Part shown: positions 1-64,000 of the stretch, in pieces | Numbering within the stretch: the first letter of the stretch is position 1 | Layout: each line of letters begins with the position of its first letter | NCBI RefSeq assembly: GCF_001999725.1 | Contig: NZ_MDDP01000034.1 | Coordinates: forward strand, 62,001 to 126,000 | DNA from: Cellulophaga omnivescoria | Lineage (GTDB): Bacteria; Bacteroidota; Bacteroidia; Flavobacteriales; Flavobacteriaceae | Direction of reading: 5' to 3' | Length of the DNA: 64,000 nucleotides | The notes under the pieces: model-generated | Told to the model about the DNA's origin: nothing | The model's database searches: none | Seen by the model: only the letters and a program-made list of their open reading frames with translations | Made by a program: the position numbers and the translations under genes

Positions 1-1
1 G

Positions 2-640
2 TTAGATTTATCTTTGTTTGAAGAGGCTGGCTACAGCTATAACTATTGGTATAGCGCACAAAAAAAAGGCTACAGCGGTGTTGCTATTTTATCTAAAATA
101 GAACCAGATAATGTTACTTATGGCACAGGTATAGATTATATGGATTTTGAAGGCAGAAATATTAGAGCAGATTTTGGAGATATTTCTATTATGAGTATGT
201 ATCTACCATCTGGTACAAATTTGGCTAGACTAGATTTTAAACTAAAATATATGGATGACTTTCAGAAATATATTAATGAATTAAAAAAAGACAAACCTAA
301 TATTGTTGTATTAGGAGATTATAATATATGTCATGAAGCTATAGATATACATGATCCTGTACGTAATAAAAACGTATCTGGCTTTTTACCTGTAGAACGA
401 GAATGGATTGGAAATTTTATAAAAAGCGGTTTTATAGATAGTTTTAGATATTTTAACACAGAGCCACACAACTACTCTTGGTGGAGCTACAGAGCTAACG
501 CAAGAAACAATAATAAAGGTTGGCGATTGGATTACGGAATGGTTAGCAAAACCTTAGAAAACCGCCTTAAAAGAGCTGTTATATTAAAAGAAGCTAAGCA
601 TAGTGACCATTGCCCAATTTTAGTAGAACTAAAAAATTAA
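2..640 (+). CDS. xth: exodeoxyribonuclease III, 5'-truncated by window edge
   Basis: This is the C-terminal part of an exonuclease III/AP endonuclease, a Mg-dependent DNA-repair enzyme that cleaves at abasic sites and degrades duplex DNA 3' to 5'. The frame is open to the window edge and an internal TTG at 14 is not a real start, so the N-terminus with the first metal ligand is outside. Visible family motifs are GDYNICHEAIDIHDP, GFLPVERE, the SWWSYR block followed by KGWRLDY, and the C-terminal catalytic SDHCP. The aldose epimerase gene follows after 21 nt in the same direction, so the two may be co-transcribed. Family assignment is firm. Confidence 0.93.
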   Translation, partial: LDLSLFEEAGYSYNYWYSAQKKGYSGVAILSKIEPDNVTYGTGIDYMDFEGRNIRADFGDISIMSMYLPSGTNLARLDFKLKYMDDFQKYINELKKDKPNIVVLGDYNICHEAIDIHDPVRNKNVSGFLPVEREWIGNFIKSGFIDSFRYFNTEPHNYSWWSYRANARNNNKGWRLDYGMVSKTLENRLKRAVILKEAKHSDHCPILVELKN

Positions 641-661
641 ACATCCTAACCAATTATTAAA

Positions 662-1723
662 ATGGCACCACAACTCCTAAACCCAAAAGATTTTGAAGCC
701 TTAATTAATGGAAAAAGAGTAGCTCTTTATACCTTAAAAAATACTCAAGGTTCTATTGCTCAAATAACAAACTATGGTGGCACTTTAGCATCATTATGGG
801 TAAAAGACAAAAACAATGATTTTAAAGATGTTGTTTTAGGATATAAGTCTTTACACGAATACCAAACAAATCCTAATGCCTATTTTGGTAGTATTGTGGG
901 TAGATATGCTAACAGAATTGCAAAAGGTAAATTTACACTAGACAATAAAACCTACAATTTAGCTGTTAATAATGGAGAAAACCACTTACACGGTGGCACT
1001 ACTGGTTTTGACGCCGTTGTTTGGGATGCAAAACAACCTACAGAAGATACGCTAGAGCTAACTTACGTTTCTGCAGATATGGAGGAAGGTTACCCTGGTA
1101 ACTTAGCGGTTAAGGTACAATACCACCTAACAGAAAAAAATGCCATTAAAATAAAGTATTGGGCTATTACAGATAAAACAACAGTAGTAAACCTAACAAA
1201 CCATTCTTATTTTAATTTAAACGGAGAAGGCACTGGTGACATTTTAAACCACAAACTACAAATTAATGCATCTTCTTTTACAAGTATAGACAACACTTGT
1301 ATACCTACAGGAGAATTAACTCCTGTTAATGATACTCCACTAGATTTTAGAAAAGAAAAACCAATTGGTAGAGATATTGATGCTGATTATAAACAATTAA
1401 TTATTGGCAATGGTTATGACCATAATTTTGTTATTGACCAAAATACAACTCTAAACTTAGTGGCAACTGCTAAAGCACCTAGTACAGGTATTATTATGGA
1501 TGTATATACTACAGAGCCAGGTGTGCAATTATATACTGGTAACTTTATTAATGAAAATTTAGTTGGTAAGTCTGGAAAAAAATACCATCCTAGAGCAGCT
1601 TTTTGTTTAGAAACCCAGCATTATCCAGACAGCCCTAACAAGCCTCAGTTTCCTACTGTGGTATTGCATCCTAAAGAAGAATACCACAGCGTAACTTTAT
1701 ATAAATTTAGTACAGTAAAATAG
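662..1723 (+). CDS. galM: aldose 1-epimerase (galactose mutarotase)
   Basis: Interconverts alpha and beta anomers of galactose and other aldoses. The 353-residue length is normal for the family. Motifs are GRYANRIAKGKF, ENHLHGG (first histidine of the active site), LTNHSYFNL (catalytic His), GYDHNF and, near the C-terminus, the catalytic Glu in CLETQHYPDSP. No signal peptide is present, so it is cytoplasmic, unlike many Bacteroidota epimerases that are lipoproteins. It lies 21 nt after the exonuclease gene and ends one base short of the convergent SulP gene. No sugar-catabolic genes surround it, so its in vivo substrate is not indicated by context. Confidence 0.93.
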   Translation: MAPQLLNPKDFEALINGKRVALYTLKNTQGSIAQITNYGGTLASLWVKDKNNDFKDVVLGYKSLHEYQTNPNAYFGSIVGRYANRIAKGKFTLDNKTYNLAVNNGENHLHGGTTGFDAVVWDAKQPTEDTLELTYVSADMEEGYPGNLAVKVQYHLTEKNAIKIKYWAITDKTTVVNLTNHSYFNLNGEGTGDILNHKLQINASSFTSIDNTCIPTGELTPVNDTPLDFRKEKPIGRDIDADYKQLIIGNGYDHNFVIDQNTTLNLVATAKAPSTGIIMDVYTTEPGVQLYTGNFINENLVGKSGKKYHPRAAFCLETQHYPDSPNKPQFPTVVLHPKEEYHSVTLYKFSTVK

Positions 1724-1724
1724 T

Positions 1725-3293
1725 TTACTTATTAGCCACTACTTTGTACGTTGGGTCTTCCATTACATTCACATCAATTATGTCATCTGCATTAGATAAC
1801 AAACGTATGCAGTCTTTACTTAAATGACGTAGATGAACTTTTTTACCCACTTTGGCATAACGTTCTGTTATTTTATTTAGAGCCTCAATACCACTCATAT
1901 CAGTAACTCTACTTTCCTTAAAGTCTATAATAACTTCGTCTGGATCATCCTGCACATCAAACTTTTCATTAAACAGCGTTGTAGATCCAAAAAATAAAGG
2001 TCCGTATATTTCGTAATGTTTAACTCCGTTTTCATCAATATGCTTTCTGGCTCTAATTCTTTTGGCACTTTCCCAAGCAAATACCAATGCAGAAATTATT
2101 ACTCCTATTAAAACAGCTAACGCTAAATTGTGTAAAAACACGGTAATTAAGGTAACCAATATCATTACAAAAATATCTGGCTTAGGCATTCTTCGTAAAG
2201 CCTTAAAGCTAGCCCACTCAAAAGTACCTACAGAAACCATTACCATAACACCAACTAATGCAGCTATAGGCACAAGCTCTATTACCGGCGCACCAAACAA
2301 TATAATAACCAATATAGTTAACGCAGCAATTATACCAGATAATCTTGCTCTTGAACCTGCAGATAAGTTTACTAAAGTTTGTGCAATCATAGGGCAACCA
2401 CCCATACCGCCAAAAAAACCGTTTAATATGTTTGCCCCACCTTGAGCTACACACTCTCTATTACTGTTTCCTTTTGTTCCTGTAATTTCATCAACCAAGT
2501 TTAAAGTAAGTAAACCTTCTGTTAAACCAACAGCCGCCATTATTAATCCATAAGGTAAAATAATTTTAAAGGCTTCTAATGTAAACGGAATTGCTGGTAT
2601 ATGAAAAGAAGGTAATGTACCACTAAGCGACTTTAGTGGCTCTCCTGGTAATGTATCTTGATTTATAATATCTACAACTTGCTTTGTTTCTATATTAAAG
2701 AAATACACTACCAAAAACACAACAATAATACCTATTAATGATGCTGGAACAGCTTTTGTAAATTTGGGAACAAAAACAATTATTGCTATGGTAAACAATA
2801 CCAAACCTAGCATAGTATACAATGTTTCACCTGTTAACCAAACTGCAGCATCACCAACACCAATTTTAAATTGGTCCATTTGTGCCATAAAAATAATAAT
2901 AGCCAAACCGTTAACAAACCCAAACATTACTGGCTGTGGCACTAAACGAATAAATTTACCAAGCTTTAAAAAACCTATTATCATTTGTATAACACCTGCC
3001 AAAGCAACTGCCCCAAAAACGTATTCTAATCCGTGAGAATTCATTAAGGCCATAAGTACAACCACAGTTGCCCCAGCTCCACCAGAAATTAACCCTGGCC
3101 TTCCTCCAAATATGGCTGTAACCAAGCCCATAATAAAAGCACCATATAATCCTACTAGAGGTGAAAATCCTGCTAGAATTGCAAACATTAATGACTCTGG
3201 AATCATTGTCATTGCAACTGTTAATCCTGCTAAAATTTCATTCTTGTAGTCTACCTTCTGCTTAAAATCAAATAAATTTAAATACTTTTTCAT
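1725..3293 (-). CDS. SulP/SLC26-family anion transporter with STAS domain
   Basis: A 522-residue inner-membrane anion transporter (sulfate, bicarbonate or another anion; the substrate cannot be read from sequence). It begins with a short cytosolic stretch, then the SulP signature MTMIPESLMFAILAGFSPLVGLY, many hydrophobic segments to about residue 400, and a C-terminal cytosolic STAS domain (about 425-520) with the typical DFKESRVTDMSGIEAL. The NGFFGGMGGCPMIAQTLVN segment is also characteristic. It is convergent with galM with only one base between the stop codons. It is distantly related to the second SulP gene at 47.5 kb, which has a much longer central insertion. Confidence 0.88.
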   Translation of the reverse strand: MKKYLNLFDFKQKVDYKNEILAGLTVAMTMIPESLMFAILAGFSPLVGLYGAFIMGLVTAIFGGRPGLISGGAGATVVVLMALMNSHGLEYVFGAVALAGVIQMIIGFLKLGKFIRLVPQPVMFGFVNGLAIIIFMAQMDQFKIGVGDAAVWLTGETLYTMLGLVLFTIAIIVFVPKFTKAVPASLIGIIVVFLVVYFFNIETKQVVDIINQDTLPGEPLKSLSGTLPSFHIPAIPFTLEAFKIILPYGLIMAAVGLTEGLLTLNLVDEITGTKGNSNRECVAQGGANILNGFFGGMGGCPMIAQTLVNLSAGSRARLSGIIAALTILVIILFGAPVIELVPIAALVGVMVMVSVGTFEWASFKALRRMPKPDIFVMILVTLITVFLHNLALAVLIGVIISALVFAWESAKRIRARKHIDENGVKHYEIYGPLFFGSTTLFNEKFDVQDDPDEVIIDFKESRVTDMSGIEALNKITERYAKVGKKVHLRHLSKDCIRLLSNADDIIDVNVMEDPTYKVVANK

Positions 3294-3315
3294 TTTAGCT
3301 ATAAAATTAAGGGCG

Positions 3316-3323
3316 CAAAAGTA
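3316..3323 (-). promoter_or_regulatory. probable -7 box of the SulP gene
   Basis: Read on the minus strand this is TACTTTTG, an exact match to the flavobacterial TAnnTTTG -7 element, followed by GCGCCC, about 22 bases before the ATG. I see no clear -33 TTTG at the usual distance, so support is partial. Confidence 0.45.
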
Positions 3324-3420
3324 GTGTTTATTGGGCTCTTATAGAAATAAACTGTGTAAAACTAAAAAACACTTCTTTAATTAATAAAAATCTAACACAA
3401 CTCACTAACAAAACGTTTCT

Positions 3421-3428
3421 TAGCTTTG
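3421..3428 (+). promoter_or_regulatory. probable -7 box of mqo
   Basis: TAGCTTTG matches the TAnnTTTG -7 consensus and lies 19 bases before the mqo start codon. A convincing -33 TTTG is not visible. Confidence 0.4.
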
Positions 3429-3447
3429 TAGTAAACACATCTATATA

Positions 3448-4929
3448 ATGGCAAAACAAGACTTTACACTTATAGGAGCTGGTATAATGAGCGCAACGCT
3501 TGGCGTTTTATTAAAACAATTACTACCAGATGCAAAAATAGCTATTTATGAACGCTTAGATAAGGTTGGCGCAGAAAGCTCTGATGCTTGGAACAATGCA
3601 GGCACAGGACACTCTGCTTTTTGTGAATTAAACTACACACCAGAAAATGAACAAGGAGGCATAGATATTTCTAAAGCATTAAAAATTAGTGAGTCTTTTG
3701 AGGTATCTAAACAACTTTGGGCATACTTAGTAAAAAACAATTTATTACCTACAGAAGATCCTTTTATTAATGACATAGACCATATGAGTTTTGTATGGGG
3801 TGATGAAAACCTAAACTTTTTAAGAAAAAGACACAAAGCACTTACGGCATATCCTATTTTTAAAGATATGTTACATTCTGAAAATTATGATGAAATTAAA
3901 GAATGGGTACCCTTGATGATGACAGGCCGCAACAAAAACCAAACTATAGGAGCCACAAGAATGTCTATAGGTACAGACGTAAATTTTGGAGCTATAACCA
4001 GAGGTATGATTGCCTATTTACAGTCTTGTGATGGCGTAGAAGTGTTTTTAGGCCACCAAGTAGAAGATATAGATGACAAAAAAGATGGCACTTGGAAAAT
4101 AGAGGTTAAAGATTTACATACAGATAAAGAAAAAACCATAGAAAGTAATTTTGTGTTTATTGGTGCTGGTGGAGGTGCACTAAAATTATTAGAAAAATCT
4201 GATATACCAGAAGCAGATGGTTATGGTGGTTTTCCAGTAAGCGGACAATTTTTAAAATGTAACAACCAAGATGTTATTTTACAGCATGAAGCCAAAGTTT
4301 ATGGTATGGCAGAAGTTGGCGCACCACCAATGTCTGTTCCGCATTTAGATACTAGAATGTTAAATGGCGTACGCTCGTTACTTTTTGGTCCGTATGCTGG
4401 TTTTTCTACTAAGTTTTTAAAAAATGGTTCTTATTTTGATTTGCCATTGTCTATAGATGCTCATAATATTTTTCCTATGCTTAGGGCTGGTTTACACAAC
4501 ATATCATTAACCAAATACCTTATAGAGCAGGTGGTACAATCACCAGAAGAACGTTTTAAAGCTCTAGAAAAGTACTATCCAAATGCTAAAATTGAGGACT
4601 GGGAACTTATTACTGCTGGGCAAAGGGTACAAATTATAAAAAAAGACGCCAAAGAAGGTGGAGTGCTTAAATTTGGAACCGAAATTGTTACCAATAAAAA
4701 CAAAACGTTGGCTGCTTTGCTTGGCGCATCACCGGGTGCATCTACATCTGTATCTATTATGTTATCTGTATTAAACCAATGTTTTCCTATGCAAGTAAAA
4801 TCTAGAGCTTGGCAAAAAAAGCTAACAGAAATGATTCCGTCTTTAGGGCACTCACTAATTACAGATGAAAAACTTTGTAAAAGCACAAGAAATTATACTA
4901 CTAGTATTTTAAAATTAGAAGACCAATAA
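3448..4929 (+). CDS. mqo: malate:quinone oxidoreductase
   Basis: Membrane-associated FAD enzyme that oxidises malate to oxaloacetate and passes electrons to the quinone pool, replacing or complementing NAD-malate dehydrogenase in the TCA cycle. The N-terminal dinucleotide-binding motif is LIGAGIMSATLG at about residues 7-18, followed by the family block SSDAWNNAGTGHSAFCELNYTP. The C-terminal half contains LLGASPGASTSVSIML. The length of 493 residues fits full-length Mqo. It is transcribed alone, flanked by the divergent SulP gene upstream and a bidirectional terminator downstream. Confidence 0.95.
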   Translation: MAKQDFTLIGAGIMSATLGVLLKQLLPDAKIAIYERLDKVGAESSDAWNNAGTGHSAFCELNYTPENEQGGIDISKALKISESFEVSKQLWAYLVKNNLLPTEDPFINDIDHMSFVWGDENLNFLRKRHKALTAYPIFKDMLHSENYDEIKEWVPLMMTGRNKNQTIGATRMSIGTDVNFGAITRGMIAYLQSCDGVEVFLGHQVEDIDDKKDGTWKIEVKDLHTDKEKTIESNFVFIGAGGGALKLLEKSDIPEADGYGGFPVSGQFLKCNNQDVILQHEAKVYGMAEVGAPPMSVPHLDTRMLNGVRSLLFGPYAGFSTKFLKNGSYFDLPLSIDAHNIFPMLRAGLHNISLTKYLIEQVVQSPEERFKALEKYYPNAKIEDWELITAGQRVQIIKKDAKEGGVLKFGTEIVTNKNKTLAALLGASPGASTSVSIMLSVLNQCFPMQVKSRAWQKKLTEMIPSLGHSLITDEKLCKSTRNYTTSILKLEDQ

Positions 4930-4936
4930 ACATAAA

Positions 4937-4974
4937 AAAACCGCCTTAAACATACTACTGTTTAAGACGGTTTT
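4937..4974. terminator. bidirectional intrinsic terminator between mqo and a convergent lipoprotein gene
   Basis: A 16-base inverted repeat (AAAACCGCCTTAAACA and TGTTTAAGACGGTTTT) with a 6-base loop. Its single mismatch is C/A on the plus strand but a G-U wobble on the minus strand. A-run and T-run at the two ends allow termination in both directions between the convergent genes. Confidence 0.88.
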
Positions 4975-5003
4975 ACAACTAATAACCAACCTAAAAATTC
5001 TTT

Positions 5004-5924
5004 TTATTTTATACGCTGTCTCTTTACAGTTTTTATACCGTTAGTAGACTTTGTTCTTTTTTTATCTGAAGCAGATGCATCACCTTTTAAATATTGTATG
5101 TATCCTAATCCAGTAAATTCATAAACCGTGCCAGAATTTGGATGATACAATTCTATAGTACTATCATTAATTACATAAAGCTCAAAATAATCATCACCCA
5201 TAAAGTCATAATCCAACTCTAATAGCTTTAAAGTTTCATCTCCTTCCACATCAAAAACTTTATAATCACCTTCATAATCCCACTGTAAATTTCTTGGTCT
5301 GGTACCATTATTATCTATAGATGACCTAAAAACATCGGCATTACCATCTGTAAAAAATTGTAAAAAGTTTTCTGCATCAAATTCATTTATAGCTCCTTCT
5401 TGGCTTGTGTATGTTTTTTCCCAAACATCATATTCCTGTAAAAAGTATTTTAAATTATCATAAAATACGTAATCATAATCAAACGTGCTTTGCCTGTAAC
5501 CCCTTAAGTAGTATGATGTGTTTGTGCCAACATCTAATAGTTCTAGAGTATTGCTATTTACCACATATACCTCTAGTGGCCACCTACCATCTACACTATG
5601 GTTTACTCGTATACCATCATTAAAAACATCATAATTACCAACATCTACACCATAGCCGCCACCGGTTTTACCAATACCCACAATATTATTATTAGCATAC
5701 AAACGGCCATTATTAAATGTAATAGTAAATGCACGTTGTAAAAAAGGTACTTCGCCGTTTCCTTGTGTAGCATTAATATCTACATACCAAAGGTCATATT
5801 TGTGTATAGCGTGTTCTACAGAAAATCCTGGTTCTATAAAATCATCTTCTATTATTATTTCAGAATAGCATGATGAAACTAAGGTTCCCAATAACAATAA
5901 TCCTAATAGTAATTTTGTTCTCAT
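5004..5924 (-). CDS. lipoprotein with two related beta-rich domains, function unknown
   Basis: A 306-residue predicted lipoprotein: the signal peptide ends in the lipobox LVSSC at about residues 15-19. The mature protein is acidic and rich in Tyr, Asp and Asn and appears to contain two copies of a similar lipocalin-like domain. The first runs from YDLWYVDIN to LEVYVVNSNTLELL and TSYYLRGY (about 43-143). The second runs from YDVWEKTYT to FELYVINDSTIELY and VYEFTGLGY (about 164-278). The C-terminal tail is strongly basic (KKRTK, KRQRIK), an unusual contrast. It is monocistronic and convergent with mqo. I do not recognise a specific function. Confidence 0.8.
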   Translation of the reverse strand: MRTKLLLGLLLLGTLVSSCYSEIIIEDDFIEPGFSVEHAIHKYDLWYVDINATQGNGEVPFLQRAFTITFNNGRLYANNNIVGIGKTGGGYGVDVGNYDVFNDGIRVNHSVDGRWPLEVYVVNSNTLELLDVGTNTSYYLRGYRQSTFDYDYVFYDNLKYFLQEYDVWEKTYTSQEGAINEFDAENFLQFFTDGNADVFRSSIDNNGTRPRNLQWDYEGDYKVFDVEGDETLKLLELDYDFMGDDYFELYVINDSTIELYHPNSGTVYEFTGLGYIQYLKGDASASDKKRTKSTNGIKTVKRQRIK

Positions 5925-6150
5925 AATAAAAAATGTATTGGTTCTGCCAAGTATAAAACAAAGGGCGTGCCAAAAAACTCAATATATTTATTATCAGTAT
6001 TTTACATATTTAAATATGAACGTAATTATGCAATTTTTAATAGTTATTAAGTTTTGTAGTGGCAACAAACCGTTTGGTTACTGTATTTTAAAGTTTTATT
6101 AAATTGAAGCTATACAAGGGTTAATTTTCTACTTTCAATTAAATTTTATC

Positions 6151-6158
6151 TACTTTTG
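6151..6158 (+). promoter_or_regulatory. probable -7 box of gpsA
   Basis: TACTTTTG fits TAnnTTTG and sits 18 bases before the gpsA ATG; a -33 element is not clear. Confidence 0.4.
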
Positions 6159-6176
6159 ATTTTCTAAATATATTTT

Positions 6177-7178
6177 ATGAAGAATACTACAAAATTTGCT
6201 GTTTTGGGTGGTGGTAGCTGGGCTACTGCAATTGTAAAAATGCTTACAGAAAATGTGAGCACAGTAAATTGGTATATGCGCAACACAGATGCTATTGCAC
6301 ATATAAAAGAACACAGTCACAACCCTAATTATATAAGCGCAGTAGAATTTAACACACAACAATTAGAATTAACCGCAGATATTAACAAAGCTATTGCCAA
6401 TGCAGATGTTGTAATTTTTGCAATACCTTCTGCTTTTTTAGTTACAGAACTGCAAAAGTTAACAGTTTCTTTAGAAGGTAAAATTGTATTTTCTGCTATA
6501 AAAGGTATTGTACCAGAAACAGGATTAATTGTAGGTGAGCATTTTAATGAAACCTATAATATACCATTAGAAAATATTGGTGTTATTGCCGGTCCTTGCC
6601 ACGCAGAGGAAGTTGCTTTAGAGCGCTTGTCTTACTTAACTATTGCCTGCGCAGATGAGAAAAAAGCCAAATTGGTGGCTAAAAACTTAAGTAGCGATTA
6701 TATAAAGACAAAAACATCTGACGATATTATTGGTACCGAGTATGCTGCCGTGCTTAAAAACATTTACGCCATTGCTGCTGGTATGGCTCACGGTTTGGGC
6801 TACGGAGACAATTTTCAGAGTGTGCTTATGAGTAATGCTATTAGAGAAATGAAACGTTTTATTAAGCGTGTACACCATATGAAACGTAATATTAACAATT
6901 CTGCCTACCTTGGTGATTTGCTAGTTACTGGCTATTCTGTTTTTAGTAGAAACAGAATGTTTGGTAATATGATTGGCAAAGGATACACAGTTAAAAGTGC
7001 TATGATGGAAATGAGTATGGTTGCCGAAGGTTACTACGCTACTAAAAGTGCTCATTTAATTAACGAAAAACACAGTAAAAAGTCCAAAACTCCTATTATA
7101 GACGCAGTTTATGCTATTTTATACGATGGTAAAAATCCTAAAAAAGTATTTAATAACTTAACAGATAAACTAGACTAG
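6177..7178 (+). CDS. gpsA: NAD(P)-dependent glycerol-3-phosphate dehydrogenase
   Basis: Reduces dihydroxyacetone phosphate to sn-glycerol-3-phosphate, the backbone for phospholipids. The 333-residue length is standard. The N-terminal Rossmann motif is VLGGGSWATAIVKML (about 9-23), followed by AIPSAFL, FSAIKGI and the GPCHAEEVA block. The active-site region has EYAAVLKNIYAIAAGMAHGLGYGDN, with the catalytic Lys in AAVLKN. The C-terminal domain has LGDLLVTGYSVFSRNR. It is transcribed alone between a 250-bp upstream gap and a strong terminator. Confidence 0.95.
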   Translation: MKNTTKFAVLGGGSWATAIVKMLTENVSTVNWYMRNTDAIAHIKEHSHNPNYISAVEFNTQQLELTADINKAIANADVVIFAIPSAFLVTELQKLTVSLEGKIVFSAIKGIVPETGLIVGEHFNETYNIPLENIGVIAGPCHAEEVALERLSYLTIACADEKKAKLVAKNLSSDYIKTKTSDDIIGTEYAAVLKNIYAIAAGMAHGLGYGDNFQSVLMSNAIREMKRFIKRVHHMKRNINNSAYLGDLLVTGYSVFSRNRMFGNMIGKGYTVKSAMMEMSMVAEGYYATKSAHLINEKHSKKSKTPIIDAVYAILYDGKNPKKVFNNLTDKLD

Positions 7179-7198
7179 CTACAATGGCTAAATTTTAC

Positions 7199-7251
7199 AA
7201 AGCTTGTTTTTATAGTAATTCTATGCAATTGCTCTAAAAACAAGCTTTTTT
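7199..7251 (+). terminator. intrinsic terminator after gpsA
   Basis: A 14-base stem, AAAGCTTGTTTTTA (7199-7212) with TAAAAACAAGCTTT (7235-7248), is followed by further T residues. It lies 20 bases after the gpsA stop codon. Confidence 0.85.
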
Positions 7252-7377
7252 ATTTGTGTATTTCTAAAAACAACATAAATTGTAAGAAATTGATTCGGTT
7301 TTTTTATATCCAGTAGAAAAAAATAAAACAAGCCTATTAAATAAACCAATACAAATAACCAAACACCAACTAAATTT

Positions 7378-7965
7378 ATGAGAAAAGTAAAATCTGTGTT
7401 ATACAGAATAGTATTTATTATTGTATTCTCTTTACTAGCAAAATCTTGTGTTAGCGATTATATTTACGAAGGAGACAAAGATAAAATTGCGGAACGCCAA
7501 CAAATGTTAGATGAAAACACGTTTGTAATTGCAGACTTATCTAACGAGTATACAGAAACCACTTTGGCAAAAGTTGTAAAAATGTACAAGTTTAATTATA
7601 CTTTTACTTTAAATGGCCGCACTTATACAGATGAAATTTCTTTATCTACACTACCTAGTTTCCCTCAACTAAAACTTTACTATTTAAAAGAAAACCCTAA
7701 TATAGTTTCTGAAGATCCACAGGCAGATATTGATACTGAAAATAAAAAAGGGAAATCTGTTACAGACCTTATTGTTGGTATTGTATGGGGAATTCTAGCG
7801 CTACTTATGGTACTCTCGTTTTTTGGAGGAAAAAAAGAAACAGAACCCAAAGTTGTACAAGAAGCAAAAAAACCAATTGCTACTAATACAGATGTACGTT
7901 CTGCAGAACAAAAAGAACAAGACCGTAAGGCCAAAGAAGACCCTAGTAGATTTTTACCTAAATAA
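7378..7965 (+). CDS. small membrane protein of unknown function
   Basis: A 195-residue protein with an N-terminal hydrophobic segment (about 8-24) ending in AKSC, which could be either a lipobox-like cleavage site or a membrane anchor. A soluble extracytoplasmic middle follows, with KFNYTFTLNGRTYTDEISL (about 71-89), then a second membrane helix (about 127-149) and a charged C-terminal tail. A two-anchor layout around a small beta-rich domain resembles DUF3592-type proteins, but I would not assign it. It starts a run of small envelope genes on the plus strand. Confidence 0.72.
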   Translation: MRKVKSVLYRIVFIIVFSLLAKSCVSDYIYEGDKDKIAERQQMLDENTFVIADLSNEYTETTLAKVVKMYKFNYTFTLNGRTYTDEISLSTLPSFPQLKLYYLKENPNIVSEDPQADIDTENKKGKSVTDLIVGIVWGILALLMVLSFFGGKKETEPKVVQEAKKPIATNTDVRSAEQKEQDRKAKEDPSRFLPK

Positions 7966-8018
7966 AGTGGCTAATATTTTAAAGGATTGAAATAACATAG
8001 AAACAGTAACATAAAACT

Positions 8019-8435
8019 ATGGATCAGAAAATAAAAACATTAAAAATTATTCACTTAGCTATAACCTTTGGGATTGTTGCTATTTATTTTACTTTAGGAG
8101 ATATTACGGCCTTAAAAAGTTTTACTGTACCTGCTTTAGATGCGTCTTCAGTTGTATTTTTAGCATTACCATTAATTGCTGTTTTTGCTAGTAATTTTGT
8201 GTTTAAAAACACCCTAAAACAAGCTAAAAATATTAAAAACTTAGAAGACAAATTTGGTGTGTACCAAACTGCATCAATTATAAGATGGGCAATTTTAGAA
8301 GGTGCTGCTTTTATCATTCTATTTATAAAACCAGACTTTATGTTTTTTGGGCTTTTAATTATACTGTATATGGTATTTTTAAGTCCCACTTTAGATAAAA
8401 TGAAAAACGATTTTGAAAGTGTACGCATAAAATAA
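8019..8435 (+). CDS. four-helix integral membrane protein, unknown function
   Basis: A 138-residue protein with about four hydrophobic segments: residues 8-25, 44-61, 85-103 and 106-124. Short loops separate them, including the charged KNTLKQAKNIKNLEDKFG in the middle. No catalytic or binding motif is visible. The next gene, a lipoprotein, starts 12 nt after its stop, so the two are probably co-transcribed. Conserved small membrane proteins of this layout are common in Flavobacteriaceae and usually unannotated. Confidence 0.72.
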   Translation: MDQKIKTLKIIHLAITFGIVAIYFTLGDITALKSFTVPALDASSVVFLALPLIAVFASNFVFKNTLKQAKNIKNLEDKFGVYQTASIIRWAILEGAAFIILFIKPDFMFFGLLIILYMVFLSPTLDKMKNDFESVRIK

Positions 8436-8447
8436 TTTAAACTAAAT

Positions 8448-9029
8448 ATGAAAAAAACACTAACCATTACAGCCCTTATTTTACTAACTATTGTTGGTTG
8501 TAAAACAGAACAGGAACAAAAAGTGAGCAATTTATCTAACCTATACGCCGTAGATGGTTTTATAGATTTTCCGTTTACTATTACAAACACCAAAGAAGAT
8601 AAAGGCTATTACCAATACACTATTAAAGCTACTGTAGATAATGATACTATTGGTATGTTGGTTTCTTTAAAAAAGGATATTAAAGCAGGTTTTGTTAATG
8701 GTGAGCCAAAAAATATGTTTGTAGATAATGGTATTAAATTTACATCTATTGGCGAGCAAAGCAACAGATTATTAAGCTTTATGCGTAAAAAATATAATTT
8801 ACCTGCTAAAGACAATACGTTAAAACAAGAACAAATTTTTACTTGCGCTAATCTTAATCAAAATGCTGTAGATTACAAAAATGGCAGTAGCAGATTTAAA
8901 ATATTTTTAGAGGACGATGAAGAAAATGCCGAGCTTTTTGTAAACTTTAATTTTGCACAAAAAACCATAAACTTAAACGAAAAAGACAACTTGTACAGAC
9001 CACAGTTGGTACGCTTATTAAGTAAGTAA
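8448..9029 (+). CDS. lipoprotein, unknown function
   Basis: A 193-residue predicted lipoprotein with signal sequence MKKTLTITALILLTIVGC (lipobox IVGC, Cys18). The mature part has no motif I recognise. It contains predicted beta strands around FIDFPFTITNTKEDKGYYQYTI and ends in a basic LVRLLSK. It lies 12 nt downstream of the four-helix membrane protein and 43 nt upstream of the HipA-like gene, so it may belong to either unit. Confidence 0.72.
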   Translation: MKKTLTITALILLTIVGCKTEQEQKVSNLSNLYAVDGFIDFPFTITNTKEDKGYYQYTIKATVDNDTIGMLVSLKKDIKAGFVNGEPKNMFVDNGIKFTSIGEQSNRLLSFMRKKYNLPAKDNTLKQEQIFTCANLNQNAVDYKNGSSRFKIFLEDDEENAELFVNFNFAQKTINLNEKDNLYRPQLVRLLSK

Positions 9030-9072
9030 TTAATATACTACATAACTTTTAAATTTTAGTACCTTAGAGTTT

Positions 9073-9852
9073 ATGAACAAACTAGACATAAGAACCGTAA
9101 ACGTTGTACAGTATGTACAACCTTTACGAGAAGGTGGCTCTTTGCCTGCTATAGTTAAGGCAGATGATGATTTCCTTTATGTTTTAAAATTTAGAGGCGC
9201 TGGCCAAGGCACTAAAGCTCTAATTGCCGAGTTTATTGGTGGCGAGCTTGCACGTGCTATTGGACTAAAAGTACCAGAACTGGTGCTTGCAAACCTAGAC
9301 GACTCTTTTAGTAAAACAGAACCAGACGAAGAAATTCAGGATTTACTAAAATTTAGCGTTGGTCTAAACCTAGGATTACACTATTTATCTAGCGCTATAA
9401 CTTTTGATCCGTTAGTAACTACCGTAGATGCCAAAACCGCTTCTAAAGTGGTGCTATTAGATAGTATAATTAGCAATATAGACCGTACTGCAAAAAACAC
9501 CAACTTACTTATTTGGAACCAAGAATTGTGGATTATAGACAATGGTGCTAGCTTTTATTTTCATCATAACTGGCCTTTGTGGGAGAACCACCTAACCAGA
9601 ACTTTTCCGTTAATTAAAGACCACGTACTGCTACCGCAAGCAACAGAATTAGACTTTGCAAAACAAGAAATTACAAGTAAAATTACACCACAAGTTATAA
9701 AAAATATTACCAATAGCATACCAGAAGATTGGCTAATAAACCAAACCGATTCTTTAACTCCTGCGCAAATGAGAGCTGCTTACACCACATATTTAAATGC
9801 AAAATTGGGTATGGTAGATGCACTAATAAAAGAAGCTAAAGATGCAAGATAA
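9073..9852 (+). CDS. HipA-like kinase-fold protein (HipA_2 type)
   Basis: A 259-residue protein resembling the kinase core of HipA but much shorter and lacking the HipA N-terminal subdomain. Candidate active-site residues are all present. They are a glycine loop REGGSLPAIV (19-28), an ATP-binding Lys39 in YVLKF, Glu53 in the following helix, a catalytic loop NIDRTAKN with Asp137 and Asn142, and a metal-binding Asp156 in IIDNG. The kinase could therefore be active on an unknown substrate. No HipB-type helix-turn-helix antitoxin adjoins it. Instead the next gene, DUF3037, overlaps it by 11 nt, implying coupled translation and a functional pair. Confidence 0.8.
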   Translation: MNKLDIRTVNVVQYVQPLREGGSLPAIVKADDDFLYVLKFRGAGQGTKALIAEFIGGELARAIGLKVPELVLANLDDSFSKTEPDEEIQDLLKFSVGLNLGLHYLSSAITFDPLVTTVDAKTASKVVLLDSIISNIDRTAKNTNLLIWNQELWIIDNGASFYFHHNWPLWENHLTRTFPLIKDHVLLPQATELDFAKQEITSKITPQVIKNITNSIPEDWLINQTDSLTPAQMRAAYTTYLNAKLGMVDALIKEAKDAR

Positions 9853-10225
9853 AGTTACGTTTGAATATGCCGTTATACGCATTGTACCAAAAGTAGAACG
9901 CGAAGAATTTTTTAATATTGGCGTTATTTTATTTAGTAAACGAAAAAAATTTTTAGGCGTAAAATACCATATAGATCGCACTAAACTAGAGGCTTTTTGT
10001 AAGGAGCTAGATTATAATTTACTGCAAGATTACCTAAAAGCCTGGGAACTGGTTTGTAAAGGAGAACCGGCAGGTGGCCCAATTGGTAAGCTAGAACTAT
10101 CTGATAGATTTAGGTGGTTGGCAGCCTCTAGAAGTACCGTTATACAAAGCTCTAAAACACACCCTGGTTTGTGCAACAACCCAGAAGAAACCTTAGAAAA
10201 ATTATTTGCTACTTACGTACTGTAG
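9842..10225 (+). CDS. DUF3037 family protein
   Basis: A 127-residue cytosolic protein with the DUF3037 hallmarks: an N-terminal FEYAVIRIVPKVEREEFFNIGV followed by ILFSKRKKFLGVKY, and a C-terminal region with RFRWLAASRSTVIQSSKTHPG. The function of the family is unknown. Its start lies inside the HipA-like gene (11-nt overlap, different frame). Pairing of this family with short HipA-like kinases recurs in bacteria, which suggests it is the substrate, regulator or partner of the kinase. That role is inference. Confidence 0.82.
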   Translation: MQDKVTFEYAVIRIVPKVEREEFFNIGVILFSKRKKFLGVKYHIDRTKLEAFCKELDYNLLQDYLKAWELVCKGEPAGGPIGKLELSDRFRWLAASRSTVIQSSKTHPGLCNNPEETLEKLFATYVL

Positions 10226-10247
10226 CACCCAACAAAACCCTATAAAA

Positions 10248-10826
10248 ATGACTAACATTAAGCAACACACAAAAAGCATTTTTTTACTATTGGTAACGGC
10301 AGTTATAGTGCAGTCTTGCAATATAGAAACCACTTATGAGACAGTTAACGTTAAAAACAGATTTTCAGTTGTTTTACCTTCTTTTTTAACCAAAACCAAT
10401 GACTTAAATGATGATGCAAGCCTACAATACCAAAATGAAAGAAGAGAATTTTACATAGCAGTAATAGAAGAATCTTTTGAGGAAGTAGATACTGCTATTG
10501 AATATTATGAAAAAGAAGAAAATATAGGGTATAAAAATACGCTAGAAGATTATAAAAAAATGACACTAGACGATTATAAAACACAGCTTACAAACGCAGA
10601 AATGTTTAATACAAAAGACACCGTAGTTAATAATATGCAAGCAATTACCACGCATTTAAGAGGAACAATTAACGGCGTAGACATATTTTACTCTATAGGT
10701 ATTTTTAAAGGTAAAACAAGATATTACCAGGCAAACAGTTGGACGTTGGCAAGTAATGAAAATTTATATAAAGACGATTTAGATAAAATTATTTACTCTA
10801 TAAAAGAAGTAGAAGAAACAGAGTAA
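10248..10826 (+). CDS. lipoprotein, unknown function
   Basis: A 192-residue predicted lipoprotein when started at the ATG at 10248, which gives a clean signal peptide ending in the lipobox VIVQSC. An upstream in-frame TTG at 10206, inside the DUF3037 gene, would add 14 residues before the signal and is unlikely. The mature part is acidic, with alternating strands and helices (RFSVVLPSFLTKTNDL, EYYEKEENIGYKNTLEDYKK). It resembles the small lipoproteins thought to bind lipid or protein in the periplasm, but no family is recognised. A terminator follows. Confidence 0.74.
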   Translation: MTNIKQHTKSIFLLLVTAVIVQSCNIETTYETVNVKNRFSVVLPSFLTKTNDLNDDASLQYQNERREFYIAVIEESFEEVDTAIEYYEKEENIGYKNTLEDYKKMTLDDYKTQLTNAEMFNTKDTVVNNMQAITTHLRGTINGVDIFYSIGIFKGKTRYYQANSWTLASNENLYKDDLDKIIYSIKEVEETE

Positions 10827-10852
10827 CTTTTACCTTTTTACCATAAAAAACC

Positions 10853-10896
10853 AAGCCTTTACTATTTAGACAAACCTCTAAAAAGTAAAGGTTTTT
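10853..10896 (+). terminator. intrinsic terminator
   Basis: AAGCCTTTACT (10853-10863) pairs with AGTAAAGGTTT (10884-10894), with one G-U pair, and is followed by more T residues. It ends the HipA-like/DUF3037/lipoprotein run. Confidence 0.75.
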
Positions 10897-11064
10897 GTTT
10901 GTTTTAGAGCCACCTACAATGCTACACACAAATACACACCTACCAATTACCCTTAAAAAACTGCAAACTATACATTATTAAATACCAATTACGGAAATCT
11001 GTTTTTTTGATAAGGAGGAAGGGAGTAAATTGGGTTATTAAGTACTAATCATAAAGTTCTTGAC

Positions 11065-11661
11065 ATGAAAAAAACAATTATGTTAACCCTAATAAGCTTA
11101 ATATCAAGTCTTATGTTTTCTCAGAACATAAACCAATTATATACAAAAAAAGAAGACCTAATTCATAAAAGAAAATATCTAGTTCTAAAAAAGAAAACTA
11201 TTGAAAACCAAATAGATTCAATTAATAATAGTCTTCTTTTAATTGAAAACGAAATTGCAATACAAAACCAACTAGAGAATGCCACTAAAGCGTTACTAAA
11301 AAGAGATTCTAACTTGTTTAAACTTCCAAGTGAAAAAACAGAAATACTAGAAACTATAAACCAAAAAGAGCAGCTTTATCTAATAGAATATTATGAATAT
11401 GGTAAGTATTACAAAGCTATTTACAATAATAAAATTGGTTATGTAAAAGAAGATGATATTTTAAAAACTAAGTTAGTTAACTCATTAAAAAAGAAAACCA
11501 ATAATAACTCTTCTTCTCATTCCTCACAAAATAAATCTTCTTATTCAGACAGGCATAATTCACCTAAAAGTTATGTAACAAATATTTGTGGTGCTCTTAC
11601 TAAATCCGGTAATTATTGTAAAAGAAAAGTGAAAGGCGTAGGCCACTGCTACCAACATTAA
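11065..11661 (+). CDS. secreted coiled-coil protein with SH3-like segment and C-terminal Cys/His motif
   Basis: A 198-residue exported protein: signal peptide about 1-19 (cleavage near MFSQN), then a Lys/Glu/Asn-rich coiled coil (about 25-80). An SH3-like stretch with YYEYGKYYKAIYNNKIGYVKE lies at about 111-131, and a Ser/Asn/Lys-rich linker follows. The last 24 residues hold a C-x9-C-x9-C-x2-H motif with conserved TKSG and CKRK elements. That tail resembles the short Cys/His module (DUF5763-like) seen at the end of various Bacteroidota exported proteins and could bind metal. Overall function is unknown. It is monocistronic, about 240 bp after the previous gene. Confidence 0.72.
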   Translation: MKKTIMLTLISLISSLMFSQNINQLYTKKEDLIHKRKYLVLKKKTIENQIDSINNSLLLIENEIAIQNQLENATKALLKRDSNLFKLPSEKTEILETINQKEQLYLIEYYEYGKYYKAIYNNKIGYVKEDDILKTKLVNSLKKKTNNNSSSHSSQNKSSYSDRHNSPKSYVTNICGALTKSGNYCKRKVKGVGHCYQH

Positions 11662-11703
11662 AATTGCATCAACCAGAAAATTTCATATCTTTAAAAGAAA
11701 AAA

Positions 11704-12174
11704 ATGGCAAGTAACACAGAAATTAAATTATCATCTAACTGGACCAACCTTGGATTGTACTTGGGTACATTTGTAGTACTCATAATGATTCCAATTTTAG
11801 CAAAAGTTACCCAAGAGCAGGAGTTTCATATGGGTATGATTATAGCTGCTGCAGTATTTATAGCGTTAATTGGGTTTATTGTATACCAATTTATGTATAT
11901 ATGTGATGCGCGTGTTATTGGAGATAAACTTGTTTTAAAAAAGAAGTTTAGAGCTGCTAAACACTACCCTTTTGATAAAATAGGGTATCCAAAGTCTTTT
12001 CATTTAAAAAGATCTAAATACACCGTTGTAGAAATGCAAAACGAAGACAGAAGTCAAGAAAAATACCTTATAATGAACAATAGATCTTTACTTTCTTTTG
12101 AGACTAAAGACGCAGAACAAACTCTTATAGACCTAAGAAATATGGCAATGCGTAGTAAACAAACTAGTGTCTAA
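11704..12174 (+). CDS. two-helix membrane protein with PH-like cytosolic domain, unknown function
   Basis: A 156-residue protein with two membrane helices near the N-terminus (about 15-34 and 43-66) and a soluble C-terminal domain of about 85 residues. The C-terminal part has alternating strands (VIGDKLVLKKKF, KYTVVEMQNEDRSQEKYLIM), consistent with a bacterial PH-like fold. No specific function can be assigned. Its stop codon lies in the loop of a terminator hairpin, and the oxygenase gene converges on it 14 nt further on. Confidence 0.7.
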   Translation: MASNTEIKLSSNWTNLGLYLGTFVVLIMIPILAKVTQEQEFHMGMIIAAAVFIALIGFIVYQFMYICDARVIGDKLVLKKKFRAAKHYPFDKIGYPKSFHLKRSKYTVVEMQNEDRSQEKYLIMNNRSLLSFETKDAEQTLIDLRNMAMRSKQTSV

Positions 12175-12187
12175 ACACTAGCTTTTT
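12164..12187 (+). terminator. terminator hairpin overlapping a stop codon
   Basis: CTAGTGT (12164-12170) pairs with ACACTAG (12175-12181) around the 4-base loop CTAA, followed by CTTTTTATT. The TAA stop codon of the upstream gene is at 12172-12174, inside the loop and first stem base. Confidence 0.7.
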
Positions 12188-12188
12188 A

Positions 12189-12818
12189 TTACCCTAAAAA
12201 CTGCCCTAACTTAGCTGGGGTTTGCAACAACCAACCTGTTAGACTGTATCTGTTTTTATATGATTTTAGTACAGCGTGCGGTACAACATCACTCTTAAAC
12301 AACACACACCTACCTGCTAATGGCTCTACTAAAAACGAGCTATTATCTGGTTTAAAAATCTCCAACTCGCCACCATCACCTTTCTGCCAACCTTCATTTA
12401 AATACACAATAAAAGAAATGGTACGGTTATTTCTGTTTTTAAATTGGTCTAGATGTTTGGTATAATGTCCGCCAGGAGGATAGTTTGCAAAATGAAACTC
12501 GTACCCAGATAAACTTAAAAAACAATACCTATTAAATATCTGCACCGCTTGGTCTACAATTTTCCAAAAGGCAGTAATTTCAACATCTCTCTCTTTGTTT
12601 AACCAAAAAGTATGGTCTCCTCTAATTTCGGTATGTACCACGTTTTTATCTAGCGCACCAATACCAGCTTGTGCAAAATAATTTAGCTTAGATAAAAAGA
12701 ATTTTCTAACTTCTAAATACGTGCTTGTATCTAAAAAATCATCAATTACTACATAATCGTTACAAGAAAGCTCATCTACCCAGGAGAGCCACTTCTCTAT
12801 TTGTATTTCAGTATTCAA
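12189..12818 (-). CDS. 2OG-Fe(II) oxygenase (prolyl 4-hydroxylase type), TTG start
   Basis: A 209-residue oxygenase that would hydroxylate a protein or small molecule using 2-oxoglutarate and iron. The metal triad is complete: His122 and Asp124 (YTKHLDQF), then His181 (VVPHAVL), with the 2OG-binding Arg190 in KNRYSLTGW. Strands such as TISFIVYLNEGW fit the double-stranded beta-helix. The start must be the TTG at 12818. An in-frame TAA lies three codons upstream, no in-frame ATG exists near the N-terminus, and AGGAAA precedes the TTG. The target is unknown. Confidence 0.85.
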   Translation of the reverse strand: MNTEIQIEKWLSWVDELSCNDYVVIDDFLDTSTYLEVRKFFLSKLNYFAQAGIGALDKNVVHTEIRGDHTFWLNKERDVEITAFWKIVDQAVQIFNRYCFLSLSGYEFHFANYPPGGHYTKHLDQFKNRNNRTISFIVYLNEGWQKGDGGELEIFKPDNSSFLVEPLAGRCVLFKSDVVPHAVLKSYKNRYSLTGWLLQTPAKLGQFLG

Positions 12819-12837
12819 TTTCCTTTAAAAAAGGCGG

Positions 12838-12845
12838 CAAATATA
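12838..12845 (-). promoter_or_regulatory. probable -7 box of the 2OG oxygenase gene
   Basis: On the minus strand this reads TATATTTG, an exact TAnnTTTG match, 20 bases before the TTG start codon. Confidence 0.45.
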
Positions 12846-12921
12846 GATTAAAAAATAACACGTAAAACAAAGCTAAAAATGTTAAATTTAAAAAATAGTA
12901 CCTTTAAAGTAAAAAGCTAAT

Positions 12922-13296
12922 ATGAGTCTTAATTTAAAAGAAAAAGCAATTGCATTTTACAAAACTGCATATTTAGGAAATCCTAAAAAAGCGGTAGAAT
13001 TATATGTTGGTGAAGAGTACATACAGCACAACCCAGATGTTGAGAATGGTAAAGAGGGTTTTATAGCATATTTTGAGCGTATGCAAACAGAATACCCAAA
13101 CAAAACCATTGAGTTTGTTAGGGCTATAACAGAGGGTAATCTGGTGGCTTTGCACACGCACCAAACGTGGCCTGGTAATGATGAGTATGTTACTATGGAT
13201 TTTTTTAGATTTGACCAAAATGGTAAAATTATAGAGCATTGGGATGCCATACAACAAATACCAAAAACGTCTAAAAACAAAAATACTATGTACTAA
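12922..13296 (+). CDS. SnoaL-like (NTF2-fold) polyketide cyclase family protein
   Basis: A 124-residue protein of the SnoaL-like ester cyclase family: an N-terminal helix with FYKTAYLGNPKKAVELYVG, the motif YIQHNPDVENGKEGF, and the C-terminal block VTMDFFRFDQNGKIIEHWDAIQ. The conserved His in QHNP and the HWD triad line the pocket in related proteins. Such proteins in flavobacteria are stand-alone and have no established substrate. No polyketide genes are nearby, so a biosynthetic role is not supported. It is divergent from the oxygenase with about 100 bp between starts. Confidence 0.82.
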   Translation: MSLNLKEKAIAFYKTAYLGNPKKAVELYVGEEYIQHNPDVENGKEGFIAYFERMQTEYPNKTIEFVRAITEGNLVALHTHQTWPGNDEYVTMDFFRFDQNGKIIEHWDAIQQIPKTSKNKNTMY

Positions 13297-13429
13297 TGTG
13301 CATTATTTTATGTACAATAACTAAAAAAAACTATCTAAAAGTACTTTTACAAAAATAGCTCCGTTATAAGTTTTAACCAGTTTTAAGTGAATACTTAAAA
13401 CAAATAACCTTAACCAAATTTATAACCTT

Positions 13430-14098
13430 ATGGACGGAATTAGAGTACTCTTGCTAGTAGCAGGTGTTATTATTTTGCTTATCAATTTTTTTATTAACTC
13501 TGGAAACATTATTAAAATTGTTACCTATTGTTTTCAAACCAACTCTATTGCTAATTATTGGGACTTAATTTTTAAAAGTTGCTTTAGTGGACGCGCTATT
13601 ATTTCTTCAATAATTGGGCTAATTTTAGCCATCGTAATTTTTGTAATTATTGCGCCAATTATTTTAATTAGGAGTGCAATGGGCACAAAAAAAGTAAACA
13701 ACTTACTAGATGAAGGCTTGTTTTTTCAGTATCAAGATTTAAGCTTAGAAAAAGACAATCTTACTTTTAAAACCAACATTAACAACGAGCTATTTTTAAA
13801 TGTTCCGGAAATTAGTGTAACGGGCAAACTTAGGGTAGATGCTATTATTGCTATTAGCGAAATAACAAAGCAGTGCGAAGCCAAAGGATTTAAATGCGAG
13901 TATAAGGTAATGCACAAACTACCATTAGAGAATAAAGCTGAAGCATTAGTGCCTCTATTTTTAACTGTAGACAGTCAAGAAATTCCTACCTATTTTATTT
14001 ATACACCAACACACGTGCAGCAGTATAAAAAAATAAGAAACAAACTATATTCTGCTGGCTATAAAAAAACTATTTATTTTTCAACTATTCAATTTTAA
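13430..14098 (+). CDS. membrane protein with C-terminal soluble domain, unknown function
   Basis: A 222-residue protein with two long hydrophobic segments (about 4-24 and 55-82) and a soluble C-terminal domain of 120 residues. The second hydrophobic segment is rich in Ile and Val. The soluble part includes the acidic stretch LLDEGLFFQYQDLSLEKDN and ends in YKKTIYFSTIQF. No motif is recognised. The next gene starts 12 nt after the stop, so these two are likely an operon. Nothing nearby suggests a process. Confidence 0.7.
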   Translation: MDGIRVLLLVAGVIILLINFFINSGNIIKIVTYCFQTNSIANYWDLIFKSCFSGRAIISSIIGLILAIVIFVIIAPIILIRSAMGTKKVNNLLDEGLFFQYQDLSLEKDNLTFKTNINNELFLNVPEISVTGKLRVDAIIAISEITKQCEAKGFKCEYKVMHKLPLENKAEALVPLFLTVDSQEIPTYFIYTPTHVQQYKKIRNKLYSAGYKKTIYFSTIQF

Positions 14099-14110
14099 AA
14101 ACAACAACAA

Positions 14111-14959
14111 ATGACAAAAAAAGTTCTTATTTGTATAGCATTAGGGCTATGTAGTAAACTAATATTAGCGCAGGATATAAATTTATTTGTAAATGACATT
14201 AAAGAAGAACGACATTTAGATTCTGACAAAAGTTTTGTAGAATTAACCGCCTTAATTAAAGGTGTTAAAGTAGATGAATTTAACCAGGTAAAAATAAAGT
14301 CTATCACAAGCGCATCTGCAGATGATGGCAGTACTTTACAAAAAAAAGAAAGCTTTTTTGGAGATGATTATAGCAATAACAATGAATTAAAAATTAAACT
14401 TGAAGCCCCAACACGTAAAGCAATTAATTTAATAAATATTGAAGGCGTTCTAAAATACTTTAGCCCTACAGAAGCTAATGGCGGAAAAGTTATTGTTAAA
14501 AACCCGCTTAATTACTATAACAAAAACTTATTAAGCAAAAAGTATAAAGATGTTAAGGTTACTTTGGTAGACAAGGCGGCTTTAGATAAACTAAAAGAAA
14601 AAGATGAAAAAGAATACCAAAAAAAGCTAAAAGAACTTAAAGAATCTGGCGTAATTGCAGAAGGTATGGCAGAAACTGTTGATGCTTTTAAGCAGTTTTT
14701 TGAAGGTTTTGGTGGCTTTGGCGAAAAAAATGCGTTGTCTTTTTACGTAGAGGATCCTAAGGAAAAAATTGTAGATATATTTATTTACAATGAAGAAGGT
14801 AAAAAAATGAATTATGGAAGTAGTAGGTATGGAGCTCACAAACTTAGCATAAGCTTAAAGGAAGAAGCACAGCCAAACTGGACTATAGAAATTTTAATAG
14901 AAAGCGAGCAAGCTTTAAAAGAACACACATTTAAAATAACAAGTGTTCTTTTACCATAA
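14111..14959 (+). CDS. exported protein of unknown function
   Basis: A 282-residue exported protein with a Sec signal peptide (about 1-21, cleavage after LILAQ or near it). The mature part starts with DINLFVNDIKEERHLD and has a Lys/Glu-rich helical segment (about 156-180, KLKEKDEKEYQKKLKELKES). A Gly/Phe-rich FFEGFGGFGEKN follows, then a C-terminal beta-rich domain with the basic-acidic KKMNYGSSRYGAHKLSISL. I do not recognise a family. It follows the membrane protein by 12 nt and converges with pbpC, sharing a hairpin that overlaps the pbpC stop. Confidence 0.7.
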   Translation: MTKKVLICIALGLCSKLILAQDINLFVNDIKEERHLDSDKSFVELTALIKGVKVDEFNQVKIKSITSASADDGSTLQKKESFFGDDYSNNNELKIKLEAPTRKAINLINIEGVLKYFSPTEANGGKVIVKNPLNYYNKNLLSKKYKDVKVTLVDKAALDKLKEKDEKEYQKKLKELKESGVIAEGMAETVDAFKQFFEGFGGFGEKNALSFYVEDPKEKIVDIFIYNEEGKKMNYGSSRYGAHKLSISLKEEAQPNWTIEILIESEQALKEHTFKITSVLLP

Positions 14960-14969
14960 AATATAATTT

Positions 14970-15007
14970 AATACTAGGGTAGTTATAGTTACAGCTACTC
15001 TAGTATT
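14970..15007. terminator. hairpin between convergent genes, overlapping the pbpC 3' end
   Basis: AATACTAGGGTAG (14970-14982) pairs with CTACTCTAGTATT (14995-15007) over 13 bases with one G-U pair on the plus strand. The right arm is the last codons of pbpC. There is no long T-run on either side, so termination efficiency is uncertain. Confidence 0.5.
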
Positions 15008-17367
15008 GTTATCCAAATAACAGCATCATTACCAACCTCATCTACAACGGTAATTTTATGCACACCAGGTTTTGGCAAAATAGCTATTTCATGAAAGGTA
15101 TCTGTTTGTTTTACAAACCTATCATCTACATACCAAAATACTTTTGTTTTAGATTTAGAGTGTGCTATTTTTAAAACCAGCTCATTGGTTTCGCCATCAA
15201 AGTTTTTTGGTAGAGTAATTTTTGCTCCACTTTTAGGATAAATAAACTCCATTACCCTTGCATTTTCAGTTTTACAGTCGTTTCTAAAATCTGGTAATGT
15301 TTTGTACGTAACGTTGGTTTTTTTGTAGTAAAACTCTTGTATAGGAGGCAAAACAAACCAAGGCTTGGTTACCATATTCTCTAACAACTCACATGAAGTA
15401 TTAACCTGAAACTGCTGCTTGGCATCTAAATGCACTAATTTATGGTAAGGGCAAGCCTCTACATAATTTTGTTTAGCAGGTATACTTATTTTTTTTATTG
15501 GGCAATTTGGTGTTGCTAAGTAGCCGCTATTACTACATACATCTATTTCTGTAAACTCATCCAAAGGTTTTAAAAACCAACTTGTTTTAGGTAAAACATT
15601 AAAAACGTCAAATAAAATTGGTGCTGCACTGGTAACACCTGTTACATTTGGTCTACCTTCACCATCTGCATTACCAACCCAAACACCAACCACGTAATTT
15701 TTAGTTGCTCCAATTGCCCACGCATCTTTATTACCAAAACTAGTACCTGTTTTCCAAGCAATTGGTTTAGACGAGTCATAAAACTCCCAAGACTCCTGTC
15801 CTTCTGGTCGGTTTACCTCTTTCATTGCTTCAAAAGTAAGATACATACTTGCTGCATCAAAAATTGTTTTTTCTGTAGATTTTTTTCCAAAATCTACAGT
15901 TTCGTTTGCTTTTAAAACTGGTTCTGCAAATTCATTTGTAAAATACTCGCTAGATGTTGTATTAAAATGGTTTACCGTAGATGCCATAGATGCATAAGTT
16001 TTACACAAGTCCCAAAGGCTACTTTCTGCACCTCCTAAAATTAATGTTAACCCGTAATGATCTGCAGATTTGTTAATACCTTTTAGATGAAACAGATTTA
16101 ACTGGTCTCTAAATTTTTGCAATCCGTATGATTGTAACAACCTAACAGCTGGTATATTTAGTGATCTTGCTAATGCCTTTTTAGCCTCTACAGCGCCACT
16201 AAAGTCTTCATTAAAATTTTGAGGTGTGTACCCAGCAATTTGTGTAGGTATATCTGCAACCAACATATTGGGTAATAGCTCACCAGCATCTAACATTGCG
16301 GTATACAATAATGGTTTTATGGTACTGCCCGTACTGCGGTTTGCTTGTACCATATCTACATCTTTTTGATGACTTTTATCTGTTTTTGTATTACCTACAT
16401 ACGCCAAAACTTTACGTGTATTAACGTCTAAAACTAGAACAGCTGCATTATAAACTTCATTCTGTTTTAAGTGTAAGTAGTGTTTTTGTACCACTGCATT
16501 TACACTTTCTTGTAAAGGAGCTTTTATACTACTTACAATACGCTCTCCTTTATGTTTTTTGGATAAGTGCGTAACCAAATGTTGTGCATTTTGTGGTAAT
16601 GCATACGGCTTTTGTGGCAGCTCTTCTAGCAGGGCTAAATTGTAGGTAGTTTTATTTATAATGCCTTTATCTAAAAGTTTACGTAATAAAGCATTTCTTT
16701 TAACTAATAAACGCTGTTGGTTTTTACCTGGATATATTAAACTAGGTGCGTTTGGTAAAACAGCTAGTGTTGCAGTTTCTGCCCAAGATAGTTGATGCGA
16801 TTTTAACCCAAAATAACGCCAAGATGCAACCTCTAAGCCCACAACGTTACCGCCATAAGGTGCATTACTAGCATACATTTTTAGTATTTCTTCTTTGCTA
16901 TACCTAAACTCTAGGCGTGTTGCCCATATAAGCTCTATAAATTTTTCTGCATAAGACCTGCTTTTGCCTTTACGCGCTAAACGTATTACTTGTTGTGTTA
17001 TGGTGCTACCACCACGTACTGTTTTACCTGCTTTTATATTTTGCCCAACAGCTTTAGCTATAGAAACAGGATTAAAACCAAAATGCTTGTAAAAGTGTGC
17101 ATCTTCAAACTGTAGTAAACAATGCTCAAATTTTTTAGGTATACTATCTACTTTAGGAAAACGCCACTGACCATCGCTAGCAATTTGGGCTCCTAAAAGC
17201 ATCCCTTCTTCACTTTCTACAACAGTAGCTGTTGGCACATTAAATAGTTGTTTTGGCAAGCAAAAATAATACGCAATAAGTAGTACTGTTACTACTATGC
17301 TTTTTTTAGGGTTGTTGCGTAAAAATTTACCAATTACCGTATTTTTAAGTTTGCTTACAAAACCCAT
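14995..17367 (-). CDS. pbpC: penicillin-binding protein 1C (bifunctional transglycosylase/transpeptidase)
   Basis: A 790-residue class A PBP anchored by one N-terminal helix (about 22-41). The glycosyltransferase domain has the catalytic ED at 88-89 in FEDAHFYKHFG, GGSTITQQ at 119-126 and RLEFRYSKEEILKMY near 151-165. The transpeptidase domain has SxxK at Ser348-Lys351 (STGSTIKP), SLN in the second motif and KTGTS in the third (WKTGTSFGNKDAW). A C-terminal BiPBP_C-type beta domain follows. PbpC is classically paired with an alpha-2-macroglobulin; here that gene lies 1.6 kb upstream on the same strand. Confidence 0.95.
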   Translation of the reverse strand: MGFVSKLKNTVIGKFLRNNPKKSIVVTVLLIAYYFCLPKQLFNVPTATVVESEEGMLLGAQIASDGQWRFPKVDSIPKKFEHCLLQFEDAHFYKHFGFNPVSIAKAVGQNIKAGKTVRGGSTITQQVIRLARKGKSRSYAEKFIELIWATRLEFRYSKEEILKMYASNAPYGGNVVGLEVASWRYFGLKSHQLSWAETATLAVLPNAPSLIYPGKNQQRLLVKRNALLRKLLDKGIINKTTYNLALLEELPQKPYALPQNAQHLVTHLSKKHKGERIVSSIKAPLQESVNAVVQKHYLHLKQNEVYNAAVLVLDVNTRKVLAYVGNTKTDKSHQKDVDMVQANRSTGSTIKPLLYTAMLDAGELLPNMLVADIPTQIAGYTPQNFNEDFSGAVEAKKALARSLNIPAVRLLQSYGLQKFRDQLNLFHLKGINKSADHYGLTLILGGAESSLWDLCKTYASMASTVNHFNTTSSEYFTNEFAEPVLKANETVDFGKKSTEKTIFDAASMYLTFEAMKEVNRPEGQESWEFYDSSKPIAWKTGTSFGNKDAWAIGATKNYVVGVWVGNADGEGRPNVTGVTSAAPILFDVFNVLPKTSWFLKPLDEFTEIDVCSNSGYLATPNCPIKKISIPAKQNYVEACPYHKLVHLDAKQQFQVNTSCELLENMVTKPWFVLPPIQEFYYKKTNVTYKTLPDFRNDCKTENARVMEFIYPKSGAKITLPKNFDGETNELVLKIAHSKSKTKVFWYVDDRFVKQTDTFHEIAILPKPGVHKITVVDEVGNDAVIWITILE

Positions 17368-17390
17368 ATTAAAACTACATTTTACTATTT

Positions 17391-17747
17391 TTAGTCTATG
17401 TATTGTTTTTCTACAAAATAATTTACCAAAGCTTCTTTCATTAAAACACTTTGTTCACCTGCTTTTAATGTTGGCAACTCTTCTTTTATTTTATAATGTG
17501 GCCATCCGTCTTCATCAAACATTTCAAACTCATAATAACCATAAGGCTCTAGTAACCTACAAATGGCAATATGCATTAAATTTATTTTTTCGTCTTTTTT
17601 ATATTTAGCGTGTGGTTTACCTAACTCTTGTATGCCTACCAAGTATATAATTGCATCTAGCTCTAGTGTATCACCATCTGCAAATTGGGCAGATAATTTT
17701 TCTACTAAAACATCCCATCTCTCTTTTAATTCGGTATCTCTTGACAT
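17391..17747 (-). CDS. conserved hypothetical cytosolic protein
   Basis: A 118-residue soluble protein without signal peptide or membrane segment. Notable stretches are LELDAIIYLVGIQELG, a mid-region KINLMHIAICRLLEPYGYYEF and EDGWPHYKI. It looks all-alpha with a conserved aromatic patch. I recall similar short proteins in many Bacteroidota but know no function. It ends 23 nt upstream of the pbpC start and may be co-transcribed with it. It is divergent from the CvpA-family gene. Confidence 0.72.
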   Translation of the reverse strand: MSRDTELKERWDVLVEKLSAQFADGDTLELDAIIYLVGIQELGKPHAKYKKDEKINLMHIAICRLLEPYGYYEFEMFDEDGWPHYKIKEELPTLKAGEQSVLMKEALVNYFVEKQYID

Positions 17748-17818
17748 TGTAATAGTTACAAAATTTATGTTGTTTTATTCTGTTTTTTAATAAGATGTAA
17801 AGGTACAAATCAATATCC

Positions 17819-17826
17819 TATATTTG
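17819..17826 (+). promoter_or_regulatory. probable -7 box of the CvpA-family gene
   Basis: TATATTTG is an exact TAnnTTTG match, 15 bases before the ATG at 17842. Confidence 0.45.
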
Positions 17827-17841
17827 TAAAAACACTTGAGA

Positions 17842-18351
17842 ATGAATTTTTTAGACATTATACTTGGCATACTAGTAATTTTTGGACTTTATAAAGGCAT
17901 TAAAAACGGACTTTTAATAGAAATAGCCTCTTTAATTGCATTAGTTGCTGGTATATATGCTGCTATACATTTCTCTTACATTATTGGCAATTACCTTACT
18001 GAAAAATGGCAATGGGACCAAAGCACTATACACATTGCATCTTCCATCTTAACTTTTATTGTGGTGGTACTTATTATTAATTTAATTGGTAAACTGCTTA
18101 CCAAAGTTGCTAAAGCTGTTATGCTTGGCACTTTAAATAGAATAGCTGGCGGCTTATTTGGCGCTCTAAAAGTTGCTGTTATTATAGGAGCACTTCTCTT
18201 ATTTTTAGACCAAGCAAACAACAAACTACAAATTGTTAAGCAAGAAACCATAGAAAGCTCTACACTTTATACGCCTATAAAAACTATTGGCGAGTTAGTT
18301 TTTGCTTTTGTTTTAGAAGAAACACAAGAACACCCTACAGAAACCCTTTAA
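17842..18351 (+). CDS. CvpA family membrane protein
   Basis: A 169-residue protein starting MNFLDIILGILVIFGLYKGIKNGLL, the typical CvpA opening. Four hydrophobic segments are visible at about 5-20, 25-47, 65-85 and 99-122, and GTLNRIAGGLFGALKVAVI is the conserved core. The family includes the colicin V production protein and is implicated in envelope homeostasis, but the molecular activity is unknown. The ATG at 17842 is chosen over an upstream TTG at 17836. It converges with a lipocalin-like lipoprotein gene. Confidence 0.88.
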   Translation: MNFLDIILGILVIFGLYKGIKNGLLIEIASLIALVAGIYAAIHFSYIIGNYLTEKWQWDQSTIHIASSILTFIVVVLIINLIGKLLTKVAKAVMLGTLNRIAGGLFGALKVAVIIGALLLFLDQANNKLQIVKQETIESSTLYTPIKTIGELVFAFVLEETQEHPTETL

Positions 18352-18370
18352 AAGCTACTTTTTTATGCAT

Positions 18371-18397
18371 AAAAAGCGCCTAAATAAACTTAGACGC
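18371..18397 (-). terminator. intrinsic terminator of the lipocalin-like lipoprotein gene
   Basis: Read on the minus strand, GCGTCTAA pairs with TTAGGCGC (one G-U) and is followed by TTTTT. On the plus strand the same stem has a C/A mismatch and lacks a T-run, so it works mainly for the minus-strand gene. Confidence 0.7.
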
Positions 18398-18418
18398 CCT
18401 AAGTTTTGTTGGTTATAA

Positions 18419-18925
18419 TTAATTTTTAGTGTAGGTATATGTTACCTCAGCTTCAACCAATTGATTATTTATGTCTCTAATATTTAACAGGCTTTCTACA
18501 GAGAAAGCTGTTTCGTCATCATTTAAATTAATTTGCGAACTAAAAATTGTACACGCACTAGAAAAATTTAAAGTATTACCAGTAAATTGCCAAGTTCCTA
18601 AAATATCACTCTTTTGCTCACAATTTGCAGCTGTTAAACCTTGTTTAAACGTAAAACTTCTGTCCGTCATAAAATTGTATTCAGCATCATTTTGGCAATC
18701 TGTACTTTGTACAAAAATATCTTTTATAGGATTATCTTCTTCATCATCTGTTAAATCTACTGCTACACTAGATTCTACCGCCGTTAACACCCAAGTACCT
18801 TGCAACACACTTTCTACCGCTGTTAACTCTCCTGTATAATCTTCTGCGCAAACAAGATCATCATCTGAAGAACAATTCAAGAATAAAACACCAAGTAAAC
18901 CAATACAAGCTAATTTAAATTTCAT
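18419..18925 (-). CDS. lipocalin-like lipoprotein
   Basis: A 168-residue lipoprotein with signal peptide and lipobox LFLNC (Cys18) followed by SSDDD, typical of surface or periplasmic lipoproteins in this phylum. The mature domain has the flavobacterial lipocalin-like pattern: LQGTWVLTAVESS near the start, DRSFTFKQG, LGTWQFTGNTLNFSS and a final EAEVTYTYTKN. Four Cys in the mature part (CAED, TDCQN, ANCEQ, SACTI) could form disulfides. Ligand unknown. It lies between the alpha-2-macroglobulin gene and a convergent CvpA gene. Confidence 0.82.
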   Translation of the reverse strand: MKFKLACIGLLGVLFLNCSSDDDLVCAEDYTGELTAVESVLQGTWVLTAVESSVAVDLTDDEEDNPIKDIFVQSTDCQNDAEYNFMTDRSFTFKQGLTAANCEQKSDILGTWQFTGNTLNFSSACTIFSSQINLNDDETAFSVESLLNIRDINNQLVEAEVTYTYTKN

Positions 18926-18996
18926 AATTCTAATTTTATAATTGTTATATACTAATTAGAACCAAAAATTTAAAAAAGGTTGCGTAGAAGTTGTGT

Positions 18997-21900
18997 TTAT
19001 TTTACAACCTCTACCCAACGTCCTTTTGTACGTACTAAGTAATCATTATCATACATAGCTTCTGCTTGCACACCAGGCAAATAATATGTTCCTAGGTATG
19101 ATGCGTTTAATAAAACTCTAAAGCTTTTAGTTTCATTTTCTTTTAAGTCAAAATAAAAATTAGCTCTATCATCACGTAAATCTGTATAGGTTACATTGTT
19201 TGCTGCAAAATTGCCAAAATCTGTAAAACGTGTATTTACAATTTCCCATCCACTAGGAAAAATTTCAGTTAATGCTACGTCTTCAATTTTACTATTGGTA
19301 GTATTTTTTAGTACAACCTCAGCAACAAAATCTGTTCCTTGTTGTATTTGTGATGCATCTATAGAACTACCATTTCTAGATTTGAAGACAACATTTACAC
19401 TTAAGTTATTCTGCACTGTTTTTTCTTCACCCACAGGCAACTTACCACTGTTAACCAAGGTTACATAAAGTGTATTACCCTCATTATTTTTTATTTGCAA
19501 AGAGTTACTTCCATTTTTAATAGAAAGTGACCTGTTAGCCAATGTTTTACTTGTACTAACATTATCTTTATTACCGTTAACTTTTAGTGTTGCATTTATA
19601 CCTTTACCACCAACCATATCTGCAAATTTAGCCATTGCTAATAAGCTATATGCTGTACTTTGTGTACTCATATAGGTATTGCTATTTAAAGCTTCTGCAA
19701 TTTCTTTTGCCAACTGCTGAGACGCTTTTTTGTTTTCCATTATAGACATAGTTTCTAAAGCCATAGCCTTATTGCGTTCTACAGAACCATACGTTCCATA
19801 ATTATGTTTAACATTGGTAAAATCTAAAGTAGCACTGTTCATTAACTTGGTAGCTACAGATTTTTGCCCAATAAGGGCATAAGCAGCTGCTAGTCTTAAT
19901 TTAGATTGGTTAGACAAGTCTTTTGTTTCTTGTAACCTGTTCATAGACGCAACATCTGCGTTACCAGCTAATGCTAGTGTATATAAACGGTATGCTTGCG
20001 GTAATAAGGTGTATCTACCACTGGTTCTGTACTGTTTTGCTACATTCTTTTGATAAGTTATCCATTTAGATTTAAATCCTATTGGTAATGCATATCCTCT
20101 TTTTTCTGCTTCTAACATAAAATGTCCAGCATAGGTTGTTCCCCAATCGTTGGCACTACCTTGACCTGGCCAGTATGATAAACCTCCGTTAGATTTTTGG
20201 AAACCAGCTAAACGATTTATAGCCATTTCTACGTTTTTCTGCACTTCTTCTTTTTTCGATTTAGGCATATCAAAAATATCTGCTAAAAATAACTGAGGAA
20301 AAGCACCAGATGTAGTTTGCTCTACACAACCGTGTGGGTAACGAATTAAGTATTGCATTCTTCCGTTAAAATTCATTGGTGGTAATGTAGATAGTTCTAT
20401 TGATGCCGTATTTGTACCAGCTACACCAAAAGTTTCTAAACTAATATTTTTACTACTGTTAGGATCTAATACATAATTGGTTGCCTCTGCAGTAACAGGA
20501 TTAGGATTTACCACATCTATTGGAATCTCAAAAGATGCTTTTTCTCCATTACCAGAAGCCTCTACTATTACTTTACCAATACCTTTAAAGTCCGATACTT
20601 TAAGAACAAAATACGCCATTTTCTCGTCTGGAGTAGTAAACCTTAACGATTTGGTATTTCCAGCTTCAATAGTAAAAGCCTTGTTATCCTTAATTTTTAC
20701 TGTTACATTTTTAACCTTTTTCTCCATAGCAAAAACAGTAACTGGTAATATTACAAATTCTCCCGGAGTTATTTTACGTGGTAATGACGCTAAAATCATT
20801 AAGGGTTTACGCACTGGTGTTGTTTTTTCTTCACTACCATATGCTTCCTTCTCTGCATCTGCAGCAACAACCATTGTTCTAACAGAACCTACGTACTTTG
20901 GTATTTTAATTTTATGTGCTTTAGTTTGTCCTTTTTCTAATTTAAAAGGGCCTAAATGTACCACCATAGGCTCAAACCTATTTGCTTTTTTGCTTTTAGC
21001 CCCAGCAAGTTCATCATCACCACCAATAGCAAATACCTGATTTATTCTGCCGCCAAAAGCACCAATAACATCATCATAAACATCCCAGGTTTTTACTCCT
21101 AATGCTTCATCTGCATAAAAAGTTCCCCAAGGGTTAGGTGTTTTAAACCTAGTTAAATCTAACAAACCTTCATCTACAATAGCAATAGTATATGTCATTG
21201 CTTTGCCTTCTTTTTCGCTTACTTTAACACTAATTGTTTCTTCTGGCCTAAGCACATCTGGCATTTCAATTTCTGGTTCTAATTTTGTTTCTTTATTTTC
21301 TACAGAGATTGGAATTACACCATACATACGTATTGGCAAATCGTTTTGCGTAGAGGCGTGTGGTTGTAATAAAGAAATATGAATAAACACATTTGGTGTA
21401 AATTCCTTTGTCATTGGTATTGTAAACTTAGTTTCTCCTTTTTGAGTTTCTACCCAAAGAGATTGTAACACTTCATTACCATTTTCTACGGTAACTAAAG
21501 CTCTTCCGTTTTCTGAGCTAGGAAAAGTAAATGTTGCTTTTTCTCCAACATTGTATTTTTCTTTATCAGACGAAAATAACAACATAGTAGCAGCAGACGG
21601 ATCGTTCTTTTTAGACTTCCCTGCCCAGCCTGGCCAATCTATATAAACAGCTTTGCCTGTTGCGTGCCCGCCATTTTCATCTTCTACTCTAACTAAGTAC
21701 CTTCCCCAGTCTGGGTATTTTAATTCAAATTCAAAATTTCCTTTTCCTTTAGAGTTTGTGCTAATTGTTGTTTCAAAAACCTTATTTCTGTAACCACTAT
21801 TACCATAATGCGTTAAGTTATCTTCTGATGTCTCCCACCACCAACGCCACTGAATTTTATAAATGGCTACTTTTAGGTTTTTAACTGCCTTAGGTTTTCC

Positions 21901-24507
21901 GTTTTGATCTACAGAAACCACTTCAAAATTATGTTTAACATCTGTTAACAGCATCCCTTTAGACTTGTCTCCCTTTGGTACATTAAGCCCAATGTACGTG
22001 TCATAAGGAGAATAATCTTTACTAAAAACATCTGTGCTAAAATCTCCGCCGTTTTCGTATACTTTAGTTACAAAAGATGCCTTTAACATACCCGGAGGGT
22101 TACTCTCTAATTGTGGATTGATAGAAAAATTAGCTTTACCTTCTGCATCTATTTTGCCATTATAAACCATTTGTTCTTCTGCAGAAAAACCTCTACTTGG
22201 ATCATCAAAAATATAACCTGGATAATTTTTAAATTTGGTTTCTACTGCATTAAATTTAGCTGCAATATCTGTATTTAAATTTTTTGCAATTGCACCGTGC
22301 AACCACTTAACTTCCATTGTGCCTTTTATAGGTTGTTTGCCATTAAGTATATCTTCTCCAAAATTGTTTTTAATTTTTAAACGATTCGGTTTTATGGTTT
22401 CAATTTTAATGGTTTTTGTAAACTGTGCTCCACCAACAGATACTTTTGCCAACCAGTCTCCCGTCATAGCGTCTTCATCTGTTTGTATAGGAAAGTTATA
22501 AAAGTTGTTTACACCTAATGTTTTTATTTCTCTATGAACCACATCATTATAAGGGTCTAATAATTCTAATTTTACAGGATGGTTAGCAGGTAATTTATTA
22601 GCATTGTCATTTAAAACAAATGATAGGTGTAACATATCTCCTGGACGCCAAACACCACGTTCTCCAAAAATATAGCCCTTAATACCTTTTTGTAGCTTCA
22701 CTCCTGAAACCTTAAACTTACTTACTGACAAGGCGTTACCATCATTAAGTTTTACATATGTTTTTTGGCCTTTAAATTCTGCTACTGCAAAAAATGCTAA
22801 ATGCTTAGCATCATAAAAAGATACTCCTTCTGCATTTGTTGTTACCGTTCCTAACTCTTGTTGCTGGTAGTTATAAAAAGTAACTTTAGCACCTACTATT
22901 GGTTTGGCTGTTACAAGATCTGTAGTAGCTACAAAGTAATTTTTATTGACACCTTTTTTTACCGTTACTCCAATATCTGTTGCCAAAACATTAATTCCTA
23001 CTTTTTTATTTACGTAGTATGATGTGTGACAAGGATTTTCTCTTTCACTCCAGCTATAATCATTGTTGTAGTAACTTTCAGAATTATCCCAATAGCTACT
23101 TTCTGTTTCTTCATCAAAATCATCATTATTTTCCTCTTCATCAAAAGGACTAAAGTTTGTTCCATCACTACAAGTGTACAAACTATATTGTGGTTTAAAA
23201 GAAAACTCTACTCTGTAAATAGCACCCTTTTCTGGTGTTATTAAATTTGTTAAGTCTAATGCGTGTGCTTGCCATTTACCATTATTAACGGTAAGCTCAT
23301 CTATTAGCTTTAGTTTTTTACTTGCAATTGGCCTTGCAACTCTACGTAATTGGTTGTTACCACCTAACTCTGTTACTTGTAAAAACTGAAGTACATTGTT
23401 TTCATAAATACGAAAAACCTTAACATCTACAGCTTTTAAGTTTACGGCCTCAAAATTTACTTTTAAGTTGGTAGATGATGGCAAAATAACACCGTTAGAC
23501 AACGCTCTAACCTGTGGTTTAATTTGCTCAAAAGCTATATGCTCTGTATATTTTTTTTTAAGTTTTACACCATCACCCCTTTTTATACCATCAAAAACCT
23601 CTAATAATAAGGATCCAGTATGGTTTTGTGAAGGGTACAAATAAAGCGTATTTCCCTTTATAGAAAATTTAGGGTTTGCATCGTTCTCTAATACAACCAA
23701 ACCTTTTAAATTTTGACCTTTTTTTAATGGGTCTGAAAAATTGATTTTTACGGCAGGACTTCCTGTTTGCCTTACATCTACATTTAATATTGAAAAATTA
23801 TTTTTACCAGGAATTACAACTTCTATTTTTCCTTTTGTATCTATATCAAAAGAATTTCCATCATATACCAACTCTAATTTTTCATCTTCATTGTACCTCT
23901 TTATACTATCTAACTTAAGCTGAAACTGTGTTCCACTTTTTGGATTATTACCATATTTAAAAGGTAACTTTTTACCTTTATATGTAGCAGAAGTTAATTT
24001 TTTTACGGTTTCTAAGGTTAATATATCTGCAGATCTTAACTGTAAGTCTATGTATTGATATTCTTTAGAATATGCTTGCATAGGACTTAATGTTACACTA
24101 AACTCTTGTTTTATTGTGTTAACAGAAAAAGCAAACTCTTCTAATTCACCAGGAATATCTTTATAAATTTCTTTTAAGTTTACTAAAAACGTATACTCTG
24201 TATTTTGTTTAAATGCCTTAGACGGAGTAAAAACTAGAGTATTCTCATTTATTGCTTTTATTTTTCCTGATACACTAGGAGAAACATCTAAAACACTAGA
24301 ACTTAAATCTTTTCCGTTTGCCCACTCTGCTACAGGCTTACTTAAAACAATTTTTACAGGTGCTTTAGTAGAAATAATGCCTTGTGTATAGCCAGATACG
24401 TATTCTGCATATTTTGCAGCAGACTCTTCATCTACAACAGTTGCTTTCTTTTTACATCCAAAAAAAAGGGCTAAACATAATACAAGAAAGATTGATTTGG
24501 TTTTCAT
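18997..24507 (-). CDS. alpha-2-macroglobulin family lipoprotein (bacterial, thioester type)
   Basis: An 1836-residue lipoprotein (lipobox LFFGC, Cys18) with the full bacterial alpha-2-macroglobulin layout. Tandem MG domains fill the first 1000 residues, including an acidic and Tyr/Ser-rich linker near 460-490 (EEENNDDFDEETESSYWDNS). The alpha-2-macroglobulin core follows. The thioester motif is HGCVEQTTSG with Cys1394 reactive, followed by a terpenoid-toroid-like helical domain with GGLSYWPGQG. It would trap proteases in the periplasm, working with PBP1C in wall repair. In E. coli yfhM is adjacent to pbpC; here the two are separated by three small genes. Confidence 0.95.
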   Translation of the reverse strand: MKTKSIFLVLCLALFFGCKKKATVVDEESAAKYAEYVSGYTQGIISTKAPVKIVLSKPVAEWANGKDLSSSVLDVSPSVSGKIKAINENTLVFTPSKAFKQNTEYTFLVNLKEIYKDIPGELEEFAFSVNTIKQEFSVTLSPMQAYSKEYQYIDLQLRSADILTLETVKKLTSATYKGKKLPFKYGNNPKSGTQFQLKLDSIKRYNEDEKLELVYDGNSFDIDTKGKIEVVIPGKNNFSILNVDVRQTGSPAVKINFSDPLKKGQNLKGLVVLENDANPKFSIKGNTLYLYPSQNHTGSLLLEVFDGIKRGDGVKLKKKYTEHIAFEQIKPQVRALSNGVILPSSTNLKVNFEAVNLKAVDVKVFRIYENNVLQFLQVTELGGNNQLRRVARPIASKKLKLIDELTVNNGKWQAHALDLTNLITPEKGAIYRVEFSFKPQYSLYTCSDGTNFSPFDEEENNDDFDEETESSYWDNSESYYNNDYSWSERENPCHTSYYVNKKVGINVLATDIGVTVKKGVNKNYFVATTDLVTAKPIVGAKVTFYNYQQQELGTVTTNAEGVSFYDAKHLAFFAVAEFKGQKTYVKLNDGNALSVSKFKVSGVKLQKGIKGYIFGERGVWRPGDMLHLSFVLNDNANKLPANHPVKLELLDPYNDVVHREIKTLGVNNFYNFPIQTDEDAMTGDWLAKVSVGGAQFTKTIKIETIKPNRLKIKNNFGEDILNGKQPIKGTMEVKWLHGAIAKNLNTDIAAKFNAVETKFKNYPGYIFDDPSRGFSAEEQMVYNGKIDAEGKANFSINPQLESNPPGMLKASFVTKVYENGGDFSTDVFSKDYSPYDTYIGLNVPKGDKSKGMLLTDVKHNFEVVSVDQNGKPKAVKNLKVAIYKIQWRWWWETSEDNLTHYGNSGYRNKVFETTISTNSKGKGNFEFELKYPDWGRYLVRVEDENGGHATGKAVYIDWPGWAGKSKKNDPSAATMLLFSSDKEKYNVGEKATFTFPSSENGRALVTVENGNEVLQSLWVETQKGETKFTIPMTKEFTPNVFIHISLLQPHASTQNDLPIRMYGVIPISVENKETKLEPEIEMPDVLRPEETISVKVSEKEGKAMTYTIAIVDEGLLDLTRFKTPNPWGTFYADEALGVKTWDVYDDVIGAFGGRINQVFAIGGDDELAGAKSKKANRFEPMVVHLGPFKLEKGQTKAHKIKIPKYVGSVRTMVVAADAEKEAYGSEEKTTPVRKPLMILASLPRKITPGEFVILPVTVFAMEKKVKNVTVKIKDNKAFTIEAGNTKSLRFTTPDEKMAYFVLKVSDFKGIGKVIVEASGNGEKASFEIPIDVVNPNPVTAEATNYVLDPNSSKNISLETFGVAGTNTASIELSTLPPMNFNGRMQYLIRYPHGCVEQTTSGAFPQLFLADIFDMPKSKKEEVQKNVEMAINRLAGFQKSNGGLSYWPGQGSANDWGTTYAGHFMLEAEKRGYALPIGFKSKWITYQKNVAKQYRTSGRYTLLPQAYRLYTLALAGNADVASMNRLQETKDLSNQSKLRLAAAYALIGQKSVATKLMNSATLDFTNVKHNYGTYGSVERNKAMALETMSIMENKKASQQLAKEIAEALNSNTYMSTQSTAYSLLAMAKFADMVGGKGINATLKVNGNKDNVSTSKTLANRSLSIKNGSNSLQIKNNEGNTLYVTLVNSGKLPVGEEKTVQNNLSVNVVFKSRNGSSIDASQIQQGTDFVAEVVLKNTTNSKIEDVALTEIFPSGWEIVNTRFTDFGNFAANNVTYTDLRDDRANFYFDLKENETKSFRVLLNASYLGTYYLPGVQAEAMYDNDYLVRTKGRWVEVVK

Positions 24508-24690
24508 AAAAAATTAGTTTTGGTAAAAGTACAGTTTAAAATACATAGAATACTCCCTGAAAACTGGGTAATATCTTGTTAAAAACAAATTATTTAACAA
24601 GAACGTATTTATTTGTCCATTTGTTGCTACTTTTTATTTATATTAACCATAAATTAAACCAACCTAACTAAAACCTGTTTTACACTAACC

Positions 24691-25161
24691 ATGTTAAAAA
24701 AGCTATATTACTTATTATTAGTGCTTTTACCTTTAATTATAACCAGTTGTTCTAAAGACAACTTAGAAGAAGAAATTAGCACATTAAACAACGTAGAAAT
24801 AGAAAATGACTTGTTTTTAAAAGTTAATGCACATAGAGAATCTTTAGGCTTGTTACCTCTAAAAAAGAGTGATATAGCTAAAAAATATGCTGCTACACAT
24901 AGCAAATATATGGCTAATACTAATGATCTTGGTCACGCTAATTTTCAGGAAAGAGCAAAAGCTATATCAGAAGAAACTGGCGCCAATTACATTTCAGAAA
25001 ACATAGCTAACAGCTACACAACCGCACAAAAAACACTAAATAGTTGGTTGCAAAGTGAAGGACACAAGGCTAATTTAGAAGGAGATTACACCCACACAGG
25101 TATTAGCGTAATGCATAAACAAGACGGAGATTACTATTACACACAACTTTTTTACAAGTAA
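24691..25161 (+). CDS. CAP/SCP-domain lipoprotein
   Basis: A 156-residue lipoprotein with lipobox IITSC (about Cys20) followed by a minimal CAP (cysteine-rich secretory protein/PR-1) domain. The conserved CAP residues are present: His and Glu in LGHANFQERA, Glu in YISENIANSY, and His in SEGHKANLEG, followed by YTHTGIS. The family binds lipids or acts as a metal-dependent hydrolase in some members; the bacterial role is mostly unknown. A paralogue follows 158 nt downstream. It is divergent from the alpha-2-macroglobulin gene. Confidence 0.85.
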   Translation: MLKKLYYLLLVLLPLIITSCSKDNLEEEISTLNNVEIENDLFLKVNAHRESLGLLPLKKSDIAKKYAATHSKYMANTNDLGHANFQERAKAISEETGANYISENIANSYTTAQKTLNSWLQSEGHKANLEGDYTHTGISVMHKQDGDYYYTQLFYK

Positions 25162-25319
25162 ATTATCAATTACAAGTACAGTTAACACGTATAATTGTAT
25201 TTAATCTATAAATATACTTTTTACCGTTTTTATTTCATCATACATAGTATTTAACACTAACACAATTACTTATACCTATATTTTTACAACATCTAAATTT
25301 TAAATGAAGATTGATTGTT

Positions 25320-25790
25320 ATGTATAAGATGAAATTTCCCCTAATTCCTCTTTTGCTTATACTTTTTATAAGCTGTAATAAAACTGATGGTGCAGATGAA
25401 CTTTATGAAGAAGTTGCCGCAACCAAAATGGAAGCAGAATTATTTGCCTTAATTAATAACCACCGAACTAATATTGGCTTAAAAAAATTACAAATAAGTA
25501 ACAACGCATATAGGTATGCAAAAGAGCATAATATTTATATGATAGAAATCAATTCTATTAACCATGATAATTTTATACAAAGAGCAGAAAGTTTATCATT
25601 AGAAACCAACGCTAGTTTGGTAGCAGAAAATGTAGCAAACCAATACAGTACAGCATCACAAATACTTAATGGATGGCTAAACAGCCCAAAGCATAGAGAC
25701 AATATAGAAACAGATTTTGAATATACAGGATTGTGTATACTTACTAACAAACAAGGCGAACACTACGCCACCCAAATCTTATACAAATAA
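25320..25790 (+). CDS. CAP/SCP-domain lipoprotein, tandem paralogue
   Basis: Second CAP-domain lipoprotein, about 156 residues from the ATG at 25320; an ATG at 25329 (MKFPLIP) is equally possible, while the TTG at 25311 is unlikely. The lipobox is LFISC. Key CAP residues are kept: INHDNFIQRAE, SLVAENVANQY, SPKHRDNIE and FEYTGLC. It shares the overall layout and many positions with the preceding gene, consistent with tandem duplication followed by strong divergence. A 7-codon out-of-frame ATG frame overlaps the start, probably chance. Confidence 0.83.
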   Translation: MYKMKFPLIPLLLILFISCNKTDGADELYEEVAATKMEAELFALINNHRTNIGLKKLQISNNAYRYAKEHNIYMIEINSINHDNFIQRAESLSLETNASLVAENVANQYSTASQILNGWLNSPKHRDNIETDFEYTGLCILTNKQGEHYATQILYK

Positions 25791-25816
25791 CAAACGGATA
25801 AACTATTTTCTTTTCT

Positions 25817-25824
25817 TAAATTTG
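25817..25824 (+). promoter_or_regulatory. probable -7 box of the 3-hydroxyanthranilate dioxygenase gene
   Basis: TAAATTTG matches TAnnTTTG, 32 bases before the ATG. No clear -33 element is seen. Confidence 0.4.
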
Positions 25825-25856
25825 ATAAGCATTTTGCGTAAATAAAGAAAAGAATT

Positions 25857-26399
25857 ATGGCTATAAGAGCACCCTTTAATTTAAACAAATGGATTTCTGA
25901 AAACAGAGACACCTTAAAACCACCTGTTGGCAACAAAAATTTATATAAAGATGCAGGTGATTATATAGTTATGATTGTAGCAGGCCCAAACGCCAGAAAA
26001 GACTACCATTATAACGAAACAGAAGAACTTTTTTATCAGTTAGAAGGCACCATAGAAGTACATATACAAGAAGATGGCAAAAAGAAAACAATGCAATTGG
26101 GGCCTGGTGATATGTATTTACACCCAGCAAAAGTACCGCATTCTCCTGTTCGGCACAAAGACTCTATTGGCTTAGTTATAGAACGTAAAAGAAATAATCT
26201 TGGAGTAGACGATGGTCTACTTTGGTATTGTGATAATTGCAACCATAAACTTTACGAAGCTTATTTTACCCTTAACGATATAGAGAAAGACTTTTTAAGT
26301 CATTTTAAAATATTTTACGGTTCTAAAGAACATCGTACTTGTGATAATTGTGGCACTGTAATGCCTGTGGATAGTAGGTATACCGCAGATGAAGAATAA
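25857..26399 (+). CDS. nbaC: 3-hydroxyanthranilate 3,4-dioxygenase
   Basis: Opens the ring of 3-hydroxyanthranilate to 2-amino-3-carboxymuconate semialdehyde, the last enzymatic step of the kynurenine route before spontaneous quinolinate (NAD) formation or further tryptophan breakdown. This is a 180-residue cupin. The catalytic iron ligands fit the family exactly: His51, Glu57 and His95. The C-terminal rubredoxin-like iron site is intact, with Cys125/Cys128 (YCDNC) and Cys162/Cys165 (TCDNC). Other kynurenine genes are not in the window. An aldehyde dehydrogenase follows, about 115 bp away with its own promoter. Confidence 0.95.
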   Translation: MAIRAPFNLNKWISENRDTLKPPVGNKNLYKDAGDYIVMIVAGPNARKDYHYNETEELFYQLEGTIEVHIQEDGKKKTMQLGPGDMYLHPAKVPHSPVRHKDSIGLVIERKRNNLGVDDGLLWYCDNCNHKLYEAYFTLNDIEKDFLSHFKIFYGSKEHRTCDNCGTVMPVDSRYTADEE

Positions 26400-26467
26400 T
26401 TTACCGAGCGTATAAACACCTATCATAAACCATTACCTAGTTTTGTTAAACAAAGCACATTTATTTG

Positions 26468-26475
26468 TAACTTTG
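26468..26475 (+). promoter_or_regulatory. probable -7 box of the aldehyde dehydrogenase gene
   Basis: TAACTTTG matches TAnnTTTG, 38 bases before the ATG. A TTTTG at 26441-26445 lies 22 bases upstream, slightly too far for the usual -33 spacing. Confidence 0.42.
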
Positions 26476-26513
26476 TGTGAAACATAACAATTTTTAATAT
26501 AAAAGTTATAAAA

Positions 26514-28067
26514 ATGTCAAAAATAGCAACATCTTTTGGAATAGAAAGCGCCTTAAAAGAATTGGGCCTTAAAGATATTAATGAAGGAACTTCTACCGGC
26601 TCTAATAATTTCTCTAACGGAGACATTATAGAAAGTTATTCTCCAGTAGACGGTAAACTTATTGGTAAAGTAAAAGCTACCACAAAAGAAGATTACAATA
26701 TTGTAATGAAAACTGCTACTTCTGCATTTAAAACATGGAGAACAATGCCAGCTCCACAACGAGGAGAAATTGTACGCCAGTTTGGAGAAAAATTAAGAGA
26801 AAAAAAAGAAGCGCTTGGAAAACTTGTTTCCTATGAAATGGGAAAAAGTTACCAGGAAGGCTTAGGGGAAGTACAGGAAATGATAGACATATGCGACTTT
26901 GCAGTTGGGTTGTCTAGACAATTACACGGACTAACAATGCACTCCGAGCGTCCAGGACATAGAATGTATGAGCAATACCACCCACTTGGCGTAGTTGGCA
27001 TTATATCTGCGTTTAATTTTCCGGTTGCCGTTTGGGCTTGGAATACTGCCTTAGCTTGGATTTGTGGAGATGTTTGTGTGTGGAAACCTAGTGAAAAAAC
27101 GCCTATGTGTGGTGTAGCTTGCCAAAATATTGCTGCAGAGGTTTTTGCTGCCAATAACTTGCCAGAAGGTATTTGCAACCTAATAAATGGCGACTATAAA
27201 GTTGGTGAAATGATGACAAAAGATACTCGCATTCCTTTAGTATCGGCTACAGGATCTACCAGAATGGGTAAAATTGTTGCTAAAGAAGTAGCTGGTCGTT
27301 TAGGAAAGTCTTTATTGGAGTTAGGAGGTAACAATGCAATTATAGTTACACCAGATGCAGATATAAAAATGACTGTTATTGGTGCCGTATTTGGTGCCGT
27401 AGGTACAGCAGGCCAACGTTGTACATCTACACGTAGATTAATTATACACGACTCTATTTACGATAAAGTAAAAGATGCAGTTGTAAGTGCTTACAAACAA
27501 TTACGTATTGGTAACCCACTAGATGAAAACAATCACGTAGGACCAATTATAGATAAAGATGCAGTAAAAATGTATCAAGATGCTTTAGACAAAGTTGTTA
27601 AAGAAGGTGGCAACATTGTAGTAGAAGGCGGTGTTTTAGATGGAGAAGGTTATGAAAGTGGTTGTTATGTTAAACCAGCAATTGCAGAAGCCAAAAACTC
27701 TTTTGAGATTGTACAACATGAAACGTTTGCTCCTATTTTATACTTGTTAAAATATTCTGGCGGTGTAGAAAATGCCCTAGAAATGCAAAACGGTGTTGCA
27801 CAAGGTTTGTCTTCTGCTATAATGACAAACAATTTACGCGAGGCAGAACACTTTTTATCTGTACAAGGATCTGATTGTGGTATAGCAAATGTAAACATAG
27901 GTACGTCTGGCGCAGAAATTGGTGGTGCATTTGGAGGTGAAAAAGAAACTGGCGGAGGACGTGAATCTGGTTCTGATGCTTGGAAAGTTTATATGAGAAG
28001 ACAAACAAACACAATTAACTACACAACAGAACTACCTCTTGCTCAAGGGATTAAATTTAATTTATAA
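26514..28067 (+). CDS. aldehyde dehydrogenase, ALDH7 (aminoadipate semialdehyde/antiquitin) type
   Basis: A 517-residue NAD-dependent aldehyde dehydrogenase. The ALDH7 signature is visible in GVVGIISAFNFPVAVWAWN and in WKPSEKTPMCGVAC. The catalytic Glu is in LLELGGNNAII, the nucleophilic Cys in GTAGQRCTSTRR, and the C-terminal tail is FGGEKETGGGRESGSDAWK. Family members oxidise aminoadipate semialdehyde (piperideine-6-carboxylate) in lysine catabolism. The neighbouring 3-hydroxyanthranilate dioxygenase makes an aminomuconate-semialdehyde substrate conceivable, but that step normally uses an ALDH8-type enzyme. Substrate therefore remains open. Confidence 0.88.
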   Translation: MSKIATSFGIESALKELGLKDINEGTSTGSNNFSNGDIIESYSPVDGKLIGKVKATTKEDYNIVMKTATSAFKTWRTMPAPQRGEIVRQFGEKLREKKEALGKLVSYEMGKSYQEGLGEVQEMIDICDFAVGLSRQLHGLTMHSERPGHRMYEQYHPLGVVGIISAFNFPVAVWAWNTALAWICGDVCVWKPSEKTPMCGVACQNIAAEVFAANNLPEGICNLINGDYKVGEMMTKDTRIPLVSATGSTRMGKIVAKEVAGRLGKSLLELGGNNAIIVTPDADIKMTVIGAVFGAVGTAGQRCTSTRRLIIHDSIYDKVKDAVVSAYKQLRIGNPLDENNHVGPIIDKDAVKMYQDALDKVVKEGGNIVVEGGVLDGEGYESGCYVKPAIAEAKNSFEIVQHETFAPILYLLKYSGGVENALEMQNGVAQGLSSAIMTNNLREAEHFLSVQGSDCGIANVNIGTSGAEIGGAFGGEKETGGGRESGSDAWKVYMRRQTNTINYTTELPLAQGIKFNL

Positions 28068-28086
28068 CAGAAAAACATAAAAATAT

Positions 28087-28123
28087 AAAGCCGCTGTTTA
28101 CAAATGTATACAGCGGCTTTTTT
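28087..28123 (+). terminator. intrinsic terminator of the aldehyde dehydrogenase gene
   Basis: AAAGCCGCTGT (28087-28097) pairs with ACAGCGGCTTT (28110-28120) followed by TTT. It is a strong GC-rich stem 20 bases after the stop codon. Confidence 0.9.
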
Positions 28124-28166
28124 GTACCTAAAATTTACACACAGCTAACTAACTAATAATAAAATG

Positions 28167-28216
28167 AAAAAAACCCAAATTCAATGCCGTACTTTACGGG
28201 AGAACAGGGTTTTTTT
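28167..28216. repeat. nested inverted repeat, terminator-like or small-RNA end
   Basis: Outer arms AAAAAAACCC (28167-28176) and GGGTTTTTTT (28207-28216) are exact complements. Inner arms CCGTA (28187-28191) and TACGG (28195-28199) are also complementary. It is symmetrical, so it could terminate transcription from either strand, and it lies 100 bp beyond an already complete terminator. Confidence 0.6.
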
Positions 28217-28450
28217 CCTACTATGATATTATAAAAGTAATATTAATATTTCTGGTTTTTTTACAGAATTATATATTCATAAGCAAACAATGTATATTTG
28301 GTAGGTTTTAGTACATAACTGGTAAGTGCAAACGCAAAAAGTAAAAAATTCATTAAAAAAAGTTTAAGAATGCGTATTTCTTTAACATTTTTAACATTTT
28401 AAATAATTTTTTTTTACATTGTAGCGTAAACACAAAAAAACCAGACCATT

Positions 28451-29368
28451 ATGACAAAAAAACTAATGTATCTGCTAGGAATAATTATCACTATTCTAGT
28501 AGGAACTTACTTTTTTATTACGTGCTGTACTTGTTGCGGATTTGCAACTACAGATTCTAGTTCTGTAACGGAAACTAATAAAGAGGAACAAACACCAATT
28601 GAACCAAAAGCAACTGCTTATCCTTTTTCTTTAAAAGGAAATGGTTTTGAATTTGAAAACAATGATAATTTCAATTTTAAAACATCAGAATTTGCATACC
28701 AACAACCTTTATCAGAAAATGTAAATAAAGGTGTAGCTGCTGTACAACAGTATTTAGATAAAGACTCTAAAAACGCTGTTACCATTACAGGCTATTATAC
28801 AGATAACGAAGAAAACAATTCTGCTTACCCTAACTTAGGCATAGCCAGAGCAAATACCATTAAAAATTATATTGTTGCTAGTGGTGTGCCATCTTCTAAA
28901 TTAAATATTTCTGGACAATTAATGAATTCAATGGTACCTAAAGATAGTATTTACCTTGGTCCAGTGGCTTATGACGCTGTTATTGCAGAAGACAACACCG
29001 CAGAAATGGATGCTCTTTATTTAAAAATAAAATCTAATCCATTGGTTCTTCATTTTAAAACAGGACAAGCTTCTATAAATTTAACTACAGAACAAAGACA
29101 AAAAATAGCAGACATATCTATGTATTTGGACAAAGTAGAAGGTGCTATGTGTAATGTAGTTGGCCATACAGACAACACTGGCGATAGAACAACTAATATT
29201 GGTCTTGGATTAAAAAGAGCTGAATTTGCCAAAGAATACCTAGTAAACAACGGAATTTCTCCGTCTAAAATAAATACATCTTCTAAAGGCCCAGATGAGC
29301 CAATTGCAACCAATGATACAGAAGAAGGCAAAGCGCAAAATAGAAGAACAGTAATAACTTTAAAGTAA
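28451..29368 (+). CDS. OmpA-family protein with two OmpA-like domains
   Basis: A 305-residue envelope protein. The N-terminal hydrophobic segment (about 5-24) runs into the unusual cluster CCTCCG. This could be a lipidation site or a membrane anchor with adjacent cysteines. A degenerate OmpA-like domain (about 55-160) is followed by a canonical one (about 200-305). The canonical domain has VVGHTDNTGDRTTNIGLGLKRAE and the terminal GKAQNRRTVI, the peptidoglycan-binding signature. The H3TH membrane protein follows after 22 nt, so the two are probably one operon, linking wall binding and a DNA-binding-type domain at the inner membrane. Confidence 0.85.
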   Translation: MTKKLMYLLGIIITILVGTYFFITCCTCCGFATTDSSSVTETNKEEQTPIEPKATAYPFSLKGNGFEFENNDNFNFKTSEFAYQQPLSENVNKGVAAVQQYLDKDSKNAVTITGYYTDNEENNSAYPNLGIARANTIKNYIVASGVPSSKLNISGQLMNSMVPKDSIYLGPVAYDAVIAEDNTAEMDALYLKIKSNPLVLHFKTGQASINLTTEQRQKIADISMYLDKVEGAMCNVVGHTDNTGDRTTNIGLGLKRAEFAKEYLVNNGISPSKINTSSKGPDEPIATNDTEEGKAQNRRTVITLK

Positions 29369-29390
29369 AACACATAAAACTAAATTAAAC

Positions 29391-29990
29391 ATGGAAAACA
29401 CAAACATCTGGTGCTGGATTATACCTGCTTTAGTAGGCTTAATTTGTGCAATTCTGGGCTACTTACTAGGAAAAGGTAACAAAGAGGTAATAGATAACTC
29501 TGAAGATTTACAAATATGGAAAGACAAAAACAACAAATTAGCAACAGATAAGGATGAACTAGCAGCTAAAAATACACAACTAAAATCAGATTTAGACGCT
29601 TGTAAAGCACAAGCCAAAGAAGCAGCAAAAGCTGTTGTTACTCCTCCTGTAGCTGCAATGGCACCTACTCCTGTGCAAGAGACCGGTATTGCTTTTGATG
29701 CTGCTGCAGCCAAAGCTATATTTGGTAAAAAAGTAAAACAAGACGATTTAAAATTAGTAGAAGGAATTGGCCCTAAAATAGAAGGATTATTTCATTCTTT
29801 TGATATTAAAACTTGGAAAGCATTATCTGAAGCTACAGTAGCTAAGTGCCAAGAAGTTTTAAACTCTGGTGGAGAGCGTTATAGAATACACGACCCATCT
29901 TCATGGCCTATGCAAGCAAAAATGTGCTATGAAGGCAAATGGGCCGATTTGCAAAAATGGCAAAGTGAGCACAAACACGGTAAACTATAA
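29391..29990 (+). CDS. membrane-anchored H3TH (flap-endonuclease-like helix-hairpin-helix) protein
   Basis: A 199-residue protein with a single N-terminal membrane helix (about 7-27). A coiled coil follows (about 40-80: KDKNNKLATDKDELAAKNTQ), then an Ala/Pro linker and a C-terminal helix-3-turn-helix domain with DDLKLVEGIGPKIEGLF (about 119-135). Domains of this type bind nucleic acid or nucleotides in other proteins. The GIGPKI loop and the basic residues after the helix suggest a cytosolic C-terminus. No nuclease active-site residues accompany it, so nuclease activity is not supported. It follows the OmpA-like gene by 22 nt. Confidence 0.82.
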   Translation: MENTNIWCWIIPALVGLICAILGYLLGKGNKEVIDNSEDLQIWKDKNNKLATDKDELAAKNTQLKSDLDACKAQAKEAAKAVVTPPVAAMAPTPVQETGIAFDAAAAKAIFGKKVKQDDLKLVEGIGPKIEGLFHSFDIKTWKALSEATVAKCQEVLNSGGERYRIHDPSSWPMQAKMCYEGKWADLQKWQSEHKHGKL

Positions 29991-30010
29991 TTACATCAAC
30001 AACCAAGCAA

Positions 30011-30043
30011 AAAACCCCAATTCCTTATAAGAATTGGGGTTTT
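30011..30043. terminator. bidirectional intrinsic terminator
   Basis: AAAACCCCAATTC (30011-30023) and GAATTGGGGTTTT (30031-30043) form a perfect 13-bp stem with a 7-base loop. It serves both the H3TH gene and the convergent acyl-ACP desaturase gene. Confidence 0.92.
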
Positions 30044-30064
30044 GTTTTATGTATAAAAACAGTA

Positions 30065-31060
30065 TTAAAGCATACCATTTGCTTGTACCCATTTAAAGTG
30101 ATACTGGTCATCATCAATTTTCATACGGTCCGATATACGTTGTAATCTAGAAGGTAGTTTGGTTAAATAATCTCTCGCTTTTTCTGCAGAATCATTTAAA
30201 CCTCTTAAATTTTCAATATCCCAATAACCATTAAGTTTACTAAGGATTTCTATATAATCTTGAGCTGTATACACACCTAACCTTTGTGCGCAATTACTAA
30301 AAGTTTCAAAAGCAGTACCTATGCTACCGCCAGACTCACGTAAAAAGTGCGCTGGCATAACAATTTTACGTTTCATCATATCTGCAAAAGCTAAAATCAT
30401 TCCGTTAGGGTCCTGATCCATAATAACTTTTACAAACTCTCTATAGGCTAGGTGATGGCGCATTTCGTCACCCGCAATAATATTACACATTTTACCAAGT
30501 AAAGTGTTTCCTTTTTTCTTGGCCATTTGCCCAACTCTCTTATGAGAAATATTTGTAGCTAACTCCTGAAATGAAGTATATACAAAATTTTTATACGGAT
30601 CTCTGTCTGTACCAATATCAAAACCATCTGCAATTAAATGCTGTGTTGTAATTTCTACCTCACGCATATTTACTCTTCCAGATAAGTACAAATATTTATT
30701 TAGCACATCACCGTGTCTGTTTTCTTCTGCGGTCCAGTTTCTAACCCATTTGGCCCATCCATTTTCCGGACCATCATGTTGGTCTACACCTTCCACATCC
30801 ATTAACCAAGACTCATAGGTTGGCAATGCTTCTTCTGTTATAGTATCTGCAACTAGAGTAACCCAAAAATCATAGCCCAACTCTTTTGCTTCTTCTCTAA
30901 TTTGTTCTACTTCGTTAAAAAAGTTATCGCTCTGAGAGTCTGGTAAAAAATCTGTTGGTTGCCATATTTTTTCAATAGGAACTAAGTAGCTATCTATAAA
31001 ACCTTCTACTTTGCCCTCAATGGCTTTCATTACTTCTAATCTTATGTTGTGTGCAGACAT
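30065..31060 (-). CDS. acyl-ACP desaturase (stearoyl-ACP 9-desaturase type)
   Basis: A soluble di-iron enzyme that introduces a double bond into acyl-ACP for membrane fluidity. The two ExxH motifs of the di-iron site are present in EENRHGD and DEMRHH, together with other carboxylates in the four-helix bundle. The ATG at 31060 is used; an upstream in-frame codon at 31069 is TTG and would add only three residues. The length of 331 residues is near the family norm. It is the last gene of a minus-strand run, with 38 nt to the phosphatase gene upstream. Confidence 0.93.
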   Translation of the reverse strand: MSAHNIRLEVMKAIEGKVEGFIDSYLVPIEKIWQPTDFLPDSQSDNFFNEVEQIREEAKELGYDFWVTLVADTITEEALPTYESWLMDVEGVDQHDGPENGWAKWVRNWTAEENRHGDVLNKYLYLSGRVNMREVEITTQHLIADGFDIGTDRDPYKNFVYTSFQELATNISHKRVGQMAKKKGNTLLGKMCNIIAGDEMRHHLAYREFVKVIMDQDPNGMILAFADMMKRKIVMPAHFLRESGGSIGTAFETFSNCAQRLGVYTAQDYIEILSKLNGYWDIENLRGLNDSAEKARDYLTKLPSRLQRISDRMKIDDDQYHFKWVQANGML

Positions 31061-31098
31061 ATAATACAAGTTGTTTTCACAAAGGTCGACAATAATTT

Positions 31099-31824
31099 TT
31101 AATTCCTTCCTTTTTCTGTAGGATAAAAAGTAGTCACAGGATCACTTTGCCATACTTCTTTTGTATCTACATTTAACATAGATAAAGGTCCTTTAAAAGC
31201 AGCTCCAGTATCTATATTATATACATTTGCAGCATTTTGGGGGACTGTTTTTCCTATACGTGTGACTGGAGTATGCCCAATATAAATTTCGTTATATTTT
31301 AATAACCGCTTTGGGTATTTATTGTCTTCTTTTGGCAAAGTACGATCTACAGCTAAAGCAAGTTCCCAAAGAGTTCTATCCCAATAAAAATTTTTTTTAA
31401 AATACTCATAATCTACTCCCTTTAAATTGGTAAACCCTGCGTGCAGAAAAAGTCTATTTTCTTCATCTAAATAATAATTCTCTAAATTTTCTAAAAATGA
31501 AATATGCTCATTTTTAGTTTTACTATCTATACCCAAATATGAACTCTGTGTAGCCTGTCCGCCGTGTAAAACCCAGGTATCATTATGTTCGTCTGTTTTT
31601 AACCAGTTTAAGCAAAGCTCATCATGGTTACCCCTAATAAAAGTACAGTTGTGTGTTTTGTTTAGTGTTATTAAGTAGCTAATGGTCTCTACTGCCTCAC
31701 TCCAACCATCTACATAATCTCCTAAAAAAATAAGATGATCACTAGTAGTAACCTCTGCTTTTTGTAACAATTGTTTTAATGCTTTTAAGCCAGAGTGTAT
31801 GTCTCCTATTACTAATTTTCTCAT
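31099..31824 (-). CDS. calcineurin-like metallophosphoesterase (PPP-type protein phosphatase family)
   Basis: A 241-residue phosphatase with the dinuclear-metal motifs in order: GDIHS (7-11), GDYVDGW (about 36-42) and RGNHDE (about 64-69), then a C-terminal GHTPV and NIDTGAAFKGPL. These match the lambda-PP/bis(5'-nucleosyl)-tetraphosphatase type. It could remove phosphate from Ser/Thr or act on a dinucleotide; sequence does not decide. Its start overlaps the upstream zinc-ribbon membrane protein by 4 nt, implying coupled translation with that gene and functional connection to the SPFH cluster. Confidence 0.87.
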   Translation of the reverse strand: MRKLVIGDIHSGLKALKQLLQKAEVTTSDHLIFLGDYVDGWSEAVETISYLITLNKTHNCTFIRGNHDELCLNWLKTDEHNDTWVLHGGQATQSSYLGIDSKTKNEHISFLENLENYYLDEENRLFLHAGFTNLKGVDYEYFKKNFYWDRTLWELALAVDRTLPKEDNKYPKRLLKYNEIYIGHTPVTRIGKTVPQNAANVYNIDTGAAFKGPLSMLNVDTKEVWQSDPVTTFYPTEKGRN

Positions 31825-32903
31825 TGGGTAAATAATATAAATAATGCAATTATTAGCACTACAAAAAGTACTAAAAAGAATATTTTCCAGAATGAATATG
31901 GTCTGGTACCACTAATTTTTCCTGTTTGTCCGTTTACGTAAAACCTATATTCTTTTCCATTATAATTATAGGCGCTTATATAAATTGGCAACAAAATATG
32001 CTTAAAAGTTTCATCTTTAAGTTTAATATCTGTGGAAGATATTTGCTGTGTATCTCCACCAATATCTCTACGAATCCAATTGTAGGCAATTTCTTTAGCT
32101 TTTTCAAAGGATTGATGGTGCCCATCTTTTAATGATATGGTGTATTTTTCCGTAACAAAACCAGCTAAAAAACCAGAGTTGTACGGTTTTAATTCCTTAA
32201 AATTCCAAAAAGCAACTTTGGCGGGTATTTCTCTTTGTTTCTTTTCAGATGCATTTATCAAAATATCATCTACAAAACCATTAACACTACCAGAAGCAGG
32301 ATACCACCTTGTTCTGCGCTCTTGCCTTGTACTTGTTCCGTTTTTAGTTTTATATGTTCTGGTTACATAATAATACTCACCTCTTTTACCTATATAATCT
32401 GCAGTCATATTAGCATCAAAAGTCCAATGAGGCATATACAACCCACGAATACCCTCTGGGTCTAAAGCTGCTTTTTTTAGTTTATCTGGTGCAAACCAAA
32501 TACCATTTACCCAATTTTTAAAAATGCTTCTTGCCTTTTTAGCATCTATTTGAAAAGGCACTACAGCACTTGGTAAAATCCAGCCTTCTTTTTCTACATC
32601 TTCTATAATTAGTGGCTCACTGCAATACACACAGTGTAAAGATTTGTAATTTTCTTCTATATGCTGATTTGCACCACAGTTTTTACAATGCAGTAAATCT
32701 ATAGTTTCTGTATAAGCATTATCTCCAACAGCTTTTAAATAATGCTCTAGTTCTAGCTCTTCAAAACTACTTTTAGCTTGTTCTATAAACTCTTCATACC
32801 CGCAATACCCACAGCTTAATTGCTGTGAGCCGGGTTTGTATTTTAACTCTGCACCACAATTGGCACAAGATTTCTTTTGTTCAGATTGTTTTAATTCTTC
32901 CAT
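31821..32903 (-). CDS. zinc-ribbon protein with C-terminal membrane helix
   Basis: A 360-residue protein. Two N-terminal zinc ribbons are visible: CANCGAEL with CGYCGYEE (about 13-41), and CKNCGANQH with CVYCSEP (about 73-98). A middle domain contains DPEGIRGLYMPHWTFDANMTADYIG. One membrane helix sits at the C-terminal end (about 337-357). This is the layout of YdjG-type proteins in Bacillus, where a zinc-ribbon membrane protein works with the SPFH protein YdjI. The downstream phosphatase overlaps it by 4 nt, and the SPFH-GYF gene lies 57 nt upstream. Function is inferred from architecture only. Confidence 0.8.
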   Translation of the reverse strand: MEELKQSEQKKSCANCGAELKYKPGSQQLSCGYCGYEEFIEQAKSSFEELELEHYLKAVGDNAYTETIDLLHCKNCGANQHIEENYKSLHCVYCSEPLIIEDVEKEGWILPSAVVPFQIDAKKARSIFKNWVNGIWFAPDKLKKAALDPEGIRGLYMPHWTFDANMTADYIGKRGEYYYVTRTYKTKNGTSTRQERRTRWYPASGSVNGFVDDILINASEKKQREIPAKVAFWNFKELKPYNSGFLAGFVTEKYTISLKDGHHQSFEKAKEIAYNWIRRDIGGDTQQISSTDIKLKDETFKHILLPIYISAYNYNGKEYRFYVNGQTGKISGTRPYSFWKIFFLVLFVVLIIALFILFTQ

Positions 32904-32960
32904 AAAAATTACCCCTAACTAAAGGGTAAAACTTTTTTTAGGTTGATGAAGATTAGCGTA

Positions 32961-34097
32961 TTATACCGTTGGTAAAGGAGGAGGTGTGTTACCACCTAAA
33001 AATACTTTTAATTCTTCTACATCTTGTAAAGCAGACCAATTTGCCATACCTTGTTTCCAAACTAATGAATCTTTATTAATGGTTCTATTGGCAAAAAGCT
33101 CTTTTAGCTTATCAAAAGTAACTGGGCCCATTTGCTGACCGTTAGCTGCGTAAAAGTACTGTACCTGGGTTGGCATTGGTGGCGGTACTGCTGCGCCTTG
33201 TGGTTGCACTGCTGGTTGTTGCTGCATCATTTGCGGGTTCATCATTCCGCCCATTTGCTGTGCCATTACAAAACCCATACCCATTCCCATACCTGCACCT
33301 GCTGTACCGCCATCATTTTTGGCTGCGGCCTCAATTGCTTTTGCTGTTTTAAATTGGGTTAATTTATTTAAGTCTAACTTGTCTAACCTACTGTACTCAA
33401 AAATTTCTTTTTTAAGCTCTTCTGGCATAGACACATTTTCTATGTAGAATTTTTCTAATAATATCCCTATGCGCCCAAACTCTGGCTGCATAACCTCTTG
33501 GCAAGTATCAGATAGTTCTGTTGTGTTAGCAGCATACAATTCTATTGGCAAATTAGCTTCACCAACAGTATCTGTAAAACGTGTAACTATTAAACTTTTA
33601 AGGTGCTCATTAACTTCGTAGTTTGTAAAATTACCATCTGTACCTACAACATCTACTACAAATTTACCTGCATCTTCTATTCTAAAACTATACGTACCAA
33701 ATGCTCTAATTTCTGTTAACCCAAAGCGTGCGTCACTAAGCATAATTGGGTTTTTAGTTCCCCATTTTTCATCTGTAAATAAGCGTGTGTTTACAAAATA
33801 AACCTCTGCTTTAAACGGACTATTAAAACCATACTTCCAACCTTTTAATGTCGTTAAAATTGGTAAGTTTTGAGTGTTTAAAGTATATGTCCCGGGATTA
33901 AAAACATCTGCTAGTTGCCCTTCATTTACAAATACTGCAACTTGCCCTTCTCTAACAATTAGTTTTGCGTTATTTTTAATTTCGTTTTGGTAACGCTCAA
34001 AACGGTGCACAATAGTATCGTCAGTATTATCTAACCATTCTATTATATCTATAAATTCGTGACTTAATTTCTTTTTAATTTCATCAAATATTCCCAT
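32961..34097 (-). CDS. SPFH-domain protein with C-terminal GYF_2 domain
   Basis: A 378-residue protein with an SPFH/band-7-like domain over about residues 10-250. It has no N-terminal membrane helix, matching the YdjI (virion-core-like) subgroup. A low-complexity Gly/Met/Gln-rich linker (about 265-320) follows, then a GYF_2 domain (about 321-378) with YFYAANGQQMGPVTFDKLKE and WKQGMANWSALQDVEEL. SPFH proteins form rings or microdomains at membranes. The GYF_2 domain is thought to bind proline-rich or membrane partners. It is the first gene of the zinc-ribbon/phosphatase unit, upstream by 57 nt. Confidence 0.85.
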   Translation of the reverse strand: MGIFDEIKKKLSHEFIDIIEWLDNTDDTIVHRFERYQNEIKNNAKLIVREGQVAVFVNEGQLADVFNPGTYTLNTQNLPILTTLKGWKYGFNSPFKAEVYFVNTRLFTDEKWGTKNPIMLSDARFGLTEIRAFGTYSFRIEDAGKFVVDVVGTDGNFTNYEVNEHLKSLIVTRFTDTVGEANLPIELYAANTTELSDTCQEVMQPEFGRIGILLEKFYIENVSMPEELKKEIFEYSRLDKLDLNKLTQFKTAKAIEAAAKNDGGTAGAGMGMGMGFVMAQQMGGMMNPQMMQQQPAVQPQGAAVPPPMPTQVQYFYAANGQQMGPVTFDKLKELFANRTINKDSLVWKQGMANWSALQDVEELKVFLGGNTPPPLPTV

Positions 34098-34203
34098 TGT
34101 GGTAGTGTTTTAATTTTACTGAAAAAAGATAGTGTTTTTAAGGCTATCATCAAACTAAAAAAGTTTAAAAAGCTATTAAATTTATCATGATAACTAGCTA
34201 TAC

Positions 34204-35340
34204 TTAATTATACTTTACTTTTCTTAATATCCTAAAAGCCTCTTTTAAAGACCTATACACATTTTTATTGTATTCTTTTACAAATGGTTTTACGCGTTCC
34301 ATTTGTGTAATAGCTTCAGGAAAATCGTTTAAATAACAAATTAAATAAATATCTGGTAGCTGTTGTAAATCTGCATCTTCTTGCTTTGTTAATTTTTGTT
34401 TCTTTTCTAGTTTATCTACCAAAGCATTAGTAGCATTATAGGTATGGTATAATGACTTTTTGTTATATTGTGGAGGGTTAAATATTAAATTACTTTGTAT
34501 AAAATACTTTCCATTATCATTAAAGTTTAAAATTACTTTTTCAAACGGATAATACTTTTGTTGTTTGCCCAAACCTAATTGTACATACTCTGTGGTGGTA
34601 AATGAATCATCATTATAGGCTATAGTTATTTCATCTAAATTGGAGTAAAATAGTTTTACTTGCTCGTTAATTAGCTCTATATCTACCCTAGAATAATACG
34701 TTTTATCTTTTACTTTTTTTTGGTTTCCTGCCCAACAAACCACAAATTGCTCTTTAAAAACTTTATAATTACTTATTAAGTCTTTATGCCTATTATTTAT
34801 AAAATCTATAACACCATCTAAAGTAAGTTCTATGTTATTTTTGGCGTGTTTTTCTATAGTTGCAACAGCATTAGAATTTAGATCTTTTAACTCTATACCA
34901 TATGCTTTAGGCAAGCTTATACTACCCTCTCTAAAAAAAACAGAGCCACCATAATATTTCCAAATATTTTTACGTAGCGCACATACTTTACCGTTAGATT
35001 TTATGGTTACTAAACCTACAACTTTACCCTCTGGGAGCTGAGGAAATGGTATATTTTCATAAGAGATTAAAGGAGGGTTATCTAAATACGCATTTACTAG
35101 ATTTTGTATTTTACTATCATCAAAAAAATCTACTCCAACTATTTTATTATCTTCATCTTCTACACCAATAACAATAAAGGAATTGTTATTAGGATTGCTA
35201 TTTGCTAAAGCGCAAACGTGTTTTAAAAATTTTGCTTTTCCTTCTTTTTGACCAATATCTATAAAGCGCTTTTTGTCATAAAAACTATTCTCGTCATTAT
35301 GAGCCAGAAGGTTTTTAACTAAAAGTCGCTTATTTATCAT
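34204..35340 (-). CDS. AlbA_2 (Schlafen AlbA-2-like) domain protein
   Basis: A 378-residue cytosolic protein. The N-terminal AlbA_2 domain (about 1-140) shows the block ALANSNPNNNSFIVIGVEDEDNKIVGVDF and the later GGSVFFREGSISLPKAYGI. The remaining 230 residues are Lys/Tyr-rich and hold no motif I recognise. AlbA_2 domains occur in putative transcriptional regulators and in Schlafen-like nucleases, but the acidic residues of a nuclease centre are not evident. The gene is 106 nt upstream of the SPFH gene and 30 nt downstream of the SDR gene stop, so its operon membership is ambiguous. Confidence 0.8.
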   Translation of the reverse strand: MINKRLLVKNLLAHNDENSFYDKKRFIDIGQKEGKAKFLKHVCALANSNPNNNSFIVIGVEDEDNKIVGVDFFDDSKIQNLVNAYLDNPPLISYENIPFPQLPEGKVVGLVTIKSNGKVCALRKNIWKYYGGSVFFREGSISLPKAYGIELKDLNSNAVATIEKHAKNNIELTLDGVIDFINNRHKDLISNYKVFKEQFVVCWAGNQKKVKDKTYYSRVDIELINEQVKLFYSNLDEITIAYNDDSFTTTEYVQLGLGKQQKYYPFEKVILNFNDNGKYFIQSNLIFNPPQYNKKSLYHTYNATNALVDKLEKKQKLTKQEDADLQQLPDIYLICYLNDFPEAITQMERVKPFVKEYNKNVYRSLKEAFRILRKVKYN

Positions 35341-35370
35341 TTTAAAAAATGTTAGTTACAAAATAGAAAA

Positions 35371-36129
35371 TCAGTTTTTATTAACAATTGTACTACTTGC
35401 TTGCGCTGTGCTCATAACTACTAAATCTGCAATATTTACGTGGTACGGTCTAGTAACCACAAAATGTATAATATCTGCTATATCTAAGGCTTGTAATGGC
35501 TTAAAACCTTGGTAAACTTTTGCTGCTTTTGCAGTATCTCCTTTAAATCTCACCTCACTAAACTCGGTCTCTACCATTCCTGGATTTACAGCACCAATTC
35601 TAATATTATACGGATTCAAATCTATACGCATGCCTTGGTTTATTGCATCTACAGCGTGCTTACTAGCACAATACACGTTGCCATTTGGGTATACCTCTTT
35701 ACCAGCTGTAGAACCAATATTTATAATGTGCCCAGACTTTTTAGCTATCATATTAGGAATTACAGCTTTAGACACATACAATAACCCTTTAACATTAATA
35801 TCTAGCATTGCGTCCCAATCGTCTAAATTACCATCTTGTATGGGCTCTAAACCGTGTGCATTACCCGCATTATTAATTAAAATATCTACATCTAAAAACT
35901 CTGGCGGCAAGCTATTAATTTGTTCTAAAACGGCTGTTTTATTGCGCACATCAAAATTTAATGTGTGCACGGCAACCTCTTTTTCTAACTCATTTTTAAG
36001 CATATCTAAACGCTCTTGCCTACGACCACATAGCACTAGGTCTATATTATTTTTAGCAAATATTTTAGCGGTTGCCATACCAATACCACTTGTAGCACCA
36101 GTTATTAAAGCAATTTTATTTTTATTCAT
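35371..36129 (-). CDS. SDR-family NAD(P)-dependent oxidoreductase
   Basis: A 252-residue classical short-chain dehydrogenase. The cofactor-binding motif TGATSGIG is at about 9-16, NNAGNAHG at about 86-93, and the catalytic YCASK (Tyr and Lys) near residue 153, with the Ser in NIGSTAG. The Arg-rich segment after beta-2 (CGRRQERL) suggests NADP. It resembles the YdfG-type 3-hydroxy-acid dehydrogenases. It lies 16 nt downstream of an aldo/keto reductase gene, forming a likely two-gene operon of reductases. Confidence 0.88.
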   Translation of the reverse strand: MNKNKIALITGATSGIGMATAKIFAKNNIDLVLCGRRQERLDMLKNELEKEVAVHTLNFDVRNKTAVLEQINSLPPEFLDVDILINNAGNAHGLEPIQDGNLDDWDAMLDINVKGLLYVSKAVIPNMIAKKSGHIINIGSTAGKEVYPNGNVYCASKHAVDAINQGMRIDLNPYNIRIGAVNPGMVETEFSEVRFKGDTAKAAKVYQGFKPLQALDIADIIHFVVTRPYHVNIADLVVMSTAQASSTIVNKN

Positions 36130-36145
36130 TTTATATCTAATTTTT

Positions 36146-37021
36146 CTAAGGTACAGGATGCCCCTGACTAGCTTTTAACAACACAAACCAATCTTCTAAT
36201 TCTAATTTAATATCTAGAGCCTTAAAAGATGCCGCTATACGTTCTGGAGTAGCAGTACCAACCACAGGAAAAACCATTGACGGATGCTTTAAAACCCAAG
36301 CCAACAATAACTGATCTTCTGTTGCATTGTACTTTTTAATTAATAAACTTAAAGCCTCTTTTATACGAGATGTTTGGTCATTTTTCTCTTTAAAATAAGA
36401 CCCCAAAGAACTCCAAGCCATTGCCATTCTTTTATTAGTAATACAATCATCTAAAGTACCATCATACATCACGTTATTTTGTGTTAATGAAAACTCTACC
36501 TGATTACCAACAACAGGAACCGCAGTCTCTATCATTTTAATTTGAGAAGGTGTAAAGTTAGACACTCCAAAATCTATAATCTTCCCTTCTTTTTTTAATT
36601 GATAAATAGCCTCTGATATTTCTAGCGGATGCATTAAAGGACTAGGCCTATGCAACAATAAAAAATCTATATAATCTGTTTTTAAATTTTTTAAAGATTG
36701 ATGAACAGAGCTTACAATATAATCTTTATTATACTGGTAATGCCCTATTTTATTGTCTCTGGCTTCACAAACGTGTTGTATTCCACATTTGGTAATAAGT
36801 TGCATATGTTCTCTAGACACTCCGCTATTAACAAAGGCCTTACCAAACATAGCCTCATTGGTATAGCCGCCATAAATATCTGCGTGGTCAAACGTAGTTA
36901 TGCCTACACTTAAACAATGGTGTATTAGTTTGTCTATTTGTGTTGTAGATAAGTTTTTTCCCCAGTTTCCCCAGGTCATTGTTCCGGCAATAATTCTGGA
37001 ATAATTTTGTGTTGCTTTCAT
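36146..37021 (-). CDS. aldo/keto reductase (YdhF-like)
   Basis: A 291-residue TIM-barrel NADPH-dependent reductase. The active-site Asp/Tyr are in FDHADIYGGYTNE (about 49-61), Lys in ITKCGIQ, and His in DFLLLHRPSPL. The C-terminal part VLKHPSMVFPVVGTATPERI carries the cofactor-binding region. These match the YdhF-type AKR group. The substrate is unknown. It is the first gene of the operon with the SDR; both may detoxify reactive carbonyls. Confidence 0.88.
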   Translation of the reverse strand: MKATQNYSRIIAGTMTWGNWGKNLSTTQIDKLIHHCLSVGITTFDHADIYGGYTNEAMFGKAFVNSGVSREHMQLITKCGIQHVCEARDNKIGHYQYNKDYIVSSVHQSLKNLKTDYIDFLLLHRPSPLMHPLEISEAIYQLKKEGKIIDFGVSNFTPSQIKMIETAVPVVGNQVEFSLTQNNVMYDGTLDDCITNKRMAMAWSSLGSYFKEKNDQTSRIKEALSLLIKKYNATEDQLLLAWVLKHPSMVFPVVGTATPERIAASFKALDIKLELEDWFVLLKASQGHPVP

Positions 37022-37210
37022 AATAGTTGTGAAAATAAAAAAACAACTAAACTAACACTATATAAATAACATTTTTTTATAAATATTATACATTTAATTT
37101 GTCTTATTTTTATATAGATTATTTCCTACACCTAAACCCAAAAAAAATAAACATAAGTGACCAAAGAATAAACTCATAAACATTATTCTGTTTAATTAAA
37201 CTTTTACAAA

Positions 37211-37567
37211 ATGAAAAAAATACTACTTATATTATTTTTTCTATATTCTACCTCTAATTACACCCAAAACAAAGAAAAAATAAAGGAGGTTAAATTAATA
37301 AAGCAAACTACAGAATACAAAGAATGGGATTCCTCGTTACTAGCCTATACCCTTTTTGATTATAAAAAATTTGACCTTACACTATCAAAAGTTTTAAATA
37401 AAAGTAGTTATTATTATATTCTAAATGAATTAGGAGATAACAAGGTTGAAAAGAGCGATGCTTTTAGAAAAAAACTAGCTACTTACAACTTAAATTTATC
37501 TCCAGATGAGGTTTATAGTATATTTATAAAACCGATTACTCTTGAAGCTAAAGAAAAAATGAAATAA
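37211..37567 (+). CDS. small exported protein, unknown function
   Basis: A 118-residue protein with a short signal peptide (MKKILLILFFLYSTSNYTQ, cleavage near residue 19). The mature part is rich in Lys, Tyr and Leu with no recognisable domain: KFDLTLSKVLNKSSYYYIL and SPDEVYSIFIKPITLEAKEKMK. It stands alone in an AT-rich stretch between the reductase operon and the Bat operon. It is probably a real but poorly conserved gene. Confidence 0.55.
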   Translation: MKKILLILFFLYSTSNYTQNKEKIKEVKLIKQTTEYKEWDSSLLAYTLFDYKKFDLTLSKVLNKSSYYYILNELGDNKVEKSDAFRKKLATYNLNLSPDEVYSIFIKPITLEAKEKMK

Positions 37568-37737
37568 TTTTCAACTTTTTAAGTACATTCAAAAAAACCT
37601 TCTTTTGGGTGCTAGCATCTGGTTTTCATAACACTATGTGAAAATTAAAAATAAATTCCTTAAATAGTTCATAATAATAGTAGCGTTATACAACATTTAA
37701 CCTATTATTAACAGCAGAACCGTAAATAAATTAAGAT

Positions 37738-37768
37738 TTTGCATCTTATTAAATACTTTTATATTTTG
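37738..37768 (+). promoter_or_regulatory. probable promoter of the moxR-bat operon
   Basis: TTTG (37738-37741) followed by an 18-base spacer and TATATTTTG (37760-37768) resembles the TTTG-N19-TAnnTTTG flavobacterial promoter, with one extra base in the -7 box. The moxR ATG is 20 bases downstream. Confidence 0.5.
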
Positions 37769-37788
37769 CAGAACAATTTTAATGGCTT

Positions 37789-38790
37789 ATGGAAGAAAAT
37801 ACTACAGTAGATATTAGTGCGGTTAACGAGAAAATTGCTCAAGAAAGTGCTTTTATAGATCTACTAATGCTAGAGATGAACAAAGTAATTGTGGGTCAAA
37901 AGCATATGGTAGAACGTCTACTAATTGGATTACTAGGACGAGGACACATATTATTAGAAGGTGTACCTGGGCTAGCTAAAACATTAGCAATTAACACTTT
38001 ATCTAAGGCAGTCCGCGGAGACTTTAGCAGAATACAATTTACACCAGATTTATTACCTGCAGATGTTGTAGGTACAATGATATACAATATTAAAGAGAAT
38101 GATTTCTCTATTAAAAAAGGTCCAATATTTGCAAACTTTGTTTTGGCTGATGAAATTAACAGAGCCCCAGCAAAAGTTCAGTCGGCTTTGTTAGAAGCTA
38201 TGCAAGAAAAACAAGTAACTATTGGAGACGAAACCTTTGTTTTAGAAAAACCTTTTTTAGTAATGGCTACTCAAAACCCTGTTGAGCAAGAAGGTACGTA
38301 CCCACTACCAGAGGCACAAGTAGACCGTTTTATGTTAAAAACAGTAATAGACTATCCTAAAATTAATGAGGAGCAGTTAATTATGCGTCAAAACTTAAAA
38401 GGTTCTTATGATGAGGTTAAACCTGTGGTTACTGTACAGCAAATATTAAATGCACAAAAAGCTGTAAAAGAAGTATATATGGATGAAAAGATTGAAAAAT
38501 ACATCTTAGACATCATATTTGCCACACGTTACCCAGAAAAATACAATCTAGAAAATTTAAAACCACTTATAAGTTTTGGAGCGTCTCCTCGTGGTAGTAT
38601 AAACTTAGCTACAGCAGCTAAATGTTATGCTTTTATTAAACGTAGAGGGTATGTTATTCCTGAAGATGTTAGAGCCGTTGTTCATGATGTGTTAAGACAT
38701 AGAATTGGAATAACTTATGAGGCTGAAGCAGAAAACATTACTTCTGAAGAAATAATTAATAAGATTGTAAACGAAGTAGAAGTGCCTTAA
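37789..38790 (+). CDS. MoxR-family AAA+ ATPase
   Basis: A 333-residue AAA+ ATPase that acts as a chaperone with von Willebrand-A proteins. Walker A is GVPGLAKTLA at about 58-67, Walker B FVLADEINRAP at about 118-128, sensor 1 in VMATQNPVEQEGTYPLPEAQVDRF, with the arginine finger and MoxR lid downstream. It is the first gene of the bat operon (DUF58, Bat-like proteins, TPR proteins), which supports oxidative or envelope stress tolerance in Bacteroidota. Spacing to the DUF58 gene is 82 nt. Confidence 0.94.
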   Translation: MEENTTVDISAVNEKIAQESAFIDLLMLEMNKVIVGQKHMVERLLIGLLGRGHILLEGVPGLAKTLAINTLSKAVRGDFSRIQFTPDLLPADVVGTMIYNIKENDFSIKKGPIFANFVLADEINRAPAKVQSALLEAMQEKQVTIGDETFVLEKPFLVMATQNPVEQEGTYPLPEAQVDRFMLKTVIDYPKINEEQLIMRQNLKGSYDEVKPVVTVQQILNAQKAVKEVYMDEKIEKYILDIIFATRYPEKYNLENLKPLISFGASPRGSINLATAAKCYAFIKRRGYVIPEDVRAVVHDVLRHRIGITYEAEAENITSEEIINKIVNEVEVP

Positions 38791-38872
38791 ATCAGTCGTC
38801 AGTTATATGTCGTGGTTCTGTTTTTTTACAAACAAAAACTACAATCTAATAATGTACACTGCAAACTGAAAA

Positions 38873-39739
38873 ATGGATACTAAAGAATTACTTAAAAAAG
38901 TACGAAAAATTGAGATAAAAACTAGACGTCTCTCTAACCATATATTTGGCGGAGAGTACCATTCTACGTTTAAAGGACGTGGTATGACGTTTAGTGAGGT
39001 GCGCCAATACCAATTTGGCGATGATGTACGTGCTATAGACTGGAACGTTACCGCACGTTATAACGAACCTTACATTAAAGTTTTTGAGGAAGAAAGAGAG
39101 CTTACGATGATGCTTATGGTAGATGTAAGTGGCTCTGAAAACTTTGGTACAACCAATCAGTTTAAAAAAGATATTATTACAGAAATATCTGCTACACTTG
39201 CTTTTTCTGCACTCCAAAACAATGACAAAGTTGGTTTAATTCTTTTTTCTGATGAAGTAGAACTTTTTATTCCTCCAAAAAAAGGAAAAAGTCACGCATT
39301 GCGTATTATTAGAGAGCTGTTAGAATTTACACCAAAAAGCACTAAAACAAATTTATCTGAAGCCCTAAAGTATTTAACCAATGTAATGAAAAAGAAAGCC
39401 ATAGTATTTGTGTTGTCTGACTTTATTACTGATGATTATTTACAAACATTACGCATTACAGGTAAAAAACATGATGTTACAGGCATACGTATTTTTGATG
39501 AACGTGAAGAAACTATACCAAACATAGGTATGGTGCAAATGCAAGATGCAGAAACTGGCGCCATAAAACTTATAAACACACAATCTAAAAAAGTAAGGTT
39601 AGCTTATGGTAAGTACTACCAAGATAAAGTAACTTACTTTAAAGAAACATTCACAAAATCGGGCTGCGGAACACTAAGTTGTAGAGTAGACGAAAGTTAT
39701 GTTAAAAAGCTATTAGGCTATTTTAAGCGAAGAGGATAA
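38873..39739 (+). CDS. DUF58 domain protein
   Basis: A 288-residue protein with the DUF58 hallmark RQYQFGDDVRAIDWNVTAR (about 43-61) and a vWA-like fold carrying the MIDAS-type MLMVDVSGSENFG (about 80-92). The MIDAS Asp-x-Ser-Gly-Ser is intact, so metal-dependent protein binding is plausible. It is typically the partner of the adjacent MoxR ATPase. The stop codon overlaps the start of the next gene by one base (TAATG), so translation is coupled. Confidence 0.92.
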   Translation: MDTKELLKKVRKIEIKTRRLSNHIFGGEYHSTFKGRGMTFSEVRQYQFGDDVRAIDWNVTARYNEPYIKVFEEERELTMMLMVDVSGSENFGTTNQFKKDIITEISATLAFSALQNNDKVGLILFSDEVELFIPPKKGKSHALRIIRELLEFTPKSTKTNLSEALKYLTNVMKKKAIVFVLSDFITDDYLQTLRITGKKHDVTGIRIFDEREETIPNIGMVQMQDAETGAIKLINTQSKKVRLAYGKYYQDKVTYFKETFTKSGCGTLSCRVDESYVKKLLGYFKRRG

Positions 39740-41412
39740 TGACAATTAGTAACAAGCAAATAACAAATTCTAGTAACACATTATTACAAATAATATGTGT
39801 TTTGGCGTGCCTTATTTTTGGCTCGTACTATAGTTATGCCCAAAACCAACCTAAAATAACAGCAGATATAGATACTACTGCTATTAGAATTGGTGAGCAA
39901 ATAAAGTATACCATATTGGTAGATGCGGACTCTACAGCACAAGTACTATTTCCTGAAGATCAAACTTTTTCTCCATTAGAAATGGTTGAAGCCTTAGAAA
40001 TAGATACCACAAAGTATAAAGACCGCATTACATTACAGCGTTCTTATGCCCTTACTCAGTTTGATTCTGGTGCTTATACAATTCCTATACAACGCATAGA
40101 AATTAATGGTAAAGCTTTTTTTACAGATTCTTTAAGGGTTAATGTTGGTACTGTTAAGGTAGATACTTTTGCCCAAAAAATGTACGATATTAAACCACTT
40201 ATGGAGGTAGAAAAAGCCTCTTCATTCCCTTGGTTGCTAGTTGGTATTATTGTAGCTAGTTTACTAGTGGTTATCGGTTTAATTTACTGGTTTATTTTAC
40301 GTAAAAAACCATTAACTGACGAAGAAAAAATAGCGCTATTACCACCATATGACCGAGCAATTATAGAACTTAAAAAACTAGAAAATTCTAAGTACATTAT
40401 ACAAGATGAGTATAAGGAGTATTACTCTGAGCTTACCACTATTGTACGTTCTTATTTAGAAGAAGATGTAAAAATATCTGCCTTAGAAAGCACTACAGAC
40501 CAACTTATTACCAAGCTAGAATTTTTAAAAGATGCAGGGCAATTAAAGTTAGACAACGATACTATATCACAATTTAAACGTGTTTTACAAACTGCAGATT
40601 TAGTAAAATTTGCCAAAAAGAAACCAGAAACTTCTATTGCAGAGCAAGACCGCGTGGCAATAACTCAGATTGTAGAAAAAACACATGAGGCGTTACCAGA
40701 GCCTACAGAGGAAGAACTGCTTAAAAATGAAGAATACCTAGAAGAATTAGCGCGAAAAAAAGAAAAGAAAAAATGGATTATTGCCATTGCCACTTTTGTA
40801 GGTGCTTTATTAATTGGTTTAGGTGTCTTAATTAAAATATACGGTTTTAAAACAGTAAAGGACACAGCTTTTGGACATCCGGTAAAAGAATTATTAGAGA
40901 ACGATTGGGTACAAAGCTCTTATGGCTACCCACCAATACAAATAGAAACACCAGAGGTTTTAATTAGGCAAGAAGTTAAATTACCTCCAGAGGCACAAGC
41001 AAACGTTAAAGAACTGCAATTGTTTACTTATAAAAGTAACAAAACATTATTTGGAGTAAGTGTTTCATCTGCTACGTTTGCTAACCCAGAAACAGAGCCA
41101 AACTTTAACCAAGTAGCAGAAAAAATATTGGCTGAATTTGAAGCTTCTGGAACTAAAAACATTACCACAAAGCAAGAAGAGTTTAGCACTTTTTCATCAG
41201 ACACCAAAGGTTTAAAAATATATGGTTCTGGTAAGTTTAAAATGCCAAATTCTAAAGAATTGGTAAATGGAGAGTATGCAATAATTTGTTTTGGAGGCAA
41301 AGGTTTTCAGCAACAAATACTGGTAACCTACTTAGCAGATGACGAGTATGCACAGGAAATTGCTAATCGTATATTTAATTCAATTGAAGTTAAAGAAGAT
41401 AAAAAAGAATAA
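39739..41412 (+). CDS. Bat-operon membrane protein with extra C-terminal extracytoplasmic domain
   Basis: A 557-residue protein in the bat operon. It has an N-terminal signal/anchor (about 15-34), a BatD-like beta domain with KITADIDTTAIRIGEQIKYT, a membrane helix (about 162-187) and a cytosolic helical region with YYSELTTIVRSYLEEDVKI. A third membrane helix (about 347-368) leads to an additional C-terminal domain of 190 residues. That last part, with VSVSSATFANPETEPNFN and a YGSGKF core, is not found in the plain BatD-type organisation. It overlaps the DUF58 gene by one base and abuts batA. Confidence 0.72.
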   Translation: MTISNKQITNSSNTLLQIICVLACLIFGSYYSYAQNQPKITADIDTTAIRIGEQIKYTILVDADSTAQVLFPEDQTFSPLEMVEALEIDTTKYKDRITLQRSYALTQFDSGAYTIPIQRIEINGKAFFTDSLRVNVGTVKVDTFAQKMYDIKPLMEVEKASSFPWLLVGIIVASLLVVIGLIYWFILRKKPLTDEEKIALLPPYDRAIIELKKLENSKYIIQDEYKEYYSELTTIVRSYLEEDVKISALESTTDQLITKLEFLKDAGQLKLDNDTISQFKRVLQTADLVKFAKKKPETSIAEQDRVAITQIVEKTHEALPEPTEEELLKNEEYLEELARKKEKKKWIIAIATFVGALLIGLGVLIKIYGFKTVKDTAFGHPVKELLENDWVQSSYGYPPIQIETPEVLIRQEVKLPPEAQANVKELQLFTYKSNKTLFGVSVSSATFANPETEPNFNQVAEKILAEFEASGTKNITTKQEEFSTFSSDTKGLKIYGSGKFKMPNSKELVNGEYAIICFGGKGFQQQILVTYLADDEYAQEIANRIFNSIEVKEDKKE

Positions 41413-42411
41413 ATGCTAGAAAATATCACTTTTGCAAACCCTCAGCTTTTTTGGTTGCTATTACTGCTACCACTGGCTGCGCTATGGTATTTTTTTAAAC
41501 ATAAGCAAGAAACTGCAGCATTAAAAATATCTAGCACACAAGGCTTTACAGACACTAGTATATTGTCTAAACTAAAGCCTTTACTCTTTATTTTTCGCTT
41601 ATTAGCATTAGCCGCAATAATTACTGCCTTAGCACGCCCACAAACCAAAGATGTATCTACCAGGACTAAAACTACAAAAGGTATAGATATTGTTATGGCA
41701 ATAGATGTATCTTCTAGTATGCTTGCCAGAGATTTAAAACCAAACAGACTAACAGCATTAAAAAAAGTTGCCGCAGATTTTATAAAAAAAAGGCCTAATG
41801 ACCGTATTGGCCTGGTTGCCTATGCTGGTGAGAGTTACACAAAAACACCTATTACTAGTGACAAGTCTATTGTACTATCATCATTACGCCAAATAACGCA
41901 CGGCCAGTTAGAAGATGGCACAGCAATTGGTATGGGTTTAGCAACTGCTGTAAACCGTTTAAAAGACAGCAAGTCTAAAAGTAAAGTAATTATTTTACTT
42001 ACAGATGGGGTTAACAACTCTGGCTTTATAGAGCCAAAAACTGCAGCAGATTTAGCAGTAGAATACAAAATTAAAACCTATACCATTGGTTTAGGTACCA
42101 ATGGAAATGCATTAACGCCAATTGGCTTTAACCCAGACCGTACTTACAGGTATGGTATGAGGCAAGTAGAAATTGATGAAAAATTGCTGGAAGAAATTGC
42201 TACAGTAACAGGCGGACAATATTTTAGAGCTACAGACAATGAAAAGCTTGCAGCTATTTATGATGAAATTAATAAGTTAGAAAAAACCGACATAGAAGAA
42301 ATTAAATATACCAATTTTGAAGAAAAGTTTAGACCATTAATACTTTTGGCTGGTATTTTACTTTTACTAGAATGGGTAATGCGAAACACTTTATTTAGAA
42401 GTTTTATCTAA
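41413..42411 (+). CDS. batA: vWA-domain membrane protein BatA
   Basis: A 332-residue protein with two N-terminal membrane helices (about 13-27 and 57-75), a von Willebrand A domain (about 90-290) and a C-terminal membrane helix (about 308-325). The MIDAS motif DVSSSM is at about 97-102. VWA proteins with this topology display the domain on the periplasmic side or in the cytosol depending on helix orientation. It is the BatA partner in the aerotolerance operon and starts directly after the stop codon of the previous gene. Confidence 0.88.
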   Translation: MLENITFANPQLFWLLLLLPLAALWYFFKHKQETAALKISSTQGFTDTSILSKLKPLLFIFRLLALAAIITALARPQTKDVSTRTKTTKGIDIVMAIDVSSSMLARDLKPNRLTALKKVAADFIKKRPNDRIGLVAYAGESYTKTPITSDKSIVLSSLRQITHGQLEDGTAIGMGLATAVNRLKDSKSKSKVIILLTDGVNNSGFIEPKTAADLAVEYKIKTYTIGLGTNGNALTPIGFNPDRTYRYGMRQVEIDEKLLEEIATVTGGQYFRATDNEKLAAIYDEINKLEKTDIEEIKYTNFEEKFRPLILLAGILLLLEWVMRNTLFRSFI

Positions 42412-42426
42412 GATTAAGAAAGACAA

Positions 42427-43473
42427 ATGATACAAATAGACGAAAAAATATATTTCTATTTACTGTTCATCATTCCTGTAATGGTGATCTTCTTTGTGCT
42501 GCTTTTAATCTGGAAAAAAAGAGCACAAAAGAAATTTGCTGATATACACTTACTAAAGCGCTTAACACCTACTAAATCTACCTTTAAATCAATTTTAAAA
42601 TTCTGTGTATTTATTTTAGGATTAACACTTTTAATAGTTGGATTGGCAAACCCTAAAATTGGCACAAAACTTGAAACCGTAAAAAGAGAAGGTGTAGATA
42701 TTGTTTTTGCTGTTGATGTATCTAAAAGTATGCTTGCAGAAGACATTGCTCCTAGTAGGTTAGATAAAGCAAAGCGCATTGTTTCAGAAATTATTGCTCA
42801 GCTTGGTAGTGACCGTATTGGTATTATTGCTTACGCAGGGCAAGCGTACCCGCAATTACCAATTACTACAGATTATGGTGCGGCAAAAATGTTTTTACAA
42901 GGTTTAAACACCAATATGCTATCATCTCAAGGTACAGCCATTAACCAAGCGTTAGATTTAGCTTCTACGTATTATGATGATGATGAACAAACAAACAGAG
43001 TGTTATTTATTATATCAGACGGAGAAGACCACTCTGAAGGTGCTACAGAAGGTGCAGTAGAAAAAGCAGTAGACCAAGGCATAAAAATATTTACCATTGG
43101 GGTTGGCACAGAAAAAGGAGCTCCAATACCTATAAAGCGTAATGGAGTTTTACAAAGTCTTAAAAAAGACTTACAAGGAGAAGTTGTAATTACAAAACTT
43201 AACAAAAGCGTTTTAGAAGATATTGCAGATGAAGGTAATGGCCAATTTATAGATGGCACAAATACTAATGATGCTGTAACTATTATTAAAGAAGAATTAA
43301 ATAAAATGGATAAAACAGAGTTTGAAGCCAAACAATTTTCTGAGTACAAAGACCAATTTCAATGGTTTATTGGTGCAGGATTGTTCTTTTTATTCATAGA
43401 TATTTTTCTTTTAGACCGAAAAACAAAATGGCTTCAAAAACTTAATTTGTTTAACGAAAAAGAAGTAGAATAA
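42427..43473 (+). CDS. batB: vWA-domain membrane protein BatB
   Basis: A 348-residue paralogue of BatA with the same layout: membrane helices at about 10-28 and 57-74, a vWA domain and a C-terminal helix (about 315-332). The MIDAS is DVSKSM at about 97-102 (Asp, Ser, Ser intact). A long acidic loop ISDGEDHSEGATEGAVE follows the central strand. The batA-batB tandem is a conserved pair, 15 nt apart here, and both probably interact with MoxR. Confidence 0.9.
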   Translation: MIQIDEKIYFYLLFIIPVMVIFFVLLLIWKKRAQKKFADIHLLKRLTPTKSTFKSILKFCVFILGLTLLIVGLANPKIGTKLETVKREGVDIVFAVDVSKSMLAEDIAPSRLDKAKRIVSEIIAQLGSDRIGIIAYAGQAYPQLPITTDYGAAKMFLQGLNTNMLSSQGTAINQALDLASTYYDDDEQTNRVLFIISDGEDHSEGATEGAVEKAVDQGIKIFTIGVGTEKGAPIPIKRNGVLQSLKKDLQGEVVITKLNKSVLEDIADEGNGQFIDGTNTNDAVTIIKEELNKMDKTEFEAKQFSEYKDQFQWFIGAGLFFLFIDIFLLDRKTKWLQKLNLFNEKEVE

Positions 43474-44361
43474 ATGAAAAAGCTAGTATACATTGTTTTT
43501 TTAATAGGATGCTTTACTTATGCACAAGATGATGCAGACGTTAAAGAAAAAGAAAAAGCATTAAACACCTCTAAAAATTTAACTTGGGAGGCTAATAAAG
43601 AACTATCTGAAAATAATTTTTCACAAGCAGAAGCAAATTACCGTAAAGCAATTTCTAAAAGTTCAGAAAATGCCGTTGCTCCATATAATTTAGGGAGTGC
43701 TTATTACAATAAAGAAACGTATAGTGAAGCTTTTGGCAGGTTTAAGCAAGCTGGCGAGTTAGCTAGCACCAAAGCAGATAAACATAAGGCATACCACAAT
43801 ATGGGTAATGTTTTCATGAAAAACAAAGAGTATGAAAAGGCGGTAGAAGCATACAAAGAAGCTCTTAGAAATAATCCTTCTGATGAAGAAACCAGGTACA
43901 ATTTTGCCTTAGCTAAAGAGCTACTAAAAAAACAACAAGACGAGCAAAAGAAAAACGACCAAAACAAGGACGACCAAAAAGACAATAAGGAAGACCAAAA
44001 AGATAAAAACGAAGACAAAGAAAAGAACGAAGGGGACGGAGACGATAAAAAAGACGACCAAGGAAAAGATAAGGACAAAAAAGACGGCGAAGACAAAAAG
44101 AATAAAGGGGACGAAGGAGACAAAGAAAATAAAGATGATAAGGACGGCAAAGGTGACGATAAAAAAGACCAAAAAAAGCCAAATGATAAAGGAGATAAAA
44201 AGCCGCAAGACCAACAACAGCAACCAAGGCCTAATCAGCTCTCTAAGCAACAGGTAAAAAACCTATTAAAAGCTATGGAGAATGAGGAGAAAAAAGTTCA
44301 AGAAAAAATGGATGCCCAAAAAGTAAAAGGCGCTAAAGTAAAGAACGAAAAAGATTGGTAA
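43474..44361 (+). CDS. batC: TPR protein BatC with long Lys/Asp-rich tail
   Basis: A 295-residue exported TPR protein (signal peptide about 1-17). Three TPR repeats occupy about 35-150. From about 155 to 255 the sequence is almost entirely Lys, Asp, Glu, Gly, Asn and Gln, with short repeats such as KDDQKDNKEDQKDKNEDK, then a Gln/Pro-rich stretch and a final basic-acidic helix. BatC proteins are known for such charged tails. It starts immediately after the batB stop and its stop lies 8 nt upstream of the BatD start. Confidence 0.88.
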   Translation: MKKLVYIVFLIGCFTYAQDDADVKEKEKALNTSKNLTWEANKELSENNFSQAEANYRKAISKSSENAVAPYNLGSAYYNKETYSEAFGRFKQAGELASTKADKHKAYHNMGNVFMKNKEYEKAVEAYKEALRNNPSDEETRYNFALAKELLKKQQDEQKKNDQNKDDQKDNKEDQKDKNEDKEKNEGDGDDKKDDQGKDKDKKDGEDKKNKGDEGDKENKDDKDGKGDDKKDQKKPNDKGDKKPQDQQQQPRPNQLSKQQVKNLLKAMENEEKKVQEKMDAQKVKGAKVKNEKDW

Positions 44362-44369
44362 TTAAACAC

Positions 44370-46148
44370 ATGAAAACGAAACTATACATATTATATATTC
44401 TAACTTTTTTTACGCTTAGTAGTGTAGCTGCACAAGAAGAAAAAGTTACGTTTTCTGTAAAACTTAGTAAAGAAAAACTAGGCTTAAACGAGCGCTTAAA
44501 AGTAGAATTTACAACTAATAAACAAGGTGATAACTTTGTTGCACCTAACTTTAATGGGTTTACGGTACTTATGGGCCCAGCAACATCCATTAGTAGATCT
44601 TGGAATAATGGTAAACGTAAATTTTCATTATCATACTCATATATTTTACAACCCACTACTAAAGGAAGTATCACTATAGAACCTGCAAAAATTACTATAG
44701 ATGACCAGGAATACAAATCGGATGCCAAAACTATTACGGTAACAGATGCTGTTGTAAACCCTAACGCACCTCCATCTCCTAGTGATATTGCGCAAGAAAA
44801 CCTACATTTAGTTGCAGAAATAAGCAAACCAAATCCTTATTTAAACGAGGCCATAACCGTTGTTTATAAAATGTATGTTAGTCCTTCTATAGAAGTTTCT
44901 GGTTTTCAGGCTGTAGATAATCCTAAATATAATAATTTTTGGAGTCAAGATATTCCTGTAAAAAGATACACCACTAAAGAAGATACTTATAAAGGAGAGG
45001 AGTACAGATCTGTGATACTAAAACGTGTTGTATTATATCCTCAAAAAACAGGCAAACTCATATTAGAACCACTTACTTTAGATGTTGGTGTGCAAGTACC
45101 TACACAAAGAAGAGACTTTTTTGGCGGACCAATTTACGCACAAGCTAATTTAAGAGTATCTGCCGGTAACAGATATATAAATGTTAAATCTTTACCAGAA
45201 CAAGGAAAACCAGCAAGTTTTACTGGAGCTGTAGGAGATTTTAATTTCTTTGTTACCACAAGTAAAACTCATTTAAACGCAGCAGAATCTTTACAAGCTA
45301 AAGTAGAAATTAGCGGAAAAGGAAACTTAAAACTATTTGATATTCCTACCTTAAACTTACCTGGTTCTTTAGAGGTTTATGATCCAGAGCATGATGAAAA
45401 GGTAACAACCTCTTACACAGGTATGGAAGGTAAAATTAGTGACAGTTATACCATAGTACCAGAATATAGAGGCAAATACCCAATACCAAGTATTGCATTT
45501 AGTTATTTTAACCCAAAAACAAACAAATACCACACCCTTAACTCAGATGAACTAGTTATAAATGTGGTAGAAGGCCCAACAAATACAGAAGAAACCGCTG
45601 CTAAAAACCCTACTACAACCAACAAGCAAGTTGTAGAAACAAAAGGCAAGCAGTTTAATTTTATAAAAACAAAAACAAATTTAACACCTATTGCAAGTAC
45701 TTATTTTTTTAAGTCTACAGCTTTTTATTTATGGTTACTATTGCCAATACTATTAATTCCTATTGCAATATTACTTGGCCGTAAAAGAGAAGCTATGGCT
45801 TCTGACGTTGTTGGCAATAAGGTTAGAAAAGCAAATAAATTAGCTCGTAAATACTTATCTGCAGCAAAGAAAACATTAGGTAAAAAAGATGCTTTTTACA
45901 TTGCTTTAGAAAAAGCATTACATAATTATTTAAAAGCTAAGTTAAAAATTGAAACATCTGATTTTAGTAAAGATAAAATAACAGAATTACTAAATGAGAA
46001 AGAGATAGATAATGGTACAATAGAAGGTTTTATATCACTCTTAAAAAACTGTGAAATGGCACGCTATAGTCCGTTTTCTAATGTACAAATGCAGCAAGAT
46101 TATAACAAGGCAAGTGAAGTAATTTCGCAAATGGATAAACAACTATAA
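44370..46148 (+). CDS. batD: BatD family protein
   Basis: A 592-residue protein started at ATG 44370, which gives a clean signal peptide (MKTKLYILYILTFFTLSSVA, about 1-20). An upstream in-frame TTG at 44355 would overlap batC and add five residues. The BatD-type extracytoplasmic beta domains occupy about 30-430 with FSVKLSKEKLGLNERLKVEF and QPTTKGSITIEPAKI. A membrane helix at about 449-470 is followed by a cytosolic helical region. It is one of the core members of the aerotolerance operon. Confidence 0.9.
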   Translation: MKTKLYILYILTFFTLSSVAAQEEKVTFSVKLSKEKLGLNERLKVEFTTNKQGDNFVAPNFNGFTVLMGPATSISRSWNNGKRKFSLSYSYILQPTTKGSITIEPAKITIDDQEYKSDAKTITVTDAVVNPNAPPSPSDIAQENLHLVAEISKPNPYLNEAITVVYKMYVSPSIEVSGFQAVDNPKYNNFWSQDIPVKRYTTKEDTYKGEEYRSVILKRVVLYPQKTGKLILEPLTLDVGVQVPTQRRDFFGGPIYAQANLRVSAGNRYINVKSLPEQGKPASFTGAVGDFNFFVTTSKTHLNAAESLQAKVEISGKGNLKLFDIPTLNLPGSLEVYDPEHDEKVTTSYTGMEGKISDSYTIVPEYRGKYPIPSIAFSYFNPKTNKYHTLNSDELVINVVEGPTNTEETAAKNPTTTNKQVVETKGKQFNFIKTKTNLTPIASTYFFKSTAFYLWLLLPILLIPIAILLGRKREAMASDVVGNKVRKANKLARKYLSAAKKTLGKKDAFYIALEKALHNYLKAKLKIETSDFSKDKITELLNEKEIDNGTIEGFISLLKNCEMARYSPFSNVQMQQDYNKASEVISQMDKQL

Positions 46149-46150
46149 TT

Positions 46151-46903
46151 ATGAGAAAAATAATATTTATACTTGTTTTATGTATTTCGTTTTTTGGGTA
46201 TTCTCAAAACAACGATCTATTTAAAAAAGCCACAGATGCTTATAATAATGGAAAATATGATGCCGCTATAAAAGATTATTTGCAAATAATAGAAAACGGC
46301 AAACATTCTGCGGAACTATATTACAACTTAGGAAACGCTTATTACAAACTAAATAAAGTTGCTCCTAGTATTTATTATTATGAAAAAGCATTATTACTTA
46401 AACCAAATGATAGCGAAATAAAAAACAACTTAAGTTATGCTAAAAATATGACTTTAGATGTTATTAACCCTTTACCGGTTACTACACTAAAAAGTATTTA
46501 CAATAAAATTGTTGGTTATTTTAATTTTGACCAATGGGCTTATATAAGTGTTATGCTTGTAGTTTTATTTGTTATTAGCTATATAGCCTTTAAGTTTTTT
46601 ATTTATTCTACTAAAAAAAGGATTTCTTTTATACTAAGTATAACCTTTTTACTTTTAGCTATAGCAACTGTAACTGCTGCTTACTTAAATTATAATGATT
46701 TTATTAAAAACAGACCAGCAATTGTTTTTAATGAAGAATCTTTAGTGGTAGCAGAACCAAATAGCAGAGGCAAAGAGGTATTTAGATTACATGAAGGCAC
46801 AAAAGTATTTGTATTAGAGCAATTAAAAGACTACTCTAAAATAAAATTGGCTGATGGTAAAACTGGGTGGATTTCATCTGAAGAAATAAAAGAAATTAAA
46901 TAA
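46151..46903 (+). CDS. batE: BatE: TPR and SH3-domain membrane protein
   Basis: A 250-residue protein with a signal peptide (about 1-19), TPR repeats (about 22-95), two membrane helices (about 134-156 and 160-182) and a C-terminal bacterial SH3 domain (about 193-248). The SH3 core is GTKVFVLEQLKDYSKIKLADGKTGWIS. It completes the bat operon 2 nt after batD, on the same strand. SH3 domains of this type commonly bind cell-wall peptides. Confidence 0.9.
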   Translation: MRKIIFILVLCISFFGYSQNNDLFKKATDAYNNGKYDAAIKDYLQIIENGKHSAELYYNLGNAYYKLNKVAPSIYYYEKALLLKPNDSEIKNNLSYAKNMTLDVINPLPVTTLKSIYNKIVGYFNFDQWAYISVMLVVLFVISYIAFKFFIYSTKKRISFILSITFLLLAIATVTAAYLNYNDFIKNRPAIVFNEESLVVAEPNSRGKEVFRLHEGTKVFVLEQLKDYSKIKLADGKTGWISSEEIKEIK

Positions 46904-46962
46904 ACGTATTACAACTTAATTTAAATTTCAGTTTAATACATTTATCACACCAATAATTTAAA

Positions 46963-47238
46963 ATGTTTAGAAAATTTTTCTCACTGTTTTTAGCAATTTT
47001 AGTAGTTGGTTTTATCATTACCCCAACCGTTCTTTTGTATGTAGATGACAATATAGAATTATCAGTTACATACAAATCTGCAGAGGATGAAGAATGTAAA
47101 TCATTAGAAATTATAGTTTCAAACAATAACTGGACTTTTACAAATCCTTTCAAGCCTTTAGCTATACCTAGTTACTACTATAAAAATTACACTAAACCAC
47201 ATTTTAATCTACTTTTACCGCCGCCAGAGTTAAGTTAA
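46963..47238 (+). CDS. small membrane-anchored protein of unknown function
   Basis: A 91-residue protein with one N-terminal hydrophobic segment (about 5-27) and a short extracytoplasmic part. The latter contains one Cys, a basic-aromatic stretch NPFKPLAIPSYYYKNYTKPHF and a proline-rich end. No family is recognised. It lies 59 nt after batE, on the same strand, and may be the last cistron of the bat operon or separate. Confidence 0.55.
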   Translation: MFRKFFSLFLAILVVGFIITPTVLLYVDDNIELSVTYKSAEDEECKSLEIIVSNNNWTFTNPFKPLAIPSYYYKNYTKPHFNLLLPPPELS

Positions 47239-47345
47239 CACTGGGTTATATTTTAGTGCTTATGTACTACAATGCGCTAAACTAAAAAAGTAAAACATTA
47301 CTTTTAATTCTAATTCTCATTTTAGAACATTAAATTTATCATTTA

Positions 47346-47353
47346 TAAATTTG
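47346..47353 (+). promoter_or_regulatory. possible -7 box in the leader of the second SulP gene
   Basis: TAAATTTG matches TAnnTTTG but is 154 bases before the start codon, so it would leave a long untranslated leader. The 269-bp gap holds AT-rich sequence with a small AACTAC/GTAGTT palindrome and no other signal I can support. Confidence 0.3.
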
Positions 47354-47507
47354 CTTTAACACGTATATTTATAAGTAGTTTATCATTTTTTTATCTAAAA
47401 TGACAACAAAACTACATTTAGTAGTTCTATCAATTTAATTGTATATTATATAAATACTTAGTTCAATTTTTAATTATTCAATTGTTCTAAGAAATTAACT
47501 TAAATCT

Positions 47508-49373
47508 ATGAAAAATCTTTTCTCTAATATAAAAGGAGATATTTTTGGTGGTATTACCGCTGGTATTGTTGCTCTGCCTTTGGCATTAGCATTTGGAGTT
47601 AGCTCTGGTCTTGGTCCCGCTGCAGGTTTATACGGGGCTATTTTTATTAGTTTTTTTGCTGCCCTATTTGGTGGCACTAGCACACAAATTTCTGGTCCAA
47701 CAGCTCCTATGACAGCTGTAAGTATGGTAGTTATTGCTAGTATTATTGCTATTCATGATGGCAATGTAGAAAAAGCCCTACCCTATATTTTATCTGTATT
47801 TATTTTAGCCGGATTAATGCAAATTAGCCTTGGCCTATTAGGTATGGGAAAATACATAAAATACATACCTTACCCTGTTGTTTCTGGCTTTATGACCGCA
47901 ATTGGGGTTATAATATTAGTTACTCAAATACTTCCAGCTATTGGTTACTATCCTAAAGAGGATAAAGACTTTGTAAATCAATTTAAACCACAAGCAAAAG
48001 AAGTTATACTGCAAAATATATTAAAAGATGAAGTTGGTGAAGATATTTTGGTTTTAGATCATTTTAAACAAACCATCAACAAAGCTAATGCTATAACAAA
48101 TGACGATACATTTAATGAAGCCAAAACCTTGGCAGGCAAAGAAGCTTCTGGTGTTATTGGAGCTATAAAAGTTTTACCTAGAGCTTTACAGTTTATTAAT
48201 TGGCTAGAGCTAGCATTAGCAATTGCCACAATTGTTATTATTTATGGTTTTAAACGCATTACAACAGCCATACCAAGTACGCTAGTGGCTCTACTAGCTG
48301 TTTCTGGCGTAGCTTATGTCTTTAAATTACCTTACAGACCTATTGAAGAAATTCCAACAGGAATGCCAATGCCAAATATGGCTATTTTTACAGAGTTTAG
48401 TCTAACATCTTTAACACCGTATGTATTTACGGCTTTAACATTAGCTCTTTTGGGCGCAATAGATTCTTTACTTACATCTGTTGTTGCAGATAATATGACC
48501 AAAACTAAGCACAAGCCAAATAAAGAATTAATTGGTCAAGGTATTGGTAATACCATTGCTGCAATTTTTAATGGTATACCAGGTGCTGGTGCAACCATAC
48601 GTACAGTTGTAAATATTAATTCTGGCGGTAAAACCAAAATATCTGGTATGGTTGCCGGTATAGTACTTTTAGTTGTTTTGTTGGCATTAGGGCCGGTAGC
48701 ATCTCAAATTCCAGCTGCGGTATTAGCAGGTATTTTAATTACTGTTGGTATTGGGGTTATGGACTATAAAGGACTAAAAGCTATTCCTAGTTTACCACGC
48801 GACCTAAAAATAGGACCATTAAAAGTAAGTTCAGAAGTTATAATAATGCTTGTAGTTTTAGTGCTATCATCAGTATGGAACTTAGTATATGCCGTAGGAA
48901 TAGGCCTTGTTATTGCATCATTAATGTTTATGAAAAAAATAGGCGATTTAACCGCCAAACGTTCAGATGTTAAATCGCTTTTGGAAGAAAAAGCTTGGAA
49001 AGATGAAGATAACTTTCCTAAAAACTTAAAAGAAGAAGTTTTTATAAAACATATAAAAGGTCCGTTATTTTTTGGTTCTACTAGCGAGTTTCAACAGCTG
49101 GCATCACAAATACCTAGTACAGCAAGTACGGTAATTATTAGAACCGGTAAAATGCAATATATGGACCAGTCTGGCCTGTATGCTATGGAAGATGTTTTGG
49201 TAGATCTTAAAAAAAATAATGTAAACGTACTTTTTGTAAATCTATTACAACAACCTAGGTATATGATGGAGCGTATAGACATTATACCAGACCTTATACC
49301 AACAGAGCATTTGTTCTCTAATTTTGATGACGCTGTTGCTTGGGTTAAAGAAAATGTAAAAGACACCTATTAA
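47508..49373 (+). CDS. SulP/SLC26-family anion transporter with STAS domain and central insertion
   Basis: A 621-residue SulP transporter. The opening DIFGGITAGIVALPLALAFGVSSGLGPAAGLYGA is typical of the bicarbonate/sulfate group. Residues about 145-220 contain a long soluble insertion rich in Lys, Asp and Glu (KEDKDFVNQFKPQAKEVILQN). The C-terminal STAS domain (about 515-620) has GKMQYMDQSGLYAMEDVL, with the Asp-Gln-Ser motif. The gene at 1.7 kb is a shorter relative lacking the insertion. A bicarbonate role is possible but not shown. Confidence 0.88.
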   Translation: MKNLFSNIKGDIFGGITAGIVALPLALAFGVSSGLGPAAGLYGAIFISFFAALFGGTSTQISGPTAPMTAVSMVVIASIIAIHDGNVEKALPYILSVFILAGLMQISLGLLGMGKYIKYIPYPVVSGFMTAIGVIILVTQILPAIGYYPKEDKDFVNQFKPQAKEVILQNILKDEVGEDILVLDHFKQTINKANAITNDDTFNEAKTLAGKEASGVIGAIKVLPRALQFINWLELALAIATIVIIYGFKRITTAIPSTLVALLAVSGVAYVFKLPYRPIEEIPTGMPMPNMAIFTEFSLTSLTPYVFTALTLALLGAIDSLLTSVVADNMTKTKHKPNKELIGQGIGNTIAAIFNGIPGAGATIRTVVNINSGGKTKISGMVAGIVLLVVLLALGPVASQIPAAVLAGILITVGIGVMDYKGLKAIPSLPRDLKIGPLKVSSEVIIMLVVLVLSSVWNLVYAVGIGLVIASLMFMKKIGDLTAKRSDVKSLLEEKAWKDEDNFPKNLKEEVFIKHIKGPLFFGSTSEFQQLASQIPSTASTVIIRTGKMQYMDQSGLYAMEDVLVDLKKNNVNVLFVNLLQQPRYMMERIDIIPDLIPTEHLFSNFDDAVAWVKENVKDTY

Positions 49374-49400
49374 ATGTGACTACAAAACATTAATTAATAC

Positions 49401-49449
49401 AATCCAATACGGGAATAATTGCTAAATTTGCCGCGTATTGGATTTTTTT
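49401..49449 (+). terminator. terminator of the SulP gene, interleaved with the pheS promoter
   Basis: AATCCAATACG (49401-49411) and CGTATTGGATT (49434-49444) form a perfect 11-bp stem followed by a T-run to 49449. It starts 27 bases after the SulP stop. The loop contains the pheS -7 box. Confidence 0.78.
49423..49430 (+). promoter_or_regulatory. probable -7 box of pheS
   Basis: TAAATTTG matches TAnnTTTG, 24 bases before the pheS ATG at 49455. It lies in the loop of the upstream terminator hairpin. A -33 element is not clear. Confidence 0.42.
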
Positions 49450-49454
49450 GTGTT

Positions 49455-50474
49455 ATGATAGATGAAATAAAAAAACATATTGCCATAGTTAACGAGTTTA
49501 CATCAACAGACTTAGAAGCAATAGAAAGTTTTAGAATAAAATATTTAGGTAAAAAAGGATTGTTAAATGACTTTTTTGCCGAGTTTAAAAATGTTCCAAA
49601 CGAACAAAAAAAGGAGTTTGGACAAACTATAAACCAGCTTAAAAATGCTGCTACAGAAAAAGTAAACTCCTTAAAAGATGCTTTAGCTAGCACAACAGTT
49701 AGCGATAGTGTTTATGGTGACTTAACACGCCCAGGACAGCCAATGTCTATTGGTGCAAGACATCCAATATCTATTGTAAAAAACCAAATTATAGAGATTT
49801 TCTCTAGAATAGGCTTTAATGTTTCTGAAGGGCCAGAAATTGAAGACGATTGGCATAACTTTACTGCACTTAACTTGCCAGAGTATCATCCGGCAAGAGA
49901 TATGCAAGACACCTTTTTTATACAAACCAACCCAGATGTTTTGTTACGTACGCATACCTCATCTGTACAGGTAAGGTATATGGAAAACAACAAGCCACCA
50001 ATACGTACAATTTCTCCGGGTAGAGTATACAGAAACGAAGCAATTTCTGCTCGTTCTCACTGCTTTTTTCACCAAATAGAAGGTTTGTATATAGATAAAG
50101 ATGTTTCGTTTGCAGATTTAAAGCAAACATTACAGTTTTTTACAACAGAACTTTTTGGAAAATCTAAAATTCGTTTACGCCCATCATATTTTCCATTTAC
50201 AGAGCCTAGTGCCGAAGTAGATGTATATTGGGGGCTAGAAACAGAGTCTGACTATAAAATTACCAAAGGAACCGGCTGGTTAGAAATTGGCGGATGTGGT
50301 ATGGTAGATCCTAATGTACTTAAAAATTGTGGTATAGACCCAGAAGAATACTCTGGCTTTGCCTTTGGTGTTGGTATAGACCGTATTGCTATGTTATTAC
50401 ACCAAATTACAGATATTCGTTTGTTAAGTGAAAATGATGTTCGCTTTTTAGAGCAATTTAAAAGTGCTTTGTAA
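49455..50474 (+). CDS. pheS: phenylalanine--tRNA ligase alpha subunit
   Basis: Class II aminoacyl-tRNA synthetase alpha subunit that charges tRNA-Phe with PheT. The 339-residue length from ATG 49455 is right for PheS. An upstream in-frame TTG at 49419 would add a short hydrophobic tail and is unlikely, being inside the terminator. Motif 1 lies around [19 protein letters not shown], motif 2 in [22 protein letters not shown], and motif 3 [14 protein letters not shown]. The pheT gene is not adjacent; the next gene is a conserved hypothetical. Confidence 0.97.
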
Positions 50475-50497
50475 AAACAACTTAAAGTTATAAATAG

Positions 50498-50893
50498 ATG
50501 AAAAAAGACATCATAATACCAGTTGTTAAAGATGTACACGTTGCTATTATACACGAGTTTAACAAAGAGTTTTTAGATAAAGAATGGAATGTTTATGTAA
50601 TTAACAATACAGCAGAAACCATAGAAATGGTACTTGTTGTTTCTAAAGGGTACGATGGTGAAAAACTTACCTCAACTATGAGACATTCTATTACCAAATT
50701 AGATGGTAAATCTTATGCTAAAGTAGAAATGGTACAAGAAGATGTTTTACAGTTAAATAACGAGTTTTTTGTAACTTTTTTTGCTGATAATAAGCTTTTT
50801 GAAAAGCGTTTTATTTTTGAAAAAAACACAGTAACTAAGGCAAATTTAACCACAATACCGTTAATAGAAAAAGACGGAATTTTAGCAAAATAA
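50498..50893 (+). CDS. conserved hypothetical cytosolic protein
   Basis: A 131-residue soluble protein without signal peptide or membrane helix. Notable stretches are VVKDVHVAIIHEFNKEFLDKEWNVYV and EFFVTFFADNKLFEKRFIFEKN. Predicted secondary structure is mostly beta. I recall it as conserved next to pheS or rimK in flavobacteria, but no function is known. It is 23 nt after pheS, on the same strand, and probably co-transcribed. Confidence 0.72.
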   Translation: MKKDIIIPVVKDVHVAIIHEFNKEFLDKEWNVYVINNTAETIEMVLVVSKGYDGEKLTSTMRHSITKLDGKSYAKVEMVQEDVLQLNNEFFVTFFADNKLFEKRFIFEKNTVTKANLTTIPLIEKDGILAK

Positions 50894-50964
50894 TAGCCTT
50901 AAGGAAACATAAGCTTATTTATTTTTAAGCTACATTCGCACTTTTTAAAATTAAGATTTTACCT

Positions 50965-52356
50965 ATGAGCAACACTACTAAATTTGAAGGATTACAAGTT
51001 ATTGGCGGAGAAGAATGGTGCGTTTTTGAAGACCTTGGTATACCTGCTATAAAAGCACGTGTAGATTCTGGCGCAAAAACATCATCTATACAAGCCAATA
51101 ATGTAAAAGTATACAACAAAGGTTTAGAAGAATGGGTAAAATTTGAGGTAAACCCAATACAAGAAAACAGAAGTGTAACAATTACTTGTGAGGCTCCTTT
51201 GGTAGACCGCAGAACTGTAAAAAGCTCTGTTGGTATTTCTGAAGAGCGTTTAGTGGTAAAAACTACCATTAAGTTAGGTAATAATATACATAGTGTAGAG
51301 CTTACGCTGGCCAACAGAGACACTATGGAATACCGCATGTTATTAGGGCGCGAAGCTATAAACCAGCGTTATATTGTAAATCCTGCAGAAAGCTATTGTA
51401 TGCAAAATTTTTCTGAAGAAGAAGTTCAAGAAAAGTACGCATCTCATATGGCCGAAAAATCTGGTTTAACAATTGCTTTATTAGCTAGTAACCCTAATTT
51501 ATATAGCAACAAAAGAATTATAGAGGCTGGTGAAGCTAGAGGTCATGAAGTAGTTTTTTTAAATGTAGAAAACGCTTACATGAAACTAGATACAAAATCG
51601 CCACAAATACGTTACAGAGGTGGTAATGTTTTAAATAAGTTTGATGCGGTAATCCCTAGAATTAAGCCATCAGTTACGTTTTATGGTTGTGCTTTAATTA
51701 GGCAGTTTGATAATCTTGGTGTGTATTGTTTGAACACCGCAGAAGCAATTACACAGTCTAGAGATAAGTTGTTTGCTTCTCAGTTATTTTCTAAAAACGA
51801 TATTGACATACCTATTACTGGTTTTGCAAAATCTCCTATGGATACCAAAGACCTTATACGTATGGTAAACGGTGCGCCATTAATAATAAAACTATTAGAA
51901 AGCACACAAGGTAAAGGTGTTGTTTTAGCAGAAACCAATAAAGCTGCAGAAAGTGTTATTAACGCTTTTAAAAGTGTACAAACAAACATATTGGTACAAG
52001 AGTTTATTAAAGAAGCTAACGGGCAAGATATACGTTGTTTTGTAGTAAACGGAAAAGTTGTAGCATCTATGCAGCGCCAAGCTCAAAAAGGAGAATTTAG
52101 AGCTAATATTCATCAAGGTGGTGTAGCTTCATTAATTAAAATAACGTCTGAAGAACGTAAACTTGCTGTAAAAGCAGCTAAAATATTAAACCTGGCTGTT
52201 GCTGGCGTAGACATAATACGTTCTAACAAAGGACCATTATTGTTAGAGGTAAACTCTTCTCCTGGTTTAGAAGGTATAGAGTATGCAACCGGTTTAGATA
52301 TTGCTAATGTTATGATTAGAGCTATTGAGAAAAAACTAAACTACACATCTAACTAA
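50965..52356 (+). CDS. rimK: RimB-RimK fusion: retropepsin-like domain plus ATP-grasp glutamate ligase
   Basis: A 463-residue fusion. Residues about 8-150 form a RimB/ATP-dependent zinc-protease-like retropepsin domain with the catalytic motif [11 protein letters not shown] (Asp34) and the later [22 protein letters not shown]. Residues about 165-460 are an ATP-grasp RimK domain. The nucleotide-binding region is [20 protein letters not shown], and the metal site [22 protein letters not shown] lies near the C-terminus. RimK adds glutamates to the C-terminus of ribosomal protein S6; the fused protease-like part would trim or shape the tail. It follows a short intergenic gap. Confidence 0.9.
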
Positions 52357-52373
52357 ATAGCAGAAGAAAAAAT

Positions 52374-52408
52374 AAAAAAAGTCTAGTAAAATTTACTAGA
52401 CTTTTTTT
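52374..52408. terminator. bidirectional intrinsic terminator
   Basis: A perfect palindrome: 17 bases, AAAAAAAGTCTAGTAAA and its complement, around one central base. It serves rimK on the plus strand and the convergent CYTH gene, with A- and T-runs at both ends. Confidence 0.92.
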
Positions 52409-52883
52409 ATAAACTCCAATTTTTAAATGGGTTTTTACTCAGTTGTGAGTTATAGTACTTAGTATCACCCGTAACCTCATCTGCTAACCAAATTGGTTTT
52501 TCAAATTCATCAGTTTCAGACTGCAATTCTACTTCCGCCAGTAGTAATCCTTGGTTATCTCCATCAAATTCATCAACTTCAAATATATAATTGCCTACAT
52601 TAACATTATATCGTGTTTTACTTATTACACCTGCTTCACAAATGCTTAGCAATTGCTCTGCTTCTGTAACAGGTATTTCTTTTTCCCACTCAAACCTAGA
52701 CATACCAGATGCGTTAGAAATACCCTTTACAGTAATAAAACCTACATCTCCTTTAATTCTAACTCGTACAGCACGTTCTGGGTTAGTATTTAAATAACCC
52801 TGCACTATTCTTTTTTTAGAAATTGCTTCTGTTTTAAAAGCATCACTCTTTACTAAAAATTTACGTTCTATTTCAATCATCAT
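52407..52883 (-). CDS. CYTH-domain protein (triphosphatase/adenylate cyclase-like)
   Basis: A 158-residue CYTH protein of the tunnel-fold triphosphatase superfamily. The EIERKF signature near the start (about 4-9) provides the ExExK metal/phosphate motif, and Lys/Arg-rich strands such as RAVRVRIKGDVGFITVKG line the tunnel. It may hydrolyse tripolyphosphate or a nucleotide. Its ATG at 52883 overlaps the stop codon of the upstream oxidoreductase gene by 4 nt (ATGA), so translation is coupled; a second ATG at 52880 is also possible. Confidence 0.88.
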   Translation of the reverse strand: MMIEIERKFLVKSDAFKTEAISKKRIVQGYLNTNPERAVRVRIKGDVGFITVKGISNASGMSRFEWEKEIPVTEAEQLLSICEAGVISKTRYNVNVGNYIFEVDEFDGDNQGLLLAEVELQSETDEFEKPIWLADEVTGDTKYYNSQLSKNPFKNWSL

Positions 52884-53548
52884 TCTCCTCCTAATTCCTT
52901 AATTTTATCAGACTGTATTTTTATAGTGTTTTCTTCATTATTTCCTAACCAAACCATAGCTTTTGCAATGGTTTCTGGGTGTATAGGTCTGTATTTTTTT
53001 AAAGAACCAATTAGTAAAAACTGAAACACCTTAAAAAACTGTTTTGCCAACCACTCGCCCATTCTTTTCTCTTCTCTTTTACCCGCAATTAATGATGGTT
53101 GCAATATATGTGTTTTTGGTAGTTGCAATGCAATTACAGCATCTTCCATTTGACCTTTAACTTTATTATAAAAAACAGAACTACTTGCGTTTGCTCCTAA
53201 GGCAGATATTACCATAAATGTTCCTATACCATTTTCTTTACATAACTTTGCTGCTTGCAATGGTATGCCGTAATCTATGTGTTTATAAGTTTCTTTATCT
53301 GGTGTTTTTGCCTTTGTAGTTCCAATACAACAATACACCTCATCTGCAGTAAAGCTAGTTTTGTGTTTTTCTAAATCTTGTAAATCTACCAAATATTCAT
53401 CAATTTTAGAATGCGTAAATCCACTTAAAGATCTAGAAAATAGCTTTATTTTTGCATAAGACTTATGGTTGGTTAATAAAGATACTAAGGCACTACCCGT
53501 TACACCGGTTGCGCCTAATACAATAGCCGTTTTTTCTTTTGTTTTCAT
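52880..53548 (-). CDS. NAD(P)-binding oxidoreductase (TIP30/HTATIP2-like atypical SDR)
   Basis: A 222-residue Rossmann-fold protein with the glycine-rich motif VLGATGVTGSALVSLL near the start (about 11-26) and YCCIGTTKAK with the downstream TFMVISALGANASS and YNKVKGQMEDAV. These match the atypical SDR of the HTATIP2/nucleoside-diphosphate-sugar epimerase type. The ATG at 53548 is preferred to an in-frame TTG at 53551. Substrate unknown. It is divergent from dinB with 27 bp between start codons. Confidence 0.85.
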   Translation of the reverse strand: MKTKEKTAIVLGATGVTGSALVSLLTNHKSYAKIKLFSRSLSGFTHSKIDEYLVDLQDLEKHKTSFTADEVYCCIGTTKAKTPDKETYKHIDYGIPLQAAKLCKENGIGTFMVISALGANASSSVFYNKVKGQMEDAVIALQLPKTHILQPSLIAGKREEKRMGEWLAKQFFKVFQFLLIGSLKKYRPIHPETIAKAMVWLGNNEENTIKIQSDKIKELGGE

Positions 53549-53564
53549 CAACCTAAATATACCG

Positions 53565-53572
53565 TAATTTTG
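53565..53572 (+). promoter_or_regulatory. probable -7 box of dinB, close to the start codon
   Basis: TAATTTTG matches TAnnTTTG and ends three bases before the dinB ATG at 53576. If correct, transcription would begin at or very near the start codon. A -33 element at normal spacing is not clear. Confidence 0.42.
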
Positions 53573-53575
53573 TGT

Positions 53576-54673
53576 ATGACCAAGGATTTACCTTTACGAA
53601 AAATTATTCATGTAGATATGGATGCCTTTTACGCATCTGTAGAGCAGTTAGATAATCCTGAGCTTATTGGAAAGCCATTGGCAGTTGGTGGTGGTGAAAA
53701 AAGAGGTGTAGTTTCTGCCGCTAGTTATGAGGCTCGTAAATTTGGTGTACGCTCTGCTATGAGTGGTTATATGGCAAAACGTAATTGTCCAGATTTAATT
53801 TTTGTGCCACCAAGGTTTGACAGGTATAAAGAAATATCGCAAAAAATTAGAGCCATTTTTTTTGATTATACAGACCTAGTAGAACCACTTTCTTTAGACG
53901 AGGCTTATTTAGATGTTACGGTAAACAAAAAGGGAAACCCATCTGCATCTTTAATTGCCAAAGAAATTAGAGAGCGTATTTTTAATGAGTTAGGGTTAAG
54001 GGCTTCTGCAGGCATATCTATAAATAAATTTATTGCAAAAGTTGCAAGTGATTACAACAAACCAAACGGACAAAAAACGGTTAATCCAGAAGAAGTTTTA
54101 GCCTTTTTAGAAGCTTTAGAAATTCGTAAATTTTATGGCGTAGGTAAGGTTACAGCAGAAAAAATGTACAAAGTGGGTATTTTTACTGGCTTAGATCTTA
54201 AAAACAAATCACTAGAGTTTTTAGAAAATAATTTTGGTAAAAGTGGAGCATATTACTACCACGTTGTTAGAGGCATACACAATAGTCCTGTAAAACCCAA
54301 CCGAATACCAAAATCGGTTGGTGCAGAGCGTACCTTTAATGAAAACTTAAGTAGTGAAATTTTTATGCTAGAACGATTGGAAAATATTGCTAGTGAGTTA
54401 GAACGCCGACTTAAAAAAAGTAAAATTGCAGGCAAAACAATTACTTTAAAAATTAAGTATAGCGATTTTACTTTGCAGACCAGAAGCAAAACCATAGCCT
54501 ATTTTATAGCAGATAAAGACCTAATACTAGAAATAGCAAAAGAATTATTGTACCAAGAAAAGCTTGAAAACTCTGTACGTTTATTGGGCATTTCTTTAGC
54601 TAATTTAAATACTCCAGATAAAAAAAAGCCAGAACAAGAAAGTATTAGTGTTCAGCTAAGGTTTCAGTTTTAA
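53576..54673 (+). CDS. dinB: DNA polymerase IV
   Basis: A 365-residue Y-family error-prone polymerase. Palm motifs are IHVDMDAFYASVEQ (about 12-25, catalytic Asp) and SLDEAYLDVT (about 103-112, catalytic Asp-Glu). The little-finger region and the C-terminal VQLRFQF follow. That tail has the QLxLF-type clamp-binding shape. The ATG at 53576 is chosen over an in-frame TTG at 53570. It is divergent from the NAD(P)-binding oxidoreductase with a very short gap. Confidence 0.95.
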   Translation: MTKDLPLRKIIHVDMDAFYASVEQLDNPELIGKPLAVGGGEKRGVVSAASYEARKFGVRSAMSGYMAKRNCPDLIFVPPRFDRYKEISQKIRAIFFDYTDLVEPLSLDEAYLDVTVNKKGNPSASLIAKEIRERIFNELGLRASAGISINKFIAKVASDYNKPNGQKTVNPEEVLAFLEALEIRKFYGVGKVTAEKMYKVGIFTGLDLKNKSLEFLENNFGKSGAYYYHVVRGIHNSPVKPNRIPKSVGAERTFNENLSSEIFMLERLENIASELERRLKKSKIAGKTITLKIKYSDFTLQTRSKTIAYFIADKDLILEIAKELLYQEKLENSVRLLGISLANLNTPDKKKPEQESISVQLRFQF

Positions 54674-54730
54674 CTACTTAATTTACACAAAGTTTAACCT
54701 ATTTTAACGCTTTAAAAGTAAATAATCTAC

Positions 54731-54738
54731 TAATTTTG
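54731..54738 (+). promoter_or_regulatory. probable -7 box of the peroxiredoxin gene
   Basis: TAATTTTG matches TAnnTTTG, 37 bases before the ATG. A convincing -33 TTTG was not seen. Confidence 0.4.
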
Positions 54739-54775
54739 TAGGGTAAACAGATTTTTAATTTTAAAACACTATAAT

Positions 54776-55414
54776 ATGGCAAGTTTAAGATTGGGTGATG
54801 AAGCACCAGATTTTACTGCAGACAGTTCTGTAGGAACAATAAATTTTTACGATTATTTAGGAGATAGTTGGGGAATTCTTTTCTCTCACCCTGCAGACTT
54901 TACTCCTGTTTGCACAACAGAGTTAGGTACTGCCGCACAATTTAAAGATGAGTTTGATAAGCGTAACGTAAAAATGATTGCATTGAGTGTAGATGGTGCA
55001 GCTTCTCATAACGAGTGGATTAAAGACATTAATGAGGTGCAAAACACTACAGTAACTTTTCCTATAATTGCAGACGAAGACAAAAAAGTGTCTACCTTAT
55101 ATGATATGATACACCCTAACGCAGACAACCACTTAACAGTACGTTCTGTATTTATTGTTGGACCAGATAAAAGAGTAAAATTAACTCTTACCTACCCAGC
55201 ATCTACAGGCCGTAATTTTTATGAGTTGTTACGCGTAATAGACTCTTTACAACTTACAGCTAACCACAAAGTAGCTACACCAGCCAACTGGAAAAATGGC
55301 GAAAAAGTAGTTGTTAGTCCGGCTATTGCTACTAGCGATGCAGAAAAAATATTCTCTAAAGGAGTAGAAGAAATTAAACCTTACTTAAGGATGACACCAG
55401 ACCCTACTGCCTAA
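54776..55414 (+). CDS. 1-Cys peroxiredoxin (Prx6 type)
   Basis: A 212-residue peroxidase that reduces hydrogen peroxide and organic hydroperoxides. The active-site Cys46 lies in DFTPVCTTE, and no other Cys is present, so this is a 1-Cys enzyme needing an external reductant. The C-terminal extension with VATPANWKNGEKVVVSP and PYLRMTPDP is typical of the Prx6 group. It is transcribed alone, between dinB and the two-component genes, with its own terminator. Confidence 0.95.
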   Translation: MASLRLGDEAPDFTADSSVGTINFYDYLGDSWGILFSHPADFTPVCTTELGTAAQFKDEFDKRNVKMIALSVDGAASHNEWIKDINEVQNTTVTFPIIADEDKKVSTLYDMIHPNADNHLTVRSVFIVGPDKRVKLTLTYPASTGRNFYELLRVIDSLQLTANHKVATPANWKNGEKVVVSPAIATSDAEKIFSKGVEEIKPYLRMTPDPTA

Positions 55415-55437
55415 CAAAGTTGTTTGTATAAAACCTG

Positions 55438-55475
55438 GCTCTAGTAGACGTTTTGTTTACTAGAGCTATTTTTTT
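55438..55475 (+). terminator. intrinsic terminator after the peroxiredoxin gene
   Basis: GCTCTAGTA (55438-55446) pairs with TACTAGAGC (55458-55466), followed by TATTTTTTT. Confidence 0.82.
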
Positions 55476-55508
55476 ATAGTACATTTATCTTCCCTTAATT
55501 TTATAACT

Positions 55509-56600
55509 ATGGTAACAGCAGAAGAAAAACTTAGAGAGCGTATTAAAGAACTCACTTGTTTGTATGACGTTACTTCTATAATTGTTAATTGCGATTATAA
55601 TGAAATTGAAGTTGGTTTACAAGCTATTGTAGCTTGCTTAAAAAATGCTTGGCAATACATAAATGATACGTATGTTGTACTTAAAACCGATGAGTACCAT
55701 ATTGAAACTAAAAAAGAGCATAAAGACTATGTTTTTTTAACCTCTGCTATTACGTTATTTAATAAAGAAATTGGGACTATAAAAGTTGGTTACCCATCTA
55801 AAAAATACAGTATTTTAGATTTTCTTGAAGAAGAACAACAACTGCTAAATAATGTGTGTTTGGAGGTTGGCAACTTACTGGAGCGTAAAGAAATTAAGGA
55901 GAACGAAATTTTAATTAAAAGGCAAGTAGAACAATCAGACAGGTTACGTATACTTGGAGAAATTACGGCAGGCATAGCTCATGAACTAAATACACCTCTG
56001 GCTAATATTTTAGGGTTTGCAGAGCTTTTAAAAGACCGTACAAAAGAAGATGCACAAGCAACAAAAGATGTAGATAAAATTATAAATAGTGCCATTTACT
56101 CTAGAGAAGTGGTAAAAAAACTAATGTTTTTTGCTTGTGAAATGCCACAACAAAAAAGCTTGGTTAATATTATTCCTATTTGTAAAGAAGCTATTGAACT
56201 TTTAAAACCAATACTAAAAACAAAAAGTATTACTCTAAATATTACCTCTAGCAATCCTGAAATTGCTTTAAAAATAGACCGCATACAACTTACCCAAGTG
56301 CTATTTAACTTGGTTATAAATGCTATTTATTTTTCAGAAGAAAATGGTTTTATTGTATTAGATATAAAAGATAAATCTGCCGCAGTAGAAATGCATATAA
56401 AAGACCAAGGTACTGGTATAGATACTAATTTAGGTGATAAAATTTTTGAACCATTTTTTACCACCAAACCAGTAGGCGAAGGCTCTGGATTAGGACTAAG
56501 CGTAGTACACGGTATTGTTAAAAGTCATAAAGGAAACATAAGTTTTAGTGCCAATACACCAAAGGGCACTATATTTACTGTAACAATTCCTAAATTGTAA
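55509..56600 (+). CDS. soluble sensor histidine kinase (NtrB-like)
   Basis: A 363-residue kinase with no membrane segment. Residues about 1-125 look like a degenerate GAF-type sensor domain with Cys at positions 17 and 28 and others at 43 and 117. HisKA follows with the phosphoacceptor His158 in GEITAGIAHELNTPLANILG, then an HATPase domain with N box NLVINAI, DQGTGID and the final GSGLGLSVVHGI. It autophosphorylates and would activate the downstream sigma-54 activator, whose gene starts 3 nt after the stop. Sensed signal unknown. Confidence 0.93.
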   Translation: MVTAEEKLRERIKELTCLYDVTSIIVNCDYNEIEVGLQAIVACLKNAWQYINDTYVVLKTDEYHIETKKEHKDYVFLTSAITLFNKEIGTIKVGYPSKKYSILDFLEEEQQLLNNVCLEVGNLLERKEIKENEILIKRQVEQSDRLRILGEITAGIAHELNTPLANILGFAELLKDRTKEDAQATKDVDKIINSAIYSREVVKKLMFFACEMPQQKSLVNIIPICKEAIELLKPILKTKSITLNITSSNPEIALKIDRIQLTQVLFNLVINAIYFSEENGFIVLDIKDKSAAVEMHIKDQGTGIDTNLGDKIFEPFFTTKPVGEGSGLGLSVVHGIVKSHKGNISFSANTPKGTIFTVTIPKL

Positions 56601-56603
56601 AAA

Positions 56604-57926
56604 ATGGGATTAGAAAAAGAGAACATACTTATTGTAGATGATGACATTCATATACTAGAACTTTTACAACGTCATTTACAAGCTTTAAACTACCACGTTT
56701 ACAAAGCAGTGTCTGTAAAACAGGCATTGTATGTTTTGCATGACTCTGCTATAGATTTGTTAATAACAGATATACAAATGCCAGAGATTGATGGCCTGCA
56801 ACTATTAAAATATACCGCAGAACATTATCCAGAAATTCCTAAACTAGTAATTACAGGTTACCCGTCTGTAGATGATGCAATGAGCGTAATAAAAACTGGC
56901 GCTACAGATTACCTTACCAAACCATTTACAAAAGAAGAATTAAAACAGGCCGTAAATAGGTCTTTAGAAGCAGCCAAAAAAACAAAACAAACACAACAAA
57001 AAAAACCACTAATAACAACAGGTTACGGACAAATGATTGGGCAATCTGTTGCCTTTAAAAAAGTAACTCAAATTATAGAACGTGTAAAAGACAACAAGGC
57101 TACAGTTTTAATAGAAGGAGAAAGTGGCACTGGTAAAGAACTTGTGGCTAGGGCTATTCATTTTTCGGGTAAGTTTGCCAAGCAACCTTTTATTGCTGTT
57201 AATTGTGGTGCCATACCCGAGAACTTATTAGAATCTGAGCTCTTTGGCTATACAAAAGGAGCTTTTACAGGTGCTAACGAAAATAAAAATGGTTTTTTTC
57301 AGGCTGCAAATAACGGCACATTATTTTTAGATGAAATTGGCAATGCTTCTACTGCGGTACAGGCCAAATTACTACGTGCTTTACAAGAAAAAGAAATTAC
57401 AAAAGTAGGCTCACAAAAAGCAGAAAAAGTAGACTTGCGCATCATTGCTGCAACAAATAATAACTTACAAGAAGATATTGCCAACAAAACCTTTAGAGAA
57501 GATCTTTATTACAGGCTAACTGTAGTGCAAATAAACGTGCCACCATTACGAGAAAGAAAATCTGATATTCCGTTACTGGTAGAGCAGTTTTTAAAGAAAT
57601 ACGGTGTAGAATACAAAGACCGTTTATTACAAATTACAGATAATGCTTTAAAAATGCTACAAAGATACCATTGGCAAGGCAACATTAGAGAGCTAGAAAA
57701 TGTAATACAACGCGCTGTTATTATGAGCGATGGTATAATTGACACAAAAGATTTCCCTGATTATTTAAAGTATAAAATAGAGTTTCCAGACGCTTCTTTT
57801 ACAAGCCTACAGCAAATGGAAAAAGAATACATTTTAAAAGTATTAGCAGCTACAAATAACAATAAGACAAAGGCTGCAGAAATTCTTCAAATAGACCGTA
57901 AAACTTTACGTCAAAAATTAAAGTAA
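56604..57926 (+). CDS. sigma-54-dependent response regulator (NtrC family)
   Basis: A 440-residue activator. The receiver domain (1-120) has the phosphorylatable Asp56 in LLITDIQMP and acidic pocket VDDD. The AAA+ domain (about 145-375) holds Walker A GESGTGKEL, the sigma-54-contacting GAFTGA and Walker B LFLDEIG. A Fis-type helix-turn-helix ends the protein (about 395-440: NNNKTKAAEILQIDRKTLRQK). It is the partner of the upstream kinase. Downstream lie two palindromes, a sigma-54 promoter and the gdhA operon, its likely target. Confidence 0.95.
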   Translation: MGLEKENILIVDDDIHILELLQRHLQALNYHVYKAVSVKQALYVLHDSAIDLLITDIQMPEIDGLQLLKYTAEHYPEIPKLVITGYPSVDDAMSVIKTGATDYLTKPFTKEELKQAVNRSLEAAKKTKQTQQKKPLITTGYGQMIGQSVAFKKVTQIIERVKDNKATVLIEGESGTGKELVARAIHFSGKFAKQPFIAVNCGAIPENLLESELFGYTKGAFTGANENKNGFFQAANNGTLFLDEIGNASTAVQAKLLRALQEKEITKVGSQKAEKVDLRIIAATNNNLQEDIANKTFREDLYYRLTVVQINVPPLRERKSDIPLLVEQFLKKYGVEYKDRLLQITDNALKMLQRYHWQGNIRELENVIQRAVIMSDGIIDTKDFPDYLKYKIEFPDASFTSLQQMEKEYILKVLAATNNNKTKAAEILQIDRKTLRQKLK

Positions 57927-57931
57927 ACGCT

Positions 57932-57965
57932 GGGGTATTTTTCCCCGGCTGGGGCATTTCTCCCC
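57932..57965. promoter_or_regulatory. tandem palindromes, probable enhancer (UAS) for the sigma-54 activator
   Basis: Two GGGG-N7-CCCC palindromes: GGGG at 57932-57935 with CCCC at 57943-57946, and GGGG at 57951-57954 with CCCC at 57962-57965. The centres are 19 bp apart and lie about 97-116 bp upstream of the -24 element of the sigma-54 promoter at 58054, the usual distance for an NtrC-type enhancer. They start 6 bp after the activator gene's stop. Confidence 0.62.
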
Positions 57966-58053
57966 ACCTCATCTTTTCTTTAAAATTAATTTACCTCTTT
58001 TATTTAACTAGTAATCAACTACTTAAAATAAATCTGCATTTTTAAATCTTTTT

Positions 58054-58069
58054 AGGCACACAGCTTGCC
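58054..58069 (+). promoter_or_regulatory. sigma-54 (-24/-12) promoter
   Basis: The sequence AGGCACACAGCTTGCC carries GG at 58055-58056 and GC at 58067-58068, exactly 10 bases apart, with the CAC and TTGC context of the sigma-54 consensus. It would start transcription near 58080, reading the four-gene gdhA operon. Confidence 0.75.
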
Positions 58070-58135
58070 AATACATACACAAGTAAGTTATTATAAAAAT
58101 GATATTAGATTTTTATAGTTGATTGATTGATTTGT

Positions 58136-58195
58136 CTACTTGGCTTTCTAAATGTTTAACTCAAGTGGTGTGGTTTTTTTGTGAAAGTCAAGTAG
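58136..58195 (+). promoter_or_regulatory. leader hairpin upstream of the gdhA operon
   Basis: CTACTTGGCTTTC (58136-58148) pairs with GAAAGTCAAGTAG (58183-58195), a 13-bp stem with one G-U pair. It lies in the roughly 140-base leader between the sigma-54 promoter and the first gene. The 34-base loop holds a further CTCAAG half-site. No T-run follows, so it is not a terminator; it could be a protein site or a regulatory structure. Confidence 0.5.
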
Positions 58196-58221
58196 CATTT
58201 TAATAGTCTAAATACAAGGTA

Positions 58222-58389
58222 ATGATAAAAATAATTGAAAAGAGCCTTTGCAATACTTGTGAGCACGAGCGACTTTGTGTACTAACAAAAAATAAAAATT
58301 CTATATACAACTGTAGCGATTATCAACAAGGGACAAATGAAGACTTTGATCTAAAAAAAGAAGATAAAACAGAATTAGTTTTAAATTAA
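58222..58389 (+). CDS. small four-cysteine protein (55 residues)
   Basis: A 55-residue frame from ATG 58222. It contains C-x2-C-x5-C-x11-C (Cys10, 13, 19 and 31), a spacing suited to a zinc or iron-sulfur site, and an acidic C-terminal tail (NEDFDLKKEDKTE). It is the first cistron after the sigma-54 promoter and ends 5 nt before gdhA, with no competing frame on either strand. It is too short for common gene finders. No family is recognised. Conservation in relatives has not been checked here, so reality rests on position and composition. Confidence 0.62.
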   Translation: MIKIIEKSLCNTCEHERLCVLTKNKNSIYNCSDYQQGTNEDFDLKKEDKTELVLN

Positions 58390-58394
58390 ATATA

Positions 58395-59678
58395 ATGATA
58401 ACAAAACAGCAGAAAAAGTTGAAGCAAGGGATGCTAGATAATGTTATGCGACAATTTAATTATAGCGCAGACAACATAAACTTAAATCCTAATATTAGAA
58501 AAATATTAAGCATCACTAACAACGAGCTAGTTGTACATTTTCCTGTAAAGATGGATAATGGAGATGTAGAAGTATTTACAGGCTATAGAGTACAACATAA
58601 CAATGCACTTGGCCCGTATAAAGGTGGTTTGCGTTATCACCCAACTGTAGATATAGATGCCGCAAGAGCTTTGGCTATGTGGATGACCTGGAAAACCTCT
58701 TTAGCTGGCTTACCTTATGGTGGTGCAAAAGGTGGTATACAGTTAGACCCTAGCAAGTACTCCCAAGCAGAGTTAGAGCGTATTACTAGGAGATTTACCT
58801 TTGCTTTAGGAGATAATATTGGTCCGGAATTAGATATTCCTGCACCAGATGTTAATACAAATCCGCAAACAATGGCGTGGATTTTAGACACTTATATGTC
58901 TACAAAAGCACCATCAGAACGTTCTAAAAATATGCACGTGGTTACAGGTAAGCCTGTGGGCGCTGGCGGTTCTGAAGGTAGAGACAGAGCTACGGGTTAT
59001 GGTGTGTTTTTAAGTATAAAATTTTGGGCAGAAAGTAAAAAAGTAAGTCTAAAAGATAAAAAATACATTGTACAAGGTTTTGGTAATGTTGGTTACTGGA
59101 CTTCTCATTTTTTAGAAAATGAAGGTGCAATTTTAGTTGGTGTACAAGATGCATCTGGCACTATTATGAATGAAAACGGAATTTCTGTTGAAGATTTATT
59201 TAAACATACAATAGAACACAAAGGTGCCATAGCTGGGTTTGAGGATGCCACGCCAATATTAAACGAAAACTTTTTTGGTATTAATTGCGATATCTGTGTA
59301 CCAGCTGCTTTGGGTAACCAAATAACAGCTAACAATGCAGACAGTATTAAAGCCTTTTTAATTGCTGAAGGTGCAAACGGACCAACAGATGTTGAAGCTG
59401 AAAAAATATTACTAGAAAAAGGTGTAGCTATTATACCAGATATTTTATGTAATTCTGGTGGTGTAATTGGTAGTTATTATGAGTGGTTACAAAATAGAAA
59501 CGGAGAAATTTGGCAGCTTGATGAAGTATTAGAAAAAATGCATAAAAAACTAAAAGAATCTTTTAATAAGGTAATGAAAACTGCTTTAGAAAAAGATATA
59601 GACATGCGTACTGCCGCCTTTAACATTGCCATAGAACGTTTAGAACAAGCTTATGTACAAAGAGGAATTTTTCCATAA
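58395..59678 (+). CDS. gdhA: glutamate dehydrogenase
   Basis: A 427-residue hexameric-type Glu/Leu/Phe/Val dehydrogenase that interconverts glutamate and 2-oxoglutarate plus ammonia. The N-terminal substrate domain has GPYKGGLRYHPTVD with the catalytic Lys in PYGGAKGGI. The dinucleotide-binding part has VQGFGNVG (about 219-226), and the C-terminal domain has ILCNSGGVIGSYYEWLQN. It is the second gene of the putative sigma-54-controlled operon, so nitrogen or energy status is a sensible regulatory signal. Confidence 0.95.
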   Translation: MITKQQKKLKQGMLDNVMRQFNYSADNINLNPNIRKILSITNNELVVHFPVKMDNGDVEVFTGYRVQHNNALGPYKGGLRYHPTVDIDAARALAMWMTWKTSLAGLPYGGAKGGIQLDPSKYSQAELERITRRFTFALGDNIGPELDIPAPDVNTNPQTMAWILDTYMSTKAPSERSKNMHVVTGKPVGAGGSEGRDRATGYGVFLSIKFWAESKKVSLKDKKYIVQGFGNVGYWTSHFLENEGAILVGVQDASGTIMNENGISVEDLFKHTIEHKGAIAGFEDATPILNENFFGINCDICVPAALGNQITANNADSIKAFLIAEGANGPTDVEAEKILLEKGVAIIPDILCNSGGVIGSYYEWLQNRNGEIWQLDEVLEKMHKKLKESFNKVMKTALEKDIDMRTAAFNIAIERLEQAYVQRGIFP

Positions 59679-59692
59679 ATAACAGAAAAGAG

Positions 59693-60115
59693 ATGATGAA
59701 ATACGGAGGCTTAATTATTGAAAAAAAAGAATATGTGTTGCTTAAAAAATTGATGACCCTGTCTGGTTATCATAAAGATACAACATACAAAAAATCTATT
59801 GCTAAGCTTAATATGGAGCTAAAGACTGCTATTGTAAAAGACGATAAAGATATGCCTACAGATGTAATCAGGTTTAACTCTATTGTTACAGTTACAGCAG
59901 AAGAAGGATGGCAAAAGAGTTTTCAGCTAGTTAAGCCTTCAGATAGTGATTTAAAAAACCAAAAGTTATCAATTTTAACTCCTATGGGCGCTGCTGTAAT
60001 TGGCTATGCAAAAGGTGATACTCTTTTATGGGAGTTCCCATCAGGAGAAAAAAACCTCACGGTAACCAATGTAAAACAAAAAAATAATTACATAGATATA
60101 AATACATTGGTATGA
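59693..60115 (+). CDS. GreA/GreB C-terminal-domain protein (Rnk-like)
   Basis: A 140-residue protein. The C-terminal FKBP-like domain of the GreA/Rnk family is visible in IRFNSIVTVTA, LVKPSDSDLKNQKLSILTPMGAAVIGYAKGDTLLW and the end of the domain. The GreA coiled-coil with its catalytic acidic tip is absent, so cleavage stimulation like GreA is unlikely; Rnk-type RNA polymerase binding is more plausible. The 4-nt overlap (ATGA) with the next gene and 14 nt from gdhA place it inside the operon. Confidence 0.82.
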   Translation: MMKYGGLIIEKKEYVLLKKLMTLSGYHKDTTYKKSIAKLNMELKTAIVKDDKDMPTDVIRFNSIVTVTAEEGWQKSFQLVKPSDSDLKNQKLSILTPMGAAVIGYAKGDTLLWEFPSGEKNLTVTNVKQKNNYIDINTLV

Positions 60116-60498
60116 GTGCAAAATTGTTTTACAACCACGAGGAAGACCGCAGTATAATGATGAAAAAAGACAAAGAAGAACTGCGTAATTGGATAAATAA
60201 TTTAGAGTTTATTGCTAAAGAATTAAGGTATTTAATAGAGATAGAAAGCCGTATTGCCAATCAAAAAACCATAAAACAAGAGCTGTATAACTTACAAAAA
60301 GAAAATACAGAAATGGTAGTAGAAATGCGCAGATATAACAATACTACACTTGGTAAGTTAGAATGTGACACTGTAGAGTGTGATGCCTTTTATCTTGAAA
60401 ATCACGAAAAAAAAAGAACCGAATACTTAGCTTTTATACAAAAATATAGGCTAACTAAAACCAAGACTTTTTCTTTGATTTTACTTAAAACCGCATAA
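60112..60498 (+). CDS. unknown protein with coiled-coil and Cys pair
   Basis: A 128-residue soluble protein with a helical, Glu/Lys-rich character (about 20-75, KEELRNWINNLEFIAKELRYLI and KENTEMVVEMRRY), suggesting a coiled coil. It has a Cys pair LECDTVECDA (about 87-96) and a basic end. The start overlaps the Rnk-like gene by 4 nt (ATGA). Another ATG at 60157 is possible. It is the last gene before a strong terminator and seems part of the gdhA operon. Function unknown. Confidence 0.7.
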   Translation: MSAKLFYNHEEDRSIMMKKDKEELRNWINNLEFIAKELRYLIEIESRIANQKTIKQELYNLQKENTEMVVEMRRYNNTTLGKLECDTVECDAFYLENHEKKRTEYLAFIQKYRLTKTKTFSLILLKTA

Positions 60499-60567
60499 AT
60501 TATATAAGAAGGTTTTTATAAGTTAACCCTTCTTACTATAACTAGGTTTTTGCATTTAGGCCTAGAT

Positions 60568-60604
60568 AGAACACAACGGTGGGGGCTGTTGTGTTCTTTT
60601 TTTT
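60568..60604 (+). terminator. intrinsic terminator of the gdhA operon
   Basis: AGAACACAAC (60568-60577) pairs with GTTGTGTTCT (60588-60597), followed by an eight-base T-run. A weaker imperfect hairpin precedes it near 60508. Confidence 0.9.
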
Positions 60605-60612
60605 AAACTTTT

Positions 60613-61275
60613 TTACACTTGCCTACCATCTAATAAGTTTATTGTTCTGGAGGCGTATGCTGCATTTTTTTCTGAGTGTGTAACCTGTATTATTGTTACG
60701 CCTTCTTTATTTAACTCTTTAAAAATCTCCATAATTTCTTCGCCTTGCTTAGAATTTAGGTTGCCTGTTGGCTCATCTGCTAAAATAAGTTTTGGATTAG
60801 ATATTAATGCCCTAGCAATACCTACCAACTGCTGTTGACCACCACTAAGCTGACTTGGAAATAGGTTTTGCTTGCCTACAATATTAAATTTATCTAGCAT
60901 ATCTGCTACCAATGCTTTACGCTCAGACGAGCTATACTTTTTATATAATAAAGGCATTTCTAAGTTTTCATACACCGTAAGTTCATCTAATAAATGATAG
61001 GCCTGAAAAACAAAACCAATGTATTGCTTATACAAATTAGAGCGGTGTTTTTCTTTTAAATTATGAACGGAGTCTTCTAAAAAATTATATTCACCTTCAT
61101 TAAATACATCTAACATACCAATAATATTTAACAAGGTTGATTTTCCAGAACCAGACGGCCCCATTATGGAAATAAACTCGCCTTCTTCTACTTTTAAATT
61201 GATGTCTTTTAACAAAAATATTTTTTGCCCGCCAGACTGTACCCATTTGTATATATGGTTTAATTCTAATAACAT
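60613..61275 (-). CDS. ABC transporter ATP-binding protein (MacB/LolD-type)
   Basis: A 220-residue ATPase subunit with Walker A GPSGSGKST (about 39-47), the ABC signature LSGGQQQLVGIARAL (about 143-157) and Walker B LILADEPTGNLNS. It belongs to the group that drives MacB- or LolD-like extraction of lipoproteins or export of antimicrobials. Two FtsX/MacB-type permeases lie upstream on the same strand, 11 nt from this gene, so the unit is one transporter with two permeases. The substrate is unknown. Confidence 0.92.
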   Translation of the reverse strand: MLLELNHIYKWVQSGGQKIFLLKDINLKVEEGEFISIMGPSGSGKSTLLNIIGMLDVFNEGEYNFLEDSVHNLKEKHRSNLYKQYIGFVFQAYHLLDELTVYENLEMPLLYKKYSSSERKALVADMLDKFNIVGKQNLFPSQLSGGQQQLVGIARALISNPKLILADEPTGNLNSKQGEEIMEIFKELNKEGVTIIQVTHSEKNAAYASRTINLLDGRQV

Positions 61276-61286
61276 ATTATATTTTT

Positions 61287-63731
61287 TTATTCTGTTCGTA
61301 AACTTTTTACAGGATTTTGTGTTGATGATATGTAGGTGCGCACGCCCATAATTAACATTGCAACTATTAGCATAATAACACCACTAATTGCAAAAACCCA
61401 CCAACTTAATTTTGTTTTATTAGCAAAGTCTTGCAACCAATAATCTATACCAAAATAGGCTATTGGCGCAGCAATTATAAATGCAATTAATACCAAGCCT
61501 AAAAACTCTTTACTTAGCAATACATTTAGCTCTAATAAAGATGCCCCCAACACTTTACGTATACCTATTTCTTTGGTTCTGCGTTCTGTAGTGTAAACTA
61601 CAAGACCTAATAACCCCAAACAACTAATTACAATTGCTAAACCAGTAGCCCAATTAAGTAACACTGCTGTTTTACGTTCCTGACTATAAAAACGTTTTAT
61701 AGTATCATCCATAAAAATAAGTTCAAAAGGCTCATTGGTATAAACTGTATTCCAAGCATTTTTTAATTTATCTGTAGCGTGTTTTAGGTTTTCTCCGTTA
61801 ACATTGGCAAAAGATATATGAAACGTTTTAAATTTTCTGTTTGCACCGCCTGTACCTACAAAAGCCAATGGCTTAATTGCTGTTTTTAAAGAACGCTGAT
61901 TAAAATCTTTCATAACACCAACAATTGGATTTTGCTCACCATCAGCTTTTATTATTTTACCCAAAGCATCTTCTGGTTTTTTAAAGCCAAGCATACGCAT
62001 ATAGGTTTGGTTTATTACGTATTCTGTAATACTATCATTATTTTGTTTTCTACCAGCTAATAATTCTATTCCGTAAATGTCTAAATAGTTTTTATCGCCA
62101 TACAGCAATTGCAATTCTGTATGCACAGGTGCATTGTTTTCATCAAAATAACTAGTATTTGTTGCGCTAGTACTAAAGGATGCTGGCGGGTATTCTGCCA
62201 AACTAACTTTGTTTACTTCTGGTATTGCCTCTATTTTTGTTAACAAGCGTTGTTGTTTTTCTGGTGTCATAGTATACCAAGGCGCTCTAACAGATGCTAT
62301 GGCTTTGGTTTTAAAACCCATATCTTTTTGTAATAAAAAGGATATTTGTTTGCCCACCAAAAGGGTAGCTATTATAAAAATCTGTGCTATTATAAACTGA
62401 AAAACAGTTAGGTATTTACGTAATGATGTTTTATCATTAGACGCTACAATTTGATTTTTTAATACTGCTATTGGTTTAAAATGAGAGAGTACTACTGCCG
62501 GATAAAACCCAGATAATACTGTAACAACTAAAAGCAATAAAATAATGAATACAATAACTGTTGGCTCTGCAAATAACTCTGAACTTAGACCTGTTGGTAT
62601 ATAGTTTGCAAATATATTTAACAGCCAAAAAGAAAGTGCTATAGACACAATTGCAGCACAAATGGTTAGTAAAAAAGTTTCTCCTAAAAACTGATAAATT
62701 AGTTGTTTTTTAGAGCCTCCTAGTGTTTTTCTAACGCCAATTTCTTTTGCTCTTTGCGTTGCCTGTGCTGTATTTAAATTTATAAAATTAATACTACCTA
62801 ACAGCAGTAAAAAAAGAGCAATACAACCTAAGCTTACTAATACCGATTTACTTGCTGGCTCCGAGTCAAAATCAAAAGTATAATAGTTGGTATCAAAATG
62901 CATTTCTTGTAATGGCTGCATATAAAACTTGCGCTCATTACCAAACTCTTCTTCATTAGGGTCTTTATGTTCTTTTGCTAGCTTATTTAGTGTGAGCTGT
63001 ACATTTTTAGCACTAGAATTTTTAGCTATTTTTATAAACAATTGTGAAGCCGAGTTTGTACCGTTCCAATTACTGCTCAATACAGCACTTGTCATATCTG
63101 ACTGGTGCGCTGTTTTTAACGATATAAACTCTTCAAAAACAATATCTGTACGCTCTGTAAAATTAGCCACCACGCCAGTTACTTGCATATTTATGGTATC
63201 ATTATATACCATATGAGCACCAATTATATCTGTAAAAGCAGTATTTGGGAAATATTTTTTAGCTCTTTTTTCCGATAACACCAACTGATTTGGACTTTCT
63301 AAAGCATTTTCTTTAGAGCCCGCCAACCATTTATATTTAAACACATTAAAAAAACCTTTATCTGCATAAATTACATAATCTGGACTTTTAAATGTTTTAT
63401 TTGTAGCTGTGTTTTTTATGTGTAACGGATACGTAGTTAAAAAAGGAGCAACAGCAGCCAAACTAGCCGAGTTTTGTTTTAGTGCGTCAGCCAAAGGAAC
63501 TGAAACTCCCGGATTATAAAAGCTACCTTCTGGTGTTACAAACTCTGTTGTAACCCTATAAATATGTTCTTTATCTGGATGAAATTTATCAAAAGTAAAA
63601 TCGTAATACACCATTAAACCAATAACAAACGACACACTTAAACCAATGGCTAAACTGCTAATTTTAATTAAAGAAAAGAGCTTGTTATTCCATAGGTTTC
63701 TAAACGCTATTTTAAAATAATTCTTAATCAT
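61287..63731 (-). CDS. FtsX/MacB-like ABC transporter permease
   Basis: An 814-residue permease with the MacB-type layout repeated: N-terminal membrane helix (about 20-42), a large extracytoplasmic domain (about 45-285), three membrane helices (about 295-420), then a second periplasmic domain and four further helices. The conserved cytosolic loops RAKEIGVRKTLGG and RRTKEIGIRKVLGAS occur once in each half. It ends with NPVKSLRTE, like the partial permease upstream. It lies 11 nt from the ATPase gene and 23 nt from the other permease. Confidence 0.9.
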   Translation of the reverse strand: MIKNYFKIAFRNLWNNKLFSLIKISSLAIGLSVSFVIGLMVYYDFTFDKFHPDKEHIYRVTTEFVTPEGSFYNPGVSVPLADALKQNSASLAAVAPFLTTYPLHIKNTATNKTFKSPDYVIYADKGFFNVFKYKWLAGSKENALESPNQLVLSEKRAKKYFPNTAFTDIIGAHMVYNDTINMQVTGVVANFTERTDIVFEEFISLKTAHQSDMTSAVLSSNWNGTNSASQLFIKIAKNSSAKNVQLTLNKLAKEHKDPNEEEFGNERKFYMQPLQEMHFDTNYYTFDFDSEPASKSVLVSLGCIALFLLLLGSINFINLNTAQATQRAKEIGVRKTLGGSKKQLIYQFLGETFLLTICAAIVSIALSFWLLNIFANYIPTGLSSELFAEPTVIVFIILLLLVVTVLSGFYPAVVLSHFKPIAVLKNQIVASNDKTSLRKYLTVFQFIIAQIFIIATLLVGKQISFLLQKDMGFKTKAIASVRAPWYTMTPEKQQRLLTKIEAIPEVNKVSLAEYPPASFSTSATNTSYFDENNAPVHTELQLLYGDKNYLDIYGIELLAGRKQNNDSITEYVINQTYMRMLGFKKPEDALGKIIKADGEQNPIVGVMKDFNQRSLKTAIKPLAFVGTGGANRKFKTFHISFANVNGENLKHATDKLKNAWNTVYTNEPFELIFMDDTIKRFYSQERKTAVLLNWATGLAIVISCLGLLGLVVYTTERRTKEIGIRKVLGASLLELNVLLSKEFLGLVLIAFIIAAPIAYFGIDYWLQDFANKTKLSWWVFAISGVIMLIVAMLIMGVRTYISSTQNPVKSLRTE

Positions 63732-63754
63732 AATTATTATTTATAGGTTACAAT

Positions 63755-64000
63755 TTACTCTGTTCGTAAACTTTTTATTGGATTTGCTGTTGCTGCTTTA
63801 ATAGCTTGGAAACTTACTGTTATTAGCGCAATAATAACAGCACACATACCTGCAACAAAAAAGACTAGCCAGCCAATACTTATTCTAAAAGCAAAGGTCT
63901 CTAACCATTTTTGCATTATAATGTAGGCAACAGGAAAAGCAATTATAATAGATACAGCTATTAGCTTTAAAAAATCTGCCGATAACATTTGTGTAATTCC
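63755..64000 (-). CDS. FtsX/MacB-like permease, 5' part outside the window
   Basis: C-terminal 81 codons of a second permease paralogous to the downstream one. It is in frame to the window edge (an ATG at 63988 is internal). It has the typical LSADFLKLIAVSIIIAFPVAYI segment and ends NPIKSLRTE, nearly identical to the end of the neighbouring permease, consistent with gene duplication. Confidence 0.85.
   Translation of the reverse strand, partial: GITQMLSADFLKLIAVSIIIAFPVAYIIMQKWLETFAFRISIGWLVFFVAGMCAVIIALITVSFQAIKAATANPIKSLRTE

Follow-up and report, generated by a model that had tools for sequence, protein, structure and literature searches.

A predicted sigma-54 two-component circuit beside a glutamate dehydrogenase operon in Cellulophaga omnivescoria

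In the window (the whole 64-kb stretch of C. omnivescoria DNA that we analysed), a histidine kinase gene and an NtrC-type activator gene precede an operon encoding a glutamate dehydrogenase (GDH). Does this pair control its neighbours? A first-pass annotation had proposed that it directly controls the operon downstream, and this proposal is supported by conserved gene order, by DNA dyads and their spacing, and by genomes without a detected kinase. We consider it very probable, judging from sequence, that a dedicated and mostly local sigma-54 two-component circuit controls the C55-GDH-Rnk-like-U128 operon (Table 1). Our literature search returned no paper appearing to describe this circuit and little on sigma-54 activators for the bacterial group concerned. 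The circuit is apparently undescribed and belongs to a known kind, the sigma-54 two-component circuits.

Table 1. Features of the locus, with positions in the window
Feature	Positions	Strand	Description or basis
Histidine kinase, 363 aa	55509..56600	+	HisKA, HATPase_c
NtrC-type response regulator, 440 aa	56604..57926	+	REC, sigma-54-interacting AAA+ (Sigma54_activat), Fis-type HTH
Candidate enhancer dyad 1, GGGGTATTTTTCCCC	57932..57946		Shuffle test, conservation
Candidate enhancer dyad 2, GGGGCATTTCTCCCC	57951..57965		19 bp from dyad 1; shuffle test, conservation
Predicted sigma-54 promoter (-24/-12), GGCAC-ACAGC-TTGC	58055..58068	+	Pattern, conservation
Leader hairpin	58136..58195	+	Arms 58136-58148 and 58183-58195; 13 pairs including one G-U
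C55, 55 aa	58222..58389	+	CxxCx5C...CSDY motif
GDH, 427 aa	58395..59678	+	Thermotoga/RocG-like class
Rnk-like protein, 140 aa	59693..60115	+	GreA/GreB C-terminal domain
U128, 128 aa	60112..60498	+	Present in 49/71 close loci
Terminator-like hairpin, 13 pairs	60568..60604	+	Stem 60568-60597, then T run

The kinase-activator pair and the operon genes

The pair had been annotated as a soluble kinase and an NtrC-type activator separated by 3 nt, a description borne out by the coordinates, the domains and a predicted kinase model in which no membrane segment is seen. Sequence comparison places an invariant histidine (H158) within HisKA. Kinase residues ~1-124 may form a compact, GAF-like sensor: the model of this region (pLDDT 93.4) gave weak Foldseek matches of which ranks 1-4 are labelled GAF (best E 2.1e-3), and a Pfam search of it found no GAF match. 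In a fold search of the PDB, the kinase matched the ZraS core best. In the activator, all three domains pass their Pfam cut-offs and a GAFTGA motif was read by eye in the AAA+ domain. Together with the single rpoN match in the genome and a candidate enhancer about 100 bp upstream of the promoter, these features mark the protein, by its sequence, as an NtrC-type sigma-54 response regulator.

The pair resembles ZraSR, AtoSC and NtrBC in that the kinase core is nearest the AtoS and ZraS models and the activator nearest those of AtoC, NtrC and ZraR. It differs from them in having a putative compact GAF-like sensor and its own dyad motif and operon, and in falling below every NCBIfam equivalog cut-off (activator: NtrC (NR(I)) 400.6 vs 558.6 bits, AtoC 406.8 vs 714, ZraR 396.3 vs 760; kinase: AtoS 165.8 vs 646, ZraS 141.1 vs 479).

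All coordinates of the four-gene operon proposed earlier (a 55-residue Cys protein, GDH, a GreA/Rnk-like protein and a fourth gene) were confirmed, with gaps of 5 nt between C55 and GDH and 14 nt between GDH and the Rnk-like gene, and a 4-nt overlap of the latter with U128. C55 has no Pfam match over cut-off. The GDH passes the cut-offs for ELFV_dehydrog and its N-domain, and its nearest solved chains are GDHs; besides it, ELFV-dehydrogenase matches occur at two more places in the genome, a stronger one and another that an internal stop interrupts. The Rnk-like protein shares a GreA/GreB C-terminal-like domain with E. coli Rnk (PDB 3bmb) by sequence match, and differs from it in missing the NCBIfam Rnk cut-off (PRK05753; 83.1 vs 109 bits) and in being encoded within a GDH operon.

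Dyads, promoter and leader

The tandem GC-rich palindromes of the first-pass annotation proved to be two exact GGGG-N7-CCCC dyads. This motif occurs twice in the window, a count reached in 0/100 shuffles. Across the whole genome, the tandem pattern with at most one mismatch was found at this locus only (backward control 0), the remaining places having 3 mismatches, and the regions behind the genome's three other activators reach a tandem score of only 7/16.

The annotated sigma-54 promoter could also be located. The pattern GGCAC-N5-TTGC alone is not significant in the window, where at least one occurrence was seen in 56/100 shuffles, and it has 29 matches genome-wide against 13 for the backward control; we therefore dropped the pattern by itself as evidence and draw the promoter's weight from its conservation. 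Transcription would be expected to start near 58080. A sigma-70-like match (10/12) at 58065-58094 overlaps the promoter; it comes from a scan with a chance-level total (22 vs 20.2). A search of 57453-58774 with one spacing of the consensus gave no match to a Bacteroidota-type housekeeping promoter.

The leader hairpin is kept in 11 of 13 congener loci. A search of 18 congener genomes gave one match each in 12, of which 11 were strong and at this locus; the single weak one (G551, E 0.148), which by eye lies inside a long reading frame, was rejected as chance. Rfam returned 0 matches at E<=1 to a known riboswitch or RNA family in 55400-60700. The closing terminator described earlier corresponds to a hairpin followed by a T run, in a scan whose total of 4 is near the shuffle mean of 2.8.

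Conservation, loss and relocation

We compared loci that encode a close relative of the kinase, 71 after dereplication, examining flanks to 4.2 kb. Within this distance GDH is present in 57 and the Rnk-like gene in 60, and none of the four targets in 7, one of which (L136) is on a short contig; some Flavobacterium loci have the pair with other neighbours. A tandem dyad score of at least 12/16 was found in 33 loci (0.14% of shuffles) and of at least 13/16 in 17 (no shuffles), while 30 loci score below 11/16. Similarly, the sigma-54 score is at least 0.95 in 28 loci (0.07% of shuffles), and 27 have no promoter of at least 0.9 within 350 nt. Among the 44 loci passing both loose thresholds, the first dyad lies 121-126 bp from the promoter in 39 (98, 111, 111, 134 and 135 bp in the other five) and the second dyad follows at 19 bp in 37. 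The first-pass annotation had named loss of gene order and palindromes in relatives as counting against its proposal; both turned out to be kept in most close loci, with tight spacing. In L048, L050 and L144 the whole dyad-promoter set has moved downstream with its spacing still 123-124, and in L056, L059 and L061 the promoters are 483-1443 nt away and preceded by dyads with tandem scores of 11-12 (scan restricted to spacings 111-130).

Across 149 genomes, kinase and this GDH class occur together in 30, the kinase only in 3, the GDH only in 4 and neither in 112, counts whose Fisher test ignores phylogeny. The three kinase-positive genomes without this GDH still have the Rnk-like gene beside the pair; the pair is thus not tied to GDH in every case. 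In the four GDH-positive genomes without a detected kinase, the 700 nt preceding GDH contain neither a tandem dyad nor a promoter of at least 0.9. In one genome (G011) the C55-GDH operon lies on a separate contig from the pair and is preceded, at the position expected of dyad 2, by a 7/8 dyad, with a weak promoter match (0.79) ~103 bp further on. Promoter score alone cannot separate single loci, because kinase-negative L244 has a higher score (0.87) upstream of its GDH. With predicted activator, site, promoter and target side by side, these natural losses and the one relocation act as controls.

A phylum sample, with full-length kinase matches in 9/395 genomes, all Flavobacteriaceae, suggested that the kinase is confined to that family, an idea dropped because a named-genome scan gave distant full-length kinases elsewhere. 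Nineteen distant loci retain the pair, 16 of them titled outside Bacteroidota or unassigned and many from metagenome bins. GDH lies downstream in 8/19 and C55 in 9/19, and one distant pair (L191) adjoins a GDH of a different class, passing the NADP-specific model. Further neighbours among the loci include a universal stress protein, NuoE/NuoF-like subunits and a NapC/NirT-type cytochrome. A C55-type CxxCx5C...C small protein is fused once to a NuoE-like frame.

Proposed mechanism and alternatives

The genes, DNA elements, co-conservation and co-loss are established by sequence and comparison; from known NtrC-type biology, the following steps would connect them. The cytosolic kinase would sense an intracellular condition via its compact GAF-like domain and phosphorylate the activator, which would bind the tandem dyads, located ~100-120 bp before the -24/-12 promoter, and remodel RNA polymerase-sigma-54 to start transcription of C55, this second GDH, the Rnk/GreA-C-like protein and U128. 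The Rnk/GreA-C-like protein may itself act on RNA polymerase, and in the genus a further, post-transcriptional level of control may come from the leader hairpin. If this is true, GDH control in many marine Flavobacteriaceae becomes directly testable, as does a regulatory module reaching other phyla; the uniform cis motif can be used to find further members, and an undescribed Cys-motif family (C55) is now linked to a defined operon.

As to the signal, redox or energy state is our tentative guess. Somewhat doubtful is a general stress or starvation circuit, by analogy with Desulfovibrio vulgaris DVU3303-3305, where DVU3304/DVU3305 act on UspA-domain genes. There too a kinase and a sigma-54 regulator act on neighbouring genes, some with a UspA domain, according to a part of PMC3333781, a likeness by description; Rajeev 2011 calls DVU3305 stress-related in one passage. 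A family-f4 gene lies downstream in 8/33 annotated loci, and the one member examined, by its first 200 residues, proved to be a Usp protein. However, the Desulfovibrio system as described there includes a Lon-domain regulator, and a Lon-type catalytic motif was found in no frame of 90 loci within their limited flanks.

We regard it as unlikely that the pair replaces NtrBC and senses nitrogen or glutamine status, with GDH serving ammonium assimilation or glutamate breakdown. The NtrC-type activator and the GDHs of two classes as partners would fit such a role, but the activator's shortfall at the NtrC cut-off argues against it, and the Rnk-like, universal stress protein, NuoE/NuoF-like and NapC/NirT-type neighbours do not point to nitrogen alone. 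Finally, that the dyads serve chiefly in termination or autoregulation of the kinase-activator operon, the promoter match being incidental, is highly improbable: the dyads do lie immediately 3' of the activator gene and dyad 2 was listed among the terminator-like hairpins, as a weak one of 5 pairs, but the spacing fixed in 39/44 loci, the six loci with the set further downstream and the dyad before the relocated operon all speak against it.

Extended beyond Bacteroidota, the proposed local circuit could be read, as a speculation that we hold improbable as a whole, as an ancient cross-phylum redox/energy circuit in which a cysteine-bearing GAF-like kinase and a GGGG-N7-CCCC enhancer control electron-balancing enzymes. 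Jointly, this would have the kinase sense cytosolic state through an invariant ELTC/ELSC/ELAC-type cysteine, the targets be GDHs of two classes, NuoE/NuoF-like subunits and cytochromes, the C55-type protein act as a metal-binding redox partner, and a dedicated leader RNA form a second control layer in Cellulophaga.

A sigma-54 link to GDH, predicted here, has parallels. The Geobacter sulfurreducens GDH GSU1305 is reported to be RpoN-dependent by microarray, and in the accessible part of that article neither an activator nor a kinase nor a site is named for it (PMC2725144). In Bacillus subtilis, the GDH gene rocG is described in an excerpt of PMC3162934 as controlled by sigma-54 (SigL) and an enhancer, which a reference title there places downstream of the gene. 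The Cellulophaga locus is similar in the proposed use of sigma-54 and an enhancer at a GDH gene, and differs from RocR-rocG in its two-component pair, upstream tandem dyads and another operon. RocR itself belongs to the one-component activators. The Cellulophaga operon GDH counts the solved NAD-GDHs of B. subtilis among its relatives.

The proposed circuit and its proteins

The first-pass annotation had described a sigma-54 two-component circuit controlling a glutamate dehydrogenase (GDH) operon, and every feature it named is found where it was placed. Both dyads are exact, they have no other copies in the 64 kb, and two dyads arose in 0 of 100 shuffles. Allowing at most one mismatch, the tandem pattern occurs at a single place genome-wide, this locus, with none for the backward control. 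The sigma-54 promoter pattern by itself is not significant in the window (56/100 shuffles). The genome carries one rpoN copy and four strong sigma-54 activator matches.

Features of the proposed circuit (window positions unless a contig is named)
Feature	Start	End	Remark
Histidine kinase	55509	56600	3 nt before activator
NtrC-type activator	56604	57926
Dyad 1	57932	57946	GGGG-N7-CCCC
Dyad 2	57951	57965	GGGG-N7-CCCC
Sigma-54 promoter	58055	58068	-24/-12 element
Sigma-70-like match	58065	58094	10/12; overlaps sigma-54 promoter; total of that scan at chance level
Possible leader hairpin	58136	58195	13 pairs, one G-U; between promoter and C55
C55 (55-residue Cys protein)	58222	58389	5 nt before GDH
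GDH	58395	59678	14 nt before Rnk-like gene
Rnk-like gene	59693	60115	overlaps U128 by 4 nt
U128 (128-residue protein)	60112	60498
Terminator-like hairpin			13 pairs with T run; operon end
Third ELFV dehydrogenase-like match of the genome	G000:C46:188710	189393	internal TAA

The nearest models are AtoS/ZraS for the kinase core and AtoC/NtrC/ZraR for the activator, but neither protein reaches an equivalog cut-off. The sensor domain of the kinase has no Pfam match; the AlphaFold model has a compact domain at high confidence (mean pLDDT 93.4). Foldseek matches to it are weak, the best at E 2.1e-3; GAF domains of NifA-like proteins take ranks 1-4. Sensor residues E10, K13, E14, L15 and C17 are invariant among the 45 kinases compared. 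Compared with solved chains, the GDH is closest to the Thermotoga enzyme, with the B. subtilis NAD-GDHs lower in the list. C55 and U128 fall below every family cut-off.

For B. subtilis, PMC3162934 states that GDH is under sigma-54 control; such control is reported for G. sulfurreducens (PMC2725144) and predicted for Bacillota (PMC12316311). The literature searched, which covers few subscription papers, holds no apparent description of this kinase, dyad site or operon.

Gene order and DNA elements in relatives

A kinase orthologue is present in 33 of 149 Flavobacteriaceae genomes, the window's genome counted. Our sample of 99 kinase loci comprised the window, 32 loci from the 149 genomes and 66 of the best 80 from a further scan; it excludes L200-L213, whose matches are weaker and mostly to the kinase core. 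An adjacent, complete activator accompanies the kinase in 94 (the Flavobacterium locus L165 has no activator match), and removal of four duplicates (90% kinase identity) left 90 loci, 71 close (kinase identity at least 44%) and 19 distant.

The gene order read in the window is kept in most close loci: within 4.2 kb past the activator, close loci carry GDH in 57/71, the Rnk-like gene in 60/71, U128 in 49/71 and C55 in 43/71 by tblastn (45/71 by motif scan). Over these 4.2 kb, with some contigs short, tblastn detected none of the four targets in 7/71 close loci, including L166 and L172 of Flavobacterium, and in 9/19 distant loci. Two other families lie nearby. The f4 family is found downstream in 8/33 loci (L041, L057, L060, L061, L063, L065, L067, L070), the one member tested being a universal stress protein. 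The f5 family (113-121 residues, signal-peptide-like start) occurs in L041, L044, L046, L055, L062 and L064, and the one member tested has no Pfam match; in L046 its gene lies directly 3' of dyads and promoter, with the GDH operon elsewhere.

The DNA elements are conserved as well. We scored 350 nt past the activator stop, using the general sigma-54 consensus and weights for the promoter and a fit out of 16 for the tandem dyads. Promoter scores reach at least 0.9 in 44 of the 71 close loci (shuffles 0.89%) and at least 0.95 in 28 (0.07%); tandem scores reach at least 12/16 in 33 (0.14%) and at least 13/16 in 17 (shuffles 0). Among the 18 distant loci scored (L182 was too short), 8 have promoters of at least 0.9 (shuffles 1.76%) and 9 have tandems of at least 13/16 (0.93%). 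Dyads and promoter both pass loose thresholds in 44/71 close loci. The arrangement expected of the circuit, dyad pairs upstream of a sigma-54 promoter, recurs there with fixed geometry: dyad 1 starts 121-126 bp upstream of the promoter in 39/44 (the remainder 98, 111, 111, 134 and 135), and 37/44 have a distance of 19 bp between the two dyads. The whole set is displaced in L048, L050 and L144, with spacings of 124, 123 and 124. The best promoters of L056, L059 and L061 are found 1443, 483 and 1010 nt past the activator, respectively, each preceded at about 106 bp by a GGG...CCC dyad; the tandem detected at these promoters comes from a scan confined to spacings of 111-130. A terminator-like (by eye) ACCCTT...AAGGGT inverted repeat lies between dyads and promoter in L056, L059, L063, L065, L068, L070 and L153.

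Going by known NtrC-type biology, the kinase would pass phosphate to the activator, which would bind the dyads and activate sigma-54 transcription of the operon. For the Rnk-like protein a possible role is to adjust RNA polymerase, and for GDH to shift glutamate together with reducing equivalents.

Co-loss, natural controls and distant loci

Kinase and GDH are mostly kept or lost together. Taking this GDH class at 67% identity or more, 30 of the 149 genomes have both, 3 the kinase alone, 4 GDH alone and 112 neither (Fisher p 9e-24, a statistic that ignores phylogeny); within the genus (18 genomes) the kinase is found in 14 and GDH in 13, with both in 13 and neither in 4. Among 30 genomes without a kinase match, two have a match to this GDH at E<=1e-60, each at 41% identity. 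The Rnk-like gene still adjoins the pair in the kinase-alone genomes (G002, G084, G087).

In the 700 nt upstream of GDH in the four GDH-only genomes, promoter scores peak at 0.87, 0.69, 0.73 and 0.76 and tandem scores at 9, 7, 9 and 9 of 16; tblastn detected no C55. Genome G011 carries the C55-GDH operon on a separate contig from the pair, and upstream of it lies a dyad, GGGTAATTTTTCCCC, scoring 7/8; the tandem reaches just 12/16, so its second partner is poor. A weak promoter match (0.79) lies 103 bp past the dyad, approximately the distance of dyad 2 at other loci. One GDH-only genome scores higher (0.87), so a promoter score taken singly has no discriminating power.

Among the 19 distant loci, drawn from a sample that includes 66 of the best 80 matches, three have record titles of Bacteroidota type. 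Titles of the rest name Cloacimonadota, Aminicenantes, Phycisphaerales, WOR-3, Victivallaceae, Coatesbacteria, FCB group, several Deltaproteobacteria or desulfo-lineages, or simply a 'bacterium'; many of the records are metagenome bins. Within 4.2 kb past the activator, GDH is found in 8/19, C55 in 7/19 by tblastn (9/19 by motif scan), and the Rnk-like gene and U128 in 0/19 each; the pair is followed by C55 and GDH (tblastn) in L173, L179, L181, L186 and L188. L178 carries two GreA/Rnk-like genes that flank the pair and run on the opposite strand; one of them passes the Pfam cut-off, and a 90-residue fragment of the other misses it. The first 400 residues of the L191 GDH pass the NADP-specific model (557 versus 536 bits), and this locus also has a NapC/NirT-type cytochrome. 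L181 and L182 have an ELFV-dehydrogenase fragment upstream as well. Downstream, Pfam identifies a NuoE-like gene in L176 and NuoF-like genes in L190 and L199, and L177 and L192 look similar by eye. In L176 the C55 motif lies at the end of the NuoE-like frame, which starts about 863 nt past the activator stop, an apparent fusion. From these neighbouring genes we would hazard a tentative guess that the kinase signal is redox or energy state.

A possible leader hairpin

Of the 13 congener loci that carry this GDH, 11, the window counted, have the possible hairpin between promoter and C55; in the other two, whose leaders are short, none was seen. The left arm of the hairpin, CTACTTGGCTTTC, is nearly invariant in the 11. 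Eleven cells depart from the commonest pair: ten change U-A to U-G, keeping the pairing, and one breaks the last pair (L224). Because no pair is altered on both sides, the hairpin lacks compensatory evidence. The whole leader folds modestly better than shuffles (z -2.05, 8/200). A model built from the 11 hairpins recovers all of them, as expected from its construction, one per genome and each at this operon; its search of the 18 congener genomes found no further strong copies. The leader of the congener locus L224 is identical in sequence to that of L134 (Cellulophaga sp. F20128).
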